NCBI RefSeq assembly: GCF_001570525.1 | Contig: NZ_BBXC01000013.1 | Location: forward strand, 248,001 to 312,000 | Source: Herbidospora sakaeratensis | GTDB lineage: Bacteria > Actinomycetota > Actinomycetes > Streptosporangiales > Streptosporangiaceae | Reading direction: 5' to 3' | Length of the DNA: 64,000 nucleotides | Shown here: in pieces, positions 1 to 64,000 of the stretch | Layout: each line of letters begins with the position of its first letter | Numbering within the stretch: the first letter of the stretch is position 1 | The notes under the pieces: model-generated | Told to the model about the DNA's origin: nothing | Databases searched by the model: none | The model's input: only the letters and a program-made list of their open reading frames with translations | Program-made: the position numbers and the translations under genes

Positions 1-320
1 ACATGCCCAAAGTGCTGTTCTCCTCGACGATCGGCGCGGTCGACTGGAACACCCGCCTGTGCGCCGGCGACCCGGTCGCGGAGATCACCCGGCTGAAGGC
101 CGAGGACGGCGGCCCGATGGACATCGGCGGCGCGACGCTCGCCGGGGCGGCCATGCGGGCCGGCCTGATCGACGAGTACGTGCTGGTCACCAGGCCGGTC
201 CTGGTGGGCGGCGGCACCCCGTTCTTCACCGCGCTCGACAACTGGGTGAACCTGAACCTCGTCGAGACGCGGACCTTCCCCGGCGGCGTGCTGCTGACCC
301 GCTACGAGACGAGGCGCTGA
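1..320 (+). CDS. Dihydrofolate reductase family protein (RibD C-terminal domain), 3' part
   Basis: This is the last 105 or so codons of a reading frame that enters from outside the window, so the Met at base 3 is probably internal. The visible part matches the C-terminal half of the RibD/DHFR-like fold: the GGATLAGAAMRAGLIDEYVL segment, where the family has its glycine-rich nucleotide-binding turn followed by a helix ending in an I-D-E motif, then the P-V-L-V-G-G-G-T-P-F strand-turn. Members are NADPH-dependent reductases of unknown substrate, common in actinomycetes. It ends 9 nt before the convergent sigma-factor gene. The family call is confident; the substrate is unknown. Confidence 0.8.
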   Translation, partial: MPKVLFSSTIGAVDWNTRLCAGDPVAEITRLKAEDGGPMDIGGATLAGAAMRAGLIDEYVLVTRPVLVGGGTPFFTALDNWVNLNLVETRTFPGGVLLTRYETRR

Positions 321-329
321 CCGGTCTGA

Positions 330-1304
330 TCACAACGTCGCGGGCAGGCCCAGCCATGCCTTGCCGGCGACCTCGAATCCGGTGAGCTCGGCGATCTTCC
401 CGTCGACGACGCGCAGGACCGCGAGGTTCAGCAGGCGGTGTACGGGGTCGCCGGGGGTGCGGACGTACAGCGCGGCGGCGGGCATGCGGTTGACCGTCGT
501 GGCGACGCAGCGCCAGTCGTCGTAGCCGCGCTGGAAGAGCCCCCCGGCGACCCACCCGTCCACCGCGTCCCTGGCCGTGACGTCCACGGCGCCCGAACCC
601 GGCAGCATGACGAAACGCAGGTCCTCGCGCAGCAGCGCCGTCAGCCCGTCGAGGTCGTTGCGCTCATGGGCGTCCATGTACGCCCTCACCACGCCGCGCT
701 CGCCCTCCGACAACTCGTGCGTGGCCGGGGTGCGCCAGTCGAGCCTGCCCTGGGGCAGCTGCTCACGCACCGTCACCCGCGCCCGCTGCAGCGCACTGGT
801 CACCGACGCGACGGTCAGCTCCAGGACGTCGGCGGCCCTGGCCGCCGGCCAGCCCAGGACGTCACGCACGATGAACACCGCCCGCTGCCGGGGCGGCAGA
901 TGCTGGACGGCGACGATGAAGGCCAGCTCGATCGTCTCCCGCGCCACCGCCGATTCCTCCGGCAGCATCCGGTCGGGGTAGGGCTGCAGGTAGAGCAGCT
1001 CGTCCGGCACGGGTGCGCGGCCGTCGCGCTTCTCCAGGAAGTCCAGGCAGGCGTTGGTCGCGATCCGGTACAACCAGGTCCGCAGCGCGGCGTCGCCCTT
1101 GAACGACTCCCGCTTGTGCCACACCCGCAGGAACGTCTCCTGCGTCAGGTCCTGGGCGTCCTCGTAGTTCGCGGTCATGCGATAGCAGTGGACCTGCAGC
1201 TCACGCCGGTAACGCTCGGTGATGAGCGCGAACCGTCCCGCGTCGTCGGAGCGCGCCGCCGCGATGAACGCGGCCTCGTCGCCCGGCAGTCTGGCGTCGG
1301 TCAT
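330..1304 (-). CDS. ECF-type RNA polymerase sigma factor with C-terminal SnoaL-like domain
   Basis: A 324-aa sigma-70 family protein. Region 2 is at about residues 20-95 (HCYRM, DAQDLTQETFLRVW, ALRTWLYRIATNACLD) and region 4 at about 130-185 (LPPRQRAVFIVRDVLGW, then a recognition helix). After region 4 comes a domain of about 130 residues resembling SnoaL/NTF2, as in the SigG/SigJ-like and TIGR02960-type ECF factors. In such factors the tail is thought to replace a separate anti-sigma factor (family knowledge), and no anti-sigma gene is adjacent here. The ATG at 1304 lies 5 nt downstream of the stop of the ferritin-like gene, so the two are probably co-transcribed. The reading frame stays open far upstream, but that part is a shadow of the ferritin-like gene. 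Confidence 0.85.
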   Translation of the reverse strand: MTDARLPGDEAAFIAAARSDDAGRFALITERYRRELQVHCYRMTANYEDAQDLTQETFLRVWHKRESFKGDAALRTWLYRIATNACLDFLEKRDGRAPVPDELLYLQPYPDRMLPEESAVARETIELAFIVAVQHLPPRQRAVFIVRDVLGWPAARAADVLELTVASVTSALQRARVTVREQLPQGRLDWRTPATHELSEGERGVVRAYMDAHERNDLDGLTALLREDLRFVMLPGSGAVDVTARDAVDGWVAGGLFQRGYDDWRCVATTVNRMPAAALYVRTPGDPVHRLLNLAVLRVVDGKIAELTGFEVAGKAWLGLPATL

Positions 1305-1309
1305 GGTCG

Positions 1310-2341
1310 TCAATCCTTCCGTAGGTGACCACCAGAACTGACGACGCGACGACGGATTTCTGAGCGGTCCGACGGGGGGTCCCCGTCCACATGAGCGAAG
1401 GCGGGCAGGGCGCCCTTGGCGACCAGGGCCATGGCCTGCGCTTTGACGCCGAACATGGCGGCCACGGCCGAGCCCATCTGCTGCGGGCTGCCGTCGAAGG
1501 CCTCGTCCAGGGCCCGCAGCAGCGCGCGGTAGGCCCGGTTGAACTCCTCCGACGAGGCCGTCGTCGTGATCGGGTAAACGCCCGCCGGGTCGACCGTGAT
1601 CGGGTCGCCCGTCGGGCCGGAGTTCGGCGTGTCGCCCCGCTGGTAGCGGCGGCCCGCCTTGAGCTCCAGGAAGCGGTAGTAGTGGGCGACCTCGTCCCGT
1701 TCGGGGTGGAAGACGTCCTTGTCGCCGTCCCAGACCTCGTCGCGGGCCATGCCCTCGCCCTGTTCCACGATCTCCTCCAGCGCCGCCAGCCCCGACTCCA
1801 GGTCGGTGACCGCGATCAGCCGGCCGGCCGTGTGGCGGAAGTGGCTCGCGCCGATCTGGCGGGAGGGATCGCCGGCGAAGACGGCCTCCTCGCCCAGCCG
1901 GGCGCACAACGCGCGCAGGCCCTTCTCGATCGCGGCGTAGAACTGGCCGATCGTCTCGTAACCCTCCGCCCGCGCCGGAGTGCCCTCGGGCGTGGGCGCT
2001 TCGAGACGCAGGAAGTTCTCCAGCGCCTCCGGGCCGAACGGCTCCAGCGACAACGTCAGGTTGCCGTGGGGCAGCGTCCGCGGGAACGGCTTCATGTTCT
2101 CGGGCGTGTCGAGCCGGGGCCGGCCGCCCACCGCGTTCAGCAGGTTGGCGGCCAGTGTCAGGTGCAGCATCTCCTCCGCGAACACGCTCCCGACCACGTC
2201 CACCGCCTCGGGGTTGCGCTCCGGATCGAGCGTGTAGAGCGCGCACAGGTAGGGCGGGAGGGTGGCGTGCTCGAGCTCGACCGCCCACTGCAGGTGCTCT
2301 CGCAGATCGTCGAGTGTCTCGGGCGTCCATGCTCCGGACAT
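1310..2341 (-). CDS. Ferritin-like domain protein (VioB/iminophenyl-pyruvate dimer synthase type)
   Basis: A 343-aa cytoplasmic protein. The N-terminal third has a ferritin-like four-helix metal site: an LEHATLPPYLCAL helix with Glu and His, then a VFAEEMLHLTLAANLLNAVGG helix carrying an E-E-x-x-H pair. This arrangement is seen in the PF12902-type ferritin-like domain of VioB/RebD-related proteins. A second EVAHYYRF helix near residue 210 supplies another E-x-x-H. No biosynthetic partner genes are nearby, so a role in pigment synthesis is not supported. An AGGGGA Shine-Dalgarno sequence lies 9 nt before ATG 2341. It is first in a likely two-gene operon with the sigma factor, suggesting that the sigma factor responds to or supports an iron or redox function. 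The substrate is unknown. Confidence 0.8.
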   Translation of the reverse strand: MSGAWTPETLDDLREHLQWAVELEHATLPPYLCALYTLDPERNPEAVDVVGSVFAEEMLHLTLAANLLNAVGGRPRLDTPENMKPFPRTLPHGNLTLSLEPFGPEALENFLRLEAPTPEGTPARAEGYETIGQFYAAIEKGLRALCARLGEEAVFAGDPSRQIGASHFRHTAGRLIAVTDLESGLAALEEIVEQGEGMARDEVWDGDKDVFHPERDEVAHYYRFLELKAGRRYQRGDTPNSGPTGDPITVDPAGVYPITTTASSEEFNRAYRALLRALDEAFDGSPQQMGSAVAAMFGVKAQAMALVAKGALPAFAHVDGDPPSDRSEIRRRVVSSGGHLRKD

Positions 2342-2424
2342 GTGATCACTTCCCCTGGTCGTTTCGTTGCCGGACGTCAGCCAGGACAGGGGAGAGCCGG
2401 GAATTGTGACAGGTGTCAGAGAAG

Positions 2425-2456
2425 CTGAGGGCGACCACGTGCGTGGTCGCCCTCAG
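2425..2456 (-). terminator. Perfect 15-bp hairpin, probable terminator of the phosphoesterase gene
   Basis: CTGAGGGCGACCACG at 2425-2439 is followed by its exact reverse complement at 2442-2456, leaving only two unpaired bases. It begins 7 nt beyond the stop codon of the 2463-5933 gene and precedes the promoter region of the ferritin-like gene on the same strand. There is no T-run, as is common for actinomycete terminators. Confidence 0.75.
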
Positions 2457-2462
2457 TGACGA

Positions 2463-5400
2463 TCACGTGCCGGGCAGGACCTGGATGGTCTTCGAGGTCG
2501 TGATCGGCGCGAGCGAGTCGTCGTCGGTGTAGGCGCGCATCGAGTCGTTGGTCACCGTCACGGTCACCGTGCCGGGGTTCAGCGCGGTGAGGGTCCGGGT
2601 CTTCGGGTCGAGGATCGCGACCCTGCCCTTGCGGACCGCCGTGTCGACGGCGTCCTGCCCGCTGCCGATCGCCAGATTGGACGACCCGCTCCAGTCGACC
2701 GACATCGGGTAGCGCAGCGGCACCACACGGGTGCCCGCCGACACGCCCGACGGCTGCACGATGCTGCCGGAGAGCTGCGCCGTCTCGTCCACCTTGAGCG
2801 AGTCGGGGGTGGTCAGCGTGATCGACTGGGCGAAGGCGCGCACCTCGGCCTCGAGCCACTGCTTGTCCGCGTCCCGCCGCGTGTCGACCGACCAGTTGAC
2901 CCAGCCGGTGAAACCGCCGCGGTCCGGCGTGCCGTAGGGGTCCTTGCCCGACGACGGCAGCACCATGTACTGCACGCCTTCGAGGCGGTGGACGTCGGCG
3001 ATCTGGGCGTGGGAGCCGACCATCGCGGTGCCCTTGCCGGTGTCGTCGCGGAAGTCCGTGAGCAGGTTCTCGATGAGCGCGACCTCGTCGCGGTCGCCGA
3101 GCTGGCTGGAGTTCGTCTCGGCGGGGTCGTCCACCGGGTGGTGGGCGAAGACCACGACGTTGTGCACCGAGGTGTCCTTCTCGGCGTCGCCGAGCGCCTT
3201 CTGCAGCATCGGCAGCTGGTCCCACGCCGTCGAGCGCAGGGACCCGAGCGAGCTGGCGAGCAGGATGAACCGCGTGCCCTTGTGGTCGAACGTCCGGTAC
3301 GGCCGGCCGAACTCGTTGGTGAAGTTCGTCAGGTCCGACTGGACGTTGTTGAGGCCGTAGGACTCGTGGTTGCCCGGCACGTAGTAACACGGGATCGAGC
3401 CGGCGTCCGGGTTCGGCGTGCTGTCCGCCGCCGGCTCCTGGCCGACCGGGATGAGGTCGCACCCGGCGTCGGTGAGCACCTGGCGGGCCAGCGCGAGGTC
3501 CTGCGGCAGACCGCGGTCGGTGATGTCACCGTTGAGGACGAGCAGGTCCGGCTCCGTCGTGCGGATCCGCTTGATCGCGGCCGTCGCGACCTGGGTCAGC
3601 GCCGGGTTGTCGGCCGTGAACTGCACGTCCGACAGCGTCGCGAACCGCCACGTGCCGGCGCCCTCGGGCAGCGTGCCGTCGTCGGAGATGAGCGGGTCGG
3701 GCCGCAGATCGGGCTGGGCGGGCAGGTCGATCGACGTCGGGACGTCGGCCTCGATGCGGTCCAGGACGAACGTGCCCGCCTTCTGCTGGGGGACGCTCGT
3801 GTTGATGCCCTGGAAGCCCGAGATCGAGATCGGGAACGGCGTGTTCGCCGGCAGCGTGAACGACGCGTACTGCCAGTCGGCGCTCGCGGCCAGGGCGGAG
3901 CCGTAGATGCCGGTGCCCTTGCCGGTCGCGTCGGTGTAGGCCATGTAAGTCAGGCCGTTCGGCACGCTGATGCTCGACTTGATCCGCATCCGCAGGCGCA
4001 GCGGCTGGCCGGGCACGGGGACCCGCCGGGCCGCCGACGCGGCCGTGATGCCCACGTTGCGCATCGCGGCGAAGTCGATCTTCAGGCCGTCGGGGTCGGC
4101 CGAGAACGTCGTGGCCGCGGTGCTGTTGTTGCGCCAGCGGGCGAGCACGTCGTCGTCGAAGTCGTAGACCGTCTTGGTCTCGACGCCGACCGTGATCGGG
4201 AGCTGGACCGACGCGCCGCCGACCGAGACCGTGAGGATCGTGCCCGCGGCGGTGAGCGGGATGATCTTCAGCTTGCCGTCTGCCGACTGGATGTCGACGA
4301 CGTCGTGGTCGTAGTCGAGCGCGAGGTCCCGCGGGTCGATCGGGGCCGTGTACCCGTGGCCGTCGCGGCCGGTCACGGAGACGGTGACCGCGTTGGCGGG
4401 CGTCGCCTCGGCGATCGACAGGCGCTGCGACGACAACTCGACGTTGTCGACCGGGTCGAGGACGGTGACCTTCGCGGGCTGCGCCACGGCGGAACCCACC
4501 CGCGCGTCCACGGTGATCCGGCCGTTCGGCTTGGCCGGGGCCACGAGGGTGCCGCCGTCGACGGACGCTCCGCGCGTGGACCACCGCACGGACTCGGAGT
4601 CGACGTCCACCGGCGTCTGGTGGTCGTCGACGCCCTCCGCGACGAGCGCGAGGCGCATCCCCGGGAAGACCTTCAGGTCGCCGTCGGCCGACGCCGCACC
4701 CGGCGCGGGCTTGATCAGGAGCTCGTGCAGCTTGCCGTCGCCCTTCGCGACGAACACGCCCACGCCGTTCGGGTCGTTGCGCTCGCGGCCGTCGGACGGG
4801 ACGTTGCGGACGGTCGCCTCCTCCTGGCCGAGCGCGCGGGCGACCATCGTGGTCGAGCCGCCGCCGTCGAGGTTGACCGCGGTCTGCACGCCCATCGCGA
4901 CGAGGTCGCGCGCCTCCTTGTCGATCCCGACGCCGCCCTTGCCGGTGCCGCCCGGCCCGTCCCAGGTGGCGAGCACGAGCGTGCGGCCGTCGTCCTTGAA
5001 GCCGAGCGCGGTGCGCGGGGCGATCGAGGGGTCGAGGCCGGGGACGACCTGGCCGCCGGTGACGACGGTGCCGCCGTGGCCGAGCGCGAACTTCATCGTC
5101 TTCGCGGCGTCGTCGGCGAGCGCGTAGCTGAGCGTCACCGGGTCGCCGGGCTGCAGCGCGCGGATCGCGGTCGCCGCGGCGCCGCGCCCGACCAGGGAGA
5201 ACCCGTCTTCGGGAATGGCCCCCGAGCCCGCGGGACCGTTCGGGGTGACCGACACCACCGAGCCGTTCCGGACCAGCACCTCGGCGATCTGGTCGTTGGC
5301 CACGCCCGTCAGGCCGCGGTTGCGGCTGTATTCGCCCCACGCGGAGGTGAACGCGATCAGGCCGTCCGCGGGGACCCCGCCGCCGTTCGCGGCGTTGACG

Positions 5401-5933
5401 GACAGCACCTTGTGGTCCGCGCCGGCGAAGTTCGCGGCCGCGTCGACCATGAGGTTCACCAGCTGGGCGACGCCGTCCTTGCTGACGCCGACGTGCTGGC
5501 GGCCGCCGATGTCGGCGGTCTTCCTGAGCTGCCCGTCAAGGACCTCGCCACCGAGCGCCGCATTGGAGTTCCCGATGTCGAAGAACTCGCCGTTGACGCC
5601 CGCGACGGCGCCGGCCTTGTTCGCGGCCACACTGAGCGGCCCACCGGAGGCGACCGGCCCGGCGGTCAGCAAGTCGGTGCTGACCGCCTTGTTCGACAGG
5701 TCCACGGTGAGGAACTGCGCGTCGTACCAGCCCTTCTGGTCGACCGCCTTCACGTGCTGTAACTTGATCCCCGGCCCGATCTTCTCGGTCGTGTTGATCA
5801 ACGGGATTCCGCCGGTGACCGGTTGACCGCCGTCCGCGTACACGGCGGCGGGTGTGACCGCCAGCGTGGTCGCCGCGGCGAGCGCCACCAGCAGGAACTT
5901 CGTACGTGGATGGTTCGGGACCATCGATTTCAT
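2463..5933 (-). CDS. Secreted phosphodiester glycosidase / metallophosphoesterase fusion
   Basis: A 1156-aa exported protein with a signal peptide (KFLLVALAAATTLAVTPAAVYA, residues 12-33). Domains: a NAGPA-type phosphodiester glycosidase at about 95-400 (GVNGEFFDIGN, AVNLDGGGSTTMV, DPNGVGVFV), Ig-like or Big-type segments at about 410-580, a jelly-roll-like segment at about 590-735, a calcineurin-like phosphoesterase at about 755-1010 (NGDITDRG, PGNHESYG, FAHHPVDD) and a C-terminal Big-type domain. Two metallophosphoesterase motifs deviate: the usual first D-x-H is SDVQF, and the usual final G-H-x-H reads GSHAQ. NAGPA domains cleave GlcNAc phosphodiesters and metallophosphoesterases hydrolyse phosphoesters, so a cell-surface role on phosphate-linked glycopolymers is plausible but inferred. 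A GAGG precedes ATG 5933; an ATG at 5924 is a weaker alternative. Confidence 0.85.
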   Translation of the reverse strand: MKSMVPNHPRTKFLLVALAAATTLAVTPAAVYADGGQPVTGGIPLINTTEKIGPGIKLQHVKAVDQKGWYDAQFLTVDLSNKAVSTDLLTAGPVASGGPLSVAANKAGAVAGVNGEFFDIGNSNAALGGEVLDGQLRKTADIGGRQHVGVSKDGVAQLVNLMVDAAANFAGADHKVLSVNAANGGGVPADGLIAFTSAWGEYSRNRGLTGVANDQIAEVLVRNGSVVSVTPNGPAGSGAIPEDGFSLVGRGAAATAIRALQPGDPVTLSYALADDAAKTMKFALGHGGTVVTGGQVVPGLDPSIAPRTALGFKDDGRTLVLATWDGPGGTGKGGVGIDKEARDLVAMGVQTAVNLDGGGSTTMVARALGQEEATVRNVPSDGRERNDPNGVGVFVAKGDGKLHELLIKPAPGAASADGDLKVFPGMRLALVAEGVDDHQTPVDVDSESVRWSTRGASVDGGTLVAPAKPNGRITVDARVGSAVAQPAKVTVLDPVDNVELSSQRLSIAEATPANAVTVSVTGRDGHGYTAPIDPRDLALDYDHDVVDIQSADGKLKIIPLTAAGTILTVSVGGASVQLPITVGVETKTVYDFDDDVLARWRNNSTAATTFSADPDGLKIDFAAMRNVGITAASAARRVPVPGQPLRLRMRIKSSISVPNGLTYMAYTDATGKGTGIYGSALAASADWQYASFTLPANTPFPISISGFQGINTSVPQQKAGTFVLDRIEADVPTSIDLPAQPDLRPDPLISDDGTLPEGAGTWRFATLSDVQFTADNPALTQVATAAIKRIRTTEPDLLVLNGDITDRGLPQDLALARQVLTDAGCDLIPVGQEPAADSTPNPDAGSIPCYYVPGNHESYGLNNVQSDLTNFTNEFGRPYRTFDHKGTRFILLASSLGSLRSTAWDQLPMLQKALGDAEKDTSVHNVVVFAHHPVDDPAETNSSQLGDRDEVALIENLLTDFRDDTGKGTAMVGSHAQIADVHRLEGVQYMVLPSSGKDPYGTPDRGGFTGWVNWSVDTRRDADKQWLEAEVRAFAQSITLTTPDSLKVDETAQLSGSIVQPSGVSAGTRVVPLRYPMSVDWSGSSNLAIGSGQDAVDTAVRKGRVAILDPKTRTLTALNPGTVTVTVTNDSMRAYTDDDSLAPITTSKTIQVLPGT

Positions 5934-6511
5934 GGGTACCTCGGGTCACGTGATGACACGGGGGCGACGCCCCCGCTGCGCCCAGTTGGATCAAGGGCAC
6001 AAGCACCTGATTAAAGAGATCACCGAAGAAGTGCTGGTGACGCCCTCACGAGCAGGCAATGAAGGCTTGCGGAAGAGGCGTCATGTGACATGCCACTGGA
6101 GACGACCGCTCGCGAATCGTTTGGAGATCAGGGCCCCCGCTCTGCAATCTTGCTCCGAAGGCGTCGACCCTCTGCTATTCAGCGAGGTGGTCCTGGCACT
6201 CGGCATGCCGGAATTGGTAGATCGGGCCGCCCGCGCGAGGGTGCGCGGGCGATGGGTGGGTTTGGGTCTATTTTGCGGGGTATGGCCAGCCCGAACGGGC
6301 CGCGCCCTTGATCGTGGATGACGCGGTGAACCTGATCTCGCTCGGCCGGACGGCGCCCACCATGGCGTGCGCATCCGGCGGCGGCTCGTCGGTGTCACAG
6401 GCGTCGTTGCCGGATTCACAGTGGTGGACCTGCCTGGCCGGAGCGCCGGCCAGGCAGGCAACCCAAGATTGTCTCCCTGCTGGTGTGCGAGGCATACGCA
6501 GAGGAGATCCG
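5934..6511. other. Intergenic region without a supported gene
   Basis: This 578-bp gap separates the divergent phosphoesterase (-) and SRPBCC (+) genes. The open frames here lack coding character and homology. A short stretch at about 6205-6225 (GCCGGAATTGGTAGATCGG) resembles the D-arm of a Leu or Ser tRNA, but no matching T-arm or acceptor stem was found. The only clear element is the hairpin at 6429-6458. Confidence 0.6.
6429..6458 (+). terminator. Perfect 13-bp stem-loop upstream of the SRPBCC gene
   Basis: CCTGCCTGGCCGG at 6429-6441 pairs exactly with 6446-6458 across the loop AGCG. It lies 53 nt upstream of ATG 6512. It could be an attenuator in the leader of the SRPBCC/dehydrogenase operon or an orphan terminator. 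No T-run follows. Confidence 0.45.
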
Positions 6512-7054
6512 ATGGAACTGACAGCCACGACGACCATCCGCAAACCCACATCGGAGGTCTACGCCTTCTGGCGTGACCTGGAGAACCTGCCGACCTTCAT
6601 GGCACATCTCGAGGAGGTCCGCACCACCGGCGACCGGACGAGCCGCTGGGTCGCCGACGCGCCGTTCGGCAAGGACATCGCGTGGAACGCGGAGATCGTC
6701 GACGAGACGCCCGGCGAGAAGATCGCCTGGCGGTCGACCGGCGACGCCGACGTGCCGAACGCGGGCACGGTCCGGTTCGTGCGCGCTCCGGACGGCGTGA
6801 GCACCGAGGTGCACATCTCTCTGGTGTACGACATCCCAGGCGGCACGATCGGCAAGGCGGTCGCCAAGTACTTCGGCGAGGAGCCCCACCAGCAGCTCGA
6901 CGACGACCTGCGCAGGCTCAAGCAGGTGATAGAGACCGGCGAGGTGGTCAGGTCGGACGGCGCCCCGTGGGGCAAGCGGGCCCGCGAGGAGTTCCCGCAA
7001 CGTCCGGCGCAACCGCTGTCGGACGCCGAACTCGCGAAGGGAGCGGACCGATGA
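6512..7054 (+). CDS. SRPBCC family protein (polyketide cyclase/START-like fold)
   Basis: A 180-aa protein. The first 145 residues fit the SRPBCC helix-grip fold: an opening strand with a KPTSEVYAFWRDLENLPTFM helix, then alternating strands including WNAEIVDETPGEKIAWRS and a closing amphipathic helix (DDDLRRLKQVIE). The tail of about 35 residues (VVRSDGAPWGKRAREE) is charged. SRPBCC proteins bind hydrophobic ligands; none can be named here. A GAGGAG lies 6 nt before ATG 6512. Its stop overlaps the next start by 4 nt (ATGA), so it is translationally coupled to the zinc alcohol dehydrogenase, suggesting a shared substrate or stress role. Confidence 0.85.
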   Translation: MELTATTTIRKPTSEVYAFWRDLENLPTFMAHLEEVRTTGDRTSRWVADAPFGKDIAWNAEIVDETPGEKIAWRSTGDADVPNAGTVRFVRAPDGVSTEVHISLVYDIPGGTIGKAVAKYFGEEPHQQLDDDLRRLKQVIETGEVVRSDGAPWGKRAREEFPQRPAQPLSDAELAKGADR

Positions 7055-8226
7055 GGGCCAACACCTGGGCGGGCCGCAACAAGGTCGAAGTCCGTGACGT
7101 GCCGGACCCGAGGATCCTGAACAGGCGCGACGCCATCGTCAAGATCACCTCCACCGCGATCTGCGGCTCGGACCTGCACCTGGTCGACGGCTACGTCCCC
7201 ACGATGCAGGACGGCGACGTCATGGGCCACGAGTTCATGGGCGAGGTGATCGAGGTCGGCCCGGACGTCCCGCCGGAGCGGCTGCGCGTCGGGGACCGGG
7301 TCGTCGTGCCGTTCCCCATCGCCTGCGGGGCGTGCGGCGCCTGCGCCGCCGAGTTGTACTCCTGCTGCGAGAACACCAATCCCAACGCCGGGATCGCGGA
7401 GAAGATGTTCGGTCACCCGGTCGCCGGGATCTTCGGCTACTCGCACCTGACCGGCGGCTTCGCGGGCGGTCAGGCGCAGTACGCGCGGGTGCCGTTCGCC
7501 GACGTCGGCCCGCTGAAGATCGAGTCGGATCTGGCCGACGAGCAGGTGCTGTTCCTGTCCGACATCCTGCCCACCGGCTACATGGGGGCCGAGATGTGCG
7601 ACATCCAGCCCAGCGACGTGGTCGCGGTGTGGGGGGCCGGTCCGGTCGGCCAGTTCGCCATGGACAGCGCCCGGGTGCTCGGCGCCGCCAAGGTCATCGC
7701 CATCGACAAGGAGCCCTACCGGCTGCAGATGGCCGAACGGGCCGGCCACATCCCGGTCAACTTCGAAGAGGTCGACGTACGGTCCCGGCTGCTCGAACTG
7801 ACCGGAGGCCGGGGACCGGACAAGTGCATCGACGCCGTCGGCCTGGAGGCCACCCACGGCAGTGCCCACGTCGCCGCCTACGACCGGGTCAAGCAGGCGG
7901 TCCGGTCGGAGACCGAGCGTCCGCACGCGCTGCGCCAGGCGATCATGTCGTGCCGCAGCGGCGGCGTGGTCTCGGTGATCGGCGTCTACGGCGGCCTGAT
8001 GGACAAGTTCCCGGCCGGCGCGTGGATGAACCGGTCGCTGACCCTGCGCACCGGGCAGTGCCACGTGCAGCGCTACATGAAGCCGCTGCTGAAGCGCATC
8101 GAGGGCGGGGAACTGGACCCGACTCGGATCATCACCCACAGGCTGCCGCTGGAGGAGGCGGAACACGGCTTCGAGATCTTCAAGAACAAGGAGGACCACT
8201 GCGAGAAGGTCGTCCTCAAACCCTGA
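7051..8226 (+). CDS. Zinc-dependent alcohol dehydrogenase (formaldehyde dehydrogenase-like MDR)
   Basis: A 391-aa medium-chain dehydrogenase. Catalytic zinc ligands are Cys38 (AICGSDLH) and His60/Glu61 (GHEFMG). Structural zinc Cys residues are 92, 95, 98 and 106 (ACGACGACAAELYSCC). The NAD-binding turn is VWGAGPVGQFA and is followed by an acidic IDKE, which suggests preference for NAD. The length and a long insertion (GSAHVAAYDRVKQAV) place it with the glutathione-independent formaldehyde dehydrogenase-like group of actinomycetes. It is coupled to the SRPBCC gene upstream. The natural substrate is unknown. Confidence 0.9.
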   Translation: MRANTWAGRNKVEVRDVPDPRILNRRDAIVKITSTAICGSDLHLVDGYVPTMQDGDVMGHEFMGEVIEVGPDVPPERLRVGDRVVVPFPIACGACGACAAELYSCCENTNPNAGIAEKMFGHPVAGIFGYSHLTGGFAGGQAQYARVPFADVGPLKIESDLADEQVLFLSDILPTGYMGAEMCDIQPSDVVAVWGAGPVGQFAMDSARVLGAAKVIAIDKEPYRLQMAERAGHIPVNFEEVDVRSRLLELTGGRGPDKCIDAVGLEATHGSAHVAAYDRVKQAVRSETERPHALRQAIMSCRSGGVVSVIGVYGGLMDKFPAGAWMNRSLTLRTGQCHVQRYMKPLLKRIEGGELDPTRIITHRLPLEEAEHGFEIFKNKEDHCEKVVLKP

Positions 8227-8440
8227 CAGCCAGCCGCATCTGCCCGCCGAGGCCTCGGGATCCACCAACACGATCGCCGACCAACTGGTGCCAGATTCGC
8301 CACCCGTGACCACCCGCATCCGTCGAGTGTGAAGCTCTGATCTTCACTTCGGCGGCGAGGTGCTCCGGGAAGCCAACTCGCCAGGCAGCCCGATAGGTAG
8401 CCACCGGATCCGCCCGCCGTGCATGGCCGCGACTTCTCCT

Positions 8441-8452
8441 GAGAGCGCTCTC
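8441..8452. promoter_or_regulatory. LacI-type operator, probable autoregulatory site
   Basis: GAGAGCGCTCTC is a perfect 12-bp palindrome with the central CG step typical of LacI-family operators. It lies 46 nt upstream of the LacI-family start at 8499, so autoregulation of the lacI-MFS pair is the simplest reading. Confidence 0.65.
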
Positions 8453-8498
8453 GGGGCTAGGGTCCAGAGCGCTGTGGCGATGGAGAGCGCAGGTCCCC

Positions 8499-9488
8499 AT
8501 GAGCAGGTTGAGGCCGACGATCGAGGATGTCGCACGGGCTGCCGGCGTGTCGCGCGCGACGGCGTCTCGTGTGATCAACAATGCCCCGGGTGCGTCCGGG
8601 CAGCTACGCGCCCGGGTTCAGGCGGTGGTGGCAGAGCTGGGTTACCGGCCGGACGAGGCGGCCAGAGCGCTTGCCTCGGGTCGGCGGCGCGCTGTCGACC
8701 TCGTCGCGGTGACCTACGGCCCGGGCATCGGCTGGTTGGGTACCCATCCGTACTTCAGCCGTGTGCTGGCGGGGATGATGCCCGTGCTCGAAGGTGTCGG
8801 GGCGCAGGTGCGGCTGCACGCCGTGCCCGAAGAGAAGGCCGCCGAAACGATTGATGAGATCGCCGCCGACGCCACCCTCGGGGCCGTGCTGGCCGACATC
8901 ACCCCGGCGCTGGCGGCGCGGTTCTTCCGCCGGTGCCGCCGGGCCGTCTCAATGGTGCCCACCGACTCATCGGTCCCCAGAATGGAGGCCGACAACGTCG
9001 GCGGTGCCTACGCCGCGGTCAAACGGCTCCATGAGCTCGGCCGACGGCGGATCGCGGCCGTGCACGGGCCCGCACTCAACCCGTGCGCCATCGACCGGCG
9101 TACCGGATATCTGCGCGCGGTGCGAAGCCTCGGGCTGACGGAGCTGAGCGCCGAGGGCGGCTTCCACCGGGATGGCGGACACCATGCCGCGACCCGTCTG
9201 CTCGAAGAGCACCCGGACATCGACGCGATGTTCGTGGCCTGCGATCTGGCGGCCGCCGGAGCCGTCCAGGCCATCACCGCCAGTGGCAGGAGGGTGCCCG
9301 GCGACGTGAGCGTCATCGGCTTCGACGACAGCATCGCCGCTGTTTGCGCGAACCCGCCGCTGACCACGATGCGGCTGCCCGTCGAGGAGATGGCGGCGGC
9401 CGCGGCCCGCCTGCTGCTGGAGGACAACGTGACACCGGGCCACCGGCGACGCTTCCCGGTCGAGCTCGTCATCCGCGACAGCGCCTGA
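8499..9488 (+). CDS. LacI family transcriptional regulator
   Basis: A 329-aa repressor. The N-terminal HTH and hinge are clear (IEDVARAAGVSRATASRVIN, then a hinge helix with RPDEAARALASGRRR), followed by a periplasmic-binding-protein-like ligand domain ending in the usual VIGFDDS and PPLTTMRLP motifs. It precedes the MFS exporter gene by 17 nt and probably controls it and itself through the palindrome at 8441-8452. The effector is likely a sugar or sugar derivative, but no catabolic enzyme is adjacent to identify it. Confidence 0.92.
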   Translation: MSRLRPTIEDVARAAGVSRATASRVINNAPGASGQLRARVQAVVAELGYRPDEAARALASGRRRAVDLVAVTYGPGIGWLGTHPYFSRVLAGMMPVLEGVGAQVRLHAVPEEKAAETIDEIAADATLGAVLADITPALAARFFRRCRRAVSMVPTDSSVPRMEADNVGGAYAAVKRLHELGRRRIAAVHGPALNPCAIDRRTGYLRAVRSLGLTELSAEGGFHRDGGHHAATRLLEEHPDIDAMFVACDLAAAGAVQAITASGRRVPGDVSVIGFDDSIAAVCANPPLTTMRLPVEEMAAAAARLLLEDNVTPGHRRRFPVELVIRDSA

Positions 9489-9505
9489 ACCCCCGGGACA
9501 CGGAC

Positions 9506-10708
9506 ATGCACACCTCGGCGCTCCGGCTGACGGTCACCTCGCCCCTGTATCGCGGCGCGACGATCGCACTGTTCCTGTCCGGGCTCGGGTTCTCGGCGGC
9601 GGCACCTCAGATCGCGTCGTTCCTGGTCGAGGACCTGGACGCCTCGCTCGCCGCAGCGGGCCTGTTCTACCTGACCAACCTGACCGCGCCGGTGGCCGGC
9701 TATCTGGTCGGGGCCCGGTCCGACCGCACCGGCAGGCGCCTGGGCCTCTTCCGGGTCTGCGCCGTCGTGGGATTCGTCGGCTGGTCGGCCATCGCGTTCT
9801 CGACGCGGTTGTGGATGCCCTACGTCATCAGCGCCGTCGTGCTCGCGTTCGCCGGCGCGGCCACCTCCCAGCTCTTCGCCGCCGTACACGACGAACTGAA
9901 GGCTCACCCCCATCCGAACGGCGACGGCGTGATAGCCGTCGTGCGGATGGCCCTGACCGGCGGCTGGGTGGTCGGTCCGGTCGCAGGAGCCTTTCTCGCC
10001 GCGCACACCTCGATGCGGTTCATGCTTTTCGCGACGGCAGTCTGCACCCTTGCCCAGATCCTCCCGCTTGGTGCGCTCAGGACAGTGCCCGCCCCGCCCG
10101 CAGCTGACGATTCCGTCCCGCGCGGGCCCGGACTGCGGGCGATGGTGCCACTGCTCGCATTCACCACGTTGTACGTGCTCGTCTACGCGGGGGAGCCGAT
10201 CAAGTACGCATATCTGCCGATCTACATGAGGGAGCAGCTGGGCTTCCCCGCTGGGCTCAGCGGCGCGATCATCGGGATCCAGCCACTGGTCGAGATCATT
10301 CTCATGCCCGTGGCCGTGCTCGCGGCCCGGAAGGTCGGGATGATGCGGCTGATGGTGATCGGCGCGGCCTTCGGGGTCGCCGCCAACGTGTGCTTCGCTT
10401 TGGCCGGCACGGCGGCCGGGTTGTTCGCCGGTCAGATCCTCATGGGCGGCGTCTGGGGGATCTTCGCCGCACTCGGGATCATCGTCGCCCAGCGTCTTCT
10501 TCCCACGGCCGTCGCCACCGCTTCGGCCATCTTCCTGAGCAGTACCGCTCTGGCCTCGGCCCTGGGCGGAGCCGCCGGAGGCGTCGGAGCGGCCGTCACC
10601 GGACTGCCCATGGTGTTCCTCGTCCCGGCGGCACTCGGGCTCTTCGCGGTCCTCGGCCTGACCGTCATGACCGGCTGGACCGGCACCACCAACGTGTCGT
10701 TGCGGTGA
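9506..10708 (+). CDS. MFS transporter, SET-type sugar efflux family
   Basis: A 400-aa integral membrane protein with about 12 hydrophobic segments. The YRGATIALFLSGLGFSAAAP opening, the first-loop GARSDRTGRRLG motif and the overall length resemble the SetA/SetB-like sugar efflux branch of the major facilitator superfamily. The frame is open upstream inside the lacI gene, but ATG 9506 sits just after the lacI stop and begins a normal N-terminus. Co-transcription with the LacI regulator supports export of a sugar or sugar analogue. The substrate is inferred only. Confidence 0.85.
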   Translation: MHTSALRLTVTSPLYRGATIALFLSGLGFSAAAPQIASFLVEDLDASLAAAGLFYLTNLTAPVAGYLVGARSDRTGRRLGLFRVCAVVGFVGWSAIAFSTRLWMPYVISAVVLAFAGAATSQLFAAVHDELKAHPHPNGDGVIAVVRMALTGGWVVGPVAGAFLAAHTSMRFMLFATAVCTLAQILPLGALRTVPAPPAADDSVPRGPGLRAMVPLLAFTTLYVLVYAGEPIKYAYLPIYMREQLGFPAGLSGAIIGIQPLVEIILMPVAVLAARKVGMMRLMVIGAAFGVAANVCFALAGTAAGLFAGQILMGGVWGIFAALGIIVAQRLLPTAVATASAIFLSSTALASALGGAAGGVGAAVTGLPMVFLVPAALGLFAVLGLTVMTGWTGTTNVSLR

Positions 10709-10894
10709 GGACCGTCGCACACCTCCATCTCCGCGGGGGGCAACGGCATCCGGCTCGCATCCACCAGCCAACCGGTCAAGGAGTGGTGGACGCCTGCGGG
10801 CGACAGCAGGTCTCCCGCTTCCTCATCGCGTAGATGAATACGACACAGTCGAGTACGTCATGGTGCCAGGCGTGTTGCACACTGCGACCAGCCG

Positions 10895-11082
10895 CTACCC
10901 GGATTCGGCCGCCTGCCACGCGGTGAGAAGCTCGGCGCTGAGCGCCGCGGGCGCGTCCTCGGCGACGTCGGAGTAGAGCTCGGGCAGGCGCGGGTATCGC
11001 CTCGGCCGGCACGCGCTGGTGGTGCGCTTCCAGCCCGGTCAGTGCGGTGTGGACGAGGACGGCATTGGTACTCCTCCAGCAC
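10895..11082 (-). pseudogene. Small decayed gene fragment with frameshift
   Basis: On the minus strand a coding-like stretch (TALTGLEAHHQRVPAEA) in one frame continues in another frame as YPRLPELYSDVAEDAPAAL and ends with ELLTAWQAAESG and a TAG at 10895-10897. The acidic, alanine-rich end of a small protein appears to be split by a one-base shift near 11000. I cannot assign a family. The rest of the 10709-11091 gap shows nothing else. Confidence 0.3.
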
Positions 11083-11091
11083 GCTCCCTGT

Positions 11092-12498
11092 TTACTCTGC
11101 GGCGGCGGGAGTCAGCTGGGGCGTACGGACGGCTTTGCGGGCCGGGGCGAGGGCAGCGGCGAGGGCGGCTCCGAGCAGGAGGAGGGTCAGCGCGGAGAAG
11201 CTGTGGATGTAGCTGGAGTCGTACGGCAGGCCGGAGGGCTGGAGGTGGCTGGTGACCAGGAGGCTGGTGATCGCGGTTCCGATGGCGCCGCCGACGGAGC
11301 GGAGGTTGGCGTTCATGCCGGTCGCGGCGCCGGTCTGCTCGGCAGGTACGCCGCCGACGATGAGGTTGGCCATGGATGAGAAGGCGAGACCGACGCCGAG
11401 GCCGAAAACGCCCGCCGCGACGGCGATCTGCCACTGCTGGGTGTGCCACAGGGCGAGGATGGCGCAGGCGACTGCGGCGAAGACGGCCCCCGAGATCAGC
11501 AGGCGTCTGGCGTCGACCTTGGGTTCCAGGCGTCCGCTGACCACACCGGCGACGAACATCGCGATCAGCATGGGCGACATGAGCAGTCCGGACGTGGTGA
11601 CGCTGGCGCCGAATCCGTAGCCGGCGGAGCGGGGCGTCTGTACGAAGCCGGGCAGGAACGACCAGACTGAAGACATGCCTGCGCCGAACAGCAGAGCGGC
11701 GGCGTTCGTGGTCCACACGGACCGCACACGCATGATGCGCAGGTCGATCAGCGGGCTGCGGGAGTGGGACTCCGCGAACAGCCACAGGGCGAAGAGCACG
11801 ACGGCCGCGGCGAACAGCGCGATCACAGCAGCGGAGCTCCAGCCCCACCGGCTGCCGCAGCTGACCGGCAGGAGCAACGCGACCAGCCATCCGGACAGCA
11901 GCACCGCGCCGGACCAGCTGACCCGTCCCTTCGCCCGTCGGGGCGACTCGGGGACATGGCGCAGGGCTAGCAGGGCGGTGACGGCGACGATGACGACGGG
12001 AAACCAGAACAGCCAGCGGTAGTCGAGCCCGGCCACGATGGGACCGGCAGCGACTATGCCGACGCCGCCGCCTGCGGCGATCACGGCGGACAGGTTGCTG
12101 ATGCTGCCGCTGACCCTGCCGGGTTCGAACTGGTCGCGGATGATGCCGAAGGACAGTGGGAACACCGCGCCTCCGGCGCCCTGAATGACGCGGGCGATGA
12201 TCAAGACGCCGACGTTCGGAGCGAGGGCGGCGAGCAGACAGCCGGCGAGGACGGTCAGCAGGACGGCGACGAGGGTGCGCTTCTTGCCGGCCAGGTCGCC
12301 GACCCGGCCTATGATCGGGGTGCACACCGAGGCGGACAGCAGGTAGGCCGTCATTACCCAGGTGGCGGTGGATTGGGAGGTGTGCAGTGCGTGTTGGATG
12401 GTCGGCAGAGCCGGCGCGATCAGTGACTGCAGCATGGAGAACACGCCCGCCCCGCTCGCGAGGACCGCGAAGATGAGGCGGGTGGACTTGCTGGGCAT
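11092..12498 (-). CDS. MFS drug exporter, DHA2 (EmrB/QacA-like) family
   Basis: A 468-aa membrane protein with about 14 hydrophobic segments. It has the DHA2 hallmarks: LIAPALPTIQHALHTSQSTATWVMTAYLL at the first helix, GRVGDLAGKKRTLV (motif A) and the LIIARVIQGAGGAVFPL segment. It should export cationic or lipophilic compounds using the proton gradient. A GGAG lies about 10 nt before ATG 12498; the longer open frame upstream is not coding. It is the third gene downstream of the SDR and aldehyde dehydrogenase genes on the same strand, and all three may be controlled by the divergent TetR gene at 15317. Confidence 0.88.
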   Translation of the reverse strand: MPSKSTRLIFAVLASGAGVFSMLQSLIAPALPTIQHALHTSQSTATWVMTAYLLSASVCTPIIGRVGDLAGKKRTLVAVLLTVLAGCLLAALAPNVGVLIIARVIQGAGGAVFPLSFGIIRDQFEPGRVSGSISNLSAVIAAGGGVGIVAAGPIVAGLDYRWLFWFPVVIVAVTALLALRHVPESPRRAKGRVSWSGAVLLSGWLVALLLPVSCGSRWGWSSAAVIALFAAAVVLFALWLFAESHSRSPLIDLRIMRVRSVWTTNAAALLFGAGMSSVWSFLPGFVQTPRSAGYGFGASVTTSGLLMSPMLIAMFVAGVVSGRLEPKVDARRLLISGAVFAAVACAILALWHTQQWQIAVAAGVFGLGVGLAFSSMANLIVGGVPAEQTGAATGMNANLRSVGGAIGTAITSLLVTSHLQPSGLPYDSSYIHSFSALTLLLLGAALAAALAPARKAVRTPQLTPAAAE

Positions 12499-12679
12499 GG
12501 GGTCGTCTCTCCGGGGAAACAGGGGCGTCTTGACGACGGCGCGGGACAGGTCGCGGGTCTCGCGCATGCGGGTGGCACGCCGATACAGCGATCGCGGGGA
12601 GCGGTCACGGCCAGGAGGTGGGCCTGCCGACCGCACTGCGGGTGGTTCCGGCCCGGTAGGTCTGCGCCTCTCCGGTCGG

Positions 12680-14134
12680 CTACGGCTGCCGGAGCCGGGT
12701 GATGGACTTGTGCTCGATGTAGCCGGTGAGTCCGACCTTGCCGTACTCGCGGCCGAGGCCGCTGGCCTTGTAGCCGCCGAAGGGGCCGTCGAAGCTGATG
12801 GGCGAGCCGTTGAGGGTGATGGTTCCGGTGCGCAGCTTGCGGGCGACGGCCAGGGCGCGCTCGGGGTCAGCGCTCCAGATGCCGCCTGAGAGGCCATATT
12901 CGGAGTCGTTGGCGATGCGGACGGCGTCGTCCTCGTCGTCGTAGGCGATGACGGCCAGGACCGGGCCGAAGATCTCCTCCTGGGCGATGCGCATGGAGTT
13001 GTCGACGTCGGCGAAGAGGGTCGGGGTGACGTAGTTGCCCTTTTCCAGGCCCTGGGGGACGTGCGGGCCGCCGGTGACCAGGCGGGCGCCCTCCGCTATG
13101 CCGATGTTGATGTAGTCGATGACGCGCTGCTGCTGGTCGGGGCGGATCATCGGGCCGATGAAGGTGTCGGGGGCGGAAGGGTCGCCGACCTGCAGCGATT
13201 CGACCATGTCCTTGAGCGCGGCGACGACCTCTTCGTGACGCTCGCGGGGGACCAGGATGCGGGTCTGCAGGATGCAGGCCTCGCCGTTGTTGCCGAGGGA
13301 GCCGAAGCGCAGGCCCTGTACGGCGGCGTCCAGGTCCGCGTCCTCCAGGATCAGAGCCGCGGACTTGCCGCCCAGCTCCAGGCTGACCCGCTTGAGGTGC
13401 TCTCCGGCGATGGAGGCGATGCGCCGGCCGGCACGCGTGGAGCCGGTGAAGGCAATCTTGTCGACGTCCGGGTGGGACACGAGGTACTCGCTGGTCTCGC
13501 GGTCGGCGGGAAGGATGCTGAGCACGCCCGCGGGAAGCCCGGCCTCGTGCCACAGGTCCGCCAGCAGCATCATGCTGAGGGAGTTCTCCGGGGAGACCTT
13601 CAAAACAACCGTGTTGCCGGCCAGCAGGGCCGGGATCAGCTTGGCGGTGGCGGCGGAGAACGGCGAGTTCCACGGGATGACCGCGGCGACCACGCCGATC
13701 GCCTCACGCCGCACGATGGTGTCGAAGGCCACCGACGGGTCGGAGGGTTCGATGACCTCCTCCCAGCCGAACTCCTCGGCCGCCTTGAGGTAAGCGTTGA
13801 CCTGGCGGGTCAGGAAGAGCTGGCCGACCTTGGTGAACCAGCCGGCCGAGCCGTTCTCGACGGAGATTGCCTCGGCGACCTCGTCGGCGCGGGCGGTGCG
13901 CAGGGCGTCGTAGCGCCGGATGATCTCCTGCCGCTCCTCGGGCGTGGTGCGCGGCCAGAGGCCGTGGTCGAAGGCCTCGCGGGCCGCGGCGACGGCCGCG
14001 TCCACGTCGGCGGGTGCGGCCTGGGCCACGCGACCCAGCACCGACTGGTCGTGGGGGGAAAGAATGTCGAGCAGCTCCGGGTTGCTGGGGGTTACCCAGG
14101 AGCCGCCGATGTAGAGCCTGTCGCGAACAGTCAT
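12680..14134 (-). CDS. NAD(P)-dependent aldehyde dehydrogenase
   Basis: A 484-aa aldehyde dehydrogenase of standard length. Catalytic residues are the general base Glu253 (SLELGGKSA) and nucleophile Cys287 (GEACILQ), with the cofactor motif IPWNSPFS at 153-160 and FTGSTRAG at 229-236. It oxidises an aldehyde to the acid; no substrate-specific residues can be read. The neighbouring SDR and exporter suggest detoxification or processing of a reactive carbonyl, regulated by the TetR at 15317. ATG 14134 begins the typical N-terminal strand (DRLYIGGSWV). Confidence 0.92.
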   Translation of the reverse strand: MTVRDRLYIGGSWVTPSNPELLDILSPHDQSVLGRVAQAAPADVDAAVAAAREAFDHGLWPRTTPEERQEIIRRYDALRTARADEVAEAISVENGSAGWFTKVGQLFLTRQVNAYLKAAEEFGWEEVIEPSDPSVAFDTIVRREAIGVVAAVIPWNSPFSAATAKLIPALLAGNTVVLKVSPENSLSMMLLADLWHEAGLPAGVLSILPADRETSEYLVSHPDVDKIAFTGSTRAGRRIASIAGEHLKRVSLELGGKSAALILEDADLDAAVQGLRFGSLGNNGEACILQTRILVPRERHEEVVAALKDMVESLQVGDPSAPDTFIGPMIRPDQQQRVIDYINIGIAEGARLVTGGPHVPQGLEKGNYVTPTLFADVDNSMRIAQEEIFGPVLAVIAYDDEDDAVRIANDSEYGLSGGIWSADPERALAVARKLRTGTITLNGSPISFDGPFGGYKASGLGREYGKVGLTGYIEHKSITRLRQP

Positions 14135-14312
14135 GTCTGTCGATTTCTTCGTGTGAAACGTGGTGGGTGCGGGGCCCGGGCGGGAGTGCGTCCCGGGCGA
14201 TGCCGCAGGGGTGGAGGAGACCACCGGAGCGAGCGGGTATCCGCGCTGTCGCCGGGCCCGTGGCCGCGTGCCGTCGGGCAGGCGACCGACGGCACGCGAA
14301 GCTGCGGGGTCG

Positions 14313-15152
14313 TTACGCGGTCTGGTGGTCGGTGGAGCGGCTGGCTTCGGCCCATGTGCCGGCCTCGGCCAGGCGAGCCTTTTCCGCGCTGACGGCGATT
14401 TCCAGGGCGTCGCTGCCGAGCAGGAGCCGGCGCGGGGGCTCGGGCGCGTCCACGGCGGCGATGACGGCCCGGGCCATTCGGGCGGGGTCGCCGGGCTCGT
14501 TGCCGCTGTAGGCCGCAAACTGCTCCAGCCATGCGCCGACCGTCTGCTGATAGTCAGGAGCGATGGGTCCGGACGGCTTCGCGGCGCCGGCGGCCCAGCC
14601 GGTGCGGATACCGCCCGGCTCCACGATGATCACCTTGATGCCGAACGGGGCCACCTCGTTCGCCAGCACCTCGGAGAAGCCTTCGACTCCGAACTTCGCC
14701 GTCTGGTAGGCGCTGAGCCCGGGCGTGCCGCCGACCCGGCCGCCGATGGACGAGATTTGCACGATGTGCCCGGACCGCTGGCCACGCAGTACGGGCAGGG
14801 CAGCCCGGGTCACGTTGATCACGCCGAACAGGTTCGCCTCGACCTGCGCCCGGAACTCGTCCTCCGGGAAGTCCTCGATCGAACCGCTGGTGGCGTAACC
14901 CGCGTTGTTCACAACGACGTCGACGGTGCCGAATCGCTCCACTGCGGCCGCCACCACGCCCCGAGCCTCGGACGGCGACGTGACATCCAGCGCCACGGTT
15001 TCCAGCCGCTCCGGATACGTCGCCTTCAGATCAGCCAGAGCCTCCGGCCTGCGGGACGTCACGACGACTCGATCACCGTCCTCAAGAGCCTGAAGAACCA
15101 GGGCCCTGCCCAGCCCCTGGGAACCACCAGTGATCAGCCAAGTCCGTGACAT
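14313..15152 (-). CDS. Short-chain dehydrogenase/reductase
   Basis: A 279-aa classical SDR. It has the TGGSQGLGR cofactor motif at residues 8-16, the NNAGY motif and the catalytic Ser plus YQTAK tetrad region. The C-terminal extension fits the actinomycete 'SDR family oxidoreductase' group of about 280 aa. An AGGAG lies 6 nt before ATG 15152. It is the first gene of a likely SDR-aldehyde dehydrogenase-MFS unit and is divergent from the TetR gene, with the palindrome at 15225-15242 between them. Confidence 0.92.
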   Translation of the reverse strand: MSRTWLITGGSQGLGRALVLQALEDGDRVVVTSRRPEALADLKATYPERLETVALDVTSPSEARGVVAAAVERFGTVDVVVNNAGYATSGSIEDFPEDEFRAQVEANLFGVINVTRAALPVLRGQRSGHIVQISSIGGRVGGTPGLSAYQTAKFGVEGFSEVLANEVAPFGIKVIIVEPGGIRTGWAAGAAKPSGPIAPDYQQTVGAWLEQFAAYSGNEPGDPARMARAVIAAVDAPEPPRRLLLGSDALEIAVSAEKARLAEAGTWAEASRSTDHQTA

Positions 15153-15224
15153 GGCGTGCTCCTCTCATCTCGCTTCTTGCCGCCCTCCAGGGCGCAACCC
15201 CAATGTAGCCGTTTCCTCGTCAAC

Positions 15225-15242
15225 TGCAACATCGATGTTGCA
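15225..15242. promoter_or_regulatory. TetR operator, 18-bp perfect palindrome
   Basis: TGCAACATCGATGTTGCA is perfectly self-complementary and sits in the 164-bp space between the divergent SDR and TetR starts, as expected for a TetR repressor that controls both its own gene and the neighbouring operon. Confidence 0.8.
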
Positions 15243-15316
15243 TTAGGCAGATGAGGTGAATCTCACCGTGGGATGATGGCGCTGTAATCACCACTGCTGG
15301 TTAGGATCGCCGGACC

Positions 15317-15862
15317 ATGAGAGCCGATGCCGCACGCAACCTGTCCTCCGTCCTCCGCACCGGGGCCCGCCTCCTGGCGGAGGATCCAAGCACGTCGATG
15401 GCGGCCATCGCCGCTGCGGCGGGGGTCGACCGCACCACCGTTCATCGCCGCTTCGCGAATCGGGAGGCGCTGCTGCGCGCCGTCTTCCAGGCCAAACTCG
15501 ACTCGGCCGAGCGGGTGTTGGACGAGGCGCGGCTGACCGAGGCCCCGGTGCCGGTCGCTCTCCACCGCTATCTGGAGGGGATCATCCCGGTCGCCCGCGA
15601 GTGGCCCGTCGACACGCGCCGCATGATGCAGAAGGACCCCGAGGCCAGCGCTCGCCGTGAAGCGCAGAGTGCGCGCCTGAGCACCTTCATCCAGCGCGCT
15701 TGCGATGAGGGCTACCTGCGCGCCGATATCGATGCGGCCTGGGCACGTGCGGTCCTCGACGCACTCGTCGACAGCATCGCCCACCAGTTCCCCGCAGTGG
15801 ATCCCCCGCAGGCGGCCGACCTCGTCGCGGACGCCTTCCTGCGCGGCCTCGGCGTGACCTGA
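15317..15862 (+). CDS. TetR family transcriptional regulator
   Basis: A 181-aa repressor. The N-terminal HTH is MAAIAAAAGVDRTTVHRRFANREALLRAV, followed by a helical ligand-binding domain. It is transcribed away from the SDR gene, and the 18-bp palindrome in the shared promoter region is its probable binding site. The expected regulon is itself plus SDR, aldehyde dehydrogenase and exporter, with the inducer likely the exported or oxidised compound (inference). Confidence 0.92.
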   Translation: MRADAARNLSSVLRTGARLLAEDPSTSMAAIAAAAGVDRTTVHRRFANREALLRAVFQAKLDSAERVLDEARLTEAPVPVALHRYLEGIIPVAREWPVDTRRMMQKDPEASARREAQSARLSTFIQRACDEGYLRADIDAAWARAVLDALVDSIAHQFPAVDPPQAADLVADAFLRGLGVT

Positions 15863-15884
15863 CCATGCGGGTGAGCCAGCCGCC

Positions 15885-15975
15885 GGCGCCGTCGGTACCC
15901 CGGCCGGCGAGACCATCGCCGTGTCCTGCGGTGCGGACCAGACCCTGCGGGTGTGGATCTTGGGATCGCCGTAGC
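15885..15975 (+). pseudogene. WD40-repeat remnant
   Basis: In the plus frame starting at 15906 the sequence reads GETIAVSCGADQTLRVW, the end of a typical bacterial WD40 blade (D-G-x-T-I-A-V-S-G-G-x-D-x-T-V-R-V-W-D). One base is missing right after the Trp codon at 15954-15956, so the expected Asp is lost. No further blades can be read. The rest of the gap 15863-16459 contains nothing I can support. Confidence 0.4.
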
Positions 15976-16459
15976 CGGTCCCCGGGCCGATGCTCGGTGA
16001 AGTTCTTTGGTTGGTCGGGTCACGATAGGGCCCATGGCCGGCGGCCGGAACGGCATAAAGGCGTGGCGACGCTACGCCCCGGGCGACGACCACGCATCAG
16101 TTCAGACTCATTGAATAGGCGACACCTGAATAGGCGAGGTCGCCAGTGTGACAACCCTCCTGGCCCGGCACGGCGACGGAGCGGGCGTCCTCGCCCGACT
16201 CGACACCCACCGACGAGTAGGGCACCGCCGACCTGGGTGGACTCAATCGCGGGTACCTGGTTGCACGAGTCTTCGACGCCGCGAAGCCGGCGCCGTCCCA
16301 ATCGCGCTCGTCCCACACCCCGGAGCCCTCAAGCGGGCCCATGTCCCTGGCCCAGGCGGCGCTGGGCCTCGCCGCGCATGCTGCACAGGAGGTCGTGATG
16401 GTGGGCCGCCCCATCCGCTGGGCCGCATGTCGGGAGACGTCGGGAATGGCGATGGCGGG

Positions 16460-16840
16460 TCAGGCGCCCGGGGCGATCGCGCAGGCGGAGACGCAGAACC
16501 AGACGCCCTCGCGCTTCTGGTACACGTCCGTGTACAGAGCTTCCTTATCCGCTCCGTCGGCGATCATCGTGTACGTCGCCCTGCCGTGGATCAACGCCAC
16601 ATCGCCGAGGATGCGGATCCTGGCTTCGCGCAGAGTCAGATCTCTGAAGGGCCGGGGCTTGGCGATGTATTCGAGGTACTCCTCAAGATTGCGGGTGACA
16701 CCCGGTGTCTGCACGATGAAATCCTCGGCGAGGAATTCGCTGAAGCGCTTGGCGTCACTGGCCTGGTCTGCATTGACGTAGTCGAGGTTCAGTTGCTCGA
16801 GGATCGCCAGATCTTCGACTGACTGCTTGGTGTCGTTCAT
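16460..16840 (-). CDS. Nuclear transport factor 2-like (SnoaL/DUF4440-type) protein
   Basis: A 126-aa protein with an NTF2-like cone fold pattern: an N-terminal helix (LAILEQLNLDYVNADQASDAKRF), the LAEDFIVQTP strand, then strands ending in TDVYQKREGVWFCVSACAI. Such proteins are small-molecule isomerases, cyclases or binding proteins; none can be named. AAGGAG precedes ATG 16840. A TetR-type palindrome lies 180 bp upstream (17021-17034) and matches the sites near 19.9 and 20.1 kb, so it is probably part of the same regulon as the two MDR oxidoreductases. Confidence 0.85.
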   Translation of the reverse strand: MNDTKQSVEDLAILEQLNLDYVNADQASDAKRFSEFLAEDFIVQTPGVTRNLEEYLEYIAKPRPFRDLTLREARIRILGDVALIHGRATYTMIADGADKEALYTDVYQKREGVWFCVSACAIAPGA

Positions 16841-17020
16841 TTCGCTCCTTTTTCACGCGGTTTGGTTTTCGAGCGGCGGCAACGGCGTGAGTGACTGTTC
16901 TGCTCGGTCAGTGTCGGGTGCGTCGCACCGCCTCGCTCCGGCATCGGCCCGACCTGCGGTCGATGCCCCTGTATGCCCTGTCCGCGAGCGCCCACTGAAG
17001 GTCTGACCCCATGGATTTCG

Positions 17021-17034
17021 GGACTATTTAGTCC
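17021..17034. promoter_or_regulatory. TetR-type operator, copy 1
   Basis: GGACTATTTAGTCC has perfect 6-bp arms around TT. The 24-bp stretch 17021-17044 agrees at 22 positions with 19920-19943. It lies upstream of the NTF2-like gene. Confidence 0.7.
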
Positions 17035-17244
17035 AGATTATGACACCGAGGCACCGTTGCCAAGTGTGCGCACCCGGCTCTGATCATCTCGGCCTGCGGT
17101 GTGCCCCGATCATGGCGGTTACGTCGATCTGAACTGGTAGAGCCCTGTCAGGCAACCCTCCTTCGGCCGCGGTCGGACACTCGAACCTGGCTCGTGAAGT
17201 GATGCGTGCCGCTGACCGCTCGCCTGCCGAATCCAGTAGTAGTG

Positions 17245-17260
17245 TGGACTGTATAGTTCA
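17245..17260. promoter_or_regulatory. TetR-type operator, copy 2 (degenerate)
   Basis: TGGACTGTATAGTTCA has 6-bp arms with one mismatch and keeps the GGACT/AGT core of the other three sites. It lies between the divergent NTF2-like and MDR (17661) genes. Confidence 0.5.
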
Positions 17261-17660
17261 GGTACCGCTGTCTACGGCCTTCCGGGCCTCATTTCGTCAA
17301 GTGGATGGACTGAGCGCTGAGTGGAATCCAAACAGGAGATCCAGATGCTTTATCCAGTCGCCACTTGAATAATGATCTCGCCGCAGTCGCGAGAGATGGT
17401 TGGCCCCCGTCTTTGACGGGAGGCGAGGGCATGCCACGTTTTTAGTCAATGGCGATATCGCGGCGCCGATCGACAATGTTCTTGGGACGGCGGCGCGACA
17501 GCCCGCCTGGCGATGACCTGCTTTCACGTGTGGCATCCACGACCATAACGATCACGATGCCGGAGCGCGGCTCCAGCCCGGCGACCTTGCTCGCCGCGTG
17601 GCCGGTCGCAAGACGATCTCGACACCGGCGGTCGCAAGGATCGCCAGAAAGGAGTGGATC

Positions 17661-18596
17661 ATGCTCGCTCTCCTGGTGGACCACGACGTCCCGGCCGGGT
17701 TGCGGCTCGGTGAGACCGCGGATCCCGTCCCCGCGTCCGACGAGGTGCTCGTCGAGGTGCACGCGATCTCGCTCAATCACGGCGAGTTGCGTGGCGCGAT
17801 CTTGAATCACGGTGAGGTGCGCGGCATCGCCCGGCAATCGGTGGGTTACGTTCCCGGGTGGGACGCCGCGGGTGTGGTGCGCGTCCCCGCGGCCGACGGC
17901 TCCGGGCCGCCGGTGGGCAGCCGGGTCGTCACGTTCGGGCCGTCCGGTGCGTGGGCGCGGCTGCGGGCGGTCCCGGCCGCCGAGCTGGCGGTCGTGCCCG
18001 AAGAGGTGGACCTCGGAGCGGCCGCGACGCTCCCGGTGGCCGGGGTCACTGCGCTGCGTGCGCTCCGCCGGCTCGGCTTCGTGACGGGGCGGCGGGTTCT
18101 CGTCACCGGGGCGTCAGGCGGGGTCGGGCGGTTCGCGGTGCAGCTGGGAGCGGCGGCCGGGGCGCACATGATCGCCTCGGTCGGCAGCGCGGCCCGCAGC
18201 GAGGGCCTCGCCGAGCTGGGAGCGGCCGAGGTCGTGGTCGGGCTCGACGGGGTCGAGCCGGGGCTGCACGGCGTGCTCGACAACGTCGGCGGCCCCCAAC
18301 TCGCCCAGGCGTTCGCCCTCCTCGCCGAGGGCGGGTCGGTGCAGGTGATCGGCGCCACGTCCGGTGAGCCCACCGTGTTCGAGCCGTATGCGACGGTCGG
18401 GGAACTGCGCAGCATCCAGTCGTTCCTCATGGGCGCACAGCTGGCCGGGGACCTCGCCATCCTCGTGGGGATGCTCGCCGCGGGCCGCCTCGACCCGCAG
18501 ATCGGCCGGCGCATGGACTGGAGGGACGTCGCCTGCGCGGTGGAGTCGCTCTTCGCCCGCCAGATCGCGGGCAAGGCCGTGCTCGACGTGAGCTGA
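17661..18596 (+). CDS. Zinc-independent MDR oxidoreductase (quinone reductase-like)
   Basis: A 311-aa medium-chain dehydrogenase/reductase. It has the GroES-like first half (DEVLVEVHAISLNHGEL, VPGWDAAGVV) without zinc-binding Cys/His, and the nucleotide-binding motif VTGASGGVGRFAVQL near residue 155. Members reduce quinones or activated alkenes with NADPH. A GGAG lies 6 nt before ATG 17661. It converges with the small acetyltransferase gene. Operator copy 2 lies in its upstream region. Confidence 0.88.
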   Translation: MLALLVDHDVPAGLRLGETADPVPASDEVLVEVHAISLNHGELRGAILNHGEVRGIARQSVGYVPGWDAAGVVRVPAADGSGPPVGSRVVTFGPSGAWARLRAVPAAELAVVPEEVDLGAAATLPVAGVTALRALRRLGFVTGRRVLVTGASGGVGRFAVQLGAAAGAHMIASVGSAARSEGLAELGAAEVVVGLDGVEPGLHGVLDNVGGPQLAQAFALLAEGGSVQVIGATSGEPTVFEPYATVGELRSIQSFLMGAQLAGDLAILVGMLAAGRLDPQIGRRMDWRDVACAVESLFARQIAGKAVLDVS

Positions 18597-18609
18597 CCGG
18601 TCACGCGAG

Positions 18610-18945
18610 TCAGTCGGCGCGTTCGCGTGGTGCGCGGTCGGGCACCGCCGCGTGACCCGGGAAGCGACTGTCGATGAGTTCCTTGTACTCGGGGTGGTCG
18701 GCGATGTAGTCGGCCACGAAGGCGCAGTAGTTGGTGAGTTTCAGACCCCGCGCCCGCAGGTCGTCCAGGGCGTGTTTGACCAGCCGGGTCGCGATCCCCC
18801 GGCCACGGTACTCGGGCTGGATGATCGTGTGGCTGAACGTCACGCGTTGATCGCCTCGCTGCGGGTGGTAGACGATCATGCCGACGACCTGTCCGTCGAC
18901 GACGGCGTCGTAGGAGCCAGTGTCGCCGTTCTTCTGTACGTCCAT
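18610..18945 (-). CDS. Small GNAT-like N-acetyltransferase (NATD1/YjdJ type)
   Basis: A 111-aa protein with the minimal GNAT core: strands SYDAVVDGQVVGMIVYH, then HTIIQPEYRGRGIATRLVKHAL, the acetyl-CoA pyrophosphate loop motif (Q-x-x-G-x-G). Length and order match the PF14542 type. ATG 18945 has a clear AAGGAG 7 nt upstream. An alternative ATG at 18978 overlaps the stop of the upstream MDR gene (ATGA) and would add 11 residues (MNFAHEQGETE); the Shine-Dalgarno sequence favours 18945. Co-transcribed with the MDR gene at 18975. Confidence 0.85.
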   Translation of the reverse strand: MDVQKNGDTGSYDAVVDGQVVGMIVYHPQRGDQRVTFSHTIIQPEYRGRGIATRLVKHALDDLRARGLKLTNYCAFVADYIADHPEYKELIDSRFPGHAAVPDRAPRERAD

Positions 18946-18974
18946 CTCGGTTTCTCCTTGTTCATGGGCGAAGT

Positions 18975-19892
18975 TCATGGGCGAACGCGGACGATGGTCT
19001 TGCCCTTCGCCCGCTCGGTCGGGTTGAAGGCCGCGACGGCGTCGTCGAGGGTCGCGACGGTTCCGATGACCGTCCGCAGCCGTCCGTCTCGCACCCTCTG
19101 GACGATCTCCTTCAGCTGGACGCGATCAGCCTCGACGACGAAGTCGATCGCCCGTCCGTCGTCGGGCCGCGCTCCGGGCGGGCCGGCGATGGTCACCAGC
19201 GTTCCGCCGGCTCGGACCAGACCGGCCGACCGGTTCCCGATGTCTCCGCCGATGACGTCGAACACCAGATCGACCGCACCGGCGTCTTCCAGGGTGTCGT
19301 TCTCGAGGTCGACGAACTCGCGCGCGCCGAAATCGAGCGCCGTCCGCCGGTCGGCGGCGCGTCCGGTGCCGATGACGTAGGCGCCCGCCTCACGGGCCAG
19401 CTGCGTCACCATCGAGCCGACAGCTCCGGCGGCACCGTGCACGAGGACGCTCTGCCCCGCCTGGACGTCTCCGTGCTCGAACAGTCCCTGCCATGCGGTC
19501 AGGCCCGAGATCGGCAGGCTCGCGCCCACCGTGAAGTCGACGTCGCCCGGCAGCGGCGCGAGGTTGCGCGCCTCGACGGCCGCGTACTCCGCCAAGGTGC
19601 CGTCGCGGGTCCAGTCGGTGAGGCCGAACACCCGCTGGCCCACCGACAACCCCCTCGTGCCGTAGCCGAGGGCGCTGACCACTCCGGCCAGCTCGTGGCC
19701 GGGGATCGACGGTGTCCGGTCACGGCCGAGGCGGTCGGTCCAGGTCGAGGGCCATGTCAACTCCCCGGGAGTGAATCCCGACGCGTGCACCTCGACCAGC
19801 ACGTCGTTCCCCGCCGCCTCGGGCCGGGGCCTCTCCGCCAGCACCATCCCGGCCGTGCCCGCAGCCTCGTCCATCACCACGATCGCCTTCAT
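18975..19892 (-). CDS. NADP-dependent MDR oxidoreductase
   Basis: A 305-aa zinc-free medium-chain reductase. GroES-like part: VLVEVHASGFTPGELTW, SIPGHELAGVVSALG. Cofactor motif: VLVHGAAGAVGSMVTQLA near residue 150, followed by IGTGRAADR, where the Arg suits NADPH. A good GGGGAGG precedes ATG 19892. A GGACTA palindrome (19920-19933) lies 28 bp upstream, so it is probably repressed by the divergent TetR at 20136. Likely role: reduction of quinones or enones under electrophile stress (inference). Confidence 0.9.
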   Translation of the reverse strand: MKAIVVMDEAAGTAGMVLAERPRPEAAGNDVLVEVHASGFTPGELTWPSTWTDRLGRDRTPSIPGHELAGVVSALGYGTRGLSVGQRVFGLTDWTRDGTLAEYAAVEARNLAPLPGDVDFTVGASLPISGLTAWQGLFEHGDVQAGQSVLVHGAAGAVGSMVTQLAREAGAYVIGTGRAADRRTALDFGAREFVDLENDTLEDAGAVDLVFDVIGGDIGNRSAGLVRAGGTLVTIAGPPGARPDDGRAIDFVVEADRVQLKEIVQRVRDGRLRTVIGTVATLDDAVAAFNPTERAKGKTIVRVRP

Positions 19893-19919
19893 CCCACGCC
19901 TCCCCGCAACCTGATTTGA

Positions 19920-19933
19920 GGACTATTTAGTCC
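19920..19933. promoter_or_regulatory. TetR-type operator, copy 3
   Basis: GGACTATTTAGTCC is identical to copy 1 and is followed by nearly the same bases (AGAAAATGAC versus AGATTATGAC). It is placed to block the promoter of the MDR gene at 19892. Confidence 0.75.
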
Positions 19934-20084
19934 AGAAAATGACTATGGAGATGCACGCTATCAGACAGTTGTGCACCGCGACGCCTCACACCTTTGGTGT
20001 GCTGGAGTCCAGTTTGATGTGCGTGAACGCGGCCTATCCGTGGAGCAAACTCTCGGCAATGGGTGGACACCAACCATCGAAATG

Positions 20085-20098
20085 GGACCATATAGTCC
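20085..20098. promoter_or_regulatory. TetR-type operator, copy 4
   Basis: GGACCATATAGTCC has one arm mismatch and lies 38 bp upstream of the TetR start, consistent with autoregulation. Confidence 0.65.
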
Positions 20099-20135
20099 AT
20101 ACAGCGCCGTCAGTCAAACACGGTAACCTGAGGTC

Positions 20136-20765
20136 GTGAGCACGCCGGAGAACGCACAGCCGGGGCAGCGGCTGACGCCACGTGGGGCCGCCACCCGTGC
20201 GCGCATCCTGGCGGCCGCTCTAGAGCTGATGTACGTGAAGGGCGTCAACGCGACCACGCTGGACGACGTCCGGGCCGCGAGCAACACCAGCAAATCCCAG
20301 TTCTACAACCACTTCCCCGACAAGGAACAACTGGTCCGCGAGGTCGTCGCGGCGCGCGCCGCGCAGATCCTCGAACGTGAACGCGGCAACCTCCAGCGCC
20401 TGAAGTCGTTCCGCGGTCTGGTCCGCTGGCGCGATGCGCTCGTGCAGCGAAACGCGTTGCGGAACGGCGCTTACGGCTGCGCGCTCGGCTCAATGGCCAG
20501 CGAGCTCGCCGACCAGGACGACCAGGCCCGCGCCACGCTCGCCCGGTCGTTCGTGGAATGGGAAGGGCTGCTCGCGGCGGGCCTGCGGCGGATGCGGGAC
20601 GGCGGGGTGCTCAGGCTCGACGCCGACCCGGAGAAACTCGCCACGGGTCTCATGGCCGCCCTGCAGGGCGGATACCTCCTCGCGGAGACCGCACAGGACA
20701 TCAAGCCCATGGAGATCGCCCTCGACATGGCGCTCGACCACGTGAAGTCGTTCCTCACGACGTGA
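20136..20765 (+). CDS. TetR family regulator of the 16.5-20 kb oxidoreductase cluster
   Basis: A 209-aa repressor with the HTH ATTLDDVRAASNTSKSQFYNHFPDKEQLVREVV and a TetR C-terminal domain with GCALGSMASELADQDDQAR, resembling the LfrR/YxaF-like group. GTG 20136 follows a GAGG. It is divergent from the MDR/acetyltransferase operon, with two palindromes in the 243-bp gap and two related ones near 17.0-17.3 kb. The proposed regulon is the two MDR enzymes, the acetyltransferase, the NTF2-like protein and itself. Confidence 0.92.
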   Translation: MSTPENAQPGQRLTPRGAATRARILAAALELMYVKGVNATTLDDVRAASNTSKSQFYNHFPDKEQLVREVVAARAAQILERERGNLQRLKSFRGLVRWRDALVQRNALRNGAYGCALGSMASELADQDDQARATLARSFVEWEGLLAAGLRRMRDGGVLRLDADPEKLATGLMAALQGGYLLAETAQDIKPMEIALDMALDHVKSFLTT

Positions 20766-20997
20766 CGGCGCGCGCCCGGCCCCGTCGTCGCGTCTCCGTC
20801 TCAGGCAGACGCGGCAGTGGCTGCCGCTCCGCGCCGGTACCACAGGCAAGGATCATGGTGGAGGAAGCATCGAATCCGGACCATAGGGTCCTCACCTGGG
20901 TGATGGCGCCCTCGGAGACACGATCACAGTCGGCTTCCGGGCCACCCACACCAACGGCGTGCCCCGCGGGTGCACCCTGCCGCCCCGATTCGCCAGG

Positions 20998-21882
20998 TCA
21001 GTCGTGCGTAGAGCCGCCCGTGGCCGATGTGTTCAGTTGCGCGCTCGTCCGGCCGGTGAGCTCCTCGAGGGAGACGTTGTGCCGTGATCCGTCCCGAAGG
21101 ATTGCCGTGACGCTCTTGACACCGCCACGAGGCGAGGTGTTCTCCCGCTGCTCCGTCATTGGCGCGTCCGGCCACCAGGCCGCGAAGTAACCGCCGGTGA
21201 CGGTCGCGGTCACGCTGCCTCTCGCCTCCGTGGAGAGTTCCAGACCCATCACGTCGGCGCCGACCCTGCCGGTCACGATGCGCAGGCTTTCCTCATTCGT
21301 ACTCATGACCGCGCCGAGGGCGGCCCGCGCCGACCCCGTAGGAACCGGCGGAAGCGGTTGTGCGCCGGGCCCCGGCGTGCTGCCCTGCGAGCCGACGAGG
21401 TCGCCATCCTGGAGCAGGCAGGTGATCTCAGCCAGGTGCCTGCTGTCGTCGTTGACGTAGACGAGCGTCCATGGCCCCCGCCCCTCCGTCACCACCGGCC
21501 GGAAGCCGAGCACCTGCCCGGTTGTGCGCTTGGTGGTGTCTCGGGCGCTGTCGAGGCACTTCTCCTGGGCGTCGGCGGCCCGGTCACCGCTCACCGGGTG
21601 CGGCGTCGCGGTCCACGCCGCCATCGCCGAGCCGCCGCCGAACACGCTGGGCAGCAGCAGCGATGCCGCGATGCCGGCGGCCACCCCTGCGCCGGCAGCG
21701 GTGAGGCGCCTGGTGGTGAGCAGGCGAGGGCTGCCGGTCGTCGGTGCAGGTGCCTCCATCGGGTCGGTGGCCACCACCCGGGCCAGCAGGGCCCGAGCCT
21801 TGGAGTCGACGTCGGTATCCAGGTCAGCGGGGGTGACGGCCGGGTCGAGGTCGCGCAGGGCGTGGTCGAAGGTGTCGTTCAT
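20998..21882 (-). CDS. Membrane-anchored partner of the ECF sigma factor (possible anti-sigma)
   Basis: A 294-aa protein: a cytoplasmic N-terminal part of about 65 residues, one membrane segment (AAGAGVAAGIAASLLLPSVFG, about 67-87) and an extracellular domain of about 200 residues. The start ATG 21882 overlaps the sigma-factor stop by 4 nt (ATGA). This gene order and topology are typical of ECF anti-sigma or sigma-linked membrane proteins, but I see no zinc-binding HxxxCxxC motif in the N-terminus. The anti-sigma role is therefore inferred from context. Confidence 0.75.
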   Translation of the reverse strand: MNDTFDHALRDLDPAVTPADLDTDVDSKARALLARVVATDPMEAPAPTTGSPRLLTTRRLTAAGAGVAAGIAASLLLPSVFGGGSAMAAWTATPHPVSGDRAADAQEKCLDSARDTTKRTTGQVLGFRPVVTEGRGPWTLVYVNDDSRHLAEITCLLQDGDLVGSQGSTPGPGAQPLPPVPTGSARAALGAVMSTNEESLRIVTGRVGADVMGLELSTEARGSVTATVTGGYFAAWWPDAPMTEQRENTSPRGGVKSVTAILRDGSRHNVSLEELTGRTSAQLNTSATGGSTHD

Positions 21883-22457
21883 CGCATGCTCCTGGAGTCC
21901 ACGATGGCGGTTGCCGCGGGCCGGGTCGTAGTGGCGGGGGCCGCGTCGGCGTGGTGGCGCAGGGCACGCCGGGCCCGGGTGAGCCGAAGCCGGAACGCGA
22001 CGGGAGAAATGCCGAGCACCCGCGCGGCCTGTGGGGCGGTGAGGCCGTCCCACACGGCCAAGGCGAGCGCCTCCTGGTGGCGCGGGCTGAGCCGCCGCCA
22101 CGCCTGAACGAGGTCGAGCCGGCGTGTCACCGACTCGGGGTCCAGCCCGGCCGCCGCAGCGCCGGTCAGCTGGTTGTCGGCGATGCGAACGGTGAGCGCC
22201 TGCCGCCGCTGGTCGGCCCGCAGCCCGTTGCGCAGAGTGCGGTGCGCCACGCCGAACAGCCAGGCCCGTGCCTCCTCCGCCGCCGGCGGCACGTCATCCA
22301 AGCGCCGCCAGGCGACGAGGAACACGTCAGCGACCACGTCCTCGGCATGGGAGGGGTGGACGCGACGCTCGACGAAGCGCAACAACGCGGCATACGTCTG
22401 CTCGTAGAGGTGGGCGAAGCGCTGGGTGCGCGGCGGCCCGGTGTCGGTGACGTTCAT
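21879..22457 (-). CDS. ECF RNA polymerase sigma factor
   Basis: A 192-aa sigma factor. Region 2 is FAHLYEQTYAALLRFVERRV plus HAEDVVADVFLVAWRRL and ARAWLFGVAHRTLRNGLR. Region 4 is LSPRHQEALALAVWDGLTAPQAARVLGISPVAFRLRLTRARRAL. ATG 22457 gives a normal N-terminus; the 39 codons upstream lack coding character. Its partner membrane gene overlaps its stop. The signal is unknown and no -35/-10 pair for autoregulation was identified. Confidence 0.9.
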   Translation of the reverse strand: MNVTDTGPPRTQRFAHLYEQTYAALLRFVERRVHPSHAEDVVADVFLVAWRRLDDVPPAAEEARAWLFGVAHRTLRNGLRADQRRQALTVRIADNQLTGAAAAGLDPESVTRRLDLVQAWRRLSPRHQEALALAVWDGLTAPQAARVLGISPVAFRLRLTRARRALRHHADAAPATTTRPAATAIVDSRSMR

Positions 22458-22691
22458 GTCTGGGTCATGTCCGGCAGGCTCCCAGGTGTGTCGCGACCCG
22501 ACATGACGCTGCCTCCGGCTCGCCGCAGAGCTGACTTCCGGCGGTGCCTGCACCGGACCCTGCGACCTCATCATGACGCCAGGCCCCCGCAGCGCCTTGT
22601 CGGCCGTCAGGTGCGGAACGATACGTCAGGGTGCCAGTCGAAGCTCTGGTATCCGCATCGGATGCGAACACGGCACACCTGAAGGAAGAGC

Positions 22692-23516
22692 TCAGGGTCC
22701 GGTCTGGGCCAGCAGGGCGATGAGTTGCAGCGTGCGGTAGACGGCCGGCATGGTGTCGGCGTCGAAGGTGACCGTGCGGCCGGTCCTGGTGATGCCGGGG
22801 ATGAGGGCGGCCAGGTCCGCCGAGCGCGGCTGGTGCAGGTCGACCTCGACCCGGAGCGGCCCGGAGGCCGGGATCGTCGACACGCGGTCATGGAGTCCGA
22901 TCGCCTGGCCGGCGGCTGTCCGCAGCCGCTCGCAGGCCTCTTCCGGGTGGAGGGTGTCGGCGGCGTGCTGGCCGAGCCCTCGCTTGACCGGCACGGTGAC
23001 CGCTCGGGGCACCAGTGCGCTGAACTCCGCGCAGGCGGCCTCGTCTCCGCTGGCCAGGACGACCGGCACGTCGTAGGAGGAGGCGAGCAGGGTGTTGATG
23101 CCGATCTCGCCGTGCGAGGCGCCGTCGATGCGGACGTCCAGGATGGCGTCGGTCATGGTGTGGGCCAGGACGGCGCCGCTCGTGCCGGCTCGGGCGTGGT
23201 ATCCGACGAACATCGCCGCCCGGGTGCCGTCCTGCAGGCCCGCCATCATGCCCAGTTCCCGGGGCTTTCCGCGGATCAGCCGGGCGCGCCGGTCGAGGTC
23301 CTCGGGAAGGAGGTTGCGGTAGGGGCCGTGCGCATCGGCCACCCAGACCTCGGCCCGCGGTTCGGTGGTCAGCACCCCATCGACGACGGCGTTGGCCGCC
23401 GCCGTCATCAGCCTGCGGCCCCGCTCGTAGTCGTAGCGCTCCGGGTTGATCTCCGCCGGGTGGACGATGCCGGCGATGCCCTCGAGGTCCACCGAGACCA
23501 ATACCTTCATGGCCAT
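22692..23516 (-). CDS. M55 family D-aminopeptidase (DppA-like)
   Basis: A 274-aa protein of the DppA zinc peptidase family. Residues corresponding to the metal and active-site set are all present: Asp10 and Glu12 (SVDLEG), His63 (DAHGPYRN), His107 (GYHA), His119 (LAHTM) and Glu137 (HGEIG). The family cleaves D-Ala-containing peptides in the cytoplasm, linked to peptidoglycan peptide salvage. The ATG at 23516 is chosen over the ATG at 23510 because of a GGGA 8 nt upstream. No transporter gene accompanies it. Confidence 0.9.
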   Translation of the reverse strand: MAMKVLVSVDLEGIAGIVHPAEINPERYDYERGRRLMTAAANAVVDGVLTTEPRAEVWVADAHGPYRNLLPEDLDRRARLIRGKPRELGMMAGLQDGTRAAMFVGYHARAGTSGAVLAHTMTDAILDVRIDGASHGEIGINTLLASSYDVPVVLASGDEAACAEFSALVPRAVTVPVKRGLGQHAADTLHPEEACERLRTAAGQAIGLHDRVSTIPASGPLRVEVDLHQPRSADLAALIPGITRTGRTVTFDADTMPAVYRTLQLIALLAQTGP

Positions 23517-23632
23517 GTGCTGTTCCCGGCTGCTGTCGCCGCATGCACGGCACGGGCCGCTCGCAGATGACAGTCCGTCACGCCGAGGCCGCGCCGCTGC
23601 TGGAGTCGGTGGTTTCACCCCATCTGCATTCC

Positions 23633-23638
23633 TATAGT
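23633..23638 (+). promoter_or_regulatory. Probable -10 element of a leaderless transcript
   Basis: TATAGT ends 7 nt before the ATG at 23646 and there is no Shine-Dalgarno sequence between them. That spacing would put the transcription start at or next to the start codon. Confidence 0.4.
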
Positions 23639-23645
23639 CCCGATT

Positions 23646-24395
23646 ATGGACTCGCTATCCGGCCGCTACACCGGCGACGTCGCATCCGCGATGGCCGCCG
23701 TGCTCGGCTCACGCCTGGTGGGCGTCTACCTGCACGGCTCCGCGGTGCTCGGCGGCTTCGACGCCCGGCGCAGCGACATCGACGTCCTTGTCGTCTGCGA
23801 GCACCCCATGACGGCGGACGAGCAGGCGGCAGCCGCGGAACTGCTCAGCGACGACCGCCTGCCCTGCCCCGCTCACGGGCTGGAACTGAGCGTCGTCACC
23901 CTCCCGGTCACCCGGCGCCCCACGGCACAACCGCCGTTCGAGCTCCATGTCACGACGGCTCCCGACGGCGCCAAGGTCGTCGATGGTCATGAGCACGGGG
24001 GAGATCCGGACCTGGTGCTGCACTTTGCCGTATGCCGCCAGGCTGGGCTCCTCGTCGGTCCCGGCCGCGCCTCGGCCGAGGTGTTCGCTCCAGTCGACCG
24101 TGATTTGATCATGGGCCAGCTGGTGCCCGAGTTGCGCTGGGCCGCCGAGCACGCGCCTGGTGAATACGCGGTGCTCAATGCATGTCGTGCCTGGCGGTTC
24201 GCAGCGGAGGGCACCCTCGTGTCCAAAATCGACGGTGGGCAGTGGGCGCTCCACCGCCTGTCGACCATGGACCCTGAGTTGGTCCAGTCGGCCCTCGATC
24301 ACCAGCGAGGCCTGCCCGCTGCCGAGCTCGACCCGCGCGAGGTCACGCGATTCGTTCACCGGATCCTTTCGAGGATCACCGACGCATCGGCATGA
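23646..24395 (+). CDS. Aminoglycoside adenylyltransferase-like nucleotidyltransferase (AadA/DUF4111 type)
   Basis: A 249-aa protein. The nucleotidyltransferase site is YLHGSAVLGGFDARRSDIDVLVV at residues 28-50, with the G-S and D-x-D metal ligands. The C-terminal half is the helical DUF4111-type domain found in streptomycin/spectinomycin adenylyltransferases (NACRAWRFAAEGTLVSK). Many chromosomal actinomycete homologues exist and their resistance activity is not assured. The start appears leaderless. Confidence 0.85.
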   Translation: MDSLSGRYTGDVASAMAAVLGSRLVGVYLHGSAVLGGFDARRSDIDVLVVCEHPMTADEQAAAAELLSDDRLPCPAHGLELSVVTLPVTRRPTAQPPFELHVTTAPDGAKVVDGHEHGGDPDLVLHFAVCRQAGLLVGPGRASAEVFAPVDRDLIMGQLVPELRWAAEHAPGEYAVLNACRAWRFAAEGTLVSKIDGGQWALHRLSTMDPELVQSALDHQRGLPAAELDPREVTRFVHRILSRITDASA

Positions 24396-24453
24396 CGGGG
24401 CCTCCGGTTCCGCCGATAGAGCGCAGACGAAGAGGGTGCCGGCTTTCCCTCGT

Positions 24454-25290
24454 TCAGAGCTGTCGGCGGAGCCAGTCGAGGCCCTCTTCGGCGTGGCCGG
24501 TGATGGTGAAGTGGCTGTCGTCCGCGCGGAGCCGGAGTTCGGCGGTGGGGCAGTGGGCCGCCAGCCAGGTCCCGTGAGAGGCGGGGATGACCCGGTCGGC
24601 GGTGCCGTGCAGGAGCAGGATGGGGGCGCTGATGGCGCCAGGGTCGCAACCCCAGGCGCGGGTGTAGGAGACGTCGTCGTCGATCTGACCCCAGGGACCG
24701 GCGGCCAGCGCCGGCTCGCTCACCTTCCCCAGCCAGCCCCACGGCCCCTCGAAGAAGGCCAGGTCGGCGGCGGTGAACTCGCAGTCGTAGGCGAAGCCCG
24801 ACTCCTCCAGCGCCGCCCGCACCTCGCGGCCCGCCGCCGCCGTTCCCAGGGCGGCCACCCCCGATGGGATCATCCCGGCGAACCAGTCCAGGCCGTCCGC
24901 GCCGTAGGGGGCGATGCCGGCCAGGCTCACCACCGCGCGGACACGATCACCCAGGACGGCGGCGCACCCCAGGGCGTACGTCCCGCCGCCGGAGTACCCC
25001 ATGACGGCGAACCGGCCGAGGTCGAGCGCGTCCGCGACGGCCGCCGTGTCGGCGGCGACGGAGGCGACGGTGCGTCCCGGCACGACGTCGGACCCGCCGT
25101 AGCCGGGCCGATCGAACCCCACCCAGCGCAACCCCAGCCTGTCGGCCGCGGCGAAGAGCGGCTCGGGTGGCGCCCCGAGGCTGGGGGTGCCGTGATGCCA
25201 CAGAACCGGCAGCATTTGACCCTCCGCCGGGCCGGTGTCGTACACGTGCAGCGTGCGGCCCCCGGCCGCCTCGACGTCCAGCTCGATCAT
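24454..25290 (-). CDS. Alpha/beta hydrolase
   Basis: A 278-aa hydrolase. The oxyanion region is WHHGTPS, the nucleophile elbow MGYSGGG has Ser100, the acid is in HGTADRVIP and the His is in DDSHFTITGH. The class covers esterases, proline-iminopeptidase-like enzymes and others, and the substrate cannot be told. It converges with the adenylyltransferase gene and follows the CPBP protease gene by 23 nt, so it may share its transcript. Confidence 0.9.
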   Translation of the reverse strand: MIELDVEAAGGRTLHVYDTGPAEGQMLPVLWHHGTPSLGAPPEPLFAAADRLGLRWVGFDRPGYGGSDVVPGRTVASVAADTAAVADALDLGRFAVMGYSGGGTYALGCAAVLGDRVRAVVSLAGIAPYGADGLDWFAGMIPSGVAALGTAAAGREVRAALEESGFAYDCEFTAADLAFFEGPWGWLGKVSEPALAAGPWGQIDDDVSYTRAWGCDPGAISAPILLLHGTADRVIPASHGTWLAAHCPTAELRLRADDSHFTITGHAEEGLDWLRRQL

Positions 25291-25312
25291 GCCGCGATGG
25301 TAGCGACCACCC

Positions 25313-26206
25313 TCAGGATCGCTGCTTCGAGGAGGCGAACTGTCCCGTGGCGATCAGGATGACGACGAGCGCGAGCGGCGCGATCCAGCCGCTCCAGCCG
25401 AGGATGGTCGCCTGCGTGGTGTCGACGTGCTCGCCGGCCTGGGCGAACAGCAGGTAGGTTCCGCCCGCGCCGTTGAACGCGGCGTGCGCGAGCGCCGCGG
25501 GCCACACGGAGCCCGATCGCAGCCGCAGCCAGCCGAAGACCGCGCCGACCAGGACGCACATGCCGACCATCGCGGTGAGGCCCAGCCAGCCGGGCGCGTC
25601 CGGGTAGTTGTACCCGAGGAGAATGAGCGGGGCGTGCCAGAGGCCCCAGATCACGCCCGAGATGAGCAGGGCCGGGAGGGTGCCGAGCGGCATCAGTTTC
25701 GGCAGCAGCCACCCTCGCCACCCGAGTTCCTCCCCGAGGGCCGGGATGAGGTTGATGAACGCCGCCGGCGGGAGTGCGGCGAGCTGGATGGCGACGAGCG
25801 CGCCGATCGGGATGGGGACTTCGGCCGCCTGCTCGTCGAGCACCTGCTCGAACGCGGAGAAGTTCACGAAATCGGCGGGGAAGACGCCCAGGAGCGCGCC
25901 GACCGGGAGCGCCAGCAGAACGAGCACGATGGACACGAGGATGCCCAGCGCCCCGTAGCCGACCACTCCCCGGACCGGGCGCAACGGCCACAACCCGAGC
26001 GTCGACGTCTTCTGCCGCGGCCGCTCCACGAAGAACACGACGATGAGGGCGGCGATCGCGGGGGTCGTCATCGTGGCGACGGCCACGACGGTGAACCAGG
26101 GGCTGGCGAGTCCGTCACCGAACCAGAGCGGCAGCGCGAGCAGCCAGGCGAGCCCGAACGCCACGGCGGTGAACACGCCGATGGATCGCAGATCACGGCC
26201 GCTCAT
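25313..26206 (-). CDS. CPBP family intramembrane glutamic endopeptidase (CAAX-like)
   Basis: A 297-aa membrane protein with about eight hydrophobic segments. Catalytic signature: Glu159-Glu160 and Arg164 (GEELGWRG), His191 (IWGLWHAPL) and a third motif with ALAHAAFNG. Actinomycete members are of unknown substrate. Its start lies 14 nt inside the end of the upstream regulator-like gene, so the two are translated together. This suggests that the regulator controls the protease operon. Confidence 0.9.
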   Translation of the reverse strand: MSGRDLRSIGVFTAVAFGLAWLLALPLWFGDGLASPWFTVVAVATMTTPAIAALIVVFFVERPRQKTSTLGLWPLRPVRGVVGYGALGILVSIVLVLLALPVGALLGVFPADFVNFSAFEQVLDEQAAEVPIPIGALVAIQLAALPPAAFINLIPALGEELGWRGWLLPKLMPLGTLPALLISGVIWGLWHAPLILLGYNYPDAPGWLGLTAMVGMCVLVGAVFGWLRLRSGSVWPAALAHAAFNGAGGTYLLFAQAGEHVDTTQATILGWSGWIAPLALVVILIATGQFASSKQRS

Positions 26207-26813
26207 GCGGGGTCCGCCTTTCGAGGATGTGCAGACCGGCGATGGTGCGGTCGTCGCGGAACACGATCCGGGCCGTGTAGTCGCCCGCCTCCATCGAGAG
26301 CGGCGTGTTCGTGATCGTCAGGTCGCCGGCCCGGGTGATCTCCGGCTCGCCGAGCCCCTCGAACGCTCCCGACAATCCGACGATCTGGGCCCACGCGGCC
26401 GCGAGCGCGTCCTCCGACAGGCCGTCGCGCATGGCCGGATCGAACTGCTCGGCGACCCGCGTCCACTGCCCGGACGTGAGGTCCTCGATCACCGCGACGG
26501 CCAGTTCGGCGACGCCGGGCAGGGGCGTGGTGGTCATGGGTTCTCCCGTCCTCGGGTCGATCGGTTTGCCGTAACGCTGGAACGCCGCCTGCCGGCTCAC
26601 GCCGAGCGCGTCACCGATGACCTGCCACGTGGCGCCGTTCTGGCGCGCCTGCTGCACGACGGCGCGCACGATGTCATCGGCGGCCGCCTGCATGCCCATG
26701 GCGTGCCCGATCGAGCCGGCCCAGTCGTCGCTTCTCGCCAGGACACGTGCGGCGAGGAACGCGTCCATGCGCGCTTTCAACGCCCGCACCGCCTCTGTCA
26801 ACGTATCTTTCAT
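26193..26813 (-). CDS. HTH protein with DUF3887-like C-terminal domain
   Basis: A 206-aa protein. Residues 1-90 carry a helix-turn-helix (GATWQVIGDALGVSRQAAFQRYG) preceded by a helical region. Residues about 100-205 resemble DUF3887 (ELAVAVIEDLTSGQWTRVAEQFDP, then a beta-rich end TARIVFRDDRTIAGLHI). The start ATG 26813 lies inside a 27-bp inverted repeat, and there is no Shine-Dalgarno sequence; a TATGCT 6 nt upstream of the ATG could be a -10, making the mRNA leaderless. It is probably the autorepressor of the operon with the CPBP protease. Confidence 0.8.
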   Translation of the reverse strand: MKDTLTEAVRALKARMDAFLAARVLARSDDWAGSIGHAMGMQAAADDIVRAVVQQARQNGATWQVIGDALGVSRQAAFQRYGKPIDPRTGEPMTTTPLPGVAELAVAVIEDLTSGQWTRVAEQFDPAMRDGLSEDALAAAWAQIVGLSGAFEGLGEPEITRAGDLTITNTPLSMEAGDYTARIVFRDDRTIAGLHILERRTPHERP

Positions 26814-26837
26814 CTGTAAAGCATAGCTTTACAGATG
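26811..26837. promoter_or_regulatory. Operator overlapping a start codon: 12-bp perfect inverted repeat
   Basis: CATCTGTAAAGC (26811-26822) and GCTTTACAGATG (26826-26837) are exact reverse complements around ATA. The left end is the start codon of the HTH gene, and the minus-strand TATGCT in the centre may be the -10 box. A bound protein would cover promoter, transcription start and start codon at once. Confidence 0.75.
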
Positions 26838-26848
26838 GACCGCTGCCG

Positions 26849-27312
26849 TCAGGGGGCGCCGAACTGGTGGTAACCGTTGAGCGTGACATCGGTGCGGGCG
26901 GTCATGGACGACGTGCTCCACAGGTCGCTCATCGTCATCAGCCGGGCCTCGGGGGAGTAGGACGCCAGGGTGAGCCGGTTCGCGTCCCGGGAGATCCAGA
27001 TCGGGAACAGCCAGTTGGGCAGCAGCCGGGTGCGCCGCGCGGCCATGTCGAACAACATCGCCGGGTCCTTGAACTCCGGCACCTTCGAGAAGGCCACATA
27101 ACGGCCGTCGTCGCTGATCACCAGCTTGGCCATCGAGCCCATCTTGCCGAGCGGGATCTTCGCGGGTGACGATCGTGCCGGCGGCGAGGCTGTAGCAGGC
27201 GATGGTCCGGCCGTCTTGGGTGATCGCCAGCGGGCCGTTGCGACCGGGCAGGGCGTCGTCCAGCGCATAGGCCCGCTGATGGTGGCCCACGAACTCCCGG
27301 AAGCGACGTCAC
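26849..27312 (-). pseudogene. Frameshifted beta-propeller (WD40-like) C-terminal remnant
   Basis: Two minus-strand frames join into one protein-like sequence. The upstream frame reads FVGHHQRAYALDDALPGRNG, PLAITQDGRTIACYS and AAGTIVTR. Near 27165 the coding frame shifts and continues as LGKMGSMAKLVISDDGRYVA, FSKVPEFKDPAMLFDMAAR and so on, to LNGYHQFGAP and a stop at 26849. The ITxDGRxIA and ISxDGRYVAFS motifs are WD40-like propeller blades. An in-frame TGA bounds the 5' side, so only the last blades remain. Confidence 0.6.
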
Positions 27313-27411
27313 CTGGGCCACGAAAGGTCGGCGGTCTCACCTGACGTGTTTTCATGATCACTGGCGGTAACGTTCCGATGGAATTGATCTTCGTGAACGG
27401 AGCTCGTCTTG

Positions 27412-28791
27412 ATGTCACAACCGCGCACGTCCGCGCTCGCGGCCGCCCTGCTCACCCTCGTGACCGCCTCGGCGGTGTCCGGAGCCGCCTCGGCGCGGCC
27501 GGAGACGCACGTCAACGCCGCGCAGTGTGTACGGCAGGGCCAGGCGAACTACCCGGTGAACTACTTCTGGAAGAACGTCATCGGCATGCAGCTGGGCCGG
27601 GGCAACGTGGCGGTGACCACCACGCCGTCGTTGTGGGGCGGGGAGATCGCGCCCGGTTCGACGTTCACCCTCCGTCTGGCCCACAGCACCGCCCAGTGGC
27701 CTTTGCTGGTGCGCACCTACACCACCACCTGGGACATCTCCTCGCTGCTGGCCAGCGCCGACGTCATCGGCCAGTCGGGGACGGGCAGCATCAGCGGCAC
27801 CACCCTGACGATCCCGTCGGGCACCAAGACCGACCCCGCCGCGAAGGTCATCACCTTCCGCGTCAAGCCGGGCACCGCCGGGCGGAGCATGACCATCCGC
27901 CCGAGCGGCATCAGCAGCGTCATCGCCTTCCCCGGCCAGCTCGGCAACAACACCCCGGCGCCGCCGATCAGGATCGTCACCGGCAACACCATCTCGCCGA
28001 CCACTGCGGCCGACGACACCGCCGCGACCCTCCAGGACACGGCGGTCACCGTCCCGGTCCTGGCCAACGACACCGGCGCGGGCGCGACGATCACCGCCGT
28101 CGGCACGCCCGCCCACGGCACCGCCACGGTCTCCGGCAACGGCATCCTGTACACGCCGCCGGCGGGCCTCAGCGGCACCGACACCTTCACCTACACGATC
28201 AGCACCCCGTGCGGGACCAGCACCGCGACCGTCACCGTCGTGGTCGCCTGCGTCACCAACCCGATCGGCCTGGCGAACGGCAGCTTCGAGGACCCGTACG
28301 TCGCCTCGGCCCGATGGGACATCCCCGACGCCGCCACCAACCCGGCCGTCGGCTGGCGCACCACCGCCACCGACGGGATGCTGGAGATCTGGCGCAGCGG
28401 CTACCAGGGCGTGCCCTCGGCCGACGGTCAGCAGTTCGCCGAGCTCAACGCCACCCAGCCGTCCACGCTCTACCAGGACGTGCCGACCGTGCCCGGCACC
28501 GTCATGACGTGGTCGATCTGGCACCGCGGCCGGGCCGGCACCGACGTCATGCACGTGCTGATCGGCGCACCGGGCGCGACCGTGGCCCAGACCCCGGACG
28601 GGGCGACCTCGCCCGACATCGCCACCGGCAACACCGCCTGGCGTCAGTACACCGGCACCTACACGGTCCCGGCCGGGCAGACGACGACCCGGTTCTCCTT
28701 CCAGGCCGTCTCGTCGGCGGGCGGCGGCGCCTTCGGCAACTTCCTGGACGGCGTGGTCTTCCAGACGCCGCCCTGCAAGCCCATGAAGTAG
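27412..28791 (+). CDS. Secreted protein with bacterial Ig-like domain and C-terminal jelly-roll domain
   Basis: A 459-aa exported protein with a signal peptide ([18 protein letters not shown], about residues 9-27). Residues about 200-285 form a cadherin/Big-like domain with the typical [37 protein letters not shown] pattern. Residues about 290-455 ([46 protein letters not shown]) match the NGSFE-type carbohydrate-binding-like jelly roll of bacterial surface proteins. No catalytic domain is seen. An ATG at 27412 with GGAG upstream is preferred over the TTG just before it. Likely an adhesive or glycan-binding surface protein. Confidence 0.8.
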
Positions 28792-28795
28792 AACC

Positions 28796-29629
28796 TCACC
28801 GCGGGCCGAGGAAGCCCGACAGCAGTCGCCTGAACGCGTGCGGATGCTCCAGCGCCGGCACGTGCCCGCATCGGCCGAGCACGTGCAGGCGGACATCCGC
28901 CAGGTGGTCGAGCAGGGGCAGGGCCGTCTTGAGCGGGGTGACCCGGTCGTTGGCGCCGTGGACGAGCAGCACGGGCGCGCGGATCCCCGCCAGCGTCTCC
29001 GCCGAGAGGGTGAGGTCGTCGGACCAGCGGGCCCTCGGGGGAGGGAACAACGACGCGAACGCGGCCGCGCCCGCTTCCATCGCGGCCGCGCGGGCGGCGA
29101 CGGCCGGCTCGGTGACGAGCGCCTGGTCGAGGACGAGGCGGCTCAACATGTCTCGTGCCCCGGCCGGGCCGGCGGGGGCGGCCCAGATCGCGTCGAGGTC
29201 GGGCGAGAGCGGCGCGCCGGGGGCGCCCATCGTCGAGACGGCCACGACGTGGGTGACCTGCCGGGGACGCGCGGCCGCCAGGGCCAGCGCCACGGCGCCG
29301 CCCATGGAGTGGCCCACCACGGCGTACTGCTCGGCGCCGAGGGCGTCCATCAGGCCGGCGGCCTGCTCCGTCCACGACCGGAGCCCGCCCCGGGAGCCCG
29401 GCGGAAGCGGGGTGCGGCCGAAACCGGCCTGGTCGGGAGCCACGAAGCGCCAGGACGCGCCCAGCGCCTGGGCCGTCGCCGTCCAGGCGCCGGAGCCGGT
29501 CGTGCCGGGGCCGGAGCCGTGCAGCATCAGCACCGCGGGGCCGGCGCCCACGTCCATGACATGGACGGGGGATCCGCCGACTGTGACGGTCTCAGGTTCC
29601 GTCACAGTCGGCAGGTCCGGTGAGCTCAT
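28796..29629 (-). CDS. Alpha/beta hydrolase of the meta-cleavage product hydrolase type
   Basis: A 277-aa hydrolase. LHGSGPGTTGSGAW at 36-49 is the oxyanion-hole motif of 2-hydroxymuconate-semialdehyde-type C-C hydrolases, the nucleophile is Ser108 (VVGHSMGG), the Asp is in HGANDRVTP and the His in RCGHVPALE. No ring-cleavage dioxygenase is nearby, so a role in aromatic catabolism is not shown. The start ATG 29629 overlaps the stop of the DJ-1-like gene (ATGA). Confidence 0.88.
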   Translation of the reverse strand: MSSPDLPTVTEPETVTVGGSPVHVMDVGAGPAVLMLHGSGPGTTGSGAWTATAQALGASWRFVAPDQAGFGRTPLPPGSRGGLRSWTEQAAGLMDALGAEQYAVVGHSMGGAVALALAAARPRQVTHVVAVSTMGAPGAPLSPDLDAIWAAPAGPAGARDMLSRLVLDQALVTEPAVAARAAAMEAGAAAFASLFPPPRARWSDDLTLSAETLAGIRAPVLLVHGANDRVTPLKTALPLLDHLADVRLHVLGRCGHVPALEHPHAFRRLLSGFLGPR

Positions 29630-30186
29630 GCCGACAGGGACTTCGAGAAGACGTCCATCATCGCGCGGCCGAACTGCGGCATGTCCGGCCAGCCGCGGCA
29701 CGAGACGAGGTTGCCGTCGATGACGTCGGGAGCGTCGATGACCGTCGCGCCCGCGTTCTCCATGTCGCCGGTGATGGGCGGGAAGCAGGCGGTCTTCCGG
29801 CCCTTGAGCAGCCCGTACACGGCCGGCACCTGGGCGCCGTGGCAGATCAGCGCGATCGGGAGGTTGCGCGCGAAGAAGTGCTCGGTGATGCGCCGGACGT
29901 CGGCGTCGACCCGGATCCACTCGGGGGCGCGGCCCCCGGGGATGATGAGGGCGTCGTAGCGCTCGACGTCGACCTCGGCCCAGGGCACGTCGACCGGCAG
30001 CTTGCGGCCGTTCTTCTCCACGTAGGCGTCGGAGTTGGGGTCGAACTCGTGGATGACCAGCTGAACGTCACGCAGCGTCCGTGACGAGACGTCGACGTCC
30101 CAGCCCCCCTCCTGCACGCGGTAGTAGGGATACATGGTGTCGAGCTCTTCGGCGGCGTCGCCGGTCAGAAGCAGCGCTCTGGGCAC
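29626..30186 (-). CDS. DJ-1/PfpI family protein (class I glutamine amidotransferase-like)
   Basis: A 186-aa protein of the PfpI/DJ-1 fold with the nucleophile elbow ALICHGAQ: Cys115 followed by His116. The LIIPGGRAPEW strand-turn provides the conserved glycines. Members act as glyoxalases, chaperones or proteases. It is coupled to the hydrolase downstream and follows the GntR gene on the same strand, with a 21-bp palindrome 33 bp upstream of its start. Confidence 0.9.
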   Translation of the reverse strand: MPRALLLTGDAAEELDTMYPYYRVQEGGWDVDVSSRTLRDVQLVIHEFDPNSDAYVEKNGRKLPVDVPWAEVDVERYDALIIPGGRAPEWIRVDADVRRITEHFFARNLPIALICHGAQVPAVYGLLKGRKTACFPPITGDMENAGATVIDAPDVIDGNLVSCRGWPDMPQFGRAMMDVFSKSLSA

Positions 30187-30218
30187 CTACTTCTCCTCGC
30201 ATTTGGGACGGGTGAAGT

Positions 30219-30239
30219 GGATCGGATCCAATCCGATCC
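30219..30239. promoter_or_regulatory. Perfect 9-bp inverted repeat, probable GntR operator
   Basis: GGATCGGAT (30219-30227) and ATCCGATCC (30231-30239) flank CCA, upstream of the DJ-1/hydrolase pair and just beyond the stop of the GntR gene. The half-site GGATCG recurs at about 31096-31101 in the promoter region between the GntR gene and the ABC importer. Confidence 0.6.
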
Positions 30240-30273
30240 GGTTGAGTTAGCATTCCTCGACCCGGCCCGCCCG

Positions 30274-31017
30274 TCAAGCCTTTGCCGCCATTCCGTCCGC
30301 GCCGTCGGCCTCGTCGAACAACCGCCGGAACCGCTCGCCGGACCGCAGGATGTGCCGGCGCATGGCGTAGGCGGCGGCGTCGGGGTCGCGCGCGGCGATC
30401 GCGTCCAAGACCGCTTCGTGCTCGGCCATGGCCAGGTGCGTGACCTGCGTGTCATGAAGGAGCCGGAACAGGTGCACGTGCGTGTGCAGGCGCGCGAGCG
30501 CCTCGCGGATGACCTGGTTCTCCGCGCTCAGCGCGACGAGATCGTGGAAGGCGGCGTCGCGCAGCCCGAAGGCGCCGTAGGCCATGAGCCCGTCGCCGCC
30601 CTCCAGCTCCGCCATCTCCTCCAGCATCCGCCGCAGCCCGGCGACCTGCTCGGAAGTGGCGCGTTCTGCGGATCTGCGCGCCGCCGCCGGCTCCAGGAGC
30701 AGGCGGAGTTCCAGCATGTCCTCGAACCGGTTCCGGGTGATCTGCGGGGGGATGCGATAGCCGGCATGGGGCACCCGCACGACCAGGCCCTCGGCCTCCA
30801 TACGGTTCAGCGCGTCTCGGATCGGCGTCTGCGAAACCCCCAGCTCGCGGGCCAGGACGTCGATCGTGACGCGGGAACCAGGTTCGATCCGCAACGACAT
30901 CAGCTGTCCGAGCAGCGTGTCGTACACCTCGTCGGCGAGCCGGCCGCGCGATCTTCCCGGCGGCTTTGCGCCCGTCGTGGCCCCATGGCGCCGCGCGATC
31001 ATCACTTCGTCGTCCAT
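30274..31017 (-). CDS. GntR family transcriptional regulator, FCD type
   Basis: A 247-aa regulator. The winged HTH is LADEVYDTLLGQLMSLRIEPGSRVTIDVLARELGVSQTPIRDALNRMEAEGLV and the C-terminal FCD domain has the helical pattern with metal-binding Asp/His residues (LRDAAFHDLV, MAEHEAVLDAI). FCD GntR proteins bind carboxylates or sugar acids (family knowledge). It is divergent from the five-gene ABC importer operon and upstream of the DJ-1/hydrolase pair, so it probably controls both. ATG 31017 is preferred; ATG 31002 is possible. Confidence 0.9.
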   Translation of the reverse strand: MDDEVMIARRHGATTGAKPPGRSRGRLADEVYDTLLGQLMSLRIEPGSRVTIDVLARELGVSQTPIRDALNRMEAEGLVVRVPHAGYRIPPQITRNRFEDMLELRLLLEPAAARRSAERATSEQVAGLRRMLEEMAELEGGDGLMAYGAFGLRDAAFHDLVALSAENQVIREALARLHTHVHLFRLLHDTQVTHLAMAEHEAVLDAIAARDPDAAAYAMRRHILRSGERFRRLFDEADGADGMAAKA

Positions 31018-31293
31018 CGTGACGTGAGGTCCTTCCTTGCGCCTTCGGGAACCTGTTGACATCGGTCGCCACGCTGAGGGATGCTGACGGCCACCTCGGA
31101 TCGTATAGGAAAGGTGATGGATGCCACCCATCCTTCACCCAAACGCGGAACCGCCCGCCATCGCTCTCGTGACGCCGGTCTGCGGGTCAGCCCCTGCGAC
31201 GGCCGGCACGACGCCAGAACCACCCAGCCACTGCTCGGCGAAGCGCGCAGCACGGCTCTAGAGGTCCCCACCCCCCAGAAAGCAGGCAAGAAG

Positions 31294-32691
31294 ATGCGGT
31301 ATCCGAAGCGAATAGGACGACTGGCGGCGGCCATGCTGGTGGCCACGACCTTGGCGGCGTGCGGCGGCGGGGACGACGGCGGGAACGCGAGCACCCCCAA
31401 GGCGCCGGCGGACATCCCGGAGCTCACCAAGGAGCCGCTGACCCTCAGCTTCATCTGGTTCGACTGGCCCCCCGCCAAGGCGCTGGAAGCCTTCGCGAAC
31501 GCGGAGTACACCAAAGAGCGGTCGAACGTGACCGTCAAGGTCAACGTCGTGCCGAACGCGAACTGGCATGACGCGATGTTCACCCAGTTCGCGGCACGCA
31601 AGACCGACTTCGACATCCCGATTCTGGACTCCCAGCACATCGGCGAGGCCGTGACGAACGGCAACATCCTCGACATCACCGACTTCGTCAAGAAGAACAT
31701 CGACGTCAACGCGTACAACCCGTACCTGCTGGCAGCCTACGGCCAGTTCCCCCAGGCGGAGACCGGGCAGCGCGACGAGAACGCCAGCCTGTACGGACTT
31801 CCGCTGCTCGGCGACACCTGGACGATGATCTACCGCAAGGACCTGATCGGCGAGACGCCGCCGGCGACCTGGGACGAGATGATCGCGGCCGCCCAGAAGT
31901 GCCAGACGGAGAACCCCGGCGTCAGCGGGCTGGCCTTCCACCAGGCCAACGGCTCCGACGCCGCGGCCGTGACCTACAACACGGTCAACGGCGTCTACGG
32001 CGGCAACCTCTGGGACTCCAAGGCGCGCAAGATCGAGGGCGTCATCAACGACGCCGCGGGCCAGGAGGCGATGGACGTCCTGGTCAACAAGATGAAGCCG
32101 CTGACCGCCGCGGGCTCCGGCAACTGGTTCATCGACGAGGTCAACGCGGCCGTCGCCCAGGGCAAGGCCTGCATCGCCTTCAACTGGATCGCCGCGAGCG
32201 GCGGCCTGCTCGACCCCGAGCAGTCGACGCTCGGCAAGACGCGCGAGGAGATCCTCGGCAAGCTGGGCTTCGCCACCCTGCCCAAGCAGAAGACCGACCT
32301 CGTGCCGCTCGGCGGCATGGGCATGCACGTCTCGGCCTACTCCTCCCCGGAGAAGCAGGCGGAGGCGCTGAACTTCATGAAGTGGTTCGAGCAGGCCGAC
32401 ATCCAGAAGAAGTGGGCCGCGGCCGGTGGCGTGCCGGCGCGTACGGACGCCCTGTCGTCGCCCGAGTTCCTCAACGCCGGGCCGTTCAACAAGGTGTACG
32501 CCGACTCGGTCTCGCGGATGCGGGACATGTGGAACGTGCCCGAGTACGCGCGTCTCATCGACATCGAGAACACCAACGTGAACGCGGCCCTCAACGGCGC
32601 CAAGCCGCCGAAGGACGCGCTGAACGACATCGCCAAGGAGCAGCAGGCCGTGCTCGACTCCGCCGGCAAAAAGGGCGGCGGCGGACTGTGA
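31294..32691 (+). CDS. ABC transporter solute-binding lipoprotein
   Basis: A 465-aa lipoprotein: signal peptide MRYPKRIGRLAAAMLVATTL and lipobox LAAC at Cys22, then a family 1-type solute-binding domain (LTLSFIWFDWPPAKALEAF, YGLPLLGDTWTMIYRKDL, AYSSPEKQAEALNFMKWF). It is first gene of the importer operon and its stop overlaps the first permease start (GTGA). The substrate is not readable; downstream enzymes point to a small alcohol, diol or hydroxy acid rather than a sugar. Confidence 0.9.
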   Translation: MRYPKRIGRLAAAMLVATTLAACGGGDDGGNASTPKAPADIPELTKEPLTLSFIWFDWPPAKALEAFANAEYTKERSNVTVKVNVVPNANWHDAMFTQFAARKTDFDIPILDSQHIGEAVTNGNILDITDFVKKNIDVNAYNPYLLAAYGQFPQAETGQRDENASLYGLPLLGDTWTMIYRKDLIGETPPATWDEMIAAAQKCQTENPGVSGLAFHQANGSDAAAVTYNTVNGVYGGNLWDSKARKIEGVINDAAGQEAMDVLVNKMKPLTAAGSGNWFIDEVNAAVAQGKACIAFNWIAASGGLLDPEQSTLGKTREEILGKLGFATLPKQKTDLVPLGGMGMHVSAYSSPEKQAEALNFMKWFEQADIQKKWAAAGGVPARTDALSSPEFLNAGPFNKVYADSVSRMRDMWNVPEYARLIDIENTNVNAALNGAKPPKDALNDIAKEQQAVLDSAGKKGGGGL

Positions 32692-33635
32692 GTGACCCCG
32701 TCTCTCTGACGGACCACCCGGTGCGGGAGGCGTCCTCGACGCCGCCCGCACCGGGGCGGTCCCGCCACCTGAGCGATCGCTGGCTCACGGTGGCCTTCAT
32801 CTCTCCCGCGTTGCTGCTGTTGCTGGCGATGTCGGTGTTTCCGCTGCTGTGGGCGCTGTACCTGTCGTTCACCGACTACTCGGCCACCCGCGGCGGGCCC
32901 GCCACCTTCGTCTGGTTCGAGAACTTCACCGCCATCCTGACGTCGGCGCAGGTCCACCTGAGGGCCTTCACGACGCTGCTGTACGTGGTCGGCGCGGTCA
33001 CCCTGCAGACCGTGCTGGGCTTCTCCATCGCCTATCTGATCTCGCGGCGGGTGCGCGGGCGGGGCGTGCTCACCACGCTGTTCCTGGTCCCGATGATGCT
33101 CTCGCCGGTCGTGGTCGGCCTGTTCTGGCGGTTCATGCTCGACGCGCAGTTCGGCGTGATCAACAGCATGCTCGGCTCGATCGGCCTGGGGCAGGTGGAG
33201 TGGCTCACCAAGCAGAACACGGCGCTGATCTCCCTGATCGTGGTCGACACCTGGCAGTGGACGCCGTTCATCATGCTCATCGCACTCGCCGGCCTCACCG
33301 CGGTGCCGAAGTACCTGTACGAGGCCGCCTCGATCGACCGGGCGTCGGAGTGGTTCCGGTTCCGCACCATCACCCTTCCGCTGGTGTGGCCGCTGCTCCT
33401 CATCGCCGTGTTGTTCAGGGCCATCGAGGCCTTCCGGCTGTTCGACCTCGTCTACATCCTCACCAGCGGAGGTCCGGGGGTCTCCACCGAGACGTTGTCG
33501 TTCCACGTCTACAAGGTCGCGTTCCTGGGCTTCAACACCGGGACCGCCTCGGCGTACGGGATCCTCATGGTCCTCATCGTCATCGTCCTCGCGCAGCTCT
33601 ACATGCGCTACCTGAACAAGCTCAAGGAGGACTGA
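32688..33635 (+). CDS. ABC transporter permease, first subunit
   Basis: A 315-aa inner-membrane permease with six predicted segments. The binding-protein-dependent EAA loop reads YEAASIDRASEWFRFRTITLPLVWP, where the sugar-type consensus is EAAxxDGAxxWQxFxxITLP. The GTG start at 32688 overlaps the upstream stop by 4 nt. It belongs to the MalF/UgpA-like group. Confidence 0.9.
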   Translation: MSDPVSLTDHPVREASSTPPAPGRSRHLSDRWLTVAFISPALLLLLAMSVFPLLWALYLSFTDYSATRGGPATFVWFENFTAILTSAQVHLRAFTTLLYVVGAVTLQTVLGFSIAYLISRRVRGRGVLTTLFLVPMMLSPVVVGLFWRFMLDAQFGVINSMLGSIGLGQVEWLTKQNTALISLIVVDTWQWTPFIMLIALAGLTAVPKYLYEAASIDRASEWFRFRTITLPLVWPLLLIAVLFRAIEAFRLFDLVYILTSGGPGVSTETLSFHVYKVAFLGFNTGTASAYGILMVLIVIVLAQLYMRYLNKLKED

Positions 33636-34546
33636 TGGCCGTCTCCGTCGACGAGGCCGTGTCGCCAGGTCCGGTCCGAGATCGCCGGCCTCCGCGTCGC
33701 CGCTCCGGCGGCCGGGGCCGCGTCGTGATCGAGGTCGCGGTGCTGGCCGTGCTGGCCGCCGTGATGCTCTTCCCGGTGTTGTGGATGATCGAGACGTCCA
33801 TCAAGGAGAACCGGGACGTCTACGCGATCCCGGCCAAGTTCTTCGACTTCACGGTCACCCTGGACCACTTCAAGGACGTGTTCGTCGACTCCGGCGGCGG
33901 TCCCACGACCTTGTCCGGCTCGTTCCTCAACTCGGTCATCGTCGCCGGCGTCTCCACGGTGCTGGCCACGGTGCTGGGCGTGCCGGCGGCCTGGGCCTAC
34001 TCGCGTTTCTCCGTGAAGGCCAAGAAGGACCAGCTGTTCTTCATCCTGTCGACCCGGTTCATGCCGCCCGTGGTGGTCGTGATCCCGATCTTCCTCATGT
34101 ACCGCCAGGTCGGGCTGTTCGACACCAAGCTCGGCCTGATCCTCATCTACACCGCCTTCAACGTCCCGTTCACGATCTGGATGATGAAGGGGTTCGTGGA
34201 CGAGGTGCCCGCGGAGTACGAGGACGCCGCCATGCTCGACGGCTACACCCGCCTGCAGGCGTTCTGGAAGTTCACCCTTCCCCTGCTCCTGCCCGGCATC
34301 GCCGCGACGGCGGTCTTCGCCCTCATCTTCTCGTGGAACGAGTTCGTGTTCGCCATCTTCCTCACCTCCAGCGACGCCGTGCGGACGGCGCCACCCGCCA
34401 TCGCCGGCCTCATCGGCGGAACCACCGTGGACTGGGGTCTCGTGGCCGCCGCCTCCATCGTGTTCGCCCTTCCCGTGCTCGTCTTCTCCTACCTGGTGCG
34501 CAAGCACCTCGTCGCCGGTGTGACGCTCGGGGCGGTGCGACGCTGA
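33635..34546 (+). CDS. ABC transporter permease, second subunit
   Basis: A 303-aa permease of the MalG/UgpE-like group with six predicted membrane segments and an EAA loop EYEDAAMLDGYTRLQAFWKF followed by TLPLLLPG. The start shares one base with the upstream stop (TGATG), and its stop shares one base with the next start. Confidence 0.9.
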   Translation: MAVSVDEAVSPGPVRDRRPPRRRSGGRGRVVIEVAVLAVLAAVMLFPVLWMIETSIKENRDVYAIPAKFFDFTVTLDHFKDVFVDSGGGPTTLSGSFLNSVIVAGVSTVLATVLGVPAAWAYSRFSVKAKKDQLFFILSTRFMPPVVVVIPIFLMYRQVGLFDTKLGLILIYTAFNVPFTIWMMKGFVDEVPAEYEDAAMLDGYTRLQAFWKFTLPLLLPGIAATAVFALIFSWNEFVFAIFLTSSDAVRTAPPAIAGLIGGTTVDWGLVAAASIVFALPVLVFSYLVRKHLVAGVTLGAVRR

Positions 34547-35613
34547 TGGCGGGCATCGAGGTGACCACCCTGCACAAGCGCTACCCGGACGGAACGGTCG
34601 CGGTCGAGCACGTGGACCTGTCCATCGGCGACGGCGAGCTCTTCGTGATGCTCGGCCCTTCGGGCTGCGGCAAGACGACCACGCTGCGGGCCATCGCCGG
34701 TCTGGAGCGGCAGACGTCGGGCGACATCCGCATCGGCGACACGCTGGTCAACGACCTGCCGCCGGCCGAGCGCGACATCGCCATGGTGTTCCAGTTCTAC
34801 GCGCTCTACCCGCACCTGCGGACCCGCGACAACCTGGCCTTCCCCCTGCGGGCCGAGGGCCTGCCCAAGGCGGAGGTCGAGGAGCGGGTCGCCGAGGCCG
34901 CCCGGCTCATGCGGCTCGGTCCGCTCCTGGACCGGCGTCCGCACCGGCTGTCCGGCGGTGAGCAGCAGCGCGTCGCGCTCGCCCGCGCCCTGGTGCGGCG
35001 GCCGCGCGCCTTCCTCATGGACGAACCCCTCACGAACCTCGACGCGGAACTGCGTGCGGACATGCGCACGGAGATCAAGCACCTGCAGGGGGAACTGGGG
35101 ACGACGATGGTGTACGTCACCCACGACCAGGTCGAGGCGATGTCGCTCGGCCACCGGATCGCCATCCTCAACAAGGGCCGCGTCGAGCAGATCGGCACGC
35201 CGCTGGAGGTCTACGACCGTCCGGCGAGCCTCTTCTGCGCCGCCTTCATCGGCTCCCCGCCGATGAACCTGATCGAGGTGGAACTGGCCGACGGGAAGCT
35301 GCGCAGCAAGAGCGGACTGGCCCTCACTCCGCCGCCGAACCTGCCGCTCGACCGTTCGCTGATCGCGGGCGTCCGGCCGGAGGCCCTGGAGGTCACCGAA
35401 CCGGGGGCGGACGGGTCGGTCCCGGGCCGCGTGGTCTCGGCGGAGTGGCTGGGCGACGAGATCATCTACGTGGTCGACCACGGCGACCAGCGCGACGTAC
35501 GGGTTCGTATGCCATTGAACGTCCGTTTCGCCGCCGACGCACCGGTCGGGCTGCGGCACACCGGCGGGCCCCCGCCCGTCTACGACGCGAACACGGAAGA
35601 GCTGGTGGCCTGA
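34546..35613 (+). CDS. ABC transporter ATP-binding protein 1 (complete motifs)
   Basis: A 355-aa MalK/UgpC-like ATPase. Walker A GPSGCGKTT (residues 37-45), Q-loop VFQFYALYP, signature LSGGEQQR (135-142), Walker B FLMDEP and H-loop His193 (VYVTHDQVEA). The C-terminal third is the TOBE/OB regulatory domain. Coupled by 1-nt overlaps on both sides. It is one of two different ATPases in the operon, so the working nucleotide-binding dimer is probably a heterodimer with the next protein. Confidence 0.92.
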   Translation: MAGIEVTTLHKRYPDGTVAVEHVDLSIGDGELFVMLGPSGCGKTTTLRAIAGLERQTSGDIRIGDTLVNDLPPAERDIAMVFQFYALYPHLRTRDNLAFPLRAEGLPKAEVEERVAEAARLMRLGPLLDRRPHRLSGGEQQRVALARALVRRPRAFLMDEPLTNLDAELRADMRTEIKHLQGELGTTMVYVTHDQVEAMSLGHRIAILNKGRVEQIGTPLEVYDRPASLFCAAFIGSPPMNLIEVELADGKLRSKSGLALTPPPNLPLDRSLIAGVRPEALEVTEPGADGSVPGRVVSAEWLGDEIIYVVDHGDQRDVRVRMPLNVRFAADAPVGLRHTGGPPPVYDANTEELVA

Positions 35614-36689
35614 TGGGAACCGTGGCAGTGCAGGGGCTGCGCAAGTCCTTCGGCAAGGTCCAGGCCCTCGACGGGGTGACGCTGGACGTGCCGGACGGTT
35701 CGTTCTTCGTCGTGCTCGGGCCCTCCGGGGCGGGCAAGACGACGACCCTGCGGGCGATCGCCGGCCTCGAGAAGCTCGACGCCGGGTCGGTGCACCTGGA
35801 CGGCAAGGACGCGACCGGCGACACCCCGGCCGCACGCGATCTGGCCATGGTCTTCCAGAGCTACGCCCTCTATCCGCGGCTCACGGCGTACGAGAACATC
35901 GCCTCACCGCTGCGCGCCCGGCACCGCTCTTCGAGCGAGATCGCCGCCGCCGTCGAGAAGATGTCGAACCTGCTGCACATCGAACGTCTGCTGCAGCGCC
36001 GCCCCGCGCAGATGTCGGGTGGTGAGATGCAGCGGGTCGCCCTGGCCCGGGCGCTGGTCCGTCAACCACGCGCGTTCCTCATGGACGAGCCGCTGACCAA
36101 CCTCGACCTCAAGCTCCGCGTCGAGATGCGCACCGAGCTCACCCGCATCCACCGCAGCCTCGGCGGCACCTTCATCTACGTGACCAACGACCAGGTCGAG
36201 GCGCTGTCCATGGCCGACCAGGTCGCGGTCATCAAGGAGGGGCAGGTGCAGCAGGTCGGCACGCCGACCGAGGTGTACGAGCGCCCCGCCAACAAGTGGG
36301 TCGCGGGCTTCGTCGGGAGCCCGTCGATCAGCCTGCTCGCCTGCCACGCCGAGGGAGACCGCCTGGTCGGGGCGGACGGCTGGACGCTGCCGCGTCCTCG
36401 CTGGACCACGGCCGAAGACGGTCGTCCGCTGCTGCTGGGCCTGCGCGCGGAGGACCTGTCCGTCGAGCGGCGCGGCGACGCGTCGTTGTCGGGTGAGCTC
36501 TACGGTCTCGAGCCGCTCGGCGACCGGACGCTGGTCGACGTCCAGATCGGCTCGGAGATCGTCAAGGTCAAGGCCCGGCCCACCGTCACCGGCACGCCGG
36601 GTGAGCGGCTGCAGGTCACGGTCGACCTCGACCGGGCGCACCTGTTCGACGCGGGCACCGGGCTGGCGCTGTCCGAGGCCGGAAGGTAA
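35613..36689 (+). CDS. ABC transporter ATP-binding protein 2 (H-loop His replaced by Asn)
   Basis: A 358-aa MalK-like ATPase. Walker A GPSGAGKTT (37-45), Q-loop VFQSYALYP, signature MSGGEMQR and Walker B FLMDEP are present, but the switch histidine of the H-loop is Asn192 (IYVTNDQVEA; codon AAC at 36186-36188). In MalK the His at this position is needed for ATP hydrolysis (family knowledge). Pairing with the intact ATPase 1 would give one normal and one altered site. Two-ATPase operons occur in some polyol importers such as the rhizobial GlpS/GlpT glycerol system. The C-terminus has a TOBE-like domain. Confidence 0.9.
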   Translation: MGTVAVQGLRKSFGKVQALDGVTLDVPDGSFFVVLGPSGAGKTTTLRAIAGLEKLDAGSVHLDGKDATGDTPAARDLAMVFQSYALYPRLTAYENIASPLRARHRSSSEIAAAVEKMSNLLHIERLLQRRPAQMSGGEMQRVALARALVRQPRAFLMDEPLTNLDLKLRVEMRTELTRIHRSLGGTFIYVTNDQVEALSMADQVAVIKEGQVQQVGTPTEVYERPANKWVAGFVGSPSISLLACHAEGDRLVGADGWTLPRPRWTTAEDGRPLLLGLRAEDLSVERRGDASLSGELYGLEPLGDRTLVDVQIGSEIVKVKARPTVTGTPGERLQVTVDLDRAHLFDAGTGLALSEAGR

Positions 36690-36725
36690 CCGCGCGATCA
36701 CCATGAACTTCACAGGAGCGACCCA

Positions 36726-38186
36726 ATGAGTGACCCCATGAACGCCTTGGCCCCCGAACACCGCCGGCTCCGGATCGGCGACGCCTGGCGCGACGCCGCA
36801 AGCGGAGGCGTCTTCGCCGTCGAGGACCCGGCCACCGGCAAGACCATCGCCGAGGTGGCGGACGCCGGCGTCGCCGACGGCCTCGCCGCTCTGGACGCCG
36901 CCAGCAAGGCGATGACCGACTGGGCGGCGACCCCGCCGCGAAAGCGGTCGGAGTTGCTGACCGCGACGTACCGTGCGCTGACCGAGCGATCCGAGGAGGT
37001 CGCCCGGCTGATCACGCTGGAGATGGGCAAGCCGCTCGCCGAGGCGCGGGGAGAGGTGGCCTACGGCGCCGAGTTCTTCCGCTGGTTCGCCGAGGAGGCG
37101 GTGCGCGTCGAGGGGCGCTACAACACCGCTCCCAACGGCGGCTACCGCATCCTCACCGTGCCGAAGCCGGTCGGGCCGTGCGTCTTCGTGACGCCGTGGA
37201 ACTTCCCGCTGGCCATGGGCGCCCGCAAGATCGCCCCGGCGCTGGCGGCGGGCTGCACGACGATCACCAAGCCGGCCGCCCAGACGCCGCTGACCATGTT
37301 GTTCCTGGCCCGCATCATGGAGGAGGTCGGCGTTCCCCCCGGCGTCGTCAACGTGGTGACGACGAAACGTTCCGGCGAGGTGGTCTCGGCGCTGCTGGCC
37401 GACCGCCGGACCCGCAAACTGTCGTTCACCGGGTCGACCGAGGTCGGCCGCGTGCTGCTGCGCCAGGCGGCCGACAACGTGCTGCGCACCTCCATGGAAC
37501 TGGGCGGCAACGCGGCCCTGATCGTGTGCGCCGACGCCGACCTGGACGTCGCCGTCGACGGCGCCATGGTGGCCAAGATGCGCAACATCGGGGAGTCCTG
37601 CATCGCGGCCAACCGCATCTACGTCGAGGAGCCGGTGCGCGAGGAGTTCACGGCGCGCTTCGCCGCCCGGATGGGCGCGCTCACGATGGGCCACGGCCTG
37701 GACGACGGCGTGACCGTCGGCGCGCTGATCGACGAGCCCTCCGTCGCCAAGATCGACGAACTGGTCACCGAGGCGGTCGGCCGCGGCGCCCGGGTCGTGG
37801 TGGGCGGCGAGCGTCCCGACGGCCCCGGCCACTTCTACCCGCCGACGGTCCTGGTGGACGTGCCCGAAGACGCGCGGATCCTGGAGGAGGAGATCTTCGG
37901 CCCGGTGGCGCCGATCATCTCGTTCACCTCCGACGCCGAGGTGATCGCCAAGGCCAACGACACCGAGCACGGCCTCGTCGGCTACGTCTTCACCCGCGAC
38001 CTCCAGCGGGCGCTCCGGTTCACCGAGGGACTGGAGACCGGCATGGTCGGCGTCAACCGAGGTCTCATCTCGGACCCGTCTGCTCCGTTCGGAGGCGTGA
38101 AGCAGTCGGGGATCGGCAAGGAGGGGTCCCACGAGGGCATCCTCGAGTACCTCGACGTCACCTACGCGGCGATCGACCTCCCGTGA
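36726..38186 (+). CDS. NAD(P)-dependent aldehyde dehydrogenase, succinate-semialdehyde dehydrogenase-like
   Basis: A 486-aa aldehyde dehydrogenase. Glu258 (SMELGGNAA) and Cys292 (IGESCIAANR) are the catalytic pair; TPWNFPLAMGARKIAPALAAG is the cofactor region and FGGVKQSGIGKEG the C-terminal motif. Overall pattern (LEMGKPLAEARGEVAYGAEFFRWFAEEA) is that of the GabD/SSADH-like branch. It follows ATPase 2 by 36 nt with an AGGAG before ATG 36726 and precedes the iron-type alcohol dehydrogenase, so an alcohol-to-aldehyde-to-acid sequence is likely. Confidence 0.92.
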   Translation: MSDPMNALAPEHRRLRIGDAWRDAASGGVFAVEDPATGKTIAEVADAGVADGLAALDAASKAMTDWAATPPRKRSELLTATYRALTERSEEVARLITLEMGKPLAEARGEVAYGAEFFRWFAEEAVRVEGRYNTAPNGGYRILTVPKPVGPCVFVTPWNFPLAMGARKIAPALAAGCTTITKPAAQTPLTMLFLARIMEEVGVPPGVVNVVTTKRSGEVVSALLADRRTRKLSFTGSTEVGRVLLRQAADNVLRTSMELGGNAALIVCADADLDVAVDGAMVAKMRNIGESCIAANRIYVEEPVREEFTARFAARMGALTMGHGLDDGVTVGALIDEPSVAKIDELVTEAVGRGARVVVGGERPDGPGHFYPPTVLVDVPEDARILEEEIFGPVAPIISFTSDAEVIAKANDTEHGLVGYVFTRDLQRALRFTEGLETGMVGVNRGLISDPSAPFGGVKQSGIGKEGSHEGILEYLDVTYAAIDLP

Positions 38187-38228
38187 CCGGCCTCCACACC
38201 ACCGCCGACGTTTCAGAGAGGCCCTGAC

Positions 38229-39458
38229 ATGCTTGAGACCGTGCGCGGCCCGCGCCAGCTGATCGTGGGCGAAGGGGTCGCGCAGAACATCCCGCGAGTG
38301 GTGGCCGAGTGCGGCTCGCGCGTCCTCATCGTGACCGACCGTGTTCTCGTGGGACAACCGGGCGTGGCCGGGATCGTGGCCGCCGTGCGGGAGAAGGTCG
38401 ACGTCGTCGGGGTGTTCGCCGACGCGACTCCGGACGTGCCCCTCTCCGACGTCGCCCTGGCCGTCTCGGTCGCCGCGGAGGTGGACGCCGACGTCATCCT
38501 CGCCATCGGGGGCGGCACGGTGATCGACCTGGCCAAGATCGTCGGCGTGATCCGCCGCCACGGCGGCACGCCGCGCGACTACTACGGCGAGTCGAGGGTG
38601 CCCGGACCGACGATCCCCCTCGTCGCGGTCCCGACGACGTCGGGCACCGGCTCCGAGCTCACGCCCGTCTCGGTGCTGACCGACCCCGACCGCGCACTGA
38701 AGGTGGGCGTCTCCAGCGTCCACATCGTGCCCGACTTCGCCATCGTCGACCCCGAACTCACCTACAGCTGCCCCGCGACCGTCAGCGCCCACTCGGGCAT
38801 CGACGCGTTCTGCCACGCGGTGGAGAGCTACATCGCCCGCCCCCGCCCCCACGGCCCGCGCGACCCGGTGGAGCAGGTCTTCCTCGGCCGCAACCCGATC
38901 ACCGACCACTACGCGCTCCTGGCCGCGGAACGCATCGCCCGCAGCCTGCCCCACGTCGTCAGGAACGGCGGCGACAAGGAGGCCCGCGCGGACATGTCGT
39001 ACGGGTCCATGCTGGCCGGCATCGCGTTCTCCCACGCCGGCAACGGGGCGCCGCACGCCCTCCAGTACCCGATCGGCGCGGCCACCCACACGCCGCACGG
39101 GCTGGGCGTCGGGCTGCTGCTGCCCTACGCCCTGGACGCGGCCAGAGACGCCATCGACGACCGCTTGGCCATCCTCGCGGGGGTGTGCGGGCTGGACGTG
39201 GCCGCCGCGTCGGACGCCGAGGCCGCCGATGCGTTCCTCACCTGGCTGGACGGGCTTCTCGCCGACATCGGCATCCCCACGACCTTGGCGGACATCGGCG
39301 TGGCCCGGGGCGACCTTCCCCGCTTCGCGGAGATGGCCGGCGGCGTGACCCGGCTGATCCAGAACCATCCGGGGCCGACCGACACGGCCAGCCTGACGGC
39401 GATCCTGGAAGCGGCCTGGACGGGGGACCGGACGCGGCGCGTCCTGACTCCGGAGTAG
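38229..39458 (+). CDS. Iron-containing alcohol dehydrogenase (group III)
   Basis: A 409-aa Fe-ADH. The NAD motif is GGGTVIDLAK (94-103), and metal ligands can be placed at Asp192 and His196 (GIDAFCHAVESY), His276 (GAPHALQYP) and His290 (THTPHG), with the spacing of the lactaldehyde reductase family. Length and pattern are compatible with 4-hydroxybutyrate dehydrogenase/HOT-like or 1,3-propanediol-type enzymes. Following the SSADH-like gene, it could oxidise a hydroxy acid or diol to the semialdehyde. Last gene of the importer operon. Confidence 0.9.
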   Translation: MLETVRGPRQLIVGEGVAQNIPRVVAECGSRVLIVTDRVLVGQPGVAGIVAAVREKVDVVGVFADATPDVPLSDVALAVSVAAEVDADVILAIGGGTVIDLAKIVGVIRRHGGTPRDYYGESRVPGPTIPLVAVPTTSGTGSELTPVSVLTDPDRALKVGVSSVHIVPDFAIVDPELTYSCPATVSAHSGIDAFCHAVESYIARPRPHGPRDPVEQVFLGRNPITDHYALLAAERIARSLPHVVRNGGDKEARADMSYGSMLAGIAFSHAGNGAPHALQYPIGAATHTPHGLGVGLLLPYALDAARDAIDDRLAILAGVCGLDVAAASDAEAADAFLTWLDGLLADIGIPTTLADIGVARGDLPRFAEMAGGVTRLIQNHPGPTDTASLTAILEAAWTGDRTRRVLTPE

Positions 39459-39750
39459 AGACGTGGCCACCGTCGTCGGCTGACCAGTACTCGATCAGCG
39501 TTCACGCCGGGCGGATCAGCGCTGAGCACCCCCCCGGAGTGATCAGCGGCACGCCGCCCGGCGGTCAGCAGCGGCCCTGGTCGCCTCAACCGTCGGCGAC
39601 GTAGCCGAACGGCTCACCGTGATCGACCGATAGACGGTATTCATCCCGCACGGCCTGAGCCGTCGATCCCATCTGCGGATATATCAGACCTATACCGCTC
39701 CTTCGCATGCTTGGCCCCCAACGCGGGACAGGACAGCAGAAGGAGAACGG

Positions 39751-40290
39751 ATGCGTATCAAGAAGATCCTCATGGTGGCCGTGGCGGGCCTCATGCTGTT
39801 CACGGGGTTGCCGATCGGACCCGCCTCGGCCGACCTCCGGGGGGTGTACGTGAGCGTCATGAAGGCGCCGGGCGCGGGGAACACCCTGGTGATCGATCTT
39901 CCGGTCCCGTTCCAGGGAGACGGGGTGCGGCCCGAGTTGTGGCCCCTGACCGGAGGGGACACGCAGTACTGGGCGATCGTCCGGACCGGCACCACCTCGG
40001 ACTTCGCGGGCATCTACGAACTGCGCAACTACGGCTCCAAGAGGTGCCTGGACATGGCGATCGACGGGCCGATCGGAAACGGCACCCGGGTGCAGCAATG
40101 GCGCTGCAGCGGCGGCAGCAACCAGCGGTGGGTCGCCCGGCCGCAGGTGAACGGGGACCCCTGGGTCAAACTCGTCAACCTGCAGAGCAACCTCTGCCTG
40201 GACGCCGTCGGCGCGAGCTACCGCGCGGGGACGAAGTTGCAGGTCTGGCAGTGCGTCGGCGGCTGGAACCAGCGCTTCAACATCAGCTGA
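39751..40290 (+). CDS. Secreted ricin-type beta-trefoil lectin domain protein
   Basis: A 179-aa exported protein with signal peptide KKILMVAVAGLMLFTGLPIGPASA. It carries a ricin-B-like domain with two clear Q-x-W repeats (VQQWRCSGGSNQRW and LQVWQCVGGWNQRF); the first repeat near residue 70 is degenerate (WPLTGGDTQYWAI). No enzyme domain is attached, so it is a free lectin or a carbohydrate-binding accessory. AGGAG precedes ATG 39751. The upstream gap from 39459 shows no other gene. Confidence 0.85.
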   Translation: MRIKKILMVAVAGLMLFTGLPIGPASADLRGVYVSVMKAPGAGNTLVIDLPVPFQGDGVRPELWPLTGGDTQYWAIVRTGTTSDFAGIYELRNYGSKRCLDMAIDGPIGNGTRVQQWRCSGGSNQRWVARPQVNGDPWVKLVNLQSNLCLDAVGASYRAGTKLQVWQCVGGWNQRFNIS

Positions 40291-40434
40291 CCGCCTGAAG
40301 GCCCGCTCCTGCTCAGCGTCGGTGAGGTGGCCGGGAGCGGCTGCCGACAACGGCGACGGCGGTAGGCGCGGGCCACAACGCCAAGCGGCGGGCGTCCATG
40401 GCGGCGCCCCACCTACCGCTGCCGACCGGCTCGG

Positions 40435-41202
40435 CTAGGCCACCTTGGACGAAGGCGCGGTCCAGGCCGCCCGGCAGGCGCCGAGGTCACGGGTGGTGAA
40501 ACCGCGGTTCATCCAGTACGCGATGTTCTTGCCCGTTCCGTTGTAGATGCTGGCCTCCAGACGCCGCATCTGCCCCAGGACGTCCTTCCAGTCGGCCGCG
40601 TCCCGGTGGCGCATCGAACGGTAGACGCTCCCGATGAACGCCCCGGACCGGCAGTACTCCTGGAGGGAGTTGCGCCGGATGAGGTCCATCTCGACGGCAC
40701 GACTCTCGTCCATGTCGAGCAGGGTCGGCTCGATCCCGGCGATCCAGTTGATGTGCCACGTGTACAGGTTGGACATCATCGTGAAGATGTACAGGTCGTC
40801 GGGGTTGCGGCTGAGGAGTTTCCGGTCGAGGACGACGACGATCTTCACGCTGTCCGCGCAGTACTGCAGGAACTGGTATTTGTGCCACGGCATCCCGCAC
40901 GACCGTTTCGGATTCTTGGTCAGCAGGGTCACCACGGGCTTGCGGAACCTCAGACCCGCCTTGGCGAACTGCGCCGTCCACACCCGGTTGAGGCAGGCCA
41001 CCACGGCGGTGACGTACTTCTTGGCCAGCGCGGCGTCGTCGGTGCGGCTGATGGGCTTCTCCACGCAGGTGGATCGCGGGATGACGCCGCTGTCGTAGAG
41101 CTCGTTGCCGGACAGCTTCGGATGGTCGACCGGATCCGCGTGCGCGGGCGCGGCCGTGAAGGTCAGCGTCGTGAGCAAGGCGATGATCAAAGAACGTCTC
41201 AT
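40435..41202 (-). CDS. Secreted protein related to YpfJ-like neutral zinc metallopeptidases, motif lost
   Basis: A 255-aa exported protein (signal peptide SLIIALLTTLTFTAAPAHA). The layout follows the actinomycete 'neutral zinc metallopeptidase' family: CLNRVWTAQFAKAGLRFRKP, a CG..Y..FLQYCADSVKIVVV segment, a helix where HExxHH is expected, then LIRRNSLQEYCRSGAFIGS where the family has E-x-QADC. The expected HExxHH reads NLYTWH (145-150), so the first His and catalytic Glu are absent. It is probably a non-catalytic, disulfide-bonded paralogue. No clear Shine-Dalgarno sequence precedes ATG 41202. Confidence 0.7.
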   Translation of the reverse strand: MRRSLIIALLTTLTFTAAPAHADPVDHPKLSGNELYDSGVIPRSTCVEKPISRTDDAALAKKYVTAVVACLNRVWTAQFAKAGLRFRKPVVTLLTKNPKRSCGMPWHKYQFLQYCADSVKIVVVLDRKLLSRNPDDLYIFTMMSNLYTWHINWIAGIEPTLLDMDESRAVEMDLIRRNSLQEYCRSGAFIGSVYRSMRHRDAADWKDVLGQMRRLEASIYNGTGKNIAYWMNRGFTTRDLGACRAAWTAPSSKVA

Positions 41203-42233
41203 GGATCATGAATGTTCGCCGCCGGCCGGGCACCGCGCAACCGCGAAGACGACCGGCTCCGATGCCCGGTGACGTCGAGCCACGGTGGACTTGTGGGTCA
41301 TCGACGTCCAGGACTCTGCGGGGGAAGCTTCGCCGGTCCAATCCGGCATGGCAATCGTGGGCGGGTACGGGTCTGTGTTCTTGCTGAGGTTCGGGGTGCC
41401 GTAATTCCCATCGGTGAACCCGCGGCGAGAAGATTTGCCGGTTCCAAATCCGTACCGCCGCCGTCGGCGGCACGCTGAACAGGCGGCGCCCCCGAGCGCT
41501 CCCGAGAAGGTCACGTACACCTCCGGCAGCGCCAGATCAGGGCGGGCGCGGTGACGACCATCACCAATCCTCGTCGCGATTAGGGCTCATTGCTTGCACT
41601 CTGGCGGTTCAGTCGAGGTCGTCTCGCGCCTTTTCTTTGCGACATCCGAAGGTTCTGCCGATAAAGGTTGCGGAGGAAATCCGCGCCATGCGGGCGTGCC
41701 ACTCCATGGCGATATCGAGGGCCTTGAACAATCAAATGCAAGGCCGTCCTCAGGCTGTTCCACGACTGGCCGTTGACAACAAGGTCGGCGGCGCTGAGAA
41801 CACCGTCCACCGGTGACCGGACTCGCGCTCGACGAGCGACGGCGCCCATCGCCCTGGGCGGCCCACGCCGGCGTCACGATGAACCGTCGATTCGACATAC
41901 TCGAATGCCGTGACGAATCCGTCGATCAGCCGGGAAATTCTACGAATCGAAACCCTTGACAAGGTGTCTCGCATTTATCAAGGCTGTGATCAGCACTAAA
42001 TCGAAGAGGATTCGAGTTATTCGAATGGCGATGACGGGAATGGCGGCGACCGCGAGCGCAACGCCCCGCATGGAGTTCTGGGCTCCCTCGACACCTGGAC
42101 GGCCGTCCTGAGCGGCGACTCGACCGGAAGCACGCCGACGAGTGAACCGAACCAGCGCACATCGGCACCCGTGACGGCCCCGAAGCCCGGAGCGGCACGA
42201 ACGGACGCCTTGCTCAATGGAAAAGGAAGCACA
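41203..42233. other. 1-kb intergenic region, AT-richer, no confident gene
   Basis: Between two secreted-protein genes. A minus-strand frame at 41206-41520 (YGFGTGKSSRRGFTDGNYGT, NLSKNTDPYPP) has a low-bias, non-GC-skewed composition and might be a small or decayed protein, but has no recognisable domain. The stretch 41580-42240 is visibly AT-richer than its surroundings and contains no plausible reading frame. Horizontal transfer or a decayed insertion is possible, but no terminal repeats or transposase remnants were seen. Confidence 0.5.
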
Positions 42234-44108
42234 ATGAGAGCAACAACTCGCAATCGCAGACGTCGCTCGGCCGTGGCGGCCCTGAGCGTGGTCGCCCTGG
42301 GGGCGTCTCTGCTCTTCGCCCCGACGTCGGCCGCCGCGGACGGGCCCGTGGCCTCGATCCTCTTGGGCGAGGTCAACGAGGAGAACGGCCTGCGCCAGAT
42401 CGAGCAGGGTGACGGCACGACCGTGCCCGTGACGGTCGGCGGGAAGAGCGCGCGCAAGACCGTGCAGACCACGGCTCCGGCGCAGCACATGTATTTCCAG
42501 GTCGACGACGCGGTCGCCTTCAACGGCACGTACGTCGCGTGCCTGCAGGTCGAGTACTTCGACGAGGGCGGTGCCACCTTCCGCGTCCAGTACGACTCGA
42601 CCAGCAGCGCCTACGGCTCGACGGGTTCGGTGAACCGCACCGGGTCGAACACGTGGAAGACGGCCGGCTTCGAGCTGATGGACGCCCGGTTCGCCAACCG
42701 CGAGAACGGCGGCGCCGACTTCCGCGTCGAGGCGGGCACGACCGGGGTGACCTTCCACAGCGTGAAGTTGACGATCGTCGAGGACGACGGCGTGACCCCG
42801 CCGTGCGCGGCCGCCGATCCCGACCCGGAACCCACCCCCATCCGCTGGCGGCTGAAGTACGACGAGCCGTTCAACAAGAAGATCCGCACCGAGGCCAGCC
42901 CCTGGGTGCTCGACGACTACAGCGACCCGGTCGACGACTACAACGACGACAACGGCGACCTCTACCGCCTTCAGCTCGGCCCCGAGTTCGACGCGTCGAT
43001 GGCGACCATGCGGACGTACCGGCAGGAGACCGAGTTCGGCAAGGACGGCTGGCTCACGGCGTCCCTCTCCACGCGTGAGAGCGGCGGGCGGGTCGACGAC
43101 AGCTACACCGACACCACCGAGCGTCCGTCGATCACGACGGAGAAGCTGGACACCGTGGGGGCCGTCGCCAACATCACGGTGCCTCACTACACGGGTGGCG
43201 CGATCATCCGCAACACCGAGCCGCTGCCGAAGTACTACCGCATCGAGTACGAGCTGAAGACGCTCGACTTCGGCGGCCTGCGTAACGGCTCGCTCTTCTA
43301 CGACGGCAAGTACAACGGGTACAAGCTCGGGGAGTGCAAGACCTTCTACCCGTGGGTCAGCAACCCGAACGACATCGACCCGAACGACCCCTGCGCCACC
43401 CGCTCGGTGCGCGAGGACAGCAACGAGGCGTACAACGCCTTCCACTTCATGTCGATCCTCGACTTCCCGGCGATGCCCCGGAACCTGGCGATGTACCACT
43501 GGCACCGCAAGGTGCTGATGGACCAGTTCAGCCCGGCCCCGTCGCGGAACACCAACGGCTACGACGTCTGCAACTCGCTGACCGGTCAGAAGTACCCCTG
43601 GGACACGAGCAACAAGACCACGGTCAACATGCTCTACTTCACCGGTTCGCTCGGCCAGTCGCAGACGTTCGTGACGAGCTGCGACCGCCGGCCGGTCTCC
43701 GGTGTGCAGAAGTCGGCCGTGGAACTGCAGCCCGAGCTGATGCCCCACAAGGACTACGCGTTCGCCATCGAGCGCACCCCGGCGGGTTACACGATGGAGG
43801 TCAGCGGCGTCTTCAAGAACGTCGGCAAGCAGACTTACCGGTTCACCCGGGGCTTCATCGACGACGACGCCGGCGTGATCGGGGCGAACGTCCCGATCTT
43901 CCACTACAACGTGGACGCCGAGGAGTACGACGGCCAGTTCAACACCTCGCACCGCGCGCAGGGCGCGTTCGGCTCCAAGACGTGGGACAACCAGTGGCCG
44001 GCCGGCTCGGCCTACCCCGACTACTTCGTCATCGGTGAGCCGTACACGAACGTCGGCGAGGGTCAGGCCCGCATCGACAACATCCGGCTGTACGTGCCGA
44101 AGGATTGA
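42234..44108 (+). CDS. Large secreted protein of unknown function
   Basis: A 624-aa exported protein: signal peptide RRSAVAALSVVALGASLLFA to about residue 37 (SAAADGP). Residues about 40-185 look like a family-6-type carbohydrate-binding jelly roll (VACLQVEYFDEGGATFRVQYDS, SVNRTGSNTWKTAGFELMDARF). A PDPEPTP linker near 199-205 leads to a domain of about 420 residues rich in Tyr, Trp and Asp (YYRIEYELKTLDFGGLRNGS, FHYNVDAEEYDGQFN, RIDNIRLYVPKD), probably beta-sandwich. Four or more Cys may form disulfides. I do not recognise the catalytic family; a secreted glycan-active enzyme is a guess. AAGGA lies 6 nt before ATG 42234. Confidence 0.8.
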   Translation: MRATTRNRRRRSAVAALSVVALGASLLFAPTSAAADGPVASILLGEVNEENGLRQIEQGDGTTVPVTVGGKSARKTVQTTAPAQHMYFQVDDAVAFNGTYVACLQVEYFDEGGATFRVQYDSTSSAYGSTGSVNRTGSNTWKTAGFELMDARFANRENGGADFRVEAGTTGVTFHSVKLTIVEDDGVTPPCAAADPDPEPTPIRWRLKYDEPFNKKIRTEASPWVLDDYSDPVDDYNDDNGDLYRLQLGPEFDASMATMRTYRQETEFGKDGWLTASLSTRESGGRVDDSYTDTTERPSITTEKLDTVGAVANITVPHYTGGAIIRNTEPLPKYYRIEYELKTLDFGGLRNGSLFYDGKYNGYKLGECKTFYPWVSNPNDIDPNDPCATRSVREDSNEAYNAFHFMSILDFPAMPRNLAMYHWHRKVLMDQFSPAPSRNTNGYDVCNSLTGQKYPWDTSNKTTVNMLYFTGSLGQSQTFVTSCDRRPVSGVQKSAVELQPELMPHKDYAFAIERTPAGYTMEVSGVFKNVGKQTYRFTRGFIDDDAGVIGANVPIFHYNVDAEEYDGQFNTSHRAQGAFGSKTWDNQWPAGSAYPDYFVIGEPYTNVGEGQARIDNIRLYVPKD

Positions 44109-44116
44109 CCGACACG

Positions 44117-44148
44117 GCCGCGCCCCTGGGAACTCGGGGGCGCGGCCC
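44117..44148. terminator. Bidirectional terminator hairpin
   Basis: GGCCGCGCCCC (44117-44127) pairs exactly with GGGGCGCGGCC (44138-44148) across a 10-nt loop, lying between the convergent 42234-44108 and 44150-44671 genes. No T-run. Confidence 0.7.
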
Positions 44149-44149
44149 G

Positions 44150-44671
44150 TCAGGTTCCCGCTCTGATCCCGATCAGCAGCATCTCCAGCAGTCTCCCGAT
44201 CGCGGCCTCCCGGCTGATCCCGCGCGACCCCCGGACCGACGCGATGGCCGTCATGGCCACCTGTACGTCCCGCGCGGAAACCCCCGCCCGTTCGACCAGC
44301 TCCCGCAGCAGCAGGGCGTTCGCCCGCCGGTCGTCCCCGAACGGGTCTCCCGCGTCCTGCGTCCCGAACAGCGCCTGGACCAGCCCCACCGACCGGGCCT
44401 GGTGGGCGGCGAAGCGGCGGATGGCCGAGGAAAGGGCCGTCCACGGGTCGGGTTCGGCGTAGGCGGCGCGCATGTCGGCGCGGCAGGCGGCCACGTGGTC
44501 GGCCAGGGCGGCGGTGACGAGGTCGGTGCGGGTGGGGAAGTGGCGGTAGATCGTCGCGACGCCGAGCCCCGCCAGGCGGGCGATCTCTCTGGTCGGCACG
44601 TCCAGGCCCTCCCGCGCGAAGGCGTCACGGGCGACGGCGACGATGGCGGACCGGTTCGACCGGGCGTCCAC
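44150..44671 (-). CDS. TetR family transcriptional regulator
   Basis: A 173-aa repressor. HTH: VPTREIARLAGLGVATIYRHFPTRTDLVTAAL; the C-terminal helices (FAAHQARSVGLVQALFG, ANALLLRELVERAGVSARDV) fit the SbtR-like TetR C-terminal type. The start is GTG 44671 with GGAAAGAGAGG just upstream; the open frame farther upstream is not coding. Divergent from the MDR gene at 44783, with a 12-bp palindrome between the starts. Confidence 0.9.
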   Translation of the reverse strand: MDARSNRSAIVAVARDAFAREGLDVPTREIARLAGLGVATIYRHFPTRTDLVTAALADHVAACRADMRAAYAEPDPWTALSSAIRRFAAHQARSVGLVQALFGTQDAGDPFGDDRRANALLLRELVERAGVSARDVQVAMTAIASVRGSRGISREAAIGRLLEMLLIGIRAGT

Positions 44672-44718
44672 CCTCTCTTTCCGAGACACTCCGCCCGGAC
44701 CTCCTCTCACTTCGTGCT

Positions 44719-44730
44719 GTTCCGGAACAC
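44719..44730. promoter_or_regulatory. TetR operator in a divergent promoter
   Basis: TGTTCCGGAACA is a perfect palindrome between the TetR and MDR starts. A further half-site-like GGTGTTC follows at about 44744-44750. Confidence 0.6.
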
Positions 44731-44782
44731 CTGCTTCGTATCGGTGTTCTACCCCAGCGTCGTCCACGAAGGAGAGGCAACC

Positions 44783-45697
44783 ATGCTGGCAGTGCGGTTC
44801 GACCGATTCGGCCCGCCGGACGTGCTGGAGATCGGCGTCGCGCCGGACCCCCGTCCCGGCCCAGGCCAGGTGCGCGTCAGGGTCGAGGCGGCCGGCGTCT
44901 CGCCGGTCGACCTGGCGCTGCGCGCGGGAACGTCCCCGGGGAGTAAACACCTCGCGCTGCCGCACATCCCGGGCGTCGACGCCGCCGGAGTGGTGGACGA
45001 GGTCGGTCCGGGTGTCGTCGACGTCGCCGCAGGGGACGAGGTGTTCGGCACGGTCGCCCTCGCCGCGCTCGGCGGAGCCACCGCCGAGTACACGATTCTC
45101 GACTTCTGGGGACGCAAGCCGGCCCGGATGCCCTGGCACGAGGCGGGCGGGGCGGGTTCCGGGGTGGAGACCGCGACCCGTGCGCTGGACCTGCTCGATG
45201 TCCGCGACGGCATGACCCTTCTCGTGCACGGCGCCGCGGGCGGGGTCGGCAGCATCGTCGTGCAGCTGGCCGCCGCGCGGGGCGCCCGGGTGCTGGGAGC
45301 GGCGCGGGTGGAGAGCCATGCGTTCCTGGAGTCCCTCGGTGCCCGGCCGGTGAGCCCGGGAGACGTCGCGCAGAGCGTGGACAGGGCGCTCGACGTCGCC
45401 GGGGCCGGGGCCCTGGACGACCTCATCGAGATCACCGGCAGCGCCGACCACGTCGTCACCCTGGCCGACTTCGAGGGTCCGGCCAAAGGCGTGCGCCTGT
45501 CCATGGGGCGGCCGGCTGGGCAGGCCGACGGCCGTCACGGGCTGGCGCAGGTCGCGGCGCTCGTCGAACGGGGGCTGTTCCGGGTTCCGGTACGCGAGGT
45601 CTTCCCGCCCCATGAGGCCGCGGCGGCCCATGCGCTGGCGGCACGGTCTCCCCGGCAGGGGAAGGTGATCATCGACGCCACACGTATTCCCTACTAA
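44783..45697 (+). CDS. Zinc-independent MDR oxidoreductase
   Basis: A 304-aa medium-chain reductase. GroES-like part PGQVRVRVEAAGVSPVDLALR and HIPGVDAAGVVDEVG; cofactor motif LVHGAAGGVGSIVVQLAAARGARVLG near residue 150. Likely NADPH-dependent quinone or enone reductase. GGAGAGG lies 6 nt before ATG 44783. It is presumably repressed by the adjacent TetR. This is the third TetR-plus-reductase module in the window. Confidence 0.9.
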   Translation: MLAVRFDRFGPPDVLEIGVAPDPRPGPGQVRVRVEAAGVSPVDLALRAGTSPGSKHLALPHIPGVDAAGVVDEVGPGVVDVAAGDEVFGTVALAALGGATAEYTILDFWGRKPARMPWHEAGGAGSGVETATRALDLLDVRDGMTLLVHGAAGGVGSIVVQLAAARGARVLGAARVESHAFLESLGARPVSPGDVAQSVDRALDVAGAGALDDLIEITGSADHVVTLADFEGPAKGVRLSMGRPAGQADGRHGLAQVAALVERGLFRVPVREVFPPHEAAAAHALAARSPRQGKVIIDATRIPY

Positions 45698-45723
45698 CCC
45701 TATACAAAAAGTAGGTTTAGTAG
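45691..45723. promoter_or_regulatory. Near-perfect 12-bp inverted repeat upstream of the sulfonate-type importer
   Basis: CTACTAACCCTA (45691-45702) and TAGGTTTAGTAG (45712-45723) pair with one mismatch around a 9-nt A-rich spacer. It overlaps the TAA stop of the MDR gene and ends just before a CATACT (45725-45730) that could be a -10 box for the importer operon. It may be an operator for a sulfur-limitation regulator, or the terminator of the MDR gene. Confidence 0.5.
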
Positions 45724-45769
45724 GCATACTGGCGCCGTTTGCTTCGTTCCCCGCAAGGAGCCACCCGCT

Positions 45770-46705
45770 ATGCGCCGCATCGCTGCTTTATTTGGCGTGC
45801 TCACTCTGATCGGCAGTCTCGCCGCCTGCGGGGGAGGTGAGACGACGGCCGACGCCGAGCAACTCCGCGTCGGCTACCAGCGCTTCGGCGGTCAGAGCCT
45901 GCTCAAGGCCAGGGGCCTGGCCAAGGACGCCACCTGGTCGTTGTTCGAGAGCGGCCCGGCGCTGACGGAGGCGATCAAGGCGGGCGCGATCGACATCGGC
46001 CAGACGGGCGAGGCCCCGCCGATCTTCGCCGCCGCCGGCGGCACCAAGTTCAAGATCATCGCGACCTCGCAGCCGGTGCCGAAGGGCGAGGCCGTGCTGG
46101 TCAAGGAGAAGCACGGCTTCACCTCCTTCAAGGACCTCGCGGGCAAGAAGGTCGCGCTCAACAAGGGCTCCAACGTCAACTGGCTGCTGGTCAAGCTCCT
46201 CGAAGCCAACGGCATGAAGATCAGCGACATCCAGGTGCAGTACCTCAAGCCGGCCGAGGCGCGCCCCGCCTTCGACAACGACCAGGTCGACGCCTGGATC
46301 ATCTGGGACCCGTACTTCTCGCTGGCGGAGGCGCCCGGCGTGAAGGTGCTCGCCGACGCCACCGGGCTGGCCAACAACCGGGAGTACCTGCTGGTCTCGC
46401 CGGAGGCCCTGGAGAAGAAGCCCGATCTGGTACGCGAGTACCTGAAGGTCTACCGCGAGGTCACCGACTGGGGCATCGCGAACCCGGAGGAGCGCGTCAA
46501 ACTGCTCGTACCGGAACTGAAGATCCCCGAGGACGTCGCCCGCCGCGCCCTGGACCGCAGCGCCCAGCCGCTGGCCCCGGTGGACGCCACGATCGGCGAC
46601 GAACTCCAGCAGATCGCCGACGGCTTCGCCGACCTGGACCTCATCCCCGGCAAGGTCGACGTGAAGAGCCTGATCGACTCGAGTTTCGCGGACATCTTGA
46701 CGTGA
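45770..46705 (+). CDS. ssuA: Aliphatic sulfonate-type ABC transporter substrate-binding lipoprotein
   Basis: A 311-aa lipoprotein with lipobox SLAACGGG (Cys20). The SsuA/NrtA-type fold is shown by LRVGYQRFGGQSLLKARGLA, GAIDIGQTGEAPPIFAAAGG, KKVALNKGSNVNWLLVKLLE and FDNDQVDAWIIWDPYFSLAE. These proteins bind alkanesulfonates, taurine, or related small molecules; the exact ligand is not proven. AAGGAG precedes ATG 45770. First of three coupled genes. Confidence 0.88.
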   Translation: MRRIAALFGVLTLIGSLAACGGGETTADAEQLRVGYQRFGGQSLLKARGLAKDATWSLFESGPALTEAIKAGAIDIGQTGEAPPIFAAAGGTKFKIIATSQPVPKGEAVLVKEKHGFTSFKDLAGKKVALNKGSNVNWLLVKLLEANGMKISDIQVQYLKPAEARPAFDNDQVDAWIIWDPYFSLAEAPGVKVLADATGLANNREYLLVSPEALEKKPDLVREYLKVYREVTDWGIANPEERVKLLVPELKIPEDVARRALDRSAQPLAPVDATIGDELQQIADGFADLDLIPGKVDVKSLIDSSFADILT

Positions 46706-47460
46706 AGTTCCGGCCACGGCGGCTGATCACCCCGATCGCCCTCATCGCCGTGTGGGAGGGCGCCGCGCAGGCCGGCGTCCTGTCACCCGACAAGCTGCCC
46801 CCGCCGAGCAAGGTCGCCGAGGCGGCCTGGCGCCTGACCCTGGACGGCTCTCTCGGCCTGCACCTGCTGGAGTCGGTGGAGCGGGCCGCCCTGGGACTGC
46901 TCATCGGCGGCCTGCTCGGCCTGGTCCTGGGCGCGGTGGCGGGCCTGTTCCGCAACGGCGACGACCTGGTCGACCCGCCCGTGCAGGCGGCCCGCATGCT
47001 GCCCCACCTCGGGCTGGTGCCGCTGCTCATCATCTGGGTCGGCATCGGGGAGTCGCTGAAGGTCTCGCTGGTGGCCCTGGGCGCGTTCTTCCCGATCTAC
47101 CTCAACACCTACGCCGGCATCCGCGACATCGACGAACGCCTGGTCGAGGCCGCCCGCACCTGCGGCCTCACCCAGTTGGAGCGCATCCGCCACGTGGTGC
47201 TGCCCGGCGCGATGCCGTCGTTGTTCCTGGGCCTGCGCCTGGCGTTCGCGGCCGGCTGGCTCAGCCTGGTCGTGGGCGAGCAGGTCAACGGCCAGAGCGG
47301 CCTGGGCTTCATGATGATGGAGGCCCGCGACTTCAGCCAGACGGAGATCGTCGTCCTCGGCCTGATCGTGTACGCCTCCCTCGGCCTGCTGTCCGACCTG
47401 GCCCTGCGTACCGCGGAGAGGAGAACGTTGTCATGGCGTCGCGGCCTGAAGGCGTCGTAA
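46702..47460 (+). CDS. ssuC: Sulfonate-type ABC transporter permease
   Basis: A 252-aa permease with about six membrane segments, SsuC/TauC type: LPPPSKVAEAAWRL near the N-terminus, PHLGLVPLLIIWVGIGE, and the EAA loop LVEAARTCGLTQLERIRHVVLPGAMPSL. GTG 46702 overlaps the binding-protein stop by 4 nt. Confidence 0.9.
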   Translation: MKFRPRRLITPIALIAVWEGAAQAGVLSPDKLPPPSKVAEAAWRLTLDGSLGLHLLESVERAALGLLIGGLLGLVLGAVAGLFRNGDDLVDPPVQAARMLPHLGLVPLLIIWVGIGESLKVSLVALGAFFPIYLNTYAGIRDIDERLVEAARTCGLTQLERIRHVVLPGAMPSLFLGLRLAFAAGWLSLVVGEQVNGQSGLGFMMMEARDFSQTEIVVLGLIVYASLGLLSDLALRTAERRTLSWRRGLKAS

Positions 47461-48152
47461 CCGCCACCGGCGTGCGCCGCGTCTTCGGCGGCACGACGGT
47501 CCTGGACGGCGTCGACCTGCGCATCGAGAAGGGCGAGGTCGTCGCCCTGCTGGGCGAGAGCGGCTCGGGCAAGAGCACGCTGCTGCGCATCCTGGCCGGC
47601 CTCGACGAGGAGGCCACCGGCGAGTTCACCACGTCCGGCTCCACGGCCGTGGTCTTCCAGGAGCACCGCCTGCTCCCGTGGAAGCGGGTGGCCGAGAACG
47701 TGGCCCTGGGCGTCCGCGGCGGCGACGCCCCCGACCGCACGGCGACCGCGCTGGAGGAGGTCGGCCTGGCCGACCGAGGCCGCGCGTGGCCGTCGGAGTT
47801 GTCCGGCGGCCAGAGCCAGCGGGTGGCCTTCGCCCGGGCGCTGGTACGCGAACCCGACCTGCTCCTGCTCGACGAGCCCTTCGGCGCGCTCGACGCCCTG
47901 ACCAGGCTGAAGATGCAGGCGCTGTTCGGCCGGCTCCGTGCCAGGCACGGCTTCGCGGCCCTGCTGGTGACGCATGACGTGGAGGAGGCGCTGCTCCTGT
48001 CGGACCGTCTCCTGGTACTGGACCGGGGACGCATCGCCGAGGAGATCGAGGTGGACCTGGGCCGTCCCCGCGCGGTCGACGTGCCCGGCTTCAACGAACT
48101 GCGCCGCCGCCTCTTGGCGCTGCTCCACGTCCCGGCCGATCCGGAGGAGTAG
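47433..48152 (+). CDS. ssuB: Sulfonate-type ABC transporter ATP-binding protein
   Basis: A 239-aa ATPase with all motifs: Walker A GESGSGKST, Q-loop VFQEHRLLPW, signature LSGGQSQRVA, Walker B LLLLDEPFGALD and H-loop VTHDVEEA. ATG 47433 has GAGAGGAG upstream and lies 28 nt inside the permease gene, so translation is coupled. No monooxygenase (SsuD) or flavin reductase gene follows, so use of the imported sulfonate would depend on genes elsewhere. Confidence 0.9.
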   Translation: MASRPEGVVTATGVRRVFGGTTVLDGVDLRIEKGEVVALLGESGSGKSTLLRILAGLDEEATGEFTTSGSTAVVFQEHRLLPWKRVAENVALGVRGGDAPDRTATALEEVGLADRGRAWPSELSGGQSQRVAFARALVREPDLLLLDEPFGALDALTRLKMQALFGRLRARHGFAALLVTHDVEEALLLSDRLLVLDRGRIAEEIEVDLGRPRAVDVPGFNELRRRLLALLHVPADPEE

Positions 48153-48303
48153 CCCCTCGGGTCAGCGCCGCGCGCAGCTCGGCGAAGGCGGCGACGACGG
48201 GCAGAAAGGCACGCAGCAGATCGGCCAACGCGGCGGGGAGCCGGACGGCCGTGTGGAGGACGAGGGTGAGGGCGCCGATGGCCGCCAGGATCGTCGTGGT
48301 CAT
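48091..48303 (-). CDS. Small membrane protein, overlapping the ssuB end antisense
   Basis: A possible 70-aa protein: one or two hydrophobic stretches (TTTILAAIGALTLVLHTAV, LADLLRAFLPVVAAFAEL) followed by a Pro/Arg/Gly-rich tail. Its last 62 bp lie antisense inside ssuB. It starts at ATG 48303, divergent from the large repeat NTPase gene (119 bp between first codons). Amphipathic composition and position argue for a real gene, but coding is unproven. Confidence 0.45.
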   Translation of the reverse strand: MTTTILAAIGALTLVLHTAVRLPAALADLLRAFLPVVAAFAELRAALTRGATPPDRPGRGAAPRGGGAVR

Positions 48304-48427
48304 GCCGTCAACCTTCGGGCCGCCGGTGCGTTCGGTGCATCCGGTGGCCCGAAGTCGGGTGAAACGGCCGGTCAGGGTGGCGGTTCGGGGTTAGGCTCCG
48401 AACAGCGTCGAATGCCGAGGGGTGATC

Positions 48428-51424
48428 GTGGTCGACCCCCGGGCCATCCGGACCCGCGCCGATCTGCATACGGCCCTGGAGCAGCTGTTCCACGCGGACG
48501 GTCGTTCCTACCTGGCGCTGGCCGGCGCCGCGGGCGTCGGCAACTCGACCCTGCACGGCACGGTCAACGGCACCACCTTCCCCAACTGGCCCACCCTCGC
48601 GAAGGTGCTCACCGCATGCGGTGTCCACGCTCAGGCCGGATGGAAACAGGCGCACGCCCGAGCCCGCGCCGATCAGCCCGGCCGGCCGATCCAGGCGGAC
48701 CTGCCGTTCGCCCCGCCGCTGGATCAGGTGACCGACCCGTTCGAGCACCAACTGGAAGTCCACCGCGCCATCCGGGCCACGACCGGGGCCACCACGGCGT
48801 CGGGCGAGCTGCCGCCGCTTCCGGCGTATGTGCCCCGTGCGCACGATCGGGTGCTCGGCGAGGTGGTGGCGCGGGCCGCCGCGGGGAGCAGCCAGATCGC
48901 GGTGCTGGTCGGCGGGTCCTCCACCGGCAAGACGCGCGCCTGCTGGGAAGCCCTGCACCCGCTGCGTGCCCAGCCGCCGGAACGCCGGTGGCGGTTGTGG
49001 CATCCGATCGATCCCACCCGGCCGGACGCGGCGCTGGCCGACCTGGCGCGGATCGGGCCGTACACCGTGGTGTGGCTGAACGAAGCCCAGTTCTACCTGG
49101 CCGACCCGACCCTGGGTGAACGGGTCGGCGCCGGGCTACGGGAACTGCTGCGCGATTCGGCGCGGGCGCCGGTGCTGCTGCTGGCCACGTTGTGGCCCAA
49201 GTACTGGGACACGTTGACGACTCGTACCGACCCCGACGTGCACGCGCACGCCCGGGAACTGCTGACCGGGCGCAAGATCAGCGTGGTGGAGCAGTTCACC
49301 GCGACCGACCTGCGGGCGATGGCCCAGCAGGCCGATCCCCGCCTGCGGGAAGCCGCCGAGCGCGCCCGCGATGATCGCATCACCCAATACCTGGCCGGGG
49401 TGCCCGTCCTCATGGACCGCTACGAGCAGGCCCCGCCCGCCGCCAAGGCACTGATCCATGTCGCGATGGACGCCCGCCGCCTCGGCGCGGGGCCGCACCT
49501 GCCGTTGGCGCTGCTGGCTGACGCCGCTCCCGCCTACCTGACCGACACCCAGTGGAACCAGACCGGCGACGACTGGCTGCGACAGGCCCTCGACTACGTC
49601 GCCACCCCGTGCAACGGCATCCCCGGCATCCTCACCGCCGTCAAGACCGGCGCTCCCCGCAACCAGCGGCGCCGCCCGGACACCACCGGCGGCGCTGCCG
49701 GGCCGCTCTTCCGCCTGGCCGACTACCTCGACCAGCAGGGGCGACGCCACCGTGCCCATCAGATCCCGCCCATCGGCTTCTGGACGGCCGTCGCCGCCCA
49801 CGCTCACCCCGGTGACCTGAAAGCCCTGGGGGACGCCGCCTGGGCCAGGGGGCTGTACCGGGATGCCGTCCACCTCCACCAGAACGCCACCACTCACGGC
49901 GACACCGAAGCAGCCGTCGCCCTGGTCGCCCATCTGCACACCCTGCGACCGGGAGACCGCCGCCCCGCCCACCACGCCGCCGAACATGCCGCACTCGACG
50001 ACCCGCGGGCCGTGATCCGGTTGTTGAACCAGTTGCGCGACGTGGGAGCGCACGAGCAGGCCGCCGCCTTGCTCGCCCGTGACCCCGCCGCCCACGCCGC
50101 CCTCGACAATCCGGGCGTTGTGGCGCAACTTCTGGAGCGGCTGCGGAAACGGGAAACGCACGGGCAGACCGCCGTGCTGGCGGAACGGGCCGCCGCTCAC
50201 GCCGCTCTCGACCGCCCGGGGGCGGTGGCCCGATTGCTGAAGGCACTGGGCAGGCCGCCGTCACGTGAACATGCCGCCGTGCTGGCCGAACGGGCCGCCG
50301 TACACGCCGCACTGGACAACCCCGGTGCCGTCGCCGACCTGCTGGAGCGCCTGCGCAGGATGGGAGCGCACGACCAGGCTTCCCGGCTGGCCGAACGGGC
50401 CGCCGCCCACATCGCCCTCGACCGACCAGGCGCCGTGGCAGAGTTCCTTGGTCAACTCCGCAAGATGGGGGCGCACAGGCAAGCCGGCATGCTGCTGGCC
50501 CGTGAGCCCGGCGCTCACGCCACCCTCGACGACCTGCGCGCCGTGACGAGACTGCTCGACCGGCTGCGCAAGGACAGAGCAACGCAGGACCAAGCCGCCG
50601 TGCTGGCCGAACGGGCTGCCGTGGACGCCCCGCTGGACGACCCAGGCGCCGTCGCCGACCTGCTGGAGCGGCTGAGCAGGATGGGAGCGCACGACCAGGC
50701 TTCCCGGCTGGCCGAACGGGCCGCCGCCCACGTCACCCTCGACCATCCAGGCGCCGTGACAGCGCTGCTGAACCGGCTCCGCAAGATGGGCGTGCACGAG
50801 CGACTGGCGGCAAACCCTGCGGCCCTGGACGACCCCGGCGCCGTGGCGCGACTGCTGGCTCGGCTGGACAGGATGGGAGCGCAGGAGCAGGTCACCGCGT
50901 TGCTGGCCTGTGACCCCGCCGCCAATGTCGCCCTCGACGACCCCGGTGCCGTGGCAGGGCTGCTGAAGCTGCTGGGCGGAATCGGAGCGCACGACCAGGC
51001 CGCCGCACTGGCCGACCGGGTGGTCGCCCACATCCTCCTGAACCGACCGCACGATGCGCTGAGGCTGGTGCGGGCGCTGGGGGCGGCGGGGGCCCACGAC
51101 CAGCTCTTGGAGCTGGCCAAGCGAGCCGCCGCCCAGCCTCAGGACAGCTCGTCCGGGCTGGGGGAGGAGCAACTCGCGGTGGTGCTGACCCGTGAGCCCA
51201 CCGCCCCCGTTCCCTCGAAAAACGCGGACGCCGTGGCCCTCCTCATGAAGGTGCTGCGGGAGGCGGGCGCGCACGATCAGCTCACTGCGCTGGTCGCACG
51301 GCTGCCCGCCGCAGGACGCTTCGCGACGTTCCTCGACGTCGGAGACCACCGGGAACGGTTCAGGTTCGGACGTGAGCCCGACGGAAGCGCCGCCGCGCCG
51401 TGGTCGTGGGAAGACCTGGACTGA
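48428..51424 (+). CDS. HTH / P-loop NTPase protein with about twelve 35-aa C-terminal repeats
   Basis: A 998-aa cytoplasmic protein. Residues about 1-80 resemble the helical XRE-like N-terminus of large actinomycete signalling proteins (IRTRADLHTALEQLF, LAGAAGVGNSTLHGTVNG). Residues about 130-430 form a P-loop domain with Walker A GGSSTGKT (162-169) and a Walker B-like VVWLNEA (214-220). Residues about 515-963 are tandem helical repeats of about 35 aa built on ALDDPGAVA-LL-LR-MGAHDQAA-LAERAAAH. The order sensor/NTPase/repeat resembles STAND ATPases, where repeats sense a ligand (family knowledge), but the WD40 or TPR usual there are absent. GTG 48428 has GAGGGG 5 nt upstream; an earlier GTG at 48422 sits on that sequence. 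Function unknown. Confidence 0.8.
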   Translation: MVDPRAIRTRADLHTALEQLFHADGRSYLALAGAAGVGNSTLHGTVNGTTFPNWPTLAKVLTACGVHAQAGWKQAHARARADQPGRPIQADLPFAPPLDQVTDPFEHQLEVHRAIRATTGATTASGELPPLPAYVPRAHDRVLGEVVARAAAGSSQIAVLVGGSSTGKTRACWEALHPLRAQPPERRWRLWHPIDPTRPDAALADLARIGPYTVVWLNEAQFYLADPTLGERVGAGLRELLRDSARAPVLLLATLWPKYWDTLTTRTDPDVHAHARELLTGRKISVVEQFTATDLRAMAQQADPRLREAAERARDDRITQYLAGVPVLMDRYEQAPPAAKALIHVAMDARRLGAGPHLPLALLADAAPAYLTDTQWNQTGDDWLRQALDYVATPCNGIPGILTAVKTGAPRNQRRRPDTTGGAAGPLFRLADYLDQQGRRHRAHQIPPIGFWTAVAAHAHPGDLKALGDAAWARGLYRDAVHLHQNATTHGDTEAAVALVAHLHTLRPGDRRPAHHAAEHAALDDPRAVIRLLNQLRDVGAHEQAAALLARDPAAHAALDNPGVVAQLLERLRKRETHGQTAVLAERAAAHAALDRPGAVARLLKALGRPPSREHAAVLAERAAVHAALDNPGAVADLLERLRRMGAHDQASRLAERAAAHIALDRPGAVAEFLGQLRKMGAHRQAGMLLAREPGAHATLDDLRAVTRLLDRLRKDRATQDQAAVLAERAAVDAPLDDPGAVADLLERLSRMGAHDQASRLAERAAAHVTLDHPGAVTALLNRLRKMGVHERLAANPAALDDPGAVARLLARLDRMGAQEQVTALLACDPAANVALDDPGAVAGLLKLLGGIGAHDQAAALADRVVAHILLNRPHDALRLVRALGAAGAHDQLLELAKRAAAQPQDSSSGLGEEQLAVVLTREPTAPVPSKNADAVALLMKVLREAGAHDQLTALVARLPAAGRFATFLDVGDHRERFRFGREPDGSAAAPWSWEDLD
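49970..51316 (+). repeat. Tandem ~105-bp coding repeats with a recent 321-bp duplication
   Basis: About twelve units of 34-36 codons. The stretch starting at 50281 and the one starting at 50602 (offset 321 bp, three units) are almost identical over 130 bp or more, including an unbroken shared run around ATGGGAGCGCACGACCAGGC. This points to recent duplication inside the gene. Confidence 0.85.
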
Positions 51425-51619
51425 TCCACCCGCGTGGTCGACCGCGCTGCGAGGCTGGTGACCTCGAAGAGCCGAGGCCGCGAATCGTCCTCCGCAGGGG
51501 TCCCACGAGTTCGAGGAGGTGAGACGCACCCATAGATGAGGTCCGCGCTTCACAGCCGTTTCTGAGACCGGCCCCCGTGGAGTTATCGGGCGAACTGAGC
51601 TACTTGGTATGAGATGTCT

Positions 51620-51638
51620 ATATACGGTCGATATACGG
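51620..51638 (+). repeat. Short direct repeat in a promoter region
   Basis: ATATACGG occurs at 51620-51627 and 51631-51638, an 11-bp period, in an AT-rich patch 48-66 bp upstream of the secreted-protein start. It may be a regulator half-site pair. Confidence 0.35.
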
Positions 51639-51685
51639 CGTTCTCTTATGTTGGCGATGACTTCTCAACGAGATCGGAGATTGAT

Positions 51686-52111
51686 ATGTCACGCCGATGG
51701 AGTCGCCTGTTCGCGGCCGTCGCACTGGGGGCCGCCGTCGTGGTGCCCTTGGCGCCTGCCCAGGTCGCCTATGGTGGCGTCTTCGACGGGGACGTCACCA
51801 ACCGGCTCCCCTCCAGCTACACCGTCAAGGTCGCGACGTTCACTCCGCCGAACTTGCCGGAGACGTGCGTGCTGAACACGGGAGAGAGTGTGCGGTGCCG
51901 CACCTACTGGCTGCCGTCCGGCAGGGCGGATGATCAGATCAACGGCACGAACTGGGACACCGATGCGCTGATGGTGGAGTCGAACTACCGGTTGTACAAG
52001 ATCAACGGCTCGTACATCAACATCCCGGCATTCCGTTGGTACAAGATCCTCAGCGGCGACAACCGGACCTGTGAACTGACGTCGAACGTCCCGGCCTGCT
52101 TCCCTCGATGA
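51686..52111 (+). CDS. Small secreted protein of unknown function
   Basis: A 141-aa exported protein: signal peptide SRLFAAVALGAAVVVPLAPAQVAYG to about residue 30, then a mature part of about 110 residues with four Cys (ETCVLNTGESVRCRTYW; NRTCELTSNVPACFPR), likely two disulfides. A GGAG lies 6 nt before ATG 51686; an in-frame ATG at 51614 would add 24 residues without signal character. No known domain. Its short, Cys-paired and Trp/Tyr-rich form suits an extracellular effector, inhibitor or surface factor. Confidence 0.7.
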   Translation: MSRRWSRLFAAVALGAAVVVPLAPAQVAYGGVFDGDVTNRLPSSYTVKVATFTPPNLPETCVLNTGESVRCRTYWLPSGRADDQINGTNWDTDALMVESNYRLYKINGSYINIPAFRWYKILSGDNRTCELTSNVPACFPR

Positions 52112-52649
52112 GGACTCGTCCACACCCAGCCGAGAGAGGGACGCGGGCATCTCGCGATTTCTCACCGCTCCCGCGACGGATTCGTTCCACGAGCGGGAGC
52201 ATGCCAACGGCCACTCTCCAGACTTGGTCGTCCGGCCGGACACTGGGTGGGGATCGCCCTGCACTGGCCCGACACCGCCCTTGGAAGAGCGGGCGCGCGG
52301 TGCGTCCTCAGCGGTTAAGGGTGCCCGTCTCTGGCGAGACGACACGATTCGCAATGTCGGCTTCGAATGGAGAAACGGGCACCAACCAGACTCGGTAAAG
52401 GCGGTATGGCCATGAGGCTGAGAGCTGGACGCGTGCGATTTTCATCAGGCCGATAGAAATGGCATGCGTGGGCTCTCGGCACCCAGGCTCAGTGGATCTG
52501 GCACCGTGACCGAGGCGGGTGCAGTGATGTCAATGGCCCGGCCGGATCGTGTTCTGGGAGATGGAGAAGAACGCGGGGGCGTGCCGGAGTCGGATCGGGT
52601 CACCGACAGTGACGCGCACGCCAGCCGCCCCGCGTCGACGTCAACCCGG
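52112..52649. other. Intergenic region, no gene seen
   Basis: 538 bp between convergent genes. Open frames present are short and lack codon bias; no hairpin or repeat of note was found. Confidence 0.5.
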
Positions 52650-54338
52650 TCAGTACGCCGTTCCGCCGGCGCGGCGGCCGGGCGAGCTGGACAGCGAGCT
52701 GATGGTGTCGTGCTTGACCCAGCCGCCGGTCGCCGAGCCGTCAGGGCTTCGGTTGATCGACACGCCGTCGGAGTTGGCCTGGCTCGACGTGTAGGTCATC
52801 GACTGGACCGTCGCGGCCGCCGAGTCGCGCAGGATCACCTGGTCACCGCTGTTGGACAGGTTGAGGTCACCCGTGCTGGCGGCTACGCCGACCACGCCGC
52901 CGGGGATCGCGGAGGCCGCGCCGAACACGGTGATCGCCTTGCCGGGCTGCAGCGTCGTCCCGGCCGCGAACGTGTGCCGCAGCGCCGATGCGTCCCGGAC
53001 GGTCCAGCCGGCGATGCTGATCGCCGTGCCTCCGGTGTTCACGATCTCGACGGCCTCGCCGGCGGTGCCGCTGCCCGGCTCGTTGGCCAGCACCTCGTTG
53101 ATCATGACGTTGGCGGGCCCGCCGCCACCGCCGGTGGTGACGGTGACGTTCCTGGTCGTGGTGTGGGTGGCCCCGTCGTCGTCCGTCGCGGTCAGCGAGA
53201 CCGGGTAGGTTCCGGCCGACGCGTAGGTCACGGCCGGGTTCGCGGCCGTCGAGGTCTGGCCGTTGCCGAAGTTCCAGGCGCGGCTCACGACGGTGCCGTC
53301 GGAGTCGGTGCTGCCGTCGGTGAAGGTGCAGCTCAGCGCGGTGCAGGTCGGCGTGAACGACGCCGTGGGCGGCTGGTTCCCGCCGCCACCGCCGATGACG
53401 AAGTCGTAGCGGGCGAACACCGGGTAGTGGTCGCTGGTCGTCGAGACGTAGTTCGGGATGTAGGCCTGGGGCTGGAAGGCCTTCGCCGAGCCGGCGACGT
53501 ACTTCGCCTGCACCTCGTTGGTGGTGAGCTGGTGGTCGATGAAGTCGGGGTAGCCCGCCGTCGACGACACGCCCGCCAGCGACAGGGCCCGCGTCGGGAA
53601 CGTGTAGCGCGCCGTGTCGCTCACGAAGTTGGCGTAGGGCGAGGCCTTCCCGGACGTGATGGAGGTGTCGACGTCGTCGTTCCAGTCACCGATGACGAAG
53701 ACGTTCCGGGTGGGATGGGTCGAGTCGAGGTACGACTTGAGCGCCTGCGACGCCGGGTTGCGCAGGTTCCACGCGGCCTGGTCTGACCCGGCCTTGGCGT
53801 GCACGACGATGAAGACGAGGTCACGGGTGACACCGTCGAACGTGCCGCGCAACGTGAACTCCACCGGCGGGCGGCCGGCGAAGTTGCTGTTCTGGCCGGT
53901 CAGGATGACCTTCGCGCTCACCAGAGTGGCCAGGCTGGACCGCCAGACGAGGGCGACCTTCTGCTCGGCGTTGCTGAAGTCCGAGTAGTACTGCGCGCCG
54001 TTCGTCACGATCGGGTCGTTGGCCACGACGCCGGTGTACCCGGGCATGCCGGCCACGAGCGTGTTGAACGCCGAGGTGCTGACGATCTCGGACAGGCCCC
54101 ACACGTCCATGCCGGCGCCCGCCATGACGTCGCGCACGTTCTGCTGCTGAAGCGCCTCGTTGGCCGGGCCGTTGCCGGTCGAACCGAACCATTCGATGTT
54201 CCAGTTGCCGACGTCGAGCTGCGTCGCCGATCCCTGCGACGGAACCGTGGCGGCGTTCGCCGCGGGGGTGCTGGTGAGCGTGGCCAGCGACATGGCGGCG
54301 GCCAGGGCCCCCGTGAGCGCGCGGAGCCTGAGTTTCAT
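52650..54338 (-). CDS. Secreted endonuclease/exonuclease/phosphatase-fold protein with PKD and lamin-tail domains
   Basis: A 562-aa exported protein: signal peptide LTGALAAAMSLATLTSTPAANA, then an EEP-fold domain at about 38-310 (DVGNWNIEWFG, DVWGLSEI, FIVVHAKAG, VIGDWNDDVD and the catalytic His in TTSDHYPVFARYDF), a PKD domain at about 320-400 (PTASFTPTC, FTDGSTDSDGTV, WNFGNGQTS, YPVSLTATDDDG) and a lamin-tail domain at about 408-530 (VMINEVLANEPGSGTAGEAVEIVNTGG, WTVRDASALRHTFAAGT). The EEP fold with these residues suggests an extracellular nuclease or phosphodiesterase attached to other surfaces. Confidence 0.88.
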   Translation of the reverse strand: MKLRLRALTGALAAAMSLATLTSTPAANAATVPSQGSATQLDVGNWNIEWFGSTGNGPANEALQQQNVRDVMAGAGMDVWGLSEIVSTSAFNTLVAGMPGYTGVVANDPIVTNGAQYYSDFSNAEQKVALVWRSSLATLVSAKVILTGQNSNFAGRPPVEFTLRGTFDGVTRDLVFIVVHAKAGSDQAAWNLRNPASQALKSYLDSTHPTRNVFVIGDWNDDVDTSITSGKASPYANFVSDTARYTFPTRALSLAGVSSTAGYPDFIDHQLTTNEVQAKYVAGSAKAFQPQAYIPNYVSTTSDHYPVFARYDFVIGGGGGNQPPTASFTPTCTALSCTFTDGSTDSDGTVVSRAWNFGNGQTSTAANPAVTYASAGTYPVSLTATDDDGATHTTTRNVTVTTGGGGGPANVMINEVLANEPGSGTAGEAVEIVNTGGTAISIAGWTVRDASALRHTFAAGTTLQPGKAITVFGAASAIPGGVVGVAASTGDLNLSNSGDQVILRDSAAATVQSMTYTSSQANSDGVSINRSPDGSATGGWVKHDTISSLSSSPGRRAGGTAY

Positions 54339-55021
54339 CGACAGGAGACCTTCCGGGTCGAGGTGCGGGACGGGCCCGCGACCATGCTGACGGCGGGCTC
54401 AAGAAAGTGTCATCAGGCGCACACCACGCCTGTGGCAAACATGCGGCCTCGTGATGGTGAACATTCGACAGCCGACTCGATTGAGGTGCGGAACGTCGAA
54501 TTGATGACAATTCGACGGCCGGAATTCTGTTACTCGCGCCCACCGCCGACGGCCGACATCCCGGACAATGAACAGCTCTTCTCCTGTGGCGGACCGTCCC
54601 CATGGTGGGGGAGTGATACGCGCTGCCCGCGATTCTCGTGTGGTCACGACGTCTCCGTAATTCGACGGCGCCGAATCCCCGAGAAAAGACATCTCACACA
54701 TCACTCATGATTCATGGAATAGCGTTGCGGATATTCAAATCACACGATGGCGTCCTGGCCGCTCGTGCTCCTCGATGTACTCGGCGTCGCTCCGCCATGC
54801 GTCACCGCAGGAAGTCGTGCATCGACCGGGTGCGCCGTCCGAGCAGCGGTATCAGACGCCGTCGCCAGGCTGGGTGGGCCAGGAGCGGGACGAATCCGTG
54901 CAGGGGTCAAGGGGCCAGCGGGCCGTGTCTCCCACGCGGACGACCCCGGCGCTGACGTCCCCTCGGTCCATGCCCGGCAGTGAACCCCGACCGCCCTCGA
55001 TCGGCCACCTGTGTGGCGCGC
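54339..55021. other. Intergenic region, promoter side of the secreted nuclease
   Basis: 683 bp; the part 54400-54760 is visibly AT-richer than its surroundings. No coding frame, tRNA or clear hairpin was found. It contains the promoter of the 54338 gene and the 3' end of the 55022 transcript. Confidence 0.5.
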
Positions 55022-56080
55022 TCACCCGTGAGTCAGCGCCAGGAACTCCGTCCGGCCGAGGAAGAACGCGGCCTGGATGTTCTCGGCCCCCACCCGCCGT
55101 TCGAGGTCGGCGGCGCCCGGTCCGGCCGGACCGGCGGGACCGCCCATCGCCACGACGACCTGGGACGCGAGCAGCTCGACCAGCGCCTCGACCAGTCGCG
55201 GATCCACGGCGGCGATCAGCTCGGGATGGGCCAGCCGGTGCAGCAGGCCGTGCGCCAGATCCGCGAGGAGCCGGGAACGCCCGTCGGCCGGGACGGTGAA
55301 CGGGACGTACACGGCGTCGACGGCATGGGAGACGGAGTTCAGGATGACGTGCCGCACCCGTTCCGCCAGGCCCGGATCGTCGATGAGGCCGCGGCGCAGC
55401 AGCTCGGGGTCGGCGCCGGTCCGCCGGTGGAGCTCCTCGGCCTGCGCGCCGAGCCCGGCGGGACGTTCGGCGGAGCTCAGCAGCGCAATCGAGAGATTGA
55501 AACCGCTGGTCAGCGGGCCGTTGGGGCGCGCCGTCGGGTAGGGGCCGAAACCGGAGGCCAGGAAGTCCTGGACCTGCCCGGCCAGGTCGAGCACCCGGCT
55601 CGGATCCTCGGCGGCCAAGGTCACCCCCGGCGGGCGCAGCGCCAGGTCGGCGGCCAGCGGCCGCTCCTCGACGCGCACCTCGGGCCCGGTCGCGGGGATC
55701 CGGAGCCGGGCGGGCAGCACCTCCGCCTGCCAGCCGCTCACGGCCAGCACCTCGGCCTCGAACGCCGCTCCGGAGCCCGGTTCGGTGGTCCGGCGGGTGG
55801 TGTGCCGCACCAGCCGGGCCAGCGCCGCCGCCCGGTCGAAGCCGGGGCCGGCCTCGGCGGCCCGCCCCCGCAGCAGATAGGCGGCGTGGATCAGCCACGA
55901 CCGCTCGACCAGCGACATCGCCGCCACCGTCGGCCGGTGGGACACCGTCGGCCCGGCCCCGGCCAGCGCCGACTCCAGGGTCAGGAACGCGTTCTCCGCG
56001 CCGTCGCGCAGCAGCTCGTCGAGGCCCGGCTCCGGTCTGGTCGCGCGCTTGCTCTTGGTCAGCGGCACCATCGTGCTCAC
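55022..56080 (-). CDS. Degenerate paralogue of the adjacent zinc-protease-like protein
   Basis: A 352-aa protein with no signal peptide, homologous in its C-terminal 200 residues to the upstream 56077-57678 product: FGPYPTARPNGPL aligns with VGPFPSASPTGPF, VRHVILNSVSHAVDAVYV with VRRLILVTGRHDRKAGLIFI, and AENIQAAFFLGRTEFLAL with MDNVMAAFFLGGVHLAGL. Where the partner has HEFMH this protein has HGLLH (277-281): both His remain but the catalytic Glu is Gly278. A Glu at about 298 corresponds to the third ligand. It starts at GTG 56080, overlapping the partner's stop by 4 nt. It is probably a non-catalytic partner of the active protein. Confidence 0.8.
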   Translation of the reverse strand: MSTMVPLTKSKRATRPEPGLDELLRDGAENAFLTLESALAGAGPTVSHRPTVAAMSLVERSWLIHAAYLLRGRAAEAGPGFDRAAALARLVRHTTRRTTEPGSGAAFEAEVLAVSGWQAEVLPARLRIPATGPEVRVEERPLAADLALRPPGVTLAAEDPSRVLDLAGQVQDFLASGFGPYPTARPNGPLTSGFNLSIALLSSAERPAGLGAQAEELHRRTGADPELLRRGLIDDPGLAERVRHVILNSVSHAVDAVYVPFTVPADGRSRLLADLAHGLLHRLAHPELIAAVDPRLVEALVELLASQVVVAMGGPAGPAGPGAADLERRVGAENIQAAFFLGRTEFLALTHG

Positions 56081-57678
56081 TTCCGCTTCTTGAGACCGGC
56101 CAGGTGCACACCGCCGAGGAAGAAGGCCGCCATGACGTTGTCCATCCCGACGATCCCGGCGATCTGCTGCGCCTTCGCCCCGGCCTCGTCGTAATCGATC
56201 TGGAGCAGTCCGTCAGCCGGACTCTCGAACGCGACGCCCGGCCCGAGGATGCTCGCGCAGACCTCCGGATCCCGCTTGGCCGCCGCGACGAGTTCCGTGA
56301 AGATGTGCAGGGCGACGAGGTCGGTGAATCCCTCGTGGACGATCTGGTCGTGTTCCACGAACGCGGCCGCCGCCAGCAGGTCGGGGTGGCTGAGCCGGTG
56401 CATGAACTCGTGGATCATCGTGCGGGCCAGGCTCCAGCGCGCCGCCGCTGCGGAAAGACTCCCGAGGAAGGCCGGGCAGATGAAGATGAGCCCGGCCTTC
56501 CTGTCATGGCGGCCGGTGACCAGGATCAGCCGTCTCACCGACTTCACCAGTGCGGTGTCCTGCAGCATGCCCTTGAGTACCTGGTCGAGGATCAGCCGGT
56601 CGCCGGGCCGTCCGGGGTGGTAACCGGCCGTCTCGAAGGGTTTGCCGTGTTTCGCGCTCCAGCCGATGAGCTCGGCCCGGTTGGCCAGCATGCCCAGGAC
56701 GGCGGCCTCTCCGGTGTCCGCCTCCAGGGTGCTGGCCACCGTCGTGGCGTAGGGGGCCACGGTGAAGAACGGTCCGGTGGGGCTGGCCGACGGGAACGGG
56801 CCCACGCTCTCGTAGACGAACCGCTCGACCGCGCCCGCCACCCCGACGACGTCGTTCCAGGCGAGCTGCGTGCGGGTGGGCCATGCCTCCATCACCTGGG
56901 CGGCCCGCTCGTTGAGGACCTCGGTGAGAGCGGGGACGAGCGCGTCGGTGAGCTTCTGCTGGTCGACGACGCCGTCCGGCAACTCGGGCTCCGGCCCGTC
57001 TTCGCCGTCGACGAAGACGAAAGCCTGGGGAAGCGGGTCCAGGACGACCGCGTAACTCGGATTGCAGAGGTTGTGGACGCGCACCCGCTCCAGATCGGTC
57101 AGCCGTCGACGCGCGCTGAGCAGGTGGCAGGACAACCAGCCGCTCGCCCTGATCACGTCGAGCTCGAACCGCCCGGAGTTCCGTGCCATGGCTTGGGGGG
57201 ACAGGCATCGCCGCACCAGCCGGGGGAACACCAGGCTCCGCTCGAGCCCGGCTTTCTCGGCCTCCTTGAGGTTGACGACGCAGATCGACAGGGCGTCGAC
57301 CAGCCACTGGGTCTGCGCCGCCGAGAAGCGGAGGAGGATCTCCGGGACGTCGTCCACGTTCTCGAAGTTCAGGAGCTTGGCGGCCCTGTGGATGAACACC
57401 TGCTGCTGGTTCGCGTCCATGGCGGAGAGCTTGGCGTGGTCGACCGTCGCGGTCAGGCCGGCCAGGGTGAAGGTCTGGTGGCTCGTGGTCAGCGCGGTGG
57501 CCACGGCCGGGCCGGCGGTCGGCTGAATCGCGATGCGGACGGGCTCGGCCATGGTGAGCTTCGAAGCCTTCTTCAGGGGGGCTTCGCCCTTGGTCTTCTC
57601 CAGAGGGGCGTCGGGTTCGGGGGTGCCCTCGACGGACTTCCGCCGCTTACCGGGGGACGAACTCGATCTCTTGTGCAC
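56077..57678 (-). CDS. Putative HExxH zinc metallopeptidase, unknown family
   Basis: A 533-aa protein. The N-terminal 45 residues are Lys/Ser/Pro-rich and flexible (HKRSSSSPGKRRKSVEGTPE). The zinc-protease signature is HEFMH at 423-427 with Glu449 (VHEGFTD) 22 residues later, a gluzincin-like HExxH...E layout. The end has the motif DNVMAAFFLGGVHLAGL, shared with its paralogue. No signal peptide or membrane segment. GTG 57678 has AGGAGG 5 nt upstream and is preferred over the ATG at 57759, which has no Shine-Dalgarno sequence. Paired with the degenerate paralogue downstream. The AAFFLG ending recalls proteins I associate with DUF4157-type secretion-linked proteases, but this is unverified. Confidence 0.8.
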   Translation of the reverse strand: MHKRSSSSPGKRRKSVEGTPEPDAPLEKTKGEAPLKKASKLTMAEPVRIAIQPTAGPAVATALTTSHQTFTLAGLTATVDHAKLSAMDANQQQVFIHRAAKLLNFENVDDVPEILLRFSAAQTQWLVDALSICVVNLKEAEKAGLERSLVFPRLVRRCLSPQAMARNSGRFELDVIRASGWLSCHLLSARRRLTDLERVRVHNLCNPSYAVVLDPLPQAFVFVDGEDGPEPELPDGVVDQQKLTDALVPALTEVLNERAAQVMEAWPTRTQLAWNDVVGVAGAVERFVYESVGPFPSASPTGPFFTVAPYATTVASTLEADTGEAAVLGMLANRAELIGWSAKHGKPFETAGYHPGRPGDRLILDQVLKGMLQDTALVKSVRRLILVTGRHDRKAGLIFICPAFLGSLSAAAARWSLARTMIHEFMHRLSHPDLLAAAAFVEHDQIVHEGFTDLVALHIFTELVAAAKRDPEVCASILGPGVAFESPADGLLQIDYDEAGAKAQQIAGIVGMDNVMAAFFLGGVHLAGLKKRK

Positions 57679-57788
57679 GGGTCCTCCTCGGCCGCGTTCC
57701 GCGAGGAGGGAACGTTCCACCACGGTGACGTACGGGATCTTGGTCTCATGCTCCAGCATGCGCAGGGGTGGCCAAACTTACTAAAGCG

Positions 57789-58358
57789 CTACATGTCCGA
57801 CCCGCGCTCGGCGCGCAGGCCGGCCAGGGCCACCCGGAAGACCCGCTCCCGTTGTTGCTCGTCGACGTATTCGACCGTGCTGATCCCCGAGATCATCCGC
57901 AGGACGTCGTCGATCGAGACCTCCCGGCGGGCGGCGCCGGCCTCCTGCGCCCGTTCGAGCAGTGGCCCGGCGGCGGCGCGCATGGCCCGGCGGCCGGCCT
58001 GGAAGCCGTCGGTGCTGCGGTTGAGCGCGTCGGCGAAGGCCAGCTTGGTCCCGATGTACTCGACGAAGCGGTGCAGCCAGACGACCAGCGCCTCCCACGG
58101 CTCCCGTCCGGCCACGTCGTCGGCGGCCCGGCACAACGCCTCGACCTCTTCGCTGTGCACCTCCTCGACCAGGTCCTCCCTGGTGGGGAAGTTGCGGTAG
58201 AGCGTGGCGATGCTCACGCCGGCGCGGCGGGCGACGTCTTCGAGCGAGGTCTGCGCGCCCTTCTCGGCGAACATCTCGCGGCCGGCCGCGACCAGGGCGT
58301 CGAAGTTGCGGCGCGCGTCCGCGCGTTTCGGGCGCCGCGACACCAGGCCGTACCCCAT
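57789..58358 (-). CDS. TetR family transcriptional regulator
   Basis: A 189-aa repressor with HTH TSLEDVARRAGVSIATLYRNFPTREDLVEEV and an SbtR-like TetR C-terminal domain (WLHRFVEYIGTKLAFADALN, RMISGISTVEY). ATG 58358 is chosen; the TTG at 58388 would add 10 residues. Divergent from the SDR gene at 58448, with palindromes in the 89-bp gap. Confidence 0.92.
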   Translation of the reverse strand: MGYGLVSRRPKRADARRNFDALVAAGREMFAEKGAQTSLEDVARRAGVSIATLYRNFPTREDLVEEVHSEEVEALCRAADDVAGREPWEALVVWLHRFVEYIGTKLAFADALNRSTDGFQAGRRAMRAAAGPLLERAQEAGAARREVSIDDVLRMISGISTVEYVDEQQRERVFRVALAGLRAERGSDM

Positions 58359-58382
58359 GGGACTCGTCCGCCTTCCCGTCTT

Positions 58383-58432
58383 TGACAAGCGTAGGATCCC
58401 TACGGTTAAAGTGTAGGGGTACTATCACTTTA
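58383..58432 (+). promoter_or_regulatory. SDR promoter with overlapping TetR operators
   Basis: TTGACA (58383-58388) and TAAAGT (58407-58412) form a good -35/-10 pair with 18-bp spacing. Overlapping it are the palindrome GTAGGATCCCTAC (58391-58403) and a larger inverted repeat with arms TAAAGTG (58407-58413) and CACTTTA (58426-58432). Repressor binding would block the SDR promoter. Confidence 0.7.
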
Positions 58433-58447
58433 CTGGAGGAGAGCACG

Positions 58448-59191
58448 ATGACTCCGTCCACCCCGATCATCGCCCTGGTCACGGGGGCCAACAAAGGACT
58501 GGGGCTGGCCACGGCCCGGCAGCTGGCCGGGCGTGGCTGCGCCGTTCTGCTCGGCAGCCGCGACGAGGAGCGCGGCGCCGAAGCGGCCCGCGAACTCGCC
58601 GGAGCCGGGCTCGGCGTGCGCCCCCTGCGGATCGACGTCACCGATGACGACTCCGTCGCCGAGGCCGCCGCGTTCGTGGAGCGCGAATACGGCCGCCTGG
58701 ACGTGCTGGTCAACAACGCCGGCGTGCTCGTGCGCAAACCCGGGACCGAGGTGTCCGCCGCCGATCTGCGTCCGGAGTTCGAGACCAACGTCTTCGGCCT
58801 GGTGCGGGTCGTGCACGCGATGTTGCCGCTGCTGCGCCGCCCCCGATCGCCGAGGGTCGTCAACGTCTCCAGCGACTCCGCGACCTTCGCCAACGCCACC
58901 AGCCAGGGCTCCATGTTCGCCCGCTCGCACGAGTCGTTCGCCTACTCGGCGACGAAGGCGGCCGTCAACATGCTGACGGTCAAGTACGCCAACGCCTTCC
59001 TCGACGACCCCGAACTGAGCCACGTGAAGATCAACGCGGTGACGCCCGGCTACGTCGCGACGGATCTGAACGGCTTCAAGGGCGTGCGCACCACCGAGGA
59101 GGGCGCGCGCGCCGCGGTGCACTGGGCCCTGGTCGGCGACGACGGCGAGACGGGCGGTTTCTTCGACGAGAACGGCCGGGTCGCCTGGTGA
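58448..59191 (+). CDS. Short-chain dehydrogenase/reductase (carbonyl reductase-like)
   Basis: A 247-aa classical SDR with TGANKGLG (residues 12-19), LVNNAGVL, the catalytic NVSSDSA and the YSATKAAVNMLT motif. TGANKGLG and the internal pattern are those of carbonyl-reductase-like SDRs. GGAGGAG lies 6 nt before ATG 58448. It is the sole apparent target of the divergent TetR. A weak hairpin (59186-59208) follows the stop. Confidence 0.92.
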   Translation: MTPSTPIIALVTGANKGLGLATARQLAGRGCAVLLGSRDEERGAEAARELAGAGLGVRPLRIDVTDDDSVAEAAAFVEREYGRLDVLVNNAGVLVRKPGTEVSAADLRPEFETNVFGLVRVVHAMLPLLRRPRSPRVVNVSSDSATFANATSQGSMFARSHESFAYSATKAAVNMLTVKYANAFLDDPELSHVKINAVTPGYVATDLNGFKGVRTTEEGARAAVHWALVGDDGETGGFFDENGRVAW

Positions 59192-59243
59192 TCCCCATGG
59201 GTCACCGGGCCTCCTGCCGCGCCGGCGAATACGAGCAGATCAC

Positions 59244-59255
59244 GCAACCGTTTCC
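59244..59255. promoter_or_regulatory. LacI-type operator, hexuronate regulon
   Basis: GCAACCGTTTCC resembles the uxu/exu-type core GGAAACGTTTCC and recurs in variant form at 59345, 63318 and 63406. Confidence 0.45.
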
Positions 59256-59331
59256 AGACGGTGTCGCACCCTCTGATCACCTCATCCCAACTGCGGGGAT
59301 GTCGAAGAGCCGACAGATCTCCGGGCATCTT

Positions 59332-59361
59332 CTGACAAGATTCTGAAACCGCTTCCTGACT
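59332..59361 (+). promoter_or_regulatory. Promoter/operator of the lacI-type gene
   Basis: CTGACAAGATTC followed by GAAACCGCTTCC (59345-59356). The 30-bp stretch agrees at 24 positions with 63393-63422 upstream of the sugar-binding lipoprotein gene. TGACA could be the -35 box. Confidence 0.6.
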
Positions 59362-59407
59362 AGTGCCCAGGTGAATCAGCCAGGCCGACATGTGGGAGAA
59401 TCGCGGT

Positions 59408-60394
59408 GTGGTCGTGACGATCAAAGATGTGGCGAGACTGGCCGGGGTCTCGGTGTCGTCGGTCTCCCGGACACTGGCCGCGCCCGAGAGCGTACGGCCC
59501 GGAACGCGCGAGCGGGTCCTGCGGGCCGCGGCCGAGGTCGGATACTCGCCCAACGCGGCGGCGCGGGCACTGACCACCGGCCGGACCTACAACGTCGGTC
59601 TCGTCGTCCCCGACCTGGCCAACCCCTTCTTCCCGACCGTGGTCAAGGCCATCCAGTCCCGGGCCAGGGAGTTCGACTACTCGGTCCTCCTGGTCGACAC
59701 CGACGAAGACCCGACGGCCGAGGTCGAGTTGATCCGCAAGCTGGTCAAGCAGGTCGACGGGTTCCTGTTGTGCGGTCCGCGGGCCCCCGACGAAGACCTC
59801 CGCTCGTTCATCGGCGAGACGCCGGTCGTCACGGTGAACCGGCGGGTCGGGCCGATCCCGTCGGTGATCTGCGATCACACCGACGGCGTGCGCCAGGCGG
59901 TGGGGCATCTGGCGGCGCTGGGGCACCGCGCGCTGGCCTACGTCGGCGGTCCCCGCGCCTCGACGGTGAACCGCGAGCGCGCGCGGGGGCTGCGCACGAT
60001 GTGCGCGTCGATGGGCATCGAACTGGTCGACCTCGGGAACGCGACGCCCAACTTCGACGGAGGCGCGGCCGCCGCCGATCTGGTGCTGGCCGCGCCCGTC
60101 ACCGCGGTCCTCGCCTACAACGACCTGCAGGCGCTCGGGCTGGTGAGCCGGTTCAGGGAACGCGGGGCGTCGGTGCCCGAGCAGATCAGCGTGGTCGGGT
60201 TCGACGACATCCCGCTCGCCGGCCAGGTCAGCCCGCGCCTGACCACCATCGCCCAGCGGGGCGACCTGCTGGGCCGGGCGGCGGTCGACCTGCTGCTCGA
60301 CCTGTTGCAAGACCGCGTCGGTGCGGCCGGTTCGCGCCGGGTCATGCCGACCCAGCTGATCGTGCGGGATTCGACCGGATTGGCGGCCGTCTGA
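59408..60394 (+). CDS. LacI family regulator of the hexuronate locus
   Basis: A 328-aa repressor. HTH VTIKDVARLAGVSVSSVSRTLA, hinge NAAARALTTGRTYNVGLVVPDLANPFF, ligand-binding domain with VIGFDDIP-like VVGFDDIPLAGQVSPRLTTI. GTG 59408 is chosen because GGGAGAA lies 7 nt upstream; GTG 59414 or ATG 59390 are alternatives. It converges on uxuB/uxaC-like genes and likely controls them through sites at 63318 and 63406, as well as itself. Confidence 0.92.
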   Translation: MVVTIKDVARLAGVSVSSVSRTLAAPESVRPGTRERVLRAAAEVGYSPNAAARALTTGRTYNVGLVVPDLANPFFPTVVKAIQSRAREFDYSVLLVDTDEDPTAEVELIRKLVKQVDGFLLCGPRAPDEDLRSFIGETPVVTVNRRVGPIPSVICDHTDGVRQAVGHLAALGHRALAYVGGPRASTVNRERARGLRTMCASMGIELVDLGNATPNFDGGAAAADLVLAAPVTAVLAYNDLQALGLVSRFRERGASVPEQISVVGFDDIPLAGQVSPRLTTIAQRGDLLGRAAVDLLLDLLQDRVGAAGSRRVMPTQLIVRDSTGLAAV

Positions 60395-60400
60395 CGGCCG

Positions 60401-61819
60401 TCACACCCCTTCCAGCGTCGCCGCGGCGCCGTGCCGGGTGAGAGCGGTGAGCCACGCGACGATCTGCGCGCGGAGCGGGTCGTCGTGCGCGAGGTCGGCC
60501 GGGAACACGGCGCGCAGGCCGAGGAGGGCGTCGACGACCCCGGCGGGGCCCGCTCCGGCGGTGGCGAGCGCCGACCGGATCCGGTCGGCGAGCGGGTCGT
60601 CGAGCGGCAGCGGCCGGCCGTCGTCGGCCGTGCCCTGGACGAAACGCATCCAGGCGGCGACCACGAGCGCCGCCCACGGCGTCGTCGCGCCCTGGGCGCG
60701 GCGCTCGGCGATGGTCCGCAGGATGCGCGGGGGCAGTTTGTGGCTGCCGTCGGTGGCGACCTGAAGGGTGCGGTGGTGGATCGCCGGGTTGGCGAACCGG
60801 TCGAGCACGCGTCGACCGTACGCCGCCGTGTCGACGCCCGCCGGCGGCGTGAGCGTGGGCAGGATCTCCTCGGCCAGGAGACGTTCGGCGAACACCCGGG
60901 CGTGGGGGAGGGCCAGCGTCTCGGCGATCGTGGCGCGGCCGGCGAGCGCGCCGAGGTAGGCGAGCGAGGAGTGCAGCCCGTTGAGGGTGCGGAGTTTGAG
61001 CTGGTCGTAGGGGCCGGTGTCGGCGGTGAGGACGGCCCCGGCGCGGTCCCAGGCCGGGCGGCCGTGCGGAAAGGCGTCCTCGATGATCCATTGCCGGTAC
61101 GGCTCGGCCTGCACCGCGGCGAGATCCGCCACCCCGAGCCGGTCGCGGACCAGGGCCAGCGTGCCCGGCGTGACGGCCGGCACGATCCGGTCGACCGTCG
61201 TGCTCGGGAAGGTGACGTTGCCGGCGATCCACTCCTGGGCCGGCGTACCGGCCGCGCGGACGGTCCGGCCGACCAGCTCGCCGAGCCGCCTGCCGTTGCC
61301 GGGCAGGTTGTCGCAGCTCACGACCGCCAGCGGCCCGGCGTCGGCGCGGGCCCGCGCGAGCAGCCCGAGGGCGAGCAGCCCGGTGACCGTGCGCGGATCG
61401 TCGGCCGGGACGTACGCCTTCTCGGTCACCGTCAGCGTCACGACGCGGACGCGCGGGTCGGCGAGCAGCGCGACGACGCCGTCGGGGTCCCCGGCGGCGT
61501 GCCGGACGCCGGTGAGCGCCGCCACCACCCTGACGTCGGTGTGGTGCGCGGCCGTCGACGCCACCGCGTACATCAGATCCTGGGCCCGCAGCGCGTCGAC
61601 GACGGCGCGGGAACGCGGCGCGACGGCGACGATCCCCCAATCGCCGCCGTCTGAGGCCATCGCCTCCTCGGTGTAGACGGCCTGGTGCGCCCGGAAGAAG
61701 GCGCCGAGCCCGAGGTGGACGATGCCCGTCCCCGCCGCGCCCGGCTCGATCAGCGGCCGGCATTCGGCGGGCAGTGCGGCCAGGGCGGTTCGCCGGAGCA
61801 CCGCCCTCGGCCCCGTCAT
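60401..61819 (-). CDS. uxuB: Mannitol dehydrogenase family protein, fructuronate reductase-like
   Basis: A 472-aa NAD-dependent polyol/aldonate dehydrogenase. N-terminal cofactor site HLGLGAFFRAHQAVYTE, VSCDNLPGNGRRL, and the catalytic KLRTLNGLHSSLAYLG (Lys, Asn+5, His+8). Following uxaC directly (1-nt overlap, stop and start share a base), it is most likely D-fructuronate reductase or tagaturonate reductase. The exact product (mannonate or altronate) cannot be told. Confidence 0.88.
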   Translation of the reverse strand: MTGPRAVLRRTALAALPAECRPLIEPGAAGTGIVHLGLGAFFRAHQAVYTEEAMASDGGDWGIVAVAPRSRAVVDALRAQDLMYAVASTAAHHTDVRVVAALTGVRHAAGDPDGVVALLADPRVRVVTLTVTEKAYVPADDPRTVTGLLALGLLARARADAGPLAVVSCDNLPGNGRRLGELVGRTVRAAGTPAQEWIAGNVTFPSTTVDRIVPAVTPGTLALVRDRLGVADLAAVQAEPYRQWIIEDAFPHGRPAWDRAGAVLTADTGPYDQLKLRTLNGLHSSLAYLGALAGRATIAETLALPHARVFAERLLAEEILPTLTPPAGVDTAAYGRRVLDRFANPAIHHRTLQVATDGSHKLPPRILRTIAERRAQGATTPWAALVVAAWMRFVQGTADDGRPLPLDDPLADRIRSALATAGAGPAGVVDALLGLRAVFPADLAHDDPLRAQIVAWLTALTRHGAAATLEGV

Positions 61820-63270
61820 CACCACGACGGAACCGGGGCCGGCGGCCGGTCGAGCCGGAAGACCTTTTTGGGCAGCCGGTAGGCCAGGTCGACGACGGTC
61901 TCCGCGGCCTCGTCCATCGGAAGCCGGTGCTCGGCCACGAGCCGGGCGAGGAAGCCGGCGTCGATCCGGCGGGCCACCTCGTGGCGCACCGGGATGGAGC
62001 AGAACGCGCGGGTGTCGTCGACGAAGCCGGCGGTGTTGTAGAAGCCGGCGATCTCGGTCACGGTCTCGCGGAAACGGCGCAGCACGTCGGGCGAGTCGAG
62101 GAACCACCACGGCGCGCCGAGGTACATGGCCGCGTAGCCGCCGGCCAGCGGGGCCAGCTCGCGGGTGAAGGCGTCCTCGTCGAGCGTGTAGACGACCAGG
62201 CGCAGGCGGGGGTCGTTGCCGTGCGCCGACAGCAGCGGCGCCAGGCCGTGCACGTAGTCGGTCGGTTGCGGGATGTCGCCGCCCACGTCGCGGCCGTAGG
62301 TGGCGTGCAGCCACCGGTTGTGGTCGCGCACGGCGCCGGGGTGCAGTTGCATGACCAGGCCGTCGTCGATGGACATCCGGGCCGACTCGACGAGCATGTG
62401 CGCCCGGAAGGCCTCGGCGCTTTCGGGGTCGCCCCGGCCGCGCAGCGCGGCGGTGAACAGCGCCGCCGCCTCGCTCTCGTCGAGCACGAGGGTCCGGGCG
62501 GTCGGGTGGCCGTGGTCGGTGGACGTGGCGCCCGCGGCGATGAACGCCTCCCGGCGTCTGCGCAACGCGGCGAGGTAGCCGCGGTAGGTGCCGGTGTCCT
62601 CCCCGGTCATCTCCCCGAGCCTGGCCACGTTGCCGGCCCAGTTCTCGAACTCGGGGTCGACCACGTTGTCGGGCCGGAACGTGGTGATGACCCGGCCGCC
62701 CGGCCCGCCCCAGCCGTCGGCGGCCAGTTTGGCGTGCCGGCTCAGATCGTCGAGAGGGGACTCGGTGGTGGCCAGCACCTCGATGCCGAACCGCTCGAAC
62801 AGCGCCCGGGGGCGGAATTCCGGCTCGGCCAGCCGGGCGGCGATCTGGTCGTACGTCTCGTCGGCGGTGGCGGGGCCGAGGGCGGTGTGCACGCCGAACA
62901 CGTCCTGCAGCACCCGCTCGGTCCACAACCGGGTCGGCGTGCCGCGGAACAGGCGCCAGTGCTCGGCGACCAGCCGCCAGATCTCCCGTCCGTCGGCCTG
63001 CGCCGGGCCGGCGCCGGACGCCCCAGGGCGCGGGGGCACGCCCAGCAGCGCGGGCGCCACCCCCTGGCTCAGCAACATCCGGGTCAGGTAGTGGTCGGGC
63101 ACGACCAGGAGCCTCGCCGGATCGGGGAAGGGCAGGTCGTCGGCCAGCAGGGACGGATCCACGTGTCCGTGCGGGGAGATGATCGGCTGATCGTGGGCGA
63201 GAGCGTACAACTCCTGAGCGATGGCCCGGGTGTACGGGTCGGGCGCGAACAGCAGATGGGGGGAGGACAC
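61819..63270 (-). CDS. uxaC: Uronate (glucuronate/galacturonate) isomerase
   Basis: A 483-aa amidohydrolase-fold isomerase. The metal site HGHVDP near residue 33, RLWTERVLQDVFGVHTALGPATADETYDQIAARL and TTESPLDDLSRHAKLAADGW (family TTDxPxDxLxxH), plus the C-terminal SIPVRHEVARRIDAGFLARLVAEHRL are all present. GTG 63270 has AAGGAG 7 nt upstream; the extra N-terminal codons are not coding. It converts D-glucuronate to D-fructuronate (or galacturonate to tagaturonate), feeding the reductase downstream. Confidence 0.92.
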   Translation of the reverse strand: MSSPHLLFAPDPYTRAIAQELYALAHDQPIISPHGHVDPSLLADDLPFPDPARLLVVPDHYLTRMLLSQGVAPALLGVPPRPGASGAGPAQADGREIWRLVAEHWRLFRGTPTRLWTERVLQDVFGVHTALGPATADETYDQIAARLAEPEFRPRALFERFGIEVLATTESPLDDLSRHAKLAADGWGGPGGRVITTFRPDNVVDPEFENWAGNVARLGEMTGEDTGTYRGYLAALRRRREAFIAAGATSTDHGHPTARTLVLDESEAAALFTAALRGRGDPESAEAFRAHMLVESARMSIDDGLVMQLHPGAVRDHNRWLHATYGRDVGGDIPQPTDYVHGLAPLLSAHGNDPRLRLVVYTLDEDAFTRELAPLAGGYAAMYLGAPWWFLDSPDVLRRFRETVTEIAGFYNTAGFVDDTRAFCSIPVRHEVARRIDAGFLARLVAEHRLPMDEAAETVVDLAYRLPKKVFRLDRPPAPVPSW

Positions 63271-63317
63271 AGAGCTCCTTGGGCGTCGTGACCCGGCCGT
63301 GGGATTTTCACACTGAG

Positions 63318-63329
63318 CCAATCGTTTCC
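63318..63329. promoter_or_regulatory. LacI-type operator before uxaC
   Basis: CCAATCGTTTCC, a variant of the locus operator, lies 48 nt upstream of the uxaC start on the divergent side. Confidence 0.5.
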
Positions 63330-63392
63330 AGTTTGTCAATCCTGCCTATCCAGCAGGTCAGAGGTGTCAGCTGGCAACACGAACGTCATCTC

Positions 63393-63422
63393 TTGACAAG
63401 ATTCCGGAAACGGTTCCAGACT
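63393..63422 (+). promoter_or_regulatory. Promoter/operator of the sugar-binding lipoprotein gene
   Basis: TTGACA (63393-63398) can be a -35 box; GGAAACGGTTCC (63406-63417) lies between it and the expected -10. It matches the 59332-59361 site at 24 of 30 positions. Confidence 0.65.
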
Positions 63423-63554
63423 GACCGCACAGTTACCGGGTCCACGTCGAGAGATCGGGAGGGCCCCGTCGTGACGGGGGGCGTCTCCCCGTCCTCTGCG
63501 TGCCGCGCTGTCCGGCCAGGTGAACCCACGCACCCCCCAACGGAGAGCAGAGTC

Positions 63555-64000
63555 ATGCGTACGTACAGACACCCGTTCCTCGCGGTGGCAGCCGCCGCGG
63601 CCCTGCTGACCGCCGCGTGCGCGCCGCCGGACGGCGGCGCCTTACCGGGTCAGACCGGCGGTCCCGTACCGGAGAAGCCGGCCTCCCCGGTGAACATCAA
63701 CATCCTCGACGTGGCCGGCAACCTCCAGCTCACCCAGGGGATGATCGAGGAGTTCGCCGAGAAGAACAAGGACGTCGTCTCCCGGGTGACCTTCACCAAG
63801 GCCACCTCTCCCGAACTGGTCGGCAAGATCAAGGCCCAGCAGGGAGCCGGCCGGGTCGACATCGACCTGGTCCTGACCGGCGTCGACGGCCTGGCCGCCG
63901 GCATCGAGCAGGGGTTGTGGACGCCGCTGCTGCCCGCCCACGCCGACCGGCTGGGCGGCATGAGCGCCTACCAGCCCGGCGCGGCGGCGATGCAGGAGCT
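63555..64000 (+). CDS. ABC transporter solute-binding lipoprotein, 5' part
   Basis: The first 148 codons of a gene that runs off the window. Signal peptide MRTYRHPFLAVAAAAALLTA with lipobox LTAAC (Cys22), then a family 1-type solute-binding start (VNINILDVAGNLQLTQGMIE, EFAEKNKD, IKAQQGAGRVDIDLVLTG). Divergent from uxaC/uxuB and behind a shared-type LacI operator, so the probable cargo is a hexuronate or uronate-containing oligosaccharide. GGAGAGCAG precedes ATG 63555. Confidence 0.88.
   Translation, partial: MRTYRHPFLAVAAAAALLTAACAPPDGGALPGQTGGPVPEKPASPVNINILDVAGNLQLTQGMIEEFAEKNKDVVSRVTFTKATSPELVGKIKAQQGAGRVDIDLVLTGVDGLAAGIEQGLWTPLLPAHADRLGGMSAYQPGAAAMQE

Follow-up and report, generated by a model that had tools for sequence, protein, structure and literature searches.

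Does a large STAND-type gene of Herbidospora sakaeratensis act by itself, or does it work together with a small membrane-protein gene that diverges from it? Both genes lie in the 64,000-nucleotide stretch of DNA analysed here (the window). We favor, at a probability of roughly 45%, a two-gene sensing module in which the large protein, an HTH-headed STAND, works as a gated switch controlling transcription of a membrane-peptide gene. The role of the module is probably defence. The features of the locus are as follows, with residues numbered in the large protein.

48091..48303, minus strand: small membrane-protein ORF of family S1, divergent from the large gene (coding signature, relatives)
48155..51451: block that lies elsewhere in a congener; the window flanks are unlinked in the two congeners having both
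48304..48427: region between the two divergent genes, containing five half-sites of TTCGG/CCGAA (48314, 48331, 48349, 48384 and 48398), a motif picked post hoc in a sequence already inspected
48428..51424, plus strand: STAND-type sensor gene (~998 aa), consisting of HTH, NTPase/winged helix and predicted TPR-like superhelix
48455..48670, plus strand: N-terminal XRE-like helix-turn-helix, residues 12–83 (Pfam HTH_31; five helices in the model)
48818..49696, plus strand: AAA+/STAND NTPase with the helical/winged-helix region that follows it, residues 133–425 (models and fold search)
48911..48937, plus strand: P-loop GGSSTGKTR, residues 164–172
49061..49084, plus strand: Walker-B-like strand YTVVWLNE (VVWLNEAQ is residues 216–223)
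49385..49411, plus strand: GxP-like motif QYLAGVPVL
49808..49945, plus strand: first TPR-like hairpins, residues 463–508 (core-profile match to CTPR-rv4; helices in the model)
49994..51313, plus strand: array of 12 repeats of ~35 aa, residues 525–964 (iterated profile; pairs of 13- and 14-residue helices in the model)
51359..51421, plus strand: conserved C-terminal tail, FRFGREPDGSAAAPWSWEDLD (comparison of relatives' tails)

The first-pass annotation had proposed the large ORF, and the frame (48422–51424, plus strand) is indeed open across 1000 codons. GTG at 48428 is the best-fitting start, because GAGGGG precedes it and the ATG of relatives falls at the same position in the alignment. The HTH-like N-terminus described in that annotation is borne out by a match to Pfam HTH_31 (E 1.3e-05, 25.8 bits), though slightly below the cut-off of 27; the scan of the head returned two weaker matches besides, and no SARP-type model. 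Between the window and one relative (L040), dN/dS is 0.75 for the HTH and 0.33 for the NTPase, and the higher value for the HTH may reflect relaxed constraint. Other relatives have a swapped N-terminus, with Trypsin_2 or EAD1 heads in some and membrane segments in others. The host of the gene is a soil actinomycete.

The P-loop domain, which had been recognized from GGSSTGKT and VVWLNEA, is real, with key residues of both motifs invariant across a 76-row alignment of the core. In the P-loop these are G, K, T, and R, and in the Walker-B-like motif W and N, followed by E in at least 90% of rows. The usual Walker-B Asp is absent, Asn taking its place in a strand that reads VVWL and then N-E. The GxP motif of STAND NTPases sits in their helical domain; the AG-x-P motif here, judged by eye to be its equivalent, has invariant Q, A, and G, and P in at least 90% of the same rows. 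A model of the core (pLDDT 92.6) matched SAMD9 (1.1e-05), Cdc6/Orc1 (4.9e-05), Avs3 (1.4e-04), and the plant NLR NRC3 (8.4e-04), and more weakly Apaf-1 (1.1e-03) and CED-4 (1.3e-03); entries missing from these fold-search lists carry no weight as evidence.

None of the Pfam NB-ARC, NACHT, or nSTAND models matched the core above cut-off, and NB-ARC gave weak matches to the large protein (E 0.18 and 0.14) solely at residues 15–49, which belong to the HTH. Among solved structures searched by sequence, the large protein as lone query had no match, and an 18-row core profile found two sorbitol dehydrogenase sequences (E 0.1) and nothing else. The large protein combines a conserved GK[ST] P-loop, a GxP-like motif, and a modelled AAA+ and winged-helix fold with repeats that form a superstructure in the model. 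By its modelled fold the core is a STAND NTPase, and it constitutes an unnamed family distinct from Pfam NB-ARC. The STAND/NLR resemblance suggested earlier is thus supported by the fold, the GxP-like motif, and the exchange of heads for Trypsin_2 or EAD1 in relatives. Like Apaf-1, SAMD9, Avs3, NRC3, and the archaeal protein 6mfv, the large protein has an AAA+-type P-loop core, a winged-helix region, a repeat sensor arm, and an exchangeable N-terminal head. It differs from these in its Walker-B Asn, its 35-residue array, its divergent membrane-peptide partner gene, and its lack of a Pfam core match above cut-off.

The twelve repeats of about 35 aa that had been claimed were all recovered by an iterated profile (20.5 to 53.6 bits), ten having 33–35 residues, one 29, and one, partial, 30. 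At least four such repeats occur in 53 of 85 proteins scanned, for a total of 658. In the model, the array forms a superhelix of 13- and 14-residue helices with a period of 35, in accord with the superhelix anticipated from the sequence. The helix hairpins resemble TPRs in this model, and the full model matches many TPR superhelices by Foldseek as well as the STAND-TPR protein 6mfv (1.1e-04). A 76-row core profile compared with solved structures matched the designed TPR CTPR-rv4 (E 0.0008), followed by designed proteins and one Sel1 protein, all above E 0.1. TPR sequence models and Pfam Sel1 had no match in the window array. Across the family, Sel1 matches 8 of 76 arrays and TPR-S 6 of 76, both at E≤1. 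The 35-mer could not be called a TPR by sequence, its hhalign comparison with the family's TPR-like repeats being nonsignificant (probability 1.7%, P 0.029). We read it as TPR-type because of the modelled fold and because relatives that share this core have arrays of TPR/Sel1-like repeats at the same position. The first-pass description of the repeat as novel therefore holds for its sequence and fails for its fold, the model indicating no new fold class; ordinary TPR/Sel1 repeats, which that annotation named as counting against its proposal, are in that sense half the truth.

Residues 765–798, one repeat, exceed the cut-offs of both NCBIfam Obg_CgtA_exten (3.4e-10) and Pfam DUF1967. We rejected a link to Obg because the match covers 34 of 70 profile positions and one of the 12 repeats, within a periodic array. 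The unrelated models DnaG_DnaB_bind and DUF7922 also match arrays of family members, which counts against the link as well.

The small membrane ORF is the most informative part of the locus, and a stronger find than the repeats. A small divergent membrane ORF had been mentioned without coordinates; it is real and runs from 48303 to 48091 on the minus strand. The section common to relatives spans 48154–48303 (50 aa). The final 20 codons are not found in relatives and derive from a junction with an ABC-transporter block, at which the conserved terminal RRRRPS of close relatives was lost. The window copy may be impaired. The small genes of L040 and L009 are intact. In relatives, the small gene is coding and under purifying selection, with pairwise dN/dS of 0.15–0.37 in S1 and differences at the three codon positions of 45/10/91 in S1 and 2560/1490/3758 in S2. 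Five examples of these small hydrophobic peptides have net charges of +2 to +6. Scans with Pfam and NCBIfam found no model for families S1–S4. In particular, eight S1–S4 proteins and the small protein of L013 gave no EACC1 match at E≤1, in a copy of Pfam that we take to include EACC1.

An S1–S4 gene lies within 2.5 kb upstream at 57 of 68 HTH-headed loci versus 0 of 17 testable loci with protease, EAD1, membrane, or other heads (Fisher p 6.7e-11). Three of the 11 HTH-headed loci (of 68) without S1–S4 have a different small membrane ORF. A loose search for such ORFs, based on hydrophobicity and GC3 only, lists L013, L078, and L085, along with unconvincing candidates at two HTH heads (L051, L074) and two non-HTH heads (L067, L110). 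In the reverse direction, with the small genes as sole query, HTH-headed NB-ARC proteins were found adjoining them, as were nSTAND1-WD40 and NB-ARC-WD40 proteins whose heads were judged by eye; at three S1 places (L201, L202, L203) the head is HTH by eye, with 0 of 5 head profiles matching. The suspected pairing of large gene and small ORF is thus well supported, and the small gene is linked to STANDs that have HTH heads and several kinds of NTPase. Actinomycete HTH-NB-ARC-TPR and WD40-bearing STANDs (L159, L197, L209, L212, L201, L202) share the divergent S1, S2, or S4 genes, and L197, L209, and L212 also share the head types of the large gene's family. These proteins differ in having cores that Pfam recognizes (NB-ARC or nSTAND1) and sensor repeats of other kinds, and in L201 and L202 the head was assigned as HTH solely by eye. 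A co-inherited pair that is reused on other receptor types in related bacteria suggests an undescribed two-gene sensing module.

Nine of 20 S1 places examined have no HTH-headed divergent neighbor. S3 was found in 3 of 150 genomes of the order, its sole strong place adjoining a gene not read as a STAND. S2 was found in 0 of 396 genomes of the phylum, an empty answer that is uninformative for this search. At L080/L143, a degenerate S1 fragment lies ~5 kb away from the non-HTH gene, beyond the 2.5 kb limit.

The window's intergenic region aligned with that of an HTH-NB-ARC-TPR locus with a score of 41, against a maximum of 20 for 500 shuffles. At S2 loci, TGGACA/TGTCCA occurs in 45 copies per 4902 bp of intergenic DNA (9.18 per kb) and at 0.48 per kb elsewhere in the loci. 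For S3, the candidate operator CGATGAGT (26 copies, 22 of 26 intergenics) was set aside because most of it reflects the sequence around the start codon of the large gene. The TGGACA repeats argue for DNA recognition, as does an S1 intergenic that is conserved across two STAND types. This makes it unlikely that the HTH head is instead a protein–protein adaptor, with the small membrane protein anchoring or recruiting the STAND at the membrane and a transcriptional role amounting at most to autoregulation. HTH domains can also serve as protein-binding heads, and members with membrane, EAD1, or trypsin-like heads occur without the small gene, as if HTH and small protein together took the place of a membrane or effector head.

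MalT is a STAND protein that switches transcription, and AfsS is small. AfsR (SARP-NOD-TPR) activates afsS according to PMC10936776, which also names MalT. Both proteins are precedents for transcriptional switching by a STAND. AfsR–AfsS of Streptomyces resembles the present pair in its DNA-binding head, STAND core, TPR sensor, and defined target gene; it differs in having a SARP rather than an XRE-like HTH head, and here a divergent membrane peptide takes the place of AfsS as the presumed target. The order HTH-STAND-TPR would be compatible with an AfsR/MalT-like regulator of ordinary physiology, responding to metabolites or stress, for which the small membrane protein would be a housekeeping target and not a killer. 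We consider such a regulator improbable. The family is patchy (44 of 150 family genomes), occurs in 85 plasmid records, where relatives are listed as 'hypothetical protein' or 'helix-turn-helix,' and has a relative on one viral-collection contig (L112). This distribution, the differing positions in congeners, and the EAD1 and trypsin heads suit conflict genes better. Phage records gave no match.

The plasmid records, the cationic hydrophobic peptides, and an HTH with repeated sites would also suit a toxin–antitoxin-like selfish pair, in which the HTH-STAND restrains a small membrane toxin and addiction operates on mobile DNA. An antitoxin would need far less than a STAND of 1000 aa and its long sensor array, and some S1 copies have no HTH neighbor, so that we give this pair little credence. 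Many spurious ORFs arise in high-GC DNA, but that the large gene is a solitary TPR regulator and the small ORF an incidental antisense-like one is highly implausible given the purifying selection, the third-position substitution pattern, the near-constant divergent placement, and the absence of the small gene beside the 17 testable non-HTH heads.

A survey for neighboring defence genes, as proposed in the first-pass annotation, revealed no conserved defence neighbor among 86 loci; every gene cluster other than the query family is confined to at most 5 of these. In PADLOC-DB, no model matches the NTPase or sensor, and one HTH model matches weakly inside the repeats (E 0.012, residues 742–825). 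A secreted-looking 165-aa protein downstream (51614–52111) is unlinked, being present in 2 of 7 genus genomes, the window's own included.

In the two-gene module that we favor, the TPR-type superhelix would be the sensor arm, the AAA+/winged-helix core an ATP-driven switch, and the HTH head the output, directed at the divergent promoter region between the large gene and the small cationic membrane peptide gene. At rest, the large protein would stay monomeric and autoinhibited, with expression of the small gene absent or low. Binding of a trigger by the superhelix would lead to ATP-driven oligomerization and change the occupancy of the intergenic sites by the HTH head. The membrane peptide would then be made and act on the cell's own membrane, causing arrest or death. 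The most likely targets of such a response would be phage or another invading element.

In the bacterial NLR-like defence proteins that are known, the effector is mostly fused to the sensor. We tentatively suggest, with less confidence than we have in the module itself, that modular NLR-like receptors of actinomycetes may signal via transcription, with swappable cores (the unnamed core, NB-ARC, nSTAND1) and sensors (35-mer, TPR, WD40) on an HTH head. The head, intergenic region, and a divergently encoded 40–60 aa membrane peptide as the dedicated output would together make up a portable output cartridge, the counterpart of the fused protease, EAD, or TM heads seen in other members. The conflict systems of Kaur 2020 are similar in their EAD1/Trypsin_2 heads, here found in relatives, TPR-S, actinomycete bias, and membrane-linked two-gene logic. 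They differ in that the small proteins here are not EACC1 by Pfam scan, there is no caspase, and the genes are divergent rather than ordered 5'-3'.

If true, a receptor that gates a divergent membrane-peptide gene, through a cartridge shared by several STAND types, would join STAND transcription factors of the MalT/AfsR type with STAND immune receptors. Four small-protein families without a Pfam or NCBIfam model would gain testable names, and the relatives listed in plasmid records would gain a reading.

The STAND-type gene lies in an ORF of 1000 open codons (48422–51424, plus strand) with the GC content of the window (~70–73%). The first-pass annotation had placed its start at GTG 48428, and rightly so: the codon is preceded by GAGGGG and lines up with the ATG start of relatives. 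Two genes concern us here.

48428–51424, plus strand: STAND gene, with helix-turn-helix (HTH) head, NTPase core and repeat array
48303 to 48091, minus strand: small membrane-protein gene (70 aa), upstream of the STAND gene

Scanned alone against Pfam, the N-terminus of the STAND protein matches HTH_31 at 1.3e-05, slightly under cut-off. AAA_16 is matched by all 18 core-alignment members at E≤10 (best 4.6e-07; window's own, 0.0059), and nSTAND_NTPase5 by three of the 18 (best 0.031). A PADLOC scan of the protein gave no useful match. One repeat (residues 765–798, 50714–50815) exceeds the threshold of the NCBIfam model for the C-terminal domain of Obg/CgtA, so that automatic annotation could misname the gene an "Obg family GTPase".

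Relatives were compared at 86 loci (80 loci, L033–L112; five plasmid loci, L009–L013; and the window). Almost the whole core stands in one open frame in 75 of the 80. Heads, core, and arrays are three parts that vary independently. The core (residues ~99–515) has a mean column identity of 44% over 76 aligned rows and keeps the P-loop GKTR, WLN, and AG-x-P motifs. Heads, read from translations, are HTH of several types at 68 loci, many called by eye and including L052, whose damaged head matches no head profile. The other 18 heads are as follows.

Non-HTH heads among the 86 loci
Trypsin_2 (Pfam): L067 (2.1e-08), L098 (1.9e-14)
EAD1 (Pfam): L087 (4.8e-11)
Membrane segment: L042, L072, L038, L080, L046
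Short strand-rich motif: L033, L034, L041, L043, L045, L107, L110
No recognised head: L048, L053, L108

Ten heads were scanned with Pfam, which bore out the trypsin and EAD1 assignments and found no HTH above cut-off. At least four 35-residue repeats occur in 53 of 85 proteins scanned and at least four TPR/Sel1-like repeats in 21, never both in one protein; 11 fall in neither class. Similar forms of a tail, RFGxEPDGxxAxPW, often end arrays of either kind. Pfam matches at E≤1 among 76 arrays include TPR_14 in 24 (best 8.4e-24), Sel1 in eight (3.5e-22), and TPR-S in six (1.2e-13); none of these three matches the window array at that threshold. The window repeat, previously proposed to be novel, is a TPR-like array by its modelled fold.

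The first 50 amino acids of the window's small protein, MTTTILAAIGALTLVLHTAVRLPAALADLLRAFLPVVAAFAELRAALTRG, are common to divergent ORFs at L040 (88%), L081 (86%), and L044 (78%). They are also shared with a copy on a Nocardia plasmid (L012; 40%), which is co-oriented with its STAND gene. Iterated profiles define four families of such genes, S1 to S4 (5, 20, 26, and 6 loci; the window copy is S1). They are present at 57 of the 86 loci, always ≤2.5 kb upstream and divergent in all except L012. All 57 loci have HTH heads, and none of 17 testable non-HTH loci has an S1–S4 gene upstream (L107, with ~430 bp of upstream DNA, was excluded). The Fisher exact p of 6.7e-11 measures association rather than independent prediction, the profiles having been seeded from the same loci. 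Eleven HTH-headed loci lack S1–S4 (L013, L051, L052, L074, L078, L085, L093, L094, L095, L097, and L111). At L013, L078, and L085, the corresponding upstream position holds a different small divergent membrane ORF that fits none of the four families, and further families probably exist.

As a reverse test, 150 genomes of the family were searched with the small genes first. S2 was found at 13 places in 12 genomes: ten are divergent from the unnamed-core STAND family by coordinates, two (G022, G125) from an HTH-NB-ARC-TPR protein (NB-ARC at L159, 6.2e-06, above cut-off), and the weakest (G021, 4.2e-05) adjoins an unrelated gene. S4 was found at ten places in nine genomes. Among the nine whose neighbours were read, five adjoin an unnamed-core STAND (four by coordinates, plus L213), two an HTH-NB-ARC protein (L209, NB-ARC 1.2e-07; L212, 2.1e-10), one a short HTH-TPR protein (L210), and one an HTH-DUF4913 protein (L211). 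S1 was found at 23 places in 12 genomes, with neighbours read for 20: five adjoin an unnamed-core STAND, six adjoin other HTH-headed proteins, and nine have no HTH-headed neighbour, one of these being a broken S1 ~5 kb from a core gene. The strongest S1 places (E≤1e-20) have an HTH neighbour in six of seven cases.

HTH-headed S1 neighbours other than unnamed-core STANDs
L169 (G087:C105): HTH-headed protein, head only assigned
L197: HTH-NB-ARC-TPR (NB-ARC 3.1e-06)
L201: nSTAND1-WD40 (8.6e-104), HTH by eye
L202: NB-ARC-WD40 (1.7e-15), HTH by eye
L203: protein 570–2660 divergent from an S1-like gene, no Pfam family, HTH by eye
L208: HTH-headed, at contig end

One part of the L203 protein recalls a CHAT-type peptidase by eye. 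S1-type genes without an HTH neighbour at L196 (from ~5104) and L198–L200, several of them in one genome (G146), are either orphans or remnants. Head profiles built from the unnamed-core family confirm L169 (3.9e-41), L197 (2.2e-39), L212 (4e-33), and L209 (1.1e-13) and weakly support L211 (6e-04), L208 (0.002), and L210 (0.04). They match neither the heads of L201–L203 nor anything in L196, L198–L200, or L205–L207 (L204, 0.04), and among 14 of the 18 non-HTH heads gave two weak matches, both in L072 (0.0025 and 0.035). Thus, the reverse searches indicate that the presence of the small gene tracks the HTH head rather than the type of NTPase.

The intergenic regions of 18 S2 loci (4902 bp) hold 45 copies of TGGACA or its complement, at 16 of the 18, as against 128 in the remaining 264,648 bp of these loci; the two NB-ARC loci have three and two copies. 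The window intergenic region has five TTCGG/CCGAA half-sites versus 0.59 expected, a number reached in 1 of 2000 shuffles for a motif picked post hoc. L201–L203 have no TTCGG site. The window region aligns with that of L197, where the small gene's partner is an NB-ARC protein, at a score of 41 (500 shuffles: mean 10.3, maximum 20). Hence, at L197 at least, the small gene moves as a unit with its control region and the HTH head, and it is the STAND core that is swapped.

Judged from sequence, the S1–S4 genes are coding. Four S1 loci give pairwise dN of 0.074–0.137 and dS of 0.342–0.484 (ratio 0.15–0.37), with 45, 10, and 91 differences by codon position; 18 S2 loci give 2560, 1490, and 3758. 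Eight S1–S4 proteins and that of L013 matched no Pfam or NCBIfam model at cut-off. Five example proteins are partly hydrophobic with net charges of +2 to +6. The S1 proteins of close relatives end in RRRRPS, and the window copy ends otherwise. The part it shares with them runs only to 48154, at the edge (48152–48174) of an ABC-transporter block conserved in congeners, and the window copy may be impaired.

Congeners conserve that block, left of the window gene, as well as an endonuclease-like block to the right. Two congeners (G083, G149) have both, but on separate contigs, and each block is >18 kb away from any contig end. Synteny breaks at both ends of the interval (~48152–48174 and ~52583–52648). 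A block matching 48155–51451 occurs elsewhere in another congener; its two parts are 80% and 85% identical to the window at the DNA level. No other gene recurs in more than five of the 86 loci. A small protein at 51614–52111 (plus strand), with a signal-peptide-like start by eye, is present in two of seven genus genomes, the window's own included.

Of 150 genomes sampled from the family, 44 carry relatives at E≤1e-20, counting the window's own genome. At E≤1e-5, relatives appear in 85 of 72,556 plasmid records, of which 74 are Streptomyces. None was found among 50,697 phage records. Four IMG/VR places passed a tblastn test, one a close relative at 67% (L112) and three at 21%; the L112 contig also carries an S2 gene. 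A genome-contig scan gave 402 coding places, with 79 loci kept, all from actinomycetes by title except a metagenome bin labelled Bacillota. Among named organisms in that collection, Herbidospora galbida has the closest relative, at 84% in its best core segment. The window's own genome has a second STAND copy, broken in several frames (L144, G000:C7:196590–198817), with no S1–S4 gene found in 19 kb around it. On a Streptomyces virginiae plasmid, a relative (L010, 667–5742) adjoins a type I-E CRISPR-Cas operon.

The STAND identity and the two-gene module are well supported. The HTH head likely binds DNA at the intergenic region, and the small peptide is plausibly a membrane-active effector. Anti-phage use is a guess, prompted by the distribution and by relatives with EAD1 or protease heads. 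Among documented STANDs with a defined target gene, the closest in the literature covered is AfsR, which acts on afsS (PMC10936776), and Kaur 2020 (PMC7159879) describes the nearest membrane-linked two-gene logic, although its parts differ from those of the HTH-STAND/small-gene module. No report of such a pairing appeared in literature listings from an open-licence library, which does not prove absence. The first-pass annotation had singled out this gene, with its small divergent ORF, as the best sensing or defence candidate in the window; that finding holds, and its interest is greater than was claimed, but for a different reason, the small-gene link. The association of a divergent membrane-peptide gene with several kinds of HTH-headed STAND looks undescribed.
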